From contig JAHIVS010000575.1 of NCBI GenBank assembly GCA_018816605.1, positions 1-11,401 on the forward strand: a DNA stretch of 11,401 nucleotides, read 5' to 3'. The position numbers and the translations under genes were made by a program. The stretch's first letter is position 1, and every line of letters starts with the position of its first letter. The DNA comes from Pseudomonadota bacterium (GTDB lineage: Bacteria; Desulfobacterota; Desulfobacteria; Desulfobacterales; Desulfobacteraceae). Shown one piece after another: positions 1-11,401 of the stretch. Below the pieces are notes generated by a model. That model was not told where the DNA came from, did not search any database, and was given only the letters and a program-made list of their open reading frames with translations.

Positions 1-492
1 AAGGATCCGGGCAGCCTCACCAAAATACTGATCCCAGCAGATCAGCGCCCCGATCCGGGCATACCGGGTGGTCCAGACCTGAAAACCGGTATCTCCGGGG
101 GTGAAATAAAATTTTTCATGATACCCCGGCGCATCGGGAATATGTGATTTTCTATATTTTCCAAGGATCTTGCCGTCCGCGTCGATCATGGCCACGGTAT
201 TAAAAAAGGCGGTGGGGGTTTTCTCAAAAAAGCTGATCGGAAGCACCACCTCAAGTTCCCGGGCCACATCCTGGAAATGCCCCACGGCCCTGTTTTCTTC
301 CAGGGTGGATGCAAGCTCATAAAATTCATATTTTTTTTCCTGGCAGAAATAGAGGGTTTCGAAAAGCTCGGGCAGCAGGATAATGCGGGCGCCTTTGTCT
401 GCTGCATCCCGGACCAGCCGGTCCGCTTTTTTGATGTTGTCTTCCGTGTTTTTGGAACAGGCCATCTGGATGGCGGCGATTTTCAGAGCCAT
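1..492 (-). CDS. aguB: N-carbamoylputrescine amidase, C-terminus beyond left edge
   Basis: Carbon-nitrogen hydrolase (nitrilase superfamily) expected to hydrolyse N-carbamoylputrescine to putrescine, CO2 and ammonia in the cytoplasm. The first 164 codons are present out of the usual 290-300. The catalytic triad is visible: Glu42 in LLPELFE, Lys115 in GKYRKSHIPD and Cys152 in ALICWDQYFGEAAR. The stretches ELFETLYFCQ, RKSHIPDAPGY and EKFYFTPGDTGF match plant and bacterial AguB very closely, which argues against a generic nitrilase or beta-ureidopropionase. The ATG at 492 is preceded by AAGGAG with a 6-base spacer. The gene follows the aminotransferase by 34 bases in the same direction with no terminator between, so it is taken as part of the operon. 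Agmatine deiminase, which would make its substrate, is not in the window. Confidence 0.93.
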   Translation of the reverse strand, partial: MALKIAAIQMACSKNTEDNIKKADRLVRDAADKGARIILLPELFETLYFCQEKKYEFYELASTLEENRAVGHFQDVARELEVVLPISFFEKTPTAFFNTVAMIDADGKILGKYRKSHIPDAPGYHEKFYFTPGDTGFQVWTTRYARIGALICWDQYFGEAARIL

Positions 493-526
493 TTTTTTCT
501 CCTTATTTTGTCTGTGAATGGGAGGA

Positions 527-1906
527 TTATCGGGTTAATCCCTGGTTCTCGGCGCAGGGCTTAAGCATCTCCAGGGTTTCTTCAAAGACCCGGATGACAT
601 GGTCGATTTCAACTTCCGTCGTGGGAGTGCTCAATGCGCAACCTCCCCGGGCATAGATGCACACCCCGCGGTTCAGAAGCTCAAGATTCAAAAGGGTGGC
701 CATGTTTCCGGAACCGATCTGGCCGATCATGGCATCCATGCCGGTAACAATGGGTGCGTCGGTCCAGTGAATGCCGAGGACCGATCCGTACCCGGTGGCC
801 TGCCCCCTGATTCCGGTTTTTTGAAAGGCGTGGCTGATCCCGACTCTGAGCCGGTCGCCCAGGGCATTGAGCCGGGAGGCGGCGGCTGAATCATATTTTT
901 TCATGGCCGCAAGCCCGGCCGCCATCACAATATTGGCACCGGTAAAGGTGCCGGAATGGGATATGCATTGCCCCTCCGGCAGATTCGGGTCCACCAGGGC
1001 CATGATATCCTTCCGGCCCCCGAACGCTCCAATGGCGAATCCACCGCCGATAATCTTGCCGATGGTGGTCAAATCCGGCTTCACCCCGGCCAGGGACTGG
1101 AATCCGCCTTCGGCAAAGCGCAGCGATACGATTTCATCAAAAATCAGGAGGGCTTCATATTGATCCGCAAGCCTTCGGCATCCTTCCAGAAACCCGGGGG
1201 CCGGGGGGATCACGCCCCCGGTGCCCAGCACCGGCTCCACAATAAGCGCGGCAATCTGCCCCTTGTGTGACGTTAAGGCAAGTTCAACCGATGGAAGGTC
1301 ATTGAATCGGGCAAAGACCACGTTTTCCCTCGTGCTTTCCGGAATTCCGGGGTTTTCCGGGATCCCCAGGGGCAGGCCCCGGTCGTCGCAGTCCGGTCCG
1401 GCATACCATTCCACAGCATCATGGGACCCGTGGAATCCGAAATCCATTTTGATGAATTTGGGTTTTTGGGTGAACGCCCGGGCCAGCCGGATGGCATAGA
1501 AGGTGGCTTCCGTACCGGAATTGGCAAACCTGATTTGGTCCATGGACTCAATGCGACTGCATAAGAGTTCTGCAAAATCGGTCTGAAGCCGCGAGGGTGC
1601 CGTTAGAATGGTCCCCTTTTGAAGCTGTTCGCCTGCGGCCGCAGTGATGTCTGCATCGTTATGCCCGTGAAGAATGGCGGTATAATCGTTCAAAAGATCC
1701 AGATATTTATTGCCGTCATAATCATAGAGCCAGCATCCCCCCCCTTTTTCCATAAAGGTGGGATAGGGATAAAGATGGGCAATATTCCGGGTCACGCCGC
1801 CCGGGAAAACCTTTTTGGCCCGCTCGTGAAGGATCTTTGAGATCCCTGTTCCGGCCTCATAACGGGCCAGTATCTGTTTTTCCATTTCCAATGCCTTTGT
1901 GTTCAT
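527..1906 (-). CDS. class-III PLP aminotransferase (GSAM-like fold)
   Basis: PLP-dependent class-III aminotransferase of 459 residues, resembling glutamate-1-semialdehyde aminomutase but probably not HemL. Numbered from the chosen start, visible motifs are NSGTEA (about 129-134, cofactor phosphate binding), FHG (about 158-160), FDEI with Asp257 (contacts the pyridine nitrogen), and TTIGKIIGGG with the Schiff-base Lys284. HemL normally has an SGGEA-type motif and FDEVMTGFR; here they read SGTEA and FDEIVSLR, so another amine or amino acid is the likely substrate. Two starts are possible. ATG 1915 overlaps the AOR stop as ATGA but has AAAGG directly against it. ATG 1906 has AGGA 8 bases upstream, leaves a 5-base gap and is preferred. 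In context it may convert the amine released by the ureohydrolase or amidase to an aldehyde for the AOR; that role is inferred. Confidence 0.9.
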   Translation of the reverse strand: MNTKALEMEKQILARYEAGTGISKILHERAKKVFPGGVTRNIAHLYPYPTFMEKGGGCWLYDYDGNKYLDLLNDYTAILHGHNDADITAAAGEQLQKGTILTAPSRLQTDFAELLCSRIESMDQIRFANSGTEATFYAIRLARAFTQKPKFIKMDFGFHGSHDAVEWYAGPDCDDRGLPLGIPENPGIPESTRENVVFARFNDLPSVELALTSHKGQIAALIVEPVLGTGGVIPPAPGFLEGCRRLADQYEALLIFDEIVSLRFAEGGFQSLAGVKPDLTTIGKIIGGGFAIGAFGGRKDIMALVDPNLPEGQCISHSGTFTGANIVMAAGLAAMKKYDSAAASRLNALGDRLRVGISHAFQKTGIRGQATGYGSVLGIHWTDAPIVTGMDAMIGQIGSGNMATLLNLELLNRGVCIYARGGCALSTPTTEVEIDHVIRVFEETLEMLKPCAENQGLTR

Positions 1907-1911
1907 GATCT

Positions 1912-3876
1912 TCATCCTTTCTTTTCAGGGTTATTTTGTTGGTCCGGGGCCAGTTTCCCCAGCCGCTCCAGCTCGTCTGCCACCTCACCCATGGACAACG
2001 CTTCAAGTTTTTCCCGTGTCTGGAATCCGGTTTCAGTATCCATGCCGCGGGCCTTGTAAAAACGCTCTTTAAGCGATTCAAACCGGTCTTTGTAGATCCA
2101 TGCGGTATAATAAAAATCCCCGTGCTGGGCATCCATCCATTCGGTATCGAAAAAACCGTCGGCCAGGGTATCGGTCTTCCGGGACCGGTTTTCCCGTTTC
2201 ACCATAACCGCCCGGCGCAGGTTCCATATCTGCTCGCCCGATTTCCAAAGGGCGTCCGGGTCCTTTTCCACACCCGTGACCGCTGAAAAGGCCCGGCTCT
2301 GAAAAATGCGGATATCCATTTCAGGCGGATGAAACAAGAGATCCGGCAAAGAGGCGAAATTGCACATGGGCAATGAATTTTTCAGGCTCTGGTTGTGCTG
2401 AACCCAGATGGTCTGATGTTCGATACCGTCATAGGCGGTTTCGGACGTTCCGGTTTCCGGATCTGCATAGGTTTTGATGCCGCACGGTACCTTGAAATGG
2501 TTTTCCAGGTCCTGGAGGGGAATGGGATGCTCGCCTTCCCGGTTGAAAGACAGGTACCCGTCCGTGGAATCCCCGGCCTCACGGCTGTCCAGGGCCATGT
2601 GCAGACTAAGCCCCATCCATCCGTAATAATGGTTGAAATATCCCCAGGCCGGAAACCGGATATCAATGATCCGCCGGAAGTCCTCTTTGGCCGATACGGT
2701 TTCCGAAATTTTCAGAAGGGCTCGGAGTGCTCCGTCTGCAAACGGTTCCCTGCCCTGGGCAATCCCCTGCAGAAGCCGGTCCACACATTCATATTCGCTG
2801 AGCTCTCCCCTGAAATTGACGGGCAGCGGAAAACCGGCCGCCATCCATTCCTCCGGGCTGACGATATCATTTCCAATGGTTTCAAATACCGTAAACACGA
2901 GGCCCAAAAGGTCAAAATGGTTGATCCCGAGCCTTTGTGCATCGTGCAGCGCCTTAAAGGCCACCCGCTCGTCCTGGCTGAAAAATCCATACCACCAGGA
3001 GGCGCACATACCCGCACCCTTGCCGATTCCCGGGACATCGTAAAATCCCATGCACTGGAATGGACAACCATAGGGGCCGGTGGTTTTCTTCCGGTACTTG
3101 GACACCATCCGTTTGGCAAAATCCCCTTCAAGAATGGGCCCACGGCCGAATCTCTGGAAGGCGCCGGTTGAGAATTCTCCTTTGGATTTTGCATAGGCGA
3201 TCAGGGATTCAAAATCCCCGGGCCGGGCAATGGAGACCTTTCCGGATCCTGAGATGCAGACCGCCTTGAGGTTTTTGGACCCCATCACGGCTCCGAACCC
3301 GCCCTGGCCGGCCGTACTGCCCGTATCGGTGCCGATAACGGCGATCCGGCTCAGGTTTTCGCCGGCCTGCCCAATCGTGAGAACGGACATATCCGGGTTT
3401 CTGTCTTTGATCACCCGCTGGGTTTCGATCAGATCCAGCCCCCAGAGGTCCGTTGCATCGGCGATCTCTACCCTGTCATCCCGGATGGACAGATAAACCG
3501 GCGTATCCGCCCGGCCAAGGATCACGATGGCGTCATATCCGGCATATTTCATCCGGGAGGGAAACACGCCGCCGAACCCGGAATAGGCAAAATACTCCCC
3601 CGGGTGGCTCTGGGGAGCGATCCCGGCGATCTCTGCCCGGTTGAACTGCCCCGGAAGCCCGGTCAGCGGGCCCACGGCGATCATCAGGGGGCTCTTGGGA
3701 TCAAAGGCGCCGACATCGGGACACCCCATATCCCAGAATATTTTGGTGCACAGGCCGACGCCGCCGATATATGTCTCCGGCGCATAATGGGATGTCGGAA
3801 TGATGGTGGTTGTTCGGGCGGAAAGATCCACATTCAGAATCTTGCCGGCCCATCCGGAGAATGCCTTGGAAGTCAT
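1912..3876 (-). CDS. tungsten-type aldehyde:ferredoxin oxidoreductase family protein, divergent
   Basis: AOR-family catalytic subunit, 654 residues (family usually about 600-620), expected to carry a tungsto-bispterin and one [4Fe-4S] cluster and to oxidise an aldehyde to its acid. The N-terminal domain matches Pyrococcus AOR closely: GPLTGLPG, MKYAGYDAIVILGRA, IGQAGENLSRIAVIG and GGFGAVMGSKNLKAV. The C-terminal SLPMCNF segment (Cys505) matches the SLGVC-type fourth cluster ligand. The usual CxxCxxxC motif reads PYGCPFQC: Cys271 and Cys275 are kept but the first position is Pro268. An extra Cys291 lies 16 residues past Cys275. ATG 3876 overlaps the ferredoxin stop as ATGA. An in-frame upstream extension to 3984 runs inside the ferredoxin gene and lacks family similarity, so it was rejected. 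Family membership is secure; substrate and cluster ligation are open. Confidence 0.92.
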   Translation of the reverse strand: MTSKAFSGWAGKILNVDLSARTTTIIPTSHYAPETYIGGVGLCTKIFWDMGCPDVGAFDPKSPLMIAVGPLTGLPGQFNRAEIAGIAPQSHPGEYFAYSGFGGVFPSRMKYAGYDAIVILGRADTPVYLSIRDDRVEIADATDLWGLDLIETQRVIKDRNPDMSVLTIGQAGENLSRIAVIGTDTGSTAGQGGFGAVMGSKNLKAVCISGSGKVSIARPGDFESLIAYAKSKGEFSTGAFQRFGRGPILEGDFAKRMVSKYRKKTTGPYGCPFQCMGFYDVPGIGKGAGMCASWWYGFFSQDERVAFKALHDAQRLGINHFDLLGLVFTVFETIGNDIVSPEEWMAAGFPLPVNFRGELSEYECVDRLLQGIAQGREPFADGALRALLKISETVSAKEDFRRIIDIRFPAWGYFNHYYGWMGLSLHMALDSREAGDSTDGYLSFNREGEHPIPLQDLENHFKVPCGIKTYADPETGTSETAYDGIEHQTIWVQHNQSLKNSLPMCNFASLPDLLFHPPEMDIRIFQSRAFSAVTGVEKDPDALWKSGEQIWNLRRAVMVKRENRSRKTDTLADGFFDTEWMDAQHGDFYYTAWIYKDRFESLKERFYKARGMDTETGFQTREKLEALSMGEVADELERLGKLAPDQQNNPEKKG

Positions 3877-4361
3877 TTTTTCTGTTTTTTCCTGTCTTTT
3901 TGATGATGTTGGATGGATAGGGCACCACTCGGGCAATAGGACACACAAATGGGGCTGCCGGATTCCGCTTCGCAGAGGTCGCATTTGAAGGCCTTGCGTT
4001 TTTCCGCATTAAACCCGACGGCCGGGGGCGTCAAAGGACACGCTTGCATGCATTCCCGGCACCCTTGGCAGGCGGCCTCGTCAATCCGGATGATTCCTGT
4101 TTCCGGAGTGATCCGCATGGCCTGCCCCGGATAGGGACAGGCGGCATAACAGCTGGGTGCCAGGCATTGCCGGCAGACGCTGACCTGATATTCGGCCGAA
4201 AGCGCATCCCCCAGGATCCGTATCCGGGCTGCTGCCGGTCCTCCGGTTCCTTCACGGTGCAGAGCGCACATCAGCTCGCATATCCCGCATCCGGTGCAGG
4301 CTGCAGGATCGAAACAAAGTGTGCGCGGCCTGTTTTTAAACATTGGCCTGCGATCCATCAT
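3873..4361 (-). CDS. ferredoxin-type electron-transfer subunit with four [4Fe-4S] motifs
   Basis: Iron-sulfur protein of 162 residues with sixteen cysteines in four groups: 22/25/28/32, 63/66/71/75, 98/101/104/108 and 127/130/139/143. This is the HycB/DmsB-like layout that also occurs in the polyferredoxin subunit (AorA) of the Aromatoleum aldehyde oxidoreductase complex. There is no signal peptide, twin-arginine motif or membrane segment, so it should be cytoplasmic. It sits directly before the AOR gene (ATGA overlap), so it is very likely the electron-accepting partner of that enzyme. The start is one of two adjacent ATGs (4361 or 4358); 4361 overlaps the ureohydrolase stop as ATGA. A longer frame to 4403 lies within the ureohydrolase gene and begins before any conserved segment. 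The tail is lysine-rich (QKDRKKQKK). Confidence 0.93.
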   Translation of the reverse strand: MMDRRPMFKNRPRTLCFDPAACTGCGICELMCALHREGTGGPAAARIRILGDALSAEYQVSVCRQCLAPSCYAACPYPGQAMRITPETGIIRIDEAACQGCRECMQACPLTPPAVGFNAEKRKAFKCDLCEAESGSPICVSYCPSGALSIQHHQKDRKKQKK

Positions 4362-5407
4362 GACCGCTTCTTTCCATGGGCCACAGACTCGGCCAGGACA
4401 CACAGGATTTCAAACATGATCTGGGCAGCCAGCCGCGCCGTTACGCCGGAGACGTCATAGGGCGGGGACACTTCCATGACATCACCGCCCACCAAGGAAA
4501 GCCCGCTCAGCCCGCGGATGATTTTCTGGACGTCCCGGGGCCGTAACCCCCCGATTTCAGGCTCGCCGGTACCGGGTGCATAGGCCGGATCAAATACATC
4601 CACATCCACGGTAATATAGGTGGGTCCGTCGCCCACGGTTTCCCGTATGGTCTCAAGAATCCGGTCCGGGCCAAGATCAAAGCATTCTTCGGCATGGATC
4701 ATTTTGATGCCCGCGTCCCTGGCAAAATCCCAGAAGATTTCGCACCGGCCCCGGATGCCGATCTGGATGGTCCGGTCCGGGTCCACAAATCCGTTCAGGA
4801 CGGCATTGCGAACCGGCGTGGCATTATAATAGAGGCTTCCGCCGTATTCTCCGGTGGTATCGGAATGGGCGTCAAAATGAATCAGTCCCAGGGGGCGGTC
4901 CGCACCCAGCGCCTTGAGGATGGGGTAGGTGGCCGAATGGTCACCGCCGATGGAAAGGGGCACGACGCCCGCCGACTTTACCTGGCGGTAATGGGTATAA
5001 ATCTCTTCGATCATGCTGTCCAGGGAGTAGAGATGTGTGAAATAAATATCACCGGCATCTGCCACCCTGCAGAGATCAAATGGAATGATCCCGCTGACGT
5101 GATGCATGGGGCCTGCGGCCAGATCCGAATGCTCACGCACCGATCTCGGCCCGAAACGGGCACCTGGCCGGTCCACAACCCCCAGGTCGATGGGGATGCC
5201 GATCAGGGCGATGTCGCATTGGGACAGATCCGGGTTATAGGGGGTTTTTAAAAAGGTCGGCATTCCGGAATAGCTCTGAACCAGATGCTTGAAATTATTT
5301 TCCATGAGCATTCGTTCAAAAAAATTTACAATTTCAGGGTTTTCAAATTCCAGTGGTGACCGGTCACTATATTTCTTTTTCAATTCTTCAATTCGGCTCT
5401 GTTTCAT
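4358..5407 (-). CDS. ureohydrolase, agmatinase-like (arginase superfamily)
   Basis: Binuclear metal ureohydrolase of 349 residues, expected to release urea from a guanidino compound such as agmatine. All six metal ligands are visible: His157 in GGDHS, Asp179, His181 and Asp183 in HFDAHSD, and Asp268 and Asp270 in VDVDVFDP. PGARFGPRSVRE and VMEVSPPYD are further family signatures. Two oddities stand out. There are about 40 extra N-terminal residues compared with E. coli SpeB. The segment FDHGTMF of SpeB reads YYNATPV here, so the conserved His becomes Asn195. Agmatine is therefore plausible but guanidinobutyrate, another guanidino acid or guanidine itself cannot be excluded. ATG 5407 has GGAGGA 6 bases upstream. 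It is the first gene of the operon and lies about 52 bases downstream of the predicted sigma-54 transcription start. Confidence 0.9.
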   Translation of the reverse strand: MKQSRIEELKKKYSDRSPLEFENPEIVNFFERMLMENNFKHLVQSYSGMPTFLKTPYNPDLSQCDIALIGIPIDLGVVDRPGARFGPRSVREHSDLAAGPMHHVSGIIPFDLCRVADAGDIYFTHLYSLDSMIEEIYTHYRQVKSAGVVPLSIGGDHSATYPILKALGADRPLGLIHFDAHSDTTGEYGGSLYYNATPVRNAVLNGFVDPDRTIQIGIRGRCEIFWDFARDAGIKMIHAEECFDLGPDRILETIRETVGDGPTYITVDVDVFDPAYAPGTGEPEIGGLRPRDVQKIIRGLSGLSLVGGDVMEVSPPYDVSGVTARLAAQIMFEILCVLAESVAHGKKRS

Positions 5408-5469
5408 TTCAATTCCTCCGTTAACAGTCTGTCATTTCGAATCCGAACGATCCTTTGGATAAGGGATAG

Positions 5470-5485
5470 AGCAGAATCCGTGCCA
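5470..5485 (-). promoter_or_regulatory. sigma-54 (-24/-12) promoter of the ureohydrolase operon
   Basis: Read on the minus strand the site is TGGCACGGATTCTGCT. Against the consensus TGGCACG-N4-TTGCT it has one mismatch, and the GG and GC doublets are 10 bases apart as required. The predicted start is near 5459, giving a leader of about 52 bases to the ATG at 5407. The divergent neighbour encodes a sigma-54 activator, which supports the call. Confidence 0.82.
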
Positions 5486-5541
5486 TGGGCCTGCCAAAGA
5501 AATAGAGGTTTAAATTCAGTTAGTTAAAATCAGAAAAGAAA

Positions 5542-5593
5542 AAAATTGTGATAAAACACAAATATCTTCGCTTTATTTAACAAAATTGTGATA
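5542..5593. promoter_or_regulatory. putative activator binding region (repeated TTGTGATA elements)
   Basis: The 12-mer AAAATTGTGATA occurs at 5542-5553 and again at 5582-5593, exactly 40 bases apart (about four helical turns). The first copy is part of a perfect inverted repeat, TTGTG-N6-CACAA (5546-5561). The second overlaps AACAA-N10-TTGTT (5579-5598). The sites lie roughly 85-135 bases upstream of the predicted sigma-54 start, a normal distance for an enhancer-binding activator, and just before the regulator gene, which would allow autoregulation. An A/G-rich tract (5531-5545) may be bent. Function is inferred from position and symmetry. Confidence 0.5.
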
Positions 5594-5613
5594 TTGTTGT
5601 TTCATTTAACAAA
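5575..5613. repeat. direct repeat ATTTAACAAA, two copies
   Basis: ATTTAACAAA occurs at 5575-5584 and 5604-5613, 29 bases apart, flanking the second TTGTGATA copy. The region is AT-rich, so chance is possible. It may belong to the same operator or to the regulator's own promoter; no convincing -35/-10 pair was found for the regulator. Confidence 0.35.
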
Positions 5614-5636
5614 TTTTCCCAAGAAGGGAAGACGCC

Positions 5637-7238
5637 TTGACAAACCCGATAAATGAAAATCAGTTCTTTCAGAAAGCCGTTTCCTGCCTGTGCGAGAACC
5701 TCAGTATTGAAACCGCCTTCATTCATCTGATGGCACACCTGCGCCGGCATATGCCCGCGGACATTCTGTTTCTGGAGCTTCTGGATTTGGAGACCCTTGC
5801 GCTCATCACCATTGCGGCCGCGGACGACGGAAAAAGCGTTCGGCCGGATCTGGTGACCTATATCCCGAAAGATCTGTTCAGAAGATCCTACAGGCGGCTG
5901 AAAGACGAAGGTCAACAGATCCAGGTCTTCAACCGCCTTGACATGAAAACCGATTTCAAGGACGATCTGTTCTGGCCGGAAAGAAAGGACCAGTCCTTTA
6001 TCGTGGTCGACCTGGATATCCTGGAAGACGGCAAGCGTGCGGTATTCATCATTCAGGCATTCGGCTGGGACAAATTCAATGATTCCCATACCCGTCTCAT
6101 ATCCCTGCTGTACCATCCCGTCAGAATGGCCGCTTTCAGCGCCGTCCGCCAATACCGGATATCTCTTCTGGGGAAAATGCTGGCGGAAAGAAGTGCGGCG
6201 TATCCCGACGAGGCTTTGTTTTCCCGGCTCGGCCTTGAGATCATCGGATCCAACACCGGTCTCAAGGATGTCATGAGACAGGTCCGGCAAGTGGCTTCCG
6301 TGGACAGCCCGGTATTGATACTGGGCGAAACCGGGGTGGGAAAGGAACTGGTCGCCAATGCCATCCATCAGCTTTCCGGGCGAAGCAGCGGTCCCTTTAT
6401 CAAGGTCAATGCCGGCGCCATACCGGATACTTTGATCGACAGCGAATTGTTCGGCCATGAAAAAGGGGCGTTTACCGGTGCCCTGACACAGAAAAAAGGA
6501 CGTTTTGAACGGGCCCACACCGGCACCCTTTTTCTGGATGAGATTGGAGAACTCCCCCTGCATGCCCAGGTCCGGATGTTGAGGGTTCTGCAAAACCGTA
6601 TCATTGAAAGGGTGGGGGGGGCAGCCCCCATTTTTGTGGATGTGAGAGTCCTCAGTGCGACCAACCGGAACCTTACGGATATGATCCGCCGGAACGCCTT
6701 TCGGGAGGATCTCTTTTACCGCCTGAACGTTTTTCCCATCATCATTCCACCGCTTCGTCACCGAAGCCAGGATATCCCCTCTTTGGTGCAGTATTTTGTC
6801 AAACAGAAATGCATCAAGCTGAAAATCCAGAAAGAGCCAACTATAAGGGCTGAAGACATCAGGGTCTTAAAGGAGTACCCGTGGCCGGGAAACATCCGGG
6901 AACTGGAAAACCTCATCGAAAGATCCCTGATCCATATGAAGGGCAAAGAAGATTTCAGATACCTGAAACTGGAAGAACTGACCCGCTCTCAGGATTCTGG
7001 CCCGGCGGTTTTCACTTCCGTCTCAACCACTGCAGTGTCTTCTTCCATGGACGAAATCCTGAAAGATCATATCGCAGCAACCCTGGCTCTGACCAGGGGA
7101 AAAATTCACGGGAAAAATGGCGCGGCGGAAAAACTCGGCATGAACCCCAACACGCTGAGGAGCCGGATGAGAAAGCTCGGTATTCCGTTTAAAAAAGATG
7201 GCTGGACCCCAAAAAACAAAGCCGGCGCTTCATACTGA
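5637..7238 (+). CDS. sigma-54-dependent transcriptional activator (GAF-like/AAA+/Fis HTH)
   Basis: Enhancer-binding activator of 533 residues. Residues 1 to about 190 form a GAF-like sensory domain with no receiver-type phosphoacceptor, so it probably responds to a ligand rather than to a kinase. The AAA+ domain has Walker A GETGVGK (230-236), the sigma-54 contact loop GAFTGA (277-282), Walker B FLDE (299-302) and an intact RREDLFYRLN-like segment (here REDLFYRLN). A Fis-type helix-turn-helix lies at about 478-520 (GAAEKLGMNPNTLRSRMRKL). The start is TTG at 5637, with GAAGGGAAG about 5 bases upstream; there is no usable ATG until well inside the sensory domain. It is transcribed divergently from the ureohydrolase operon, whose promoter is sigma-54 type, so it is almost certainly that operon's regulator. 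The inducing ligand is unknown. Confidence 0.93.
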   Translation: MTNPINENQFFQKAVSCLCENLSIETAFIHLMAHLRRHMPADILFLELLDLETLALITIAAADDGKSVRPDLVTYIPKDLFRRSYRRLKDEGQQIQVFNRLDMKTDFKDDLFWPERKDQSFIVVDLDILEDGKRAVFIIQAFGWDKFNDSHTRLISLLYHPVRMAAFSAVRQYRISLLGKMLAERSAAYPDEALFSRLGLEIIGSNTGLKDVMRQVRQVASVDSPVLILGETGVGKELVANAIHQLSGRSSGPFIKVNAGAIPDTLIDSELFGHEKGAFTGALTQKKGRFERAHTGTLFLDEIGELPLHAQVRMLRVLQNRIIERVGGAAPIFVDVRVLSATNRNLTDMIRRNAFREDLFYRLNVFPIIIPPLRHRSQDIPSLVQYFVKQKCIKLKIQKEPTIRAEDIRVLKEYPWPGNIRELENLIERSLIHMKGKEDFRYLKLEELTRSQDSGPAVFTSVSTTAVSSSMDEILKDHIAATLALTRGKIHGKNGAAEKLGMNPNTLRSRMRKLGIPFKKDGWTPKNKAGASY

Positions 7239-7259
7239 CAGGCGTTCTTTCCATTCATA

Positions 7260-7454
7260 TCACTCTGAAGCTTTGGAGGACACCTGACAACCATCCAGCC
7301 CTTCACGGACGGCCTTAAAGAGCTCGGTACCGGTGATCGGGTTCTGAATAAATTTCCTGATTCCGGCATTCAGGGCCTCCTGCCGGGAAAAGTTCTCATG
7401 ATATCTTGTACAGATCATCACCGGAAAATCGGCCCCAAAACCCTTGAAAAACCA
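7260..7454 (-). pseudogene. remnant: C-terminal end of a response-regulator receiver domain
   Basis: The minus strand reads ADFPVMICTRYHENFSRQ, then EALNAGIRKFIQNPITG and TELFKAVREGL before a TGA stop. This follows the last third of a receiver domain, like the terminal receiver of hybrid kinases (DIPVILCTGYS...GI..F..KP...L...IR..L). The first two thirds, including the phosphorylated Asp, are absent; the frame is closed by TAA at 7455-7457. Two conserved residues are altered: CTG to CTR and the near-invariant KP to NP. No start codon or ribosome site fits. It is best read as a decaying fragment, not a gene. Confidence 0.6.
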
Positions 7455-7513
7455 TTATATAATGCCCTACCACATAATATTAATATCAAATAGTGATAAT
7501 CATTTTATCCCAT

Positions 7514-7690
7514 TTAAGTTGAAAAAAATTCAAGTTCCCCAGGGGGATTTGAAAATAAATTTTAAAAATACATCTCTTCATCCAGAACCCGGAGCCGTTT
7601 TTCGGCTTGTCTGGCAAGAGCCTCCAATTCTGGAACCCGTGCACCCTCATATAATTGTTTTATCTTTTTCCCTTTAAAGTTCTGTATCAT
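7514..7690 (-). pseudogene. remnant: HigB-like (RelE/ParE family) toxin gene
   Basis: From an ATG at 7690 the minus strand encodes MIQNFKGKKIKQLYEG, continuing through LEALARQAEKRLRVLDEE, to a TAA at 7562-7564 (42 residues). The beginning (MIxxFKxKxxxxLf) and the ARQAxKRLRVLDxA segment are typical of the first half of HigB-type mRNA-interferase toxins of about 92 residues. After the TAA the same frame continues NLFSNPPGELEFFS, resembling the family's PPGNRLEALK segment, before another stop at 7514-7516. The catalytic C-terminal half and any HigA antitoxin gene are missing and there is no ribosome site. This reads as a toxin gene inactivated by stop codons and deletion. Confidence 0.6.
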
Positions 7691-7734
7691 GATATAGGTG
7701 GAAGACCTTCCGCTGGTTTTAATTATTTTCCGCT

Positions 7735-7763
7735 TTGTAAAAAGTACAAACAAGGGTTACAAT
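7735..7763 (+). promoter_or_regulatory. sigma-70-like promoter of the SLC13 permease
   Basis: TTGTAA (7735-7740) and TACAAT (7758-7763) are separated by 17 bases, matching the consensus hexamers at 4 of 6 and 5 of 6 positions. Transcription would begin near 7770, which rules out permease starts upstream of that and fits the ATG at 7814. Confidence 0.5.
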
Positions 7764-7813
7764 GGCAGTTGCTTTTCATGGACACAATGATAATTTTTTC
7801 CGGGGTTGAAGCG

Positions 7814-9604
7814 ATGTTTGGGATTGATCTGCACATTATTTGGGTTTCTCTGATTCTTGTTGTCACATTGTTTTTGCTGGTAACAGAAAAAATATCCGTC
7901 GACAAAACCGCCATGGGCATTATGGTGGTTCTTTCATTAACCGGGATCCTGACCCCCAAAGAAGCGGTAGGCGGGTTTGCAAACCCGGCCGTGATCACCG
8001 TTGGCGCCATGTTTCTTTTAAGCCATGGCCTTATCCGCACCGGGGCTGTCGGTTTTGTAACCGAGCTTTTGCTGCACTTTTCAAAGGCAAATAAAACATA
8101 TGCCTATATTCTGATTCTGACAAGTGTGGCCCTGGCCTCTGCATTTATCAACAACACACCGGTTGTTGTCTTGTTTATCCCCATTGTCATGGGACTGAGC
8201 TGTGAATGCGATTTTTCCCCTTCAAAACTTTTGATTCCTTTGTCCTATGTGTCCATACTGGCCGGAACCTGCACCTTGATCGGGACGTCCACCAACATTA
8301 TTGTCAGTGATCTTTCTGCCCTGGCCGGATATGACCCCCTCTCCATGTTTGAACTGGGGAAAATCGGCGTTCCCATTGCTGTTTTGGGCATAATTTTCCT
8401 TTTTTTTGTCTCCCCGAAACTTTTGCCCGGACGAACAGCTCCGGTCTGTGAACTGGAGGGAGAAAAACAAAACAAATACATAGCAGAACTGATTGTCCCG
8501 GTGAACAGTTCCCTGATTGGGAATGGGGATATTATCGAATTTGCCCAGGAGCGTTTTGGATTAAATGTAATTGAGGTCTTTCGAAACGGAAATATTTTTG
8601 ATCCGGCCCGGACCAGGATATCGGTAAAACAGGAGGACATCCTTCTGGTAAAAGGGTCTGCGGAAGATCTGGTTTCTGTCTTGAAAACACAGATCCTGGA
8701 GCTTGCCCATGGCGAGGAAGGCATGGCCTTTGGCGGCGGACTAAAAGACGACCTGATCGTTGAACTGATTGTTCCGCCATTGTCAACGCTCCTAAGGGAA
8801 CCGCTTTTGTCTACGGACCTGAAAGATGATTCAGACATTCAGATTATTGCCATACGAAGCCGCCGCCATCACTATTCCTATCGGAAAATACAAAGTGTCA
8901 AACTCAAAATCGGTGATATCATCCTGGTCCGCTGCCCCCGGAATAAGCTTTCAAAGATCCGCAAAAGCACTGATTTTGTTATTATTGAAGATATCCATCA
9001 CGCCTTGATCGACAGGGAAAAGGCCAGGCTTGCCGTGGGTATTTTCGCCATGGTCGTGCTTGCCGCCACCTTTGGGGTGGCAGATATCATGGTCTGCTCC
9101 TTAACCGGTGTCTTTTTAATGACACTCACCCATTGCTTAAGCCTAAAAGATGCCTACCGATCTCTGCAATCGGAAGTGCTGCTCCTGATCATCGGAACCA
9201 TCGCCCTGGGCGTTGCCATGCAAAAAACAGGTGCGACAAAAGTGTATGCTGATTTTTTCCTGTCTTTTTTTGAAGGCACGGGCCCACATCCTGTCCTGGT
9301 CGGTATCATTCTTCTTTCCAGCATCTGTACCCATATTTTAAGCAATAATGCCACGGCTGTGCTGCTGCTTCCCATTGCCGTATCAACGGCTGTTTCCCTT
9401 GGGGTTGATCCCAAACCCTTTATCGTTGGTATCTGTTTTGGTGCCAGTGCCTGTTTTGCAACGCCCATCGGGTACCAGACCAATCTGCTGGTGTATGTCC
9501 CGGGGGGATACCGGTTTTCCGATTATTTCAAACTGGGAATGCTGTTGAACCTGATCGTCATCTTTCTTGCCGCGGTGCTGATTCCCCTGGCCTGGCCATT
9601 TTAA
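7814..9604 (+). CDS. SLC13/DASS-family permease with two RCK_C domains
   Basis: Inner-membrane permease of 596 residues, of the Na+-coupled anion (carboxylate or sulfate) type. The first half carries hydrophobic helices with NNTP (113-116) and GTSTN (157-161). The second half repeats the motifs as SNNATA (510-515) and TPIGYQTN (550-557). Between them are two soluble TrkA_C/RCK_C domains, about 220-285 and 312-380, probably regulatory ligand-binding modules. This arrangement is common in bacterial SLC13 permeases of this length. The frame is open back to 7655, but that extension overlaps the HigB remnant and is not hydrophobic. ATG 7814 was chosen because GGGG lies 8 bases upstream and the promoter is at 7735-7763; ATG 7787 is an alternative. 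Substrate is unknown; sulfate or a dicarboxylate would suit a sulfate reducer. Its 3' end overlaps the opposing kinase-like gene by 47 bases. Confidence 0.88.
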   Translation: MFGIDLHIIWVSLILVVTLFLLVTEKISVDKTAMGIMVVLSLTGILTPKEAVGGFANPAVITVGAMFLLSHGLIRTGAVGFVTELLLHFSKANKTYAYILILTSVALASAFINNTPVVVLFIPIVMGLSCECDFSPSKLLIPLSYVSILAGTCTLIGTSTNIIVSDLSALAGYDPLSMFELGKIGVPIAVLGIIFLFFVSPKLLPGRTAPVCELEGEKQNKYIAELIVPVNSSLIGNGDIIEFAQERFGLNVIEVFRNGNIFDPARTRISVKQEDILLVKGSAEDLVSVLKTQILELAHGEEGMAFGGGLKDDLIVELIVPPLSTLLREPLLSTDLKDDSDIQIIAIRSRRHHYSYRKIQSVKLKIGDIILVRCPRNKLSKIRKSTDFVIIEDIHHALIDREKARLAVGIFAMVVLAATFGVADIMVCSLTGVFLMTLTHCLSLKDAYRSLQSEVLLLIIGTIALGVAMQKTGATKVYADFFLSFFEGTGPHPVLVGIILLSSICTHILSNNATAVLLLPIAVSTAVSLGVDPKPFIVGICFGASACFATPIGYQTNLLVYVPGGYRFSDYFKLGMLLNLIVIFLAAVLIPLAWPF

Positions 9605-10715
9605 TATTTGTGTTTGATGCTTTGACCAAATCCACAATTTTTTCTGTGAGATAATCTTTTGTTTCGTATCTTGAAATTTCCATCAGTTTTTTGGTGATAT
9701 TTGACAATCTGTCCAGTTGGGCCTGGATTTTAACAATTTTTGAATAAAAGGGGCTGTCCTGGGAAATATCCATCAGAATAAGATCAAAATATCCCTGAAT
9801 GCTCATTAACGGCTGGTTCATTTCATGGCAAACCGCACCGGACAATTCAAGGACCCCCTGCAATCTGTCTTTTTCCCTGATCACCGCTTCTGATGATTTT
9901 CTTACGCTAACATCGGTCAATACGGAAATTTTCAAGTCCTTGGTAAACGTTGATCGGAATTCTATATGCTTTGTCCGGCCATTTTTACAGCAAATCTTAA
10001 ATTCACGATCCTTTGCACCGGCTGACCCCTTGCTGTCTGCATTCCATGTTTCAAAGACCATCCTGCGATATGTTTCGTCCGGATATACCTTTTTAAACCA
10101 CTCGTCTTTGGTGGAGATCTCCTTGAGCGTATATCCGGTTATTTTTGTAAAATATGGGTTTACATAGAGATATTTACCATGACCGTCAATCAAGGCAATG
10201 CCATGGGGGGTGCTTTCCAGAATTGTCGAAAGCGTTTCTTTTTCTTTTTGATGGAAGGCTTCCATCTGCCTGCGATGGGTGATATCCCTCAAAATAACAT
10301 GAAGTATCGGCATGCCGCCCAGATAATAAATCCGTGTTAGCAGAACCTCTGTGGGAAAAACCTCTCCATTTGCCCGAATGTGATTCCATTCAAATAAATG
10401 ACTGCCCTTTTCCAAGGCAAGGGCCATCATTTCTTTTGCTTTTTCAAAGGAATTTTGGCCGTCCGGCTGGGTGTCCGGCGATATTTGTGACGGATGAAGT
10501 TTAACGAGTTCATTTTTTTTATAGCCCAGCAGATCTGCTGCTGCCGGATTGCAGTCGACAAATCTCCCCTCTTCAAGTATCATGATCGCATCTTTGGATT
10601 TTTCGAACAGAAGACGATACTTTGCATTATCGGTGGACTCAGCATTTTGTTCTGCAGCTTTCTCTAATGCGTTAATCCTGTTTTCCAACTCTTCATAGGT
10701 TTGTTTTTTTACCAA
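9558..10715 (-). CDS. PAS-PAS-HisKA sensor protein without ATPase domain
   Basis: Sensor protein of 385 residues: a short N-terminal coiled coil (KKQTYEELENRINALEKA), PAS domain 1 (about 33-149, FVDCNPAAADLLGY), PAS domain 2 (about 161-272, YVNPYFTKITGYT), and a HisKA dimerisation domain with phospho-accepting His297 in CHEMNQPL. The protein then stops about 88 residues after that histidine, with no N, G1 or G2 boxes of an HATPase_c domain, and there is no room for one because the opposing permease gene lies beyond. The last 16 or so residues are encoded opposite the permease's 3' end and look unrelated to HisKA. It is either a truncated kinase or a natural HisKA-only protein that needs a partner kinase. 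The TTG start at 10715 is supported by GGAGG 5 bases upstream and restores the family's usual N-terminus. There are no membrane segments. Confidence 0.85.
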   Translation of the reverse strand: MVKKQTYEELENRINALEKAAEQNAESTDNAKYRLLFEKSKDAIMILEEGRFVDCNPAAADLLGYKKNELVKLHPSQISPDTQPDGQNSFEKAKEMMALALEKGSHLFEWNHIRANGEVFPTEVLLTRIYYLGGMPILHVILRDITHRRQMEAFHQKEKETLSTILESTPHGIALIDGHGKYLYVNPYFTKITGYTLKEISTKDEWFKKVYPDETYRRMVFETWNADSKGSAGAKDREFKICCKNGRTKHIEFRSTFTKDLKISVLTDVSVRKSSEAVIREKDRLQGVLELSGAVCHEMNQPLMSIQGYFDLILMDISQDSPFYSKIVKIQAQLDRLSNITKKLMEISRYETKDYLTEKIVDLVKASNTNIKMARPGESAPRQER

Positions 10716-10720
10716 TACAA

Positions 10721-10725
10721 CCTCC
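10721..10725 (-). promoter_or_regulatory. ribosome binding site setting the TTG start of the PAS sensor gene
   Basis: Minus-strand GGAGG is followed by TTGTA and then TTG GTA AAA AAA CAA. The spacing is ideal and selects the TTG at 10715 over the longer open frame that begins at 10778, whose extra 21 residues show no family similarity. Confidence 0.7.
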
Positions 10726-10769
10726 ACCTGGGAAACAAAGAACTTCAGCAAACTTTGATGGACAAAAGA

Positions 10770-10798
10770 ACCATACAAAATCTGGCAGCAACAGGCAA
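10770..10798 (-). promoter_or_regulatory. weak sigma-70-like promoter for the PAS sensor gene
   Basis: On the minus strand TTGCCT (10798-10793) and TATGGT (10775-10770) are spaced by 17 bases, each matching consensus at 4 of 6 positions. It lies between the upstream terminator and the TTG start. The match is modest and could be chance. Confidence 0.25.
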
Positions 10799-10843
10799 AT
10801 TATATTTGGGATCTGAAAAATGATGTCGGCCGATCCATAAACA

Positions 10844-10876
10844 AAAAAGGCAATGCCATGGGAGCATTGCCTTTTT
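10844..10876 (-). terminator. rho-independent terminator, possibly bidirectional
   Basis: A perfect 13-base inverted repeat (AAAAAGGCAATGC / GCATTGCCTTTTT) with a 7-base loop, followed on the minus strand by a T-rich tract (TTTTTTGTTT). It starts 24 bases past the stop of the PEP-CTERM gene and should end that transcript before the PAS sensor gene. The A/T arms would also permit termination on the plus strand. Confidence 0.88.
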
Positions 10877-10899
10877 GTTTTGTATTCTAGAAAAAAGCC

Positions 10900-11401
10900 C
10901 TATTTGCCCCCGCGTCTCCTGGCAATTCCGGCCAACCCCAAAAGGCCTATGCCCAGAAGGGCCATGGTGGCCGGTTCCGGCACGGGATTCATTTCTCCGC
11001 CGATTACGTCATTGGCGCAATAGGGGGAAAAGGCGATAAAGGCACCGCCGGACAGATCGATTTCAAGGCCTGCAAAGCTGTAGGAATAAACGTATCGGCT
11101 TGTGTTTTTCCAGTTACTGCCGGCACTCCATGCCGTCAGAAAATTGCTGTCAATACCATTGGGGGAATTCTGGCGATGGGTGGTGCTGGTTCCGTTGGTC
11201 ATGGTATAGGTATACCCTTGGGCCACCTGCCAGATACCGTTGCCGGGAATACTTCCAATGGTATTCCAGCCATTGAAGGACCCGCCGTCATGGACCAGAA
11301 AATCCCAGTCATCCCACTGGGTATTCTGGGACCCCATGGCGTAGGAATTGATAAACAGGGAGTTAAAATTCTGCCAGCCATTGGAGTCATGCAAAACAAT
11401 G
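10900..11401 (-). CDS. PEP-CTERM sorting-domain secreted protein, N-terminus beyond right edge
   Basis: The last 166 or so codons of an exported protein; the frame stays open to the right edge, so the start and the expected signal peptide are outside. The C-terminus is a classic PEP-CTERM exosortase signal: VPEPAT, a hydrophobic helix (MALLGIGLLGLAGI), then a basic cluster ARRRGGK and the TAG stop. Such proteins are cleaved and sorted to the outer surface or exopolysaccharide matrix by an exosortase (EpsH/XrtA), not encoded here. The visible ectodomain is rich in Asn, Ser, Gly, Trp and Tyr, as is usual for surface proteins, and has a segment FSPYCANDVIGGE just before the sorting motif. I do not recognise a catalytic or binding domain. 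It is followed by a strong terminator, so it ends its own transcript. Confidence 0.9.
   Translation of the reverse strand, partial: IVLHDSNGWQNFNSLFINSYAMGSQNTQWDDWDFLVHDGGSFNGWNTIGSIPGNGIWQVAQGYTYTMTNGTSTTHRQNSPNGIDSNFLTAWSAGSNWKNTSRYVYSYSFAGLEIDLSGGAFIAFSPYCANDVIGGEMNPVPEPATMALLGIGLLGLAGIARRRGGK

Follow-up and report, generated by a model that had tools for sequence, protein, structure and literature searches.

The window, that is the whole stretch of 11,401 nucleotides analysed here, carries five genes on the minus strand. Open reading frames, with which Pfam agrees, place them at the coordinates given in an earlier interpretation of the same DNA (the sequence-only reading). In the direction of transcription, they encode a GpuA-like ureohydrolase of the arginase family (4358-5407, 349 aa), a small subunit of the WorS/AorA type carrying motifs for four [4Fe-4S] clusters (3873-4361), WorL, an AOR/WOR-family catalytic subunit of the cysteine-ligand type (1912-3876, 654 aa), a class-III aminotransferase of the GSAM-like/beta-transaminase group (527-1915, 462 aa) and a CN hydrolase resembling N-carbamoylputrescine amidase (AguB), of which the window edge leaves the first 164 aa (1-492). 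The 690-aa open reading frame of WorL is over-long, and the start at 3876 overlaps the preceding gene. Neighbouring genes share a 4-base ATGA overlap at three of the junctions; at the fourth, 34 bases separate them, with a stretch resembling a ribosome-binding site. Judged by this packing, by a promoter-like site and by a divergent activator gene, the five genes look like one operon, as had been proposed. The proposed content was also recovered, with two guanidino/carbamoyl-type hydrolases, an aminotransferase and an AOR/WOR-family enzyme all present. Sequence composition steps at one operon edge, which may mean import.

The promoter-like site, of the sigma-54 (-24/-12) type, lies at 5470-5485 on the minus strand, 78 bases upstream of the ureohydrolase start codon. 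Its sequence, TGGCACGGATTCTGCT (5485-5470, minus strand), is one base off the pattern TGGCAC-N5-TTGCW. TGGCAC-N6-TGC occurs once in the window versus 0.10 expected. When two mismatches were allowed, four -24/-12 sites were found in the window versus six expected; thus, position counts for as much as sequence in identifying the site. The divergent gene (5637-7238, plus strand) encodes a sigma-54-dependent activator with an AAA+ domain (PF00158, 232.2 bits) and a Fis-type helix-turn-helix barely over the cut-off (PF02954). No relatives of this activator were found at the search threshold in the two genomes covered. Between the two transcription units, the palindrome TTGTG-N6-CACAA (5546-5561) is a candidate activator-binding site. 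With one mismatch allowed it was found once versus 0.37 expected, and it is weak by itself because 66 of 200 shuffles had at least one. Sigma-54 control, as claimed by the sequence-only reading, is therefore borne out at the level of sequence features, namely the -24/-12 site and a dedicated activator gene.

The ureohydrolase has the arginase fold, and its metal-ligand motifs and catalytic Glu are all intact. The nearest solved structure, in sequence as well as in fold, is the Pseudomonas 3-guanidinopropionase GpuA, and Tyr188 occupies the alignment position of GpuA Tyr157, which takes part in substrate recognition. Unlike GpuA, the window enzyme has Asn in place of the proton-shuttle His (E. 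coli His163): this is Asn195, in the motif YYNATP. The His is present in all 119 listed relatives and in 8/8 other homologues. The protein also passes the agmatinase model TIGR01230 (184.8 bits, cut-off 174.3). The step from agmatine to putrescine that had been assigned to it finds backing in this model, but it is weakened by the kinship with GpuA and the missing shuttle His, and now appears less probable.

The amidase scored 258.2 bits against TIGR03381 over 162 of 279 positions, the protein being cut by the window edge and the model cut-off being 410. Its best PDB match was 5h8i (190.8 bits). Like the Medicago N-carbamoylputrescine amidohydrolase, an AguB-type enzyme, it keeps the catalytic Glu, Lys and Cys, altogether 9 of the 10 active-site residues checked. 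It differs in having Tyr for Trp162, and the position of the specificity residue Glu187, which binds the distal amine, falls past the window edge. Within the first 164 aa, the residues and the best PDB match are consistent with the N-carbamoylputrescine assignment made before.

The aminotransferase (PF00202) matched best in the PDB to the Sphaerobacter omega-transaminase 6k8h (316.9 bits). The PLP-binding Lys287 and Arg43, at the carboxylate-binding position, are present in 121/121 aligned rows, and Arg43 aligns with Arg36 of 6k8h. According to PMC10589169, 6k8h acts on beta- and gamma-amino acids and its Arg36 might bind the carboxylate. The window enzyme resembles 6k8h in keeping this Arg, and a similar substrate class may be predicted for it from sequence. 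Around relatives of the aminotransferase, a gene for a beta-keto-acid cleavage enzyme was present in two of seven regions, and a CN hydrolase lay directly 3' of the transaminase in one of the seven. A class-III aminotransferase is thus present as claimed, but putrescine is a doubtful substrate, since 6k8h, the closest of its solved relatives, works on amino acids of the beta and gamma type.

In the small subunit, 16 of the 17 Cys fall in four groups of four, and the best PDB matches were 9mqx_E and 8c0z_C, which are both Fe-S subunits from AOR complexes. These matches identify an AOR small subunit (WorS/AorA type) and rule out a free ferredoxin. What had been counted as a separate four-cluster ferredoxin is the partner subunit of the proposed AOR itself. 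No Tat signal motif was seen in the window WorS; such a motif is present in 7 of the 11 WorS read from the 14 nearest loci. With WorL and WorS as the only such genes, no NAD subunit and no Tat signal, the window genes fit a class II WOR.

WorL has both the N- and C-terminal AFOR domains (PF02730, 199.4 bits; PF01314, 80.9 bits). Its Cys291 is invariant in 38/38 aligned relatives and shares an alignment column with YdhV Cys336 and BamB Cys322 (3/3 BamB-like proteins). YdhV Cys336 presumably corresponds to C364 of the 728-aa open reading frame used, if the protein is 700 aa, as we take it to be. Cys291 thus stands at the metal-ligand position and is a predicted ligand. No Glu is found in WorL residues 285-297, where the catalytic second-shell Glu of AOR was looked for; PfAOR Glu313 lands on Ser293, Cys291 or Ala292, varying with the alignment. 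At the positions of the AOR second-shell residues Thr243, Tyr427 and His448, the CsWOR87-type residues align with WorL Arg245, Tyr417 and Asp436, the C-terminal part of this alignment being weak. PMC12096430 ties the Cys ligand to YdhV and BamB and describes both as devoid of the second-shell residues. In PMC13328260, CsWOR41, which has been expressed in Eubacterium limosum, was inactive on 46 aldehydes; the Cetobacterium protein that we took for CsWOR41 (same species) is of the Cys type by alignment.

In the WorL tree, the window clade stands alone (support 100/100) with YdhV elsewhere. A split with 100/99 support sets the window clade and YdhV apart from both AOR sensu stricto and BamB; WorL does not group with BamB, which joins the aldehyde-oxidoreductase rows across this same split. 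The two trees disagree on the relative placement of WorL and YdhV, and a close kinship between them is conjectural. Fold comparison did not discriminate between AOR and BamB for WorL. The active site of WorL, with a Cys that aldehyde oxidoreductases do not have at this place and with no catalytic Glu, argues against simple aldehyde oxidation. The AOR step of the sequence-only reading probably does not hold, and the separation of the clade from AOR sensu stricto points the same way.

Among known tungsten-family systems, the window complex resembles YdhV/YdhY of E. coli and CsWOR41 of Cetobacterium, which belong to class V WOR (clade 41), in pairing WorS with WorL and in the Cys ligand position, but it differs from them in its separate clade, the WorS without Tat motif, the lack of membrane subunits and its catabolic neighbours. 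With BamB, of class II benzoyl-CoA reductase, it has in common the Cys of the Cys322 column and the absence of an AOR-type Glu, whereas the families found in the window do not suggest other bam genes. Like AorABC of Aromatoleum and the AOR complex 9mqx, it combines a four-cluster small subunit with a catalytic subunit; unlike them, it has neither an NAD subunit nor an active-site Glu.

Conserved gene order, which the sequence-only reading had proposed as its own test, was assayed by querying AOR-anchored loci with the other window proteins. Eighty such loci were among the matches listed, of 491 confirmed stretches, at 27-49% identity. Ureohydrolase and amidase were found in none of these 80, and the aminotransferase in one (L046), as two distant copies. 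Absence is weak evidence in the short loci, because only 57 of the 80 are at least 10 kb long. WorS was present in 54 of the 80 listed loci, in 53 of them at most 3.5 kb from WorL. In the phylum sample of a Desulfobacula MAG (395 genomes), AOR was detected in three genomes (E <= 1e-140), the aminotransferase in six (E <= 1e-90) and the ureohydrolase in five (E <= 1e-50). None of the three AOR genomes was among those with the aminotransferase or the ureohydrolase; one genome (G286) had these two on different contigs. At E <= 1e-150, AOR was found in 1 of 68 genomes of the phylum of a Hydrogenedentota MAG, this one being the centre genome, and in 0 of 298 of the class of an Anaerolineae MAG. The complete five-gene set appeared neither in the 80 listed AOR loci (of 491) nor in the sampled genomes, and among these only the WorS-WorL pair recurs. 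Conserved synteny is thereby ruled out as support. A scan of viral contigs gave 94 stretches, none encoding a relative, and a plasmid search with the window DNA gave no match. A transporter encoded in the window shares 76% identity with a Desulfobacula MAG protein whose gene has different neighbours. Literature searches joining aldehyde ferredoxin oxidoreductase with agmatinase, or with semialdehyde/beta-alanine, found no such gene set, in agreement with the sequence-only reading, which knew of no described operon of this composition.

We tentatively favour, at a little less than an even chance, a catabolic operon under sigma-54 control that serves the use of a guanidino and/or carbamoyl (ureido) nitrogen compound and includes a Cys-type tungsten-family enzyme; its host may belong to the Desulfobacterota. 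The two hydrolases would strip the guanidino or carbamoyl group and leave a free omega-amino compound, for which an amino acid such as beta-alanine or GABA is more likely than a diamine. This compound would be converted by the transaminase into an oxo compound, and WorS-WorL would serve the same pathway by trading low-potential electrons with ferredoxin. This last step is probably not ordinary aldehyde oxidation, given the active-site Cys and the missing catalytic Glu. BamB aside, the Cys-type tungsten/molybdenum oxidoreductases in the available portions of PMC12096430 and PMC13328260 have no assigned reaction. Here, such a WorL occurs without a Tat motif, in an operon that looks substrate-induced, with a ureohydrolase, an amidase and a transaminase as neighbours. 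This setting would leave a small number of candidate substrates and make an orphan branch of metalloenzymes testable. It also warns against naming a protein aldehyde ferredoxin oxidoreductase from domain hits alone.

Four other explanations have to be weighed against this preferred one. In the route of the sequence-only reading, agmatine or N-carbamoylputrescine gives putrescine, 4-aminobutanal and GABA, WorL being an aldehyde oxidoreductase that feeds ferredoxin. The AguB-type amidase with its catalytic triad and 9/10 Medicago residues, the agmatinase score above cut-off and an enzyme order suited to amine, aldehyde and acid speak for it, and a WorS-WorL without NAD subunit matches ferredoxin-linked class II enzymes. 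However, WorL lacks the catalytic Glu and has the YdhV/BamB Cys, the ureohydrolase is closest to GpuA among solved structures and lacks the shuttle His, and the aminotransferase belongs to the beta/gamma-amino-acid group, which together make this route unlikely. Of that reading as a whole, the operon, sigma-54 control, the hydrolase types and the amidase were supported, the aldehyde step and the conserved order were not, and the agmatine and putrescine steps were weakened. Just as improbable is a pathway from 3-guanidinopropionate or 4-guanidinobutyrate through beta-alanine or GABA and malonate or succinate semialdehyde to a dicarboxylate, WorL replacing an NAD-dependent semialdehyde dehydrogenase. 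GpuA kinship, Tyr188 and the transaminase group would suit it, but the same WorL active site opposes aldehyde oxidation, the proton-shuttle His is missing and the amidase is left unexplained.

Less probable again is a set of packed genes serving no single pathway, with a ureohydrolase decaying or recruited elsewhere. The substituted active site of that enzyme, the lack of a conserved five-gene set in the 80 listed AOR loci (of 491) or the sampled genomes, and possible import at the composition step are consistent with it. The three ATGA overlaps, frames open throughout, a single promoter site with its activator and intact metal-ligand motifs in the ureohydrolase argue against it. The least probable explanation is reductive: a Cys-type WorS-WorL would use low-potential electrons to reduce a ureide or guanidine that is unsaturated or forms a ring, the Asn ureohydrolase would open or deiminate it to an N-carbamoyl compound, AguB would free the amine and the transaminase would deaminate it. 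Its substrate is conjectural, WorL does not group with BamB, YdhV has no known reaction, and we know of no ring-opening by an arginase-fold enzyme. In its favour, the Cys ligand position is common to WorL and the reductase BamB, a beta-amino-acid transaminase suits the last step, and a CN hydrolase adjoins the transaminase relative in the one region of seven. It would also explain a ureohydrolase and an amidase in one operon as serial steps: without the shuttle His, the ureohydrolase may yield a carbamoyl (ureido) product for AguB, so that the two hydrolases would act in series. If true, it would give Cys-type tungsten oxidoreductases a catabolic role beyond BamB. Such a route would be the tungsten counterpart of reductive pyrimidine degradation.

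Five genes are packed on the minus strand of the window, in an array spanning positions 5407 to 1: an arginase-family hydrolase (ureohydrolase, 4358-5407), a four-cluster Fe-S protein (3873-4361), an AOR-family protein (1912-3876), a class-III aminotransferase (527-1915) and a CN hydrolase (amidase, 1-492), which leaves the window after 164 residues. Three of the junctions are 4-base ATGA overlaps; the last two genes are separated by 34 bases, which include a ribosome-binding-site-like stretch. The start codon of the first gene is preceded by a -24/-12 site at a distance of 78 bases. In the divergent direction, a gene for a sigma-54 activator starts at 5637. The five-gene set was thus recovered as the sequence-only reading had described it, and from this layout the five genes are likely to be co-transcribed. 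A palindrome, TTGTG-N6-CACAA, lies between the -24/-12 site and the activator gene and could tentatively be considered a candidate activator site.

Conservation of this gene order in relatives, proposed earlier as a check of the operon, was not observed. The five-gene set was found in none of the 80 AOR-anchored loci listed (of 491), and none was detected among the sampled genomes when thresholds of E <= 1e-140 for the AOR, E <= 1e-90 for the aminotransferase and E <= 1e-50 for the ureohydrolase were applied (395 each). AOR relatives nearer than those of the 80 loci, with up to 60% identity, are present in other assemblies, together with one copy at 96%. In three sampled genomes, two ureohydrolase genes are found about 4 kb apart (locus pairs L110 and L115, L111 and L113, L112 and L114), with genes judged by eye to be ABC-transporter-like in their vicinity.

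The Fe-S protein had been described as a four-cluster ferredoxin. Among solved structures, it is matched best by the Fe-S subunits of two AOR complexes (9mqx_E and 8c0z_C), which rules out a free ferredoxin and identifies the protein as a WorS-type subunit; 16 of its 17 cysteines fall into four groups. According to the available text of PMC13328260, class II WORs consist of WorL and WorS, with ferredoxin as carrier. Since no NAD subunit is encoded in the window, the WorS-WorL pair has the make-up of this class. WorS is present in 11 of the 14 loci nearest to the window (among the 80 listed of 491), and seven of these 11 proteins carry a Tat motif; none was found in the window WorS.

The sequence-only reading assigned aldehyde oxidation to the AOR-family protein (WorL), as the last step of a route from agmatine or N-carbamoylputrescine through putrescine and 4-aminobutanal to GABA. 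A tree including BamB gave a support of 100/99 for a split with AOR sensu stricto and BamB on one side, and with YdhV, the window clade and most of the remaining rows on the other. The window clade stood separately (100/100), and the position of YdhV relative to it was not fixed by the tree. In a first tree calculated without BamB, the AOR-type group was again separate from the window clade, and YdhV was placed beside this group at 88/78, under the trust threshold. WorL Cys291 aligns with the metal-ligand cysteines of YdhV (Cys336) and BamB (Cys322). Judged by alignment and trees, WorL is a Cys-type protein outside AOR sensu stricto. Membership of the AOR family stands, but the proposed aldehyde oxidation has lost its main support and becomes a less probable reading.

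The cysteine at the YdhV/BamB ligand position occurs in 96 of the 101 aligned rows overall, and many uncharacterised AOR-family proteins of Chloroflexota, archaea and Actinomycetota among the more distant loci (L015-L080) have it. The available text of PMC12096430 states that the ligand cysteine is absent outside BamB and YdhV; as far as aligned positions indicate, its spread across the family is wider than this statement. WorL residue 268 is a proline, aligned with Cys288 of PfAOR, the first cysteine of the classical AOR cluster motif; the remaining three cluster cysteines are retained. Genes for the FdhD sulfurtransferase are located near WorS-WorL in at least two of the 80 loci listed of 491 (L003 and L007, both within the nearest 14), and also near a Cys-type gene of Cetobacterium.

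The aminotransferase is GSAM-like, yet it falls under the HemL model cut-offs (among 25 of 69 families listed). Among solved structures, the Sphaerobacter transaminase 6k8h matches it best; the available text of PMC10589169 reports beta- and gamma-amino acids as substrates of 6k8h and suggests Arg36 as its carboxylate binder. This residue corresponds to Arg43 of the window enzyme, and the arginine is kept in all 121 rows. Among seven regions sampled around aminotransferase relatives, two contained genes for beta-keto-acid cleavage enzymes, one contained a CN hydrolase directly 3' of the relative (41% identity to the window CN hydrolase), and none contained the ureohydrolase or WorS-WorL.

The amidase scored 190.8 bits over 160 residues against the Medicago N-carbamoylputrescine amidohydrolase, compared with 120.7 bits against 6mg6 (an unspecified CN hydrolase) and 100.0 bits against 3ivz (an entry named nitrilase or beta-ureidopropionase). 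When mapped by us onto the active-site residues given in the available text of PMC4812014, it retains Glu48, Lys121, Cys158, Glu132, Gln161, Tyr54, Pro125, Tyr130 and Trp159, with Trp162 replaced by Tyr. The position of the specificity residue, Glu187, is outside the window.

Altogether, the operon most likely serves a guanidino or carbamoyl compound. Judged by the amidase, the substrate would be a C4 carbamoyl amine; the transaminase, together with the kinship of the ureohydrolase to the 3-guanidinopropionase GpuA, suggests an amino acid instead. Least certain in this reading, and also most interesting, is the redox step: if Cys291 binds the metal, WorL would belong to a set of enzymes that have no assigned reaction, as a member that is cytoplasmic and apparently induced by substrate, and the adjoining genes would indicate candidate substrates for WorS-WorL.

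The window probably corresponds to one complete contig of 11,401 bases. The five genes and the activator (1-7238) have a GC content of 0.52-0.58 and a GC3 of 0.61-0.66. Values are 0.47/0.52 for the transporter and 0.42/0.44 for the histidine kinase that follow (7655-10778). The PEP-CTERM gene at the opposite end returns to 0.53/0.64, so joint import of the operon and its activator is no more than possible. The transporter (7655-9604) is of DASS/CitMHS type with a TrkA_C domain and shares 76% identity with a transporter from a Desulfobacula MAG, where the neighbours differ. As the match does not start until residue 54-57, the gene may in fact begin further downstream. A hairpin of 13-14 pairs (10844-10876) that has T runs behind it on both strands resembles a bidirectional terminator. 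The PEP-CTERM protein gene (10900-11394) is located at the contig end.
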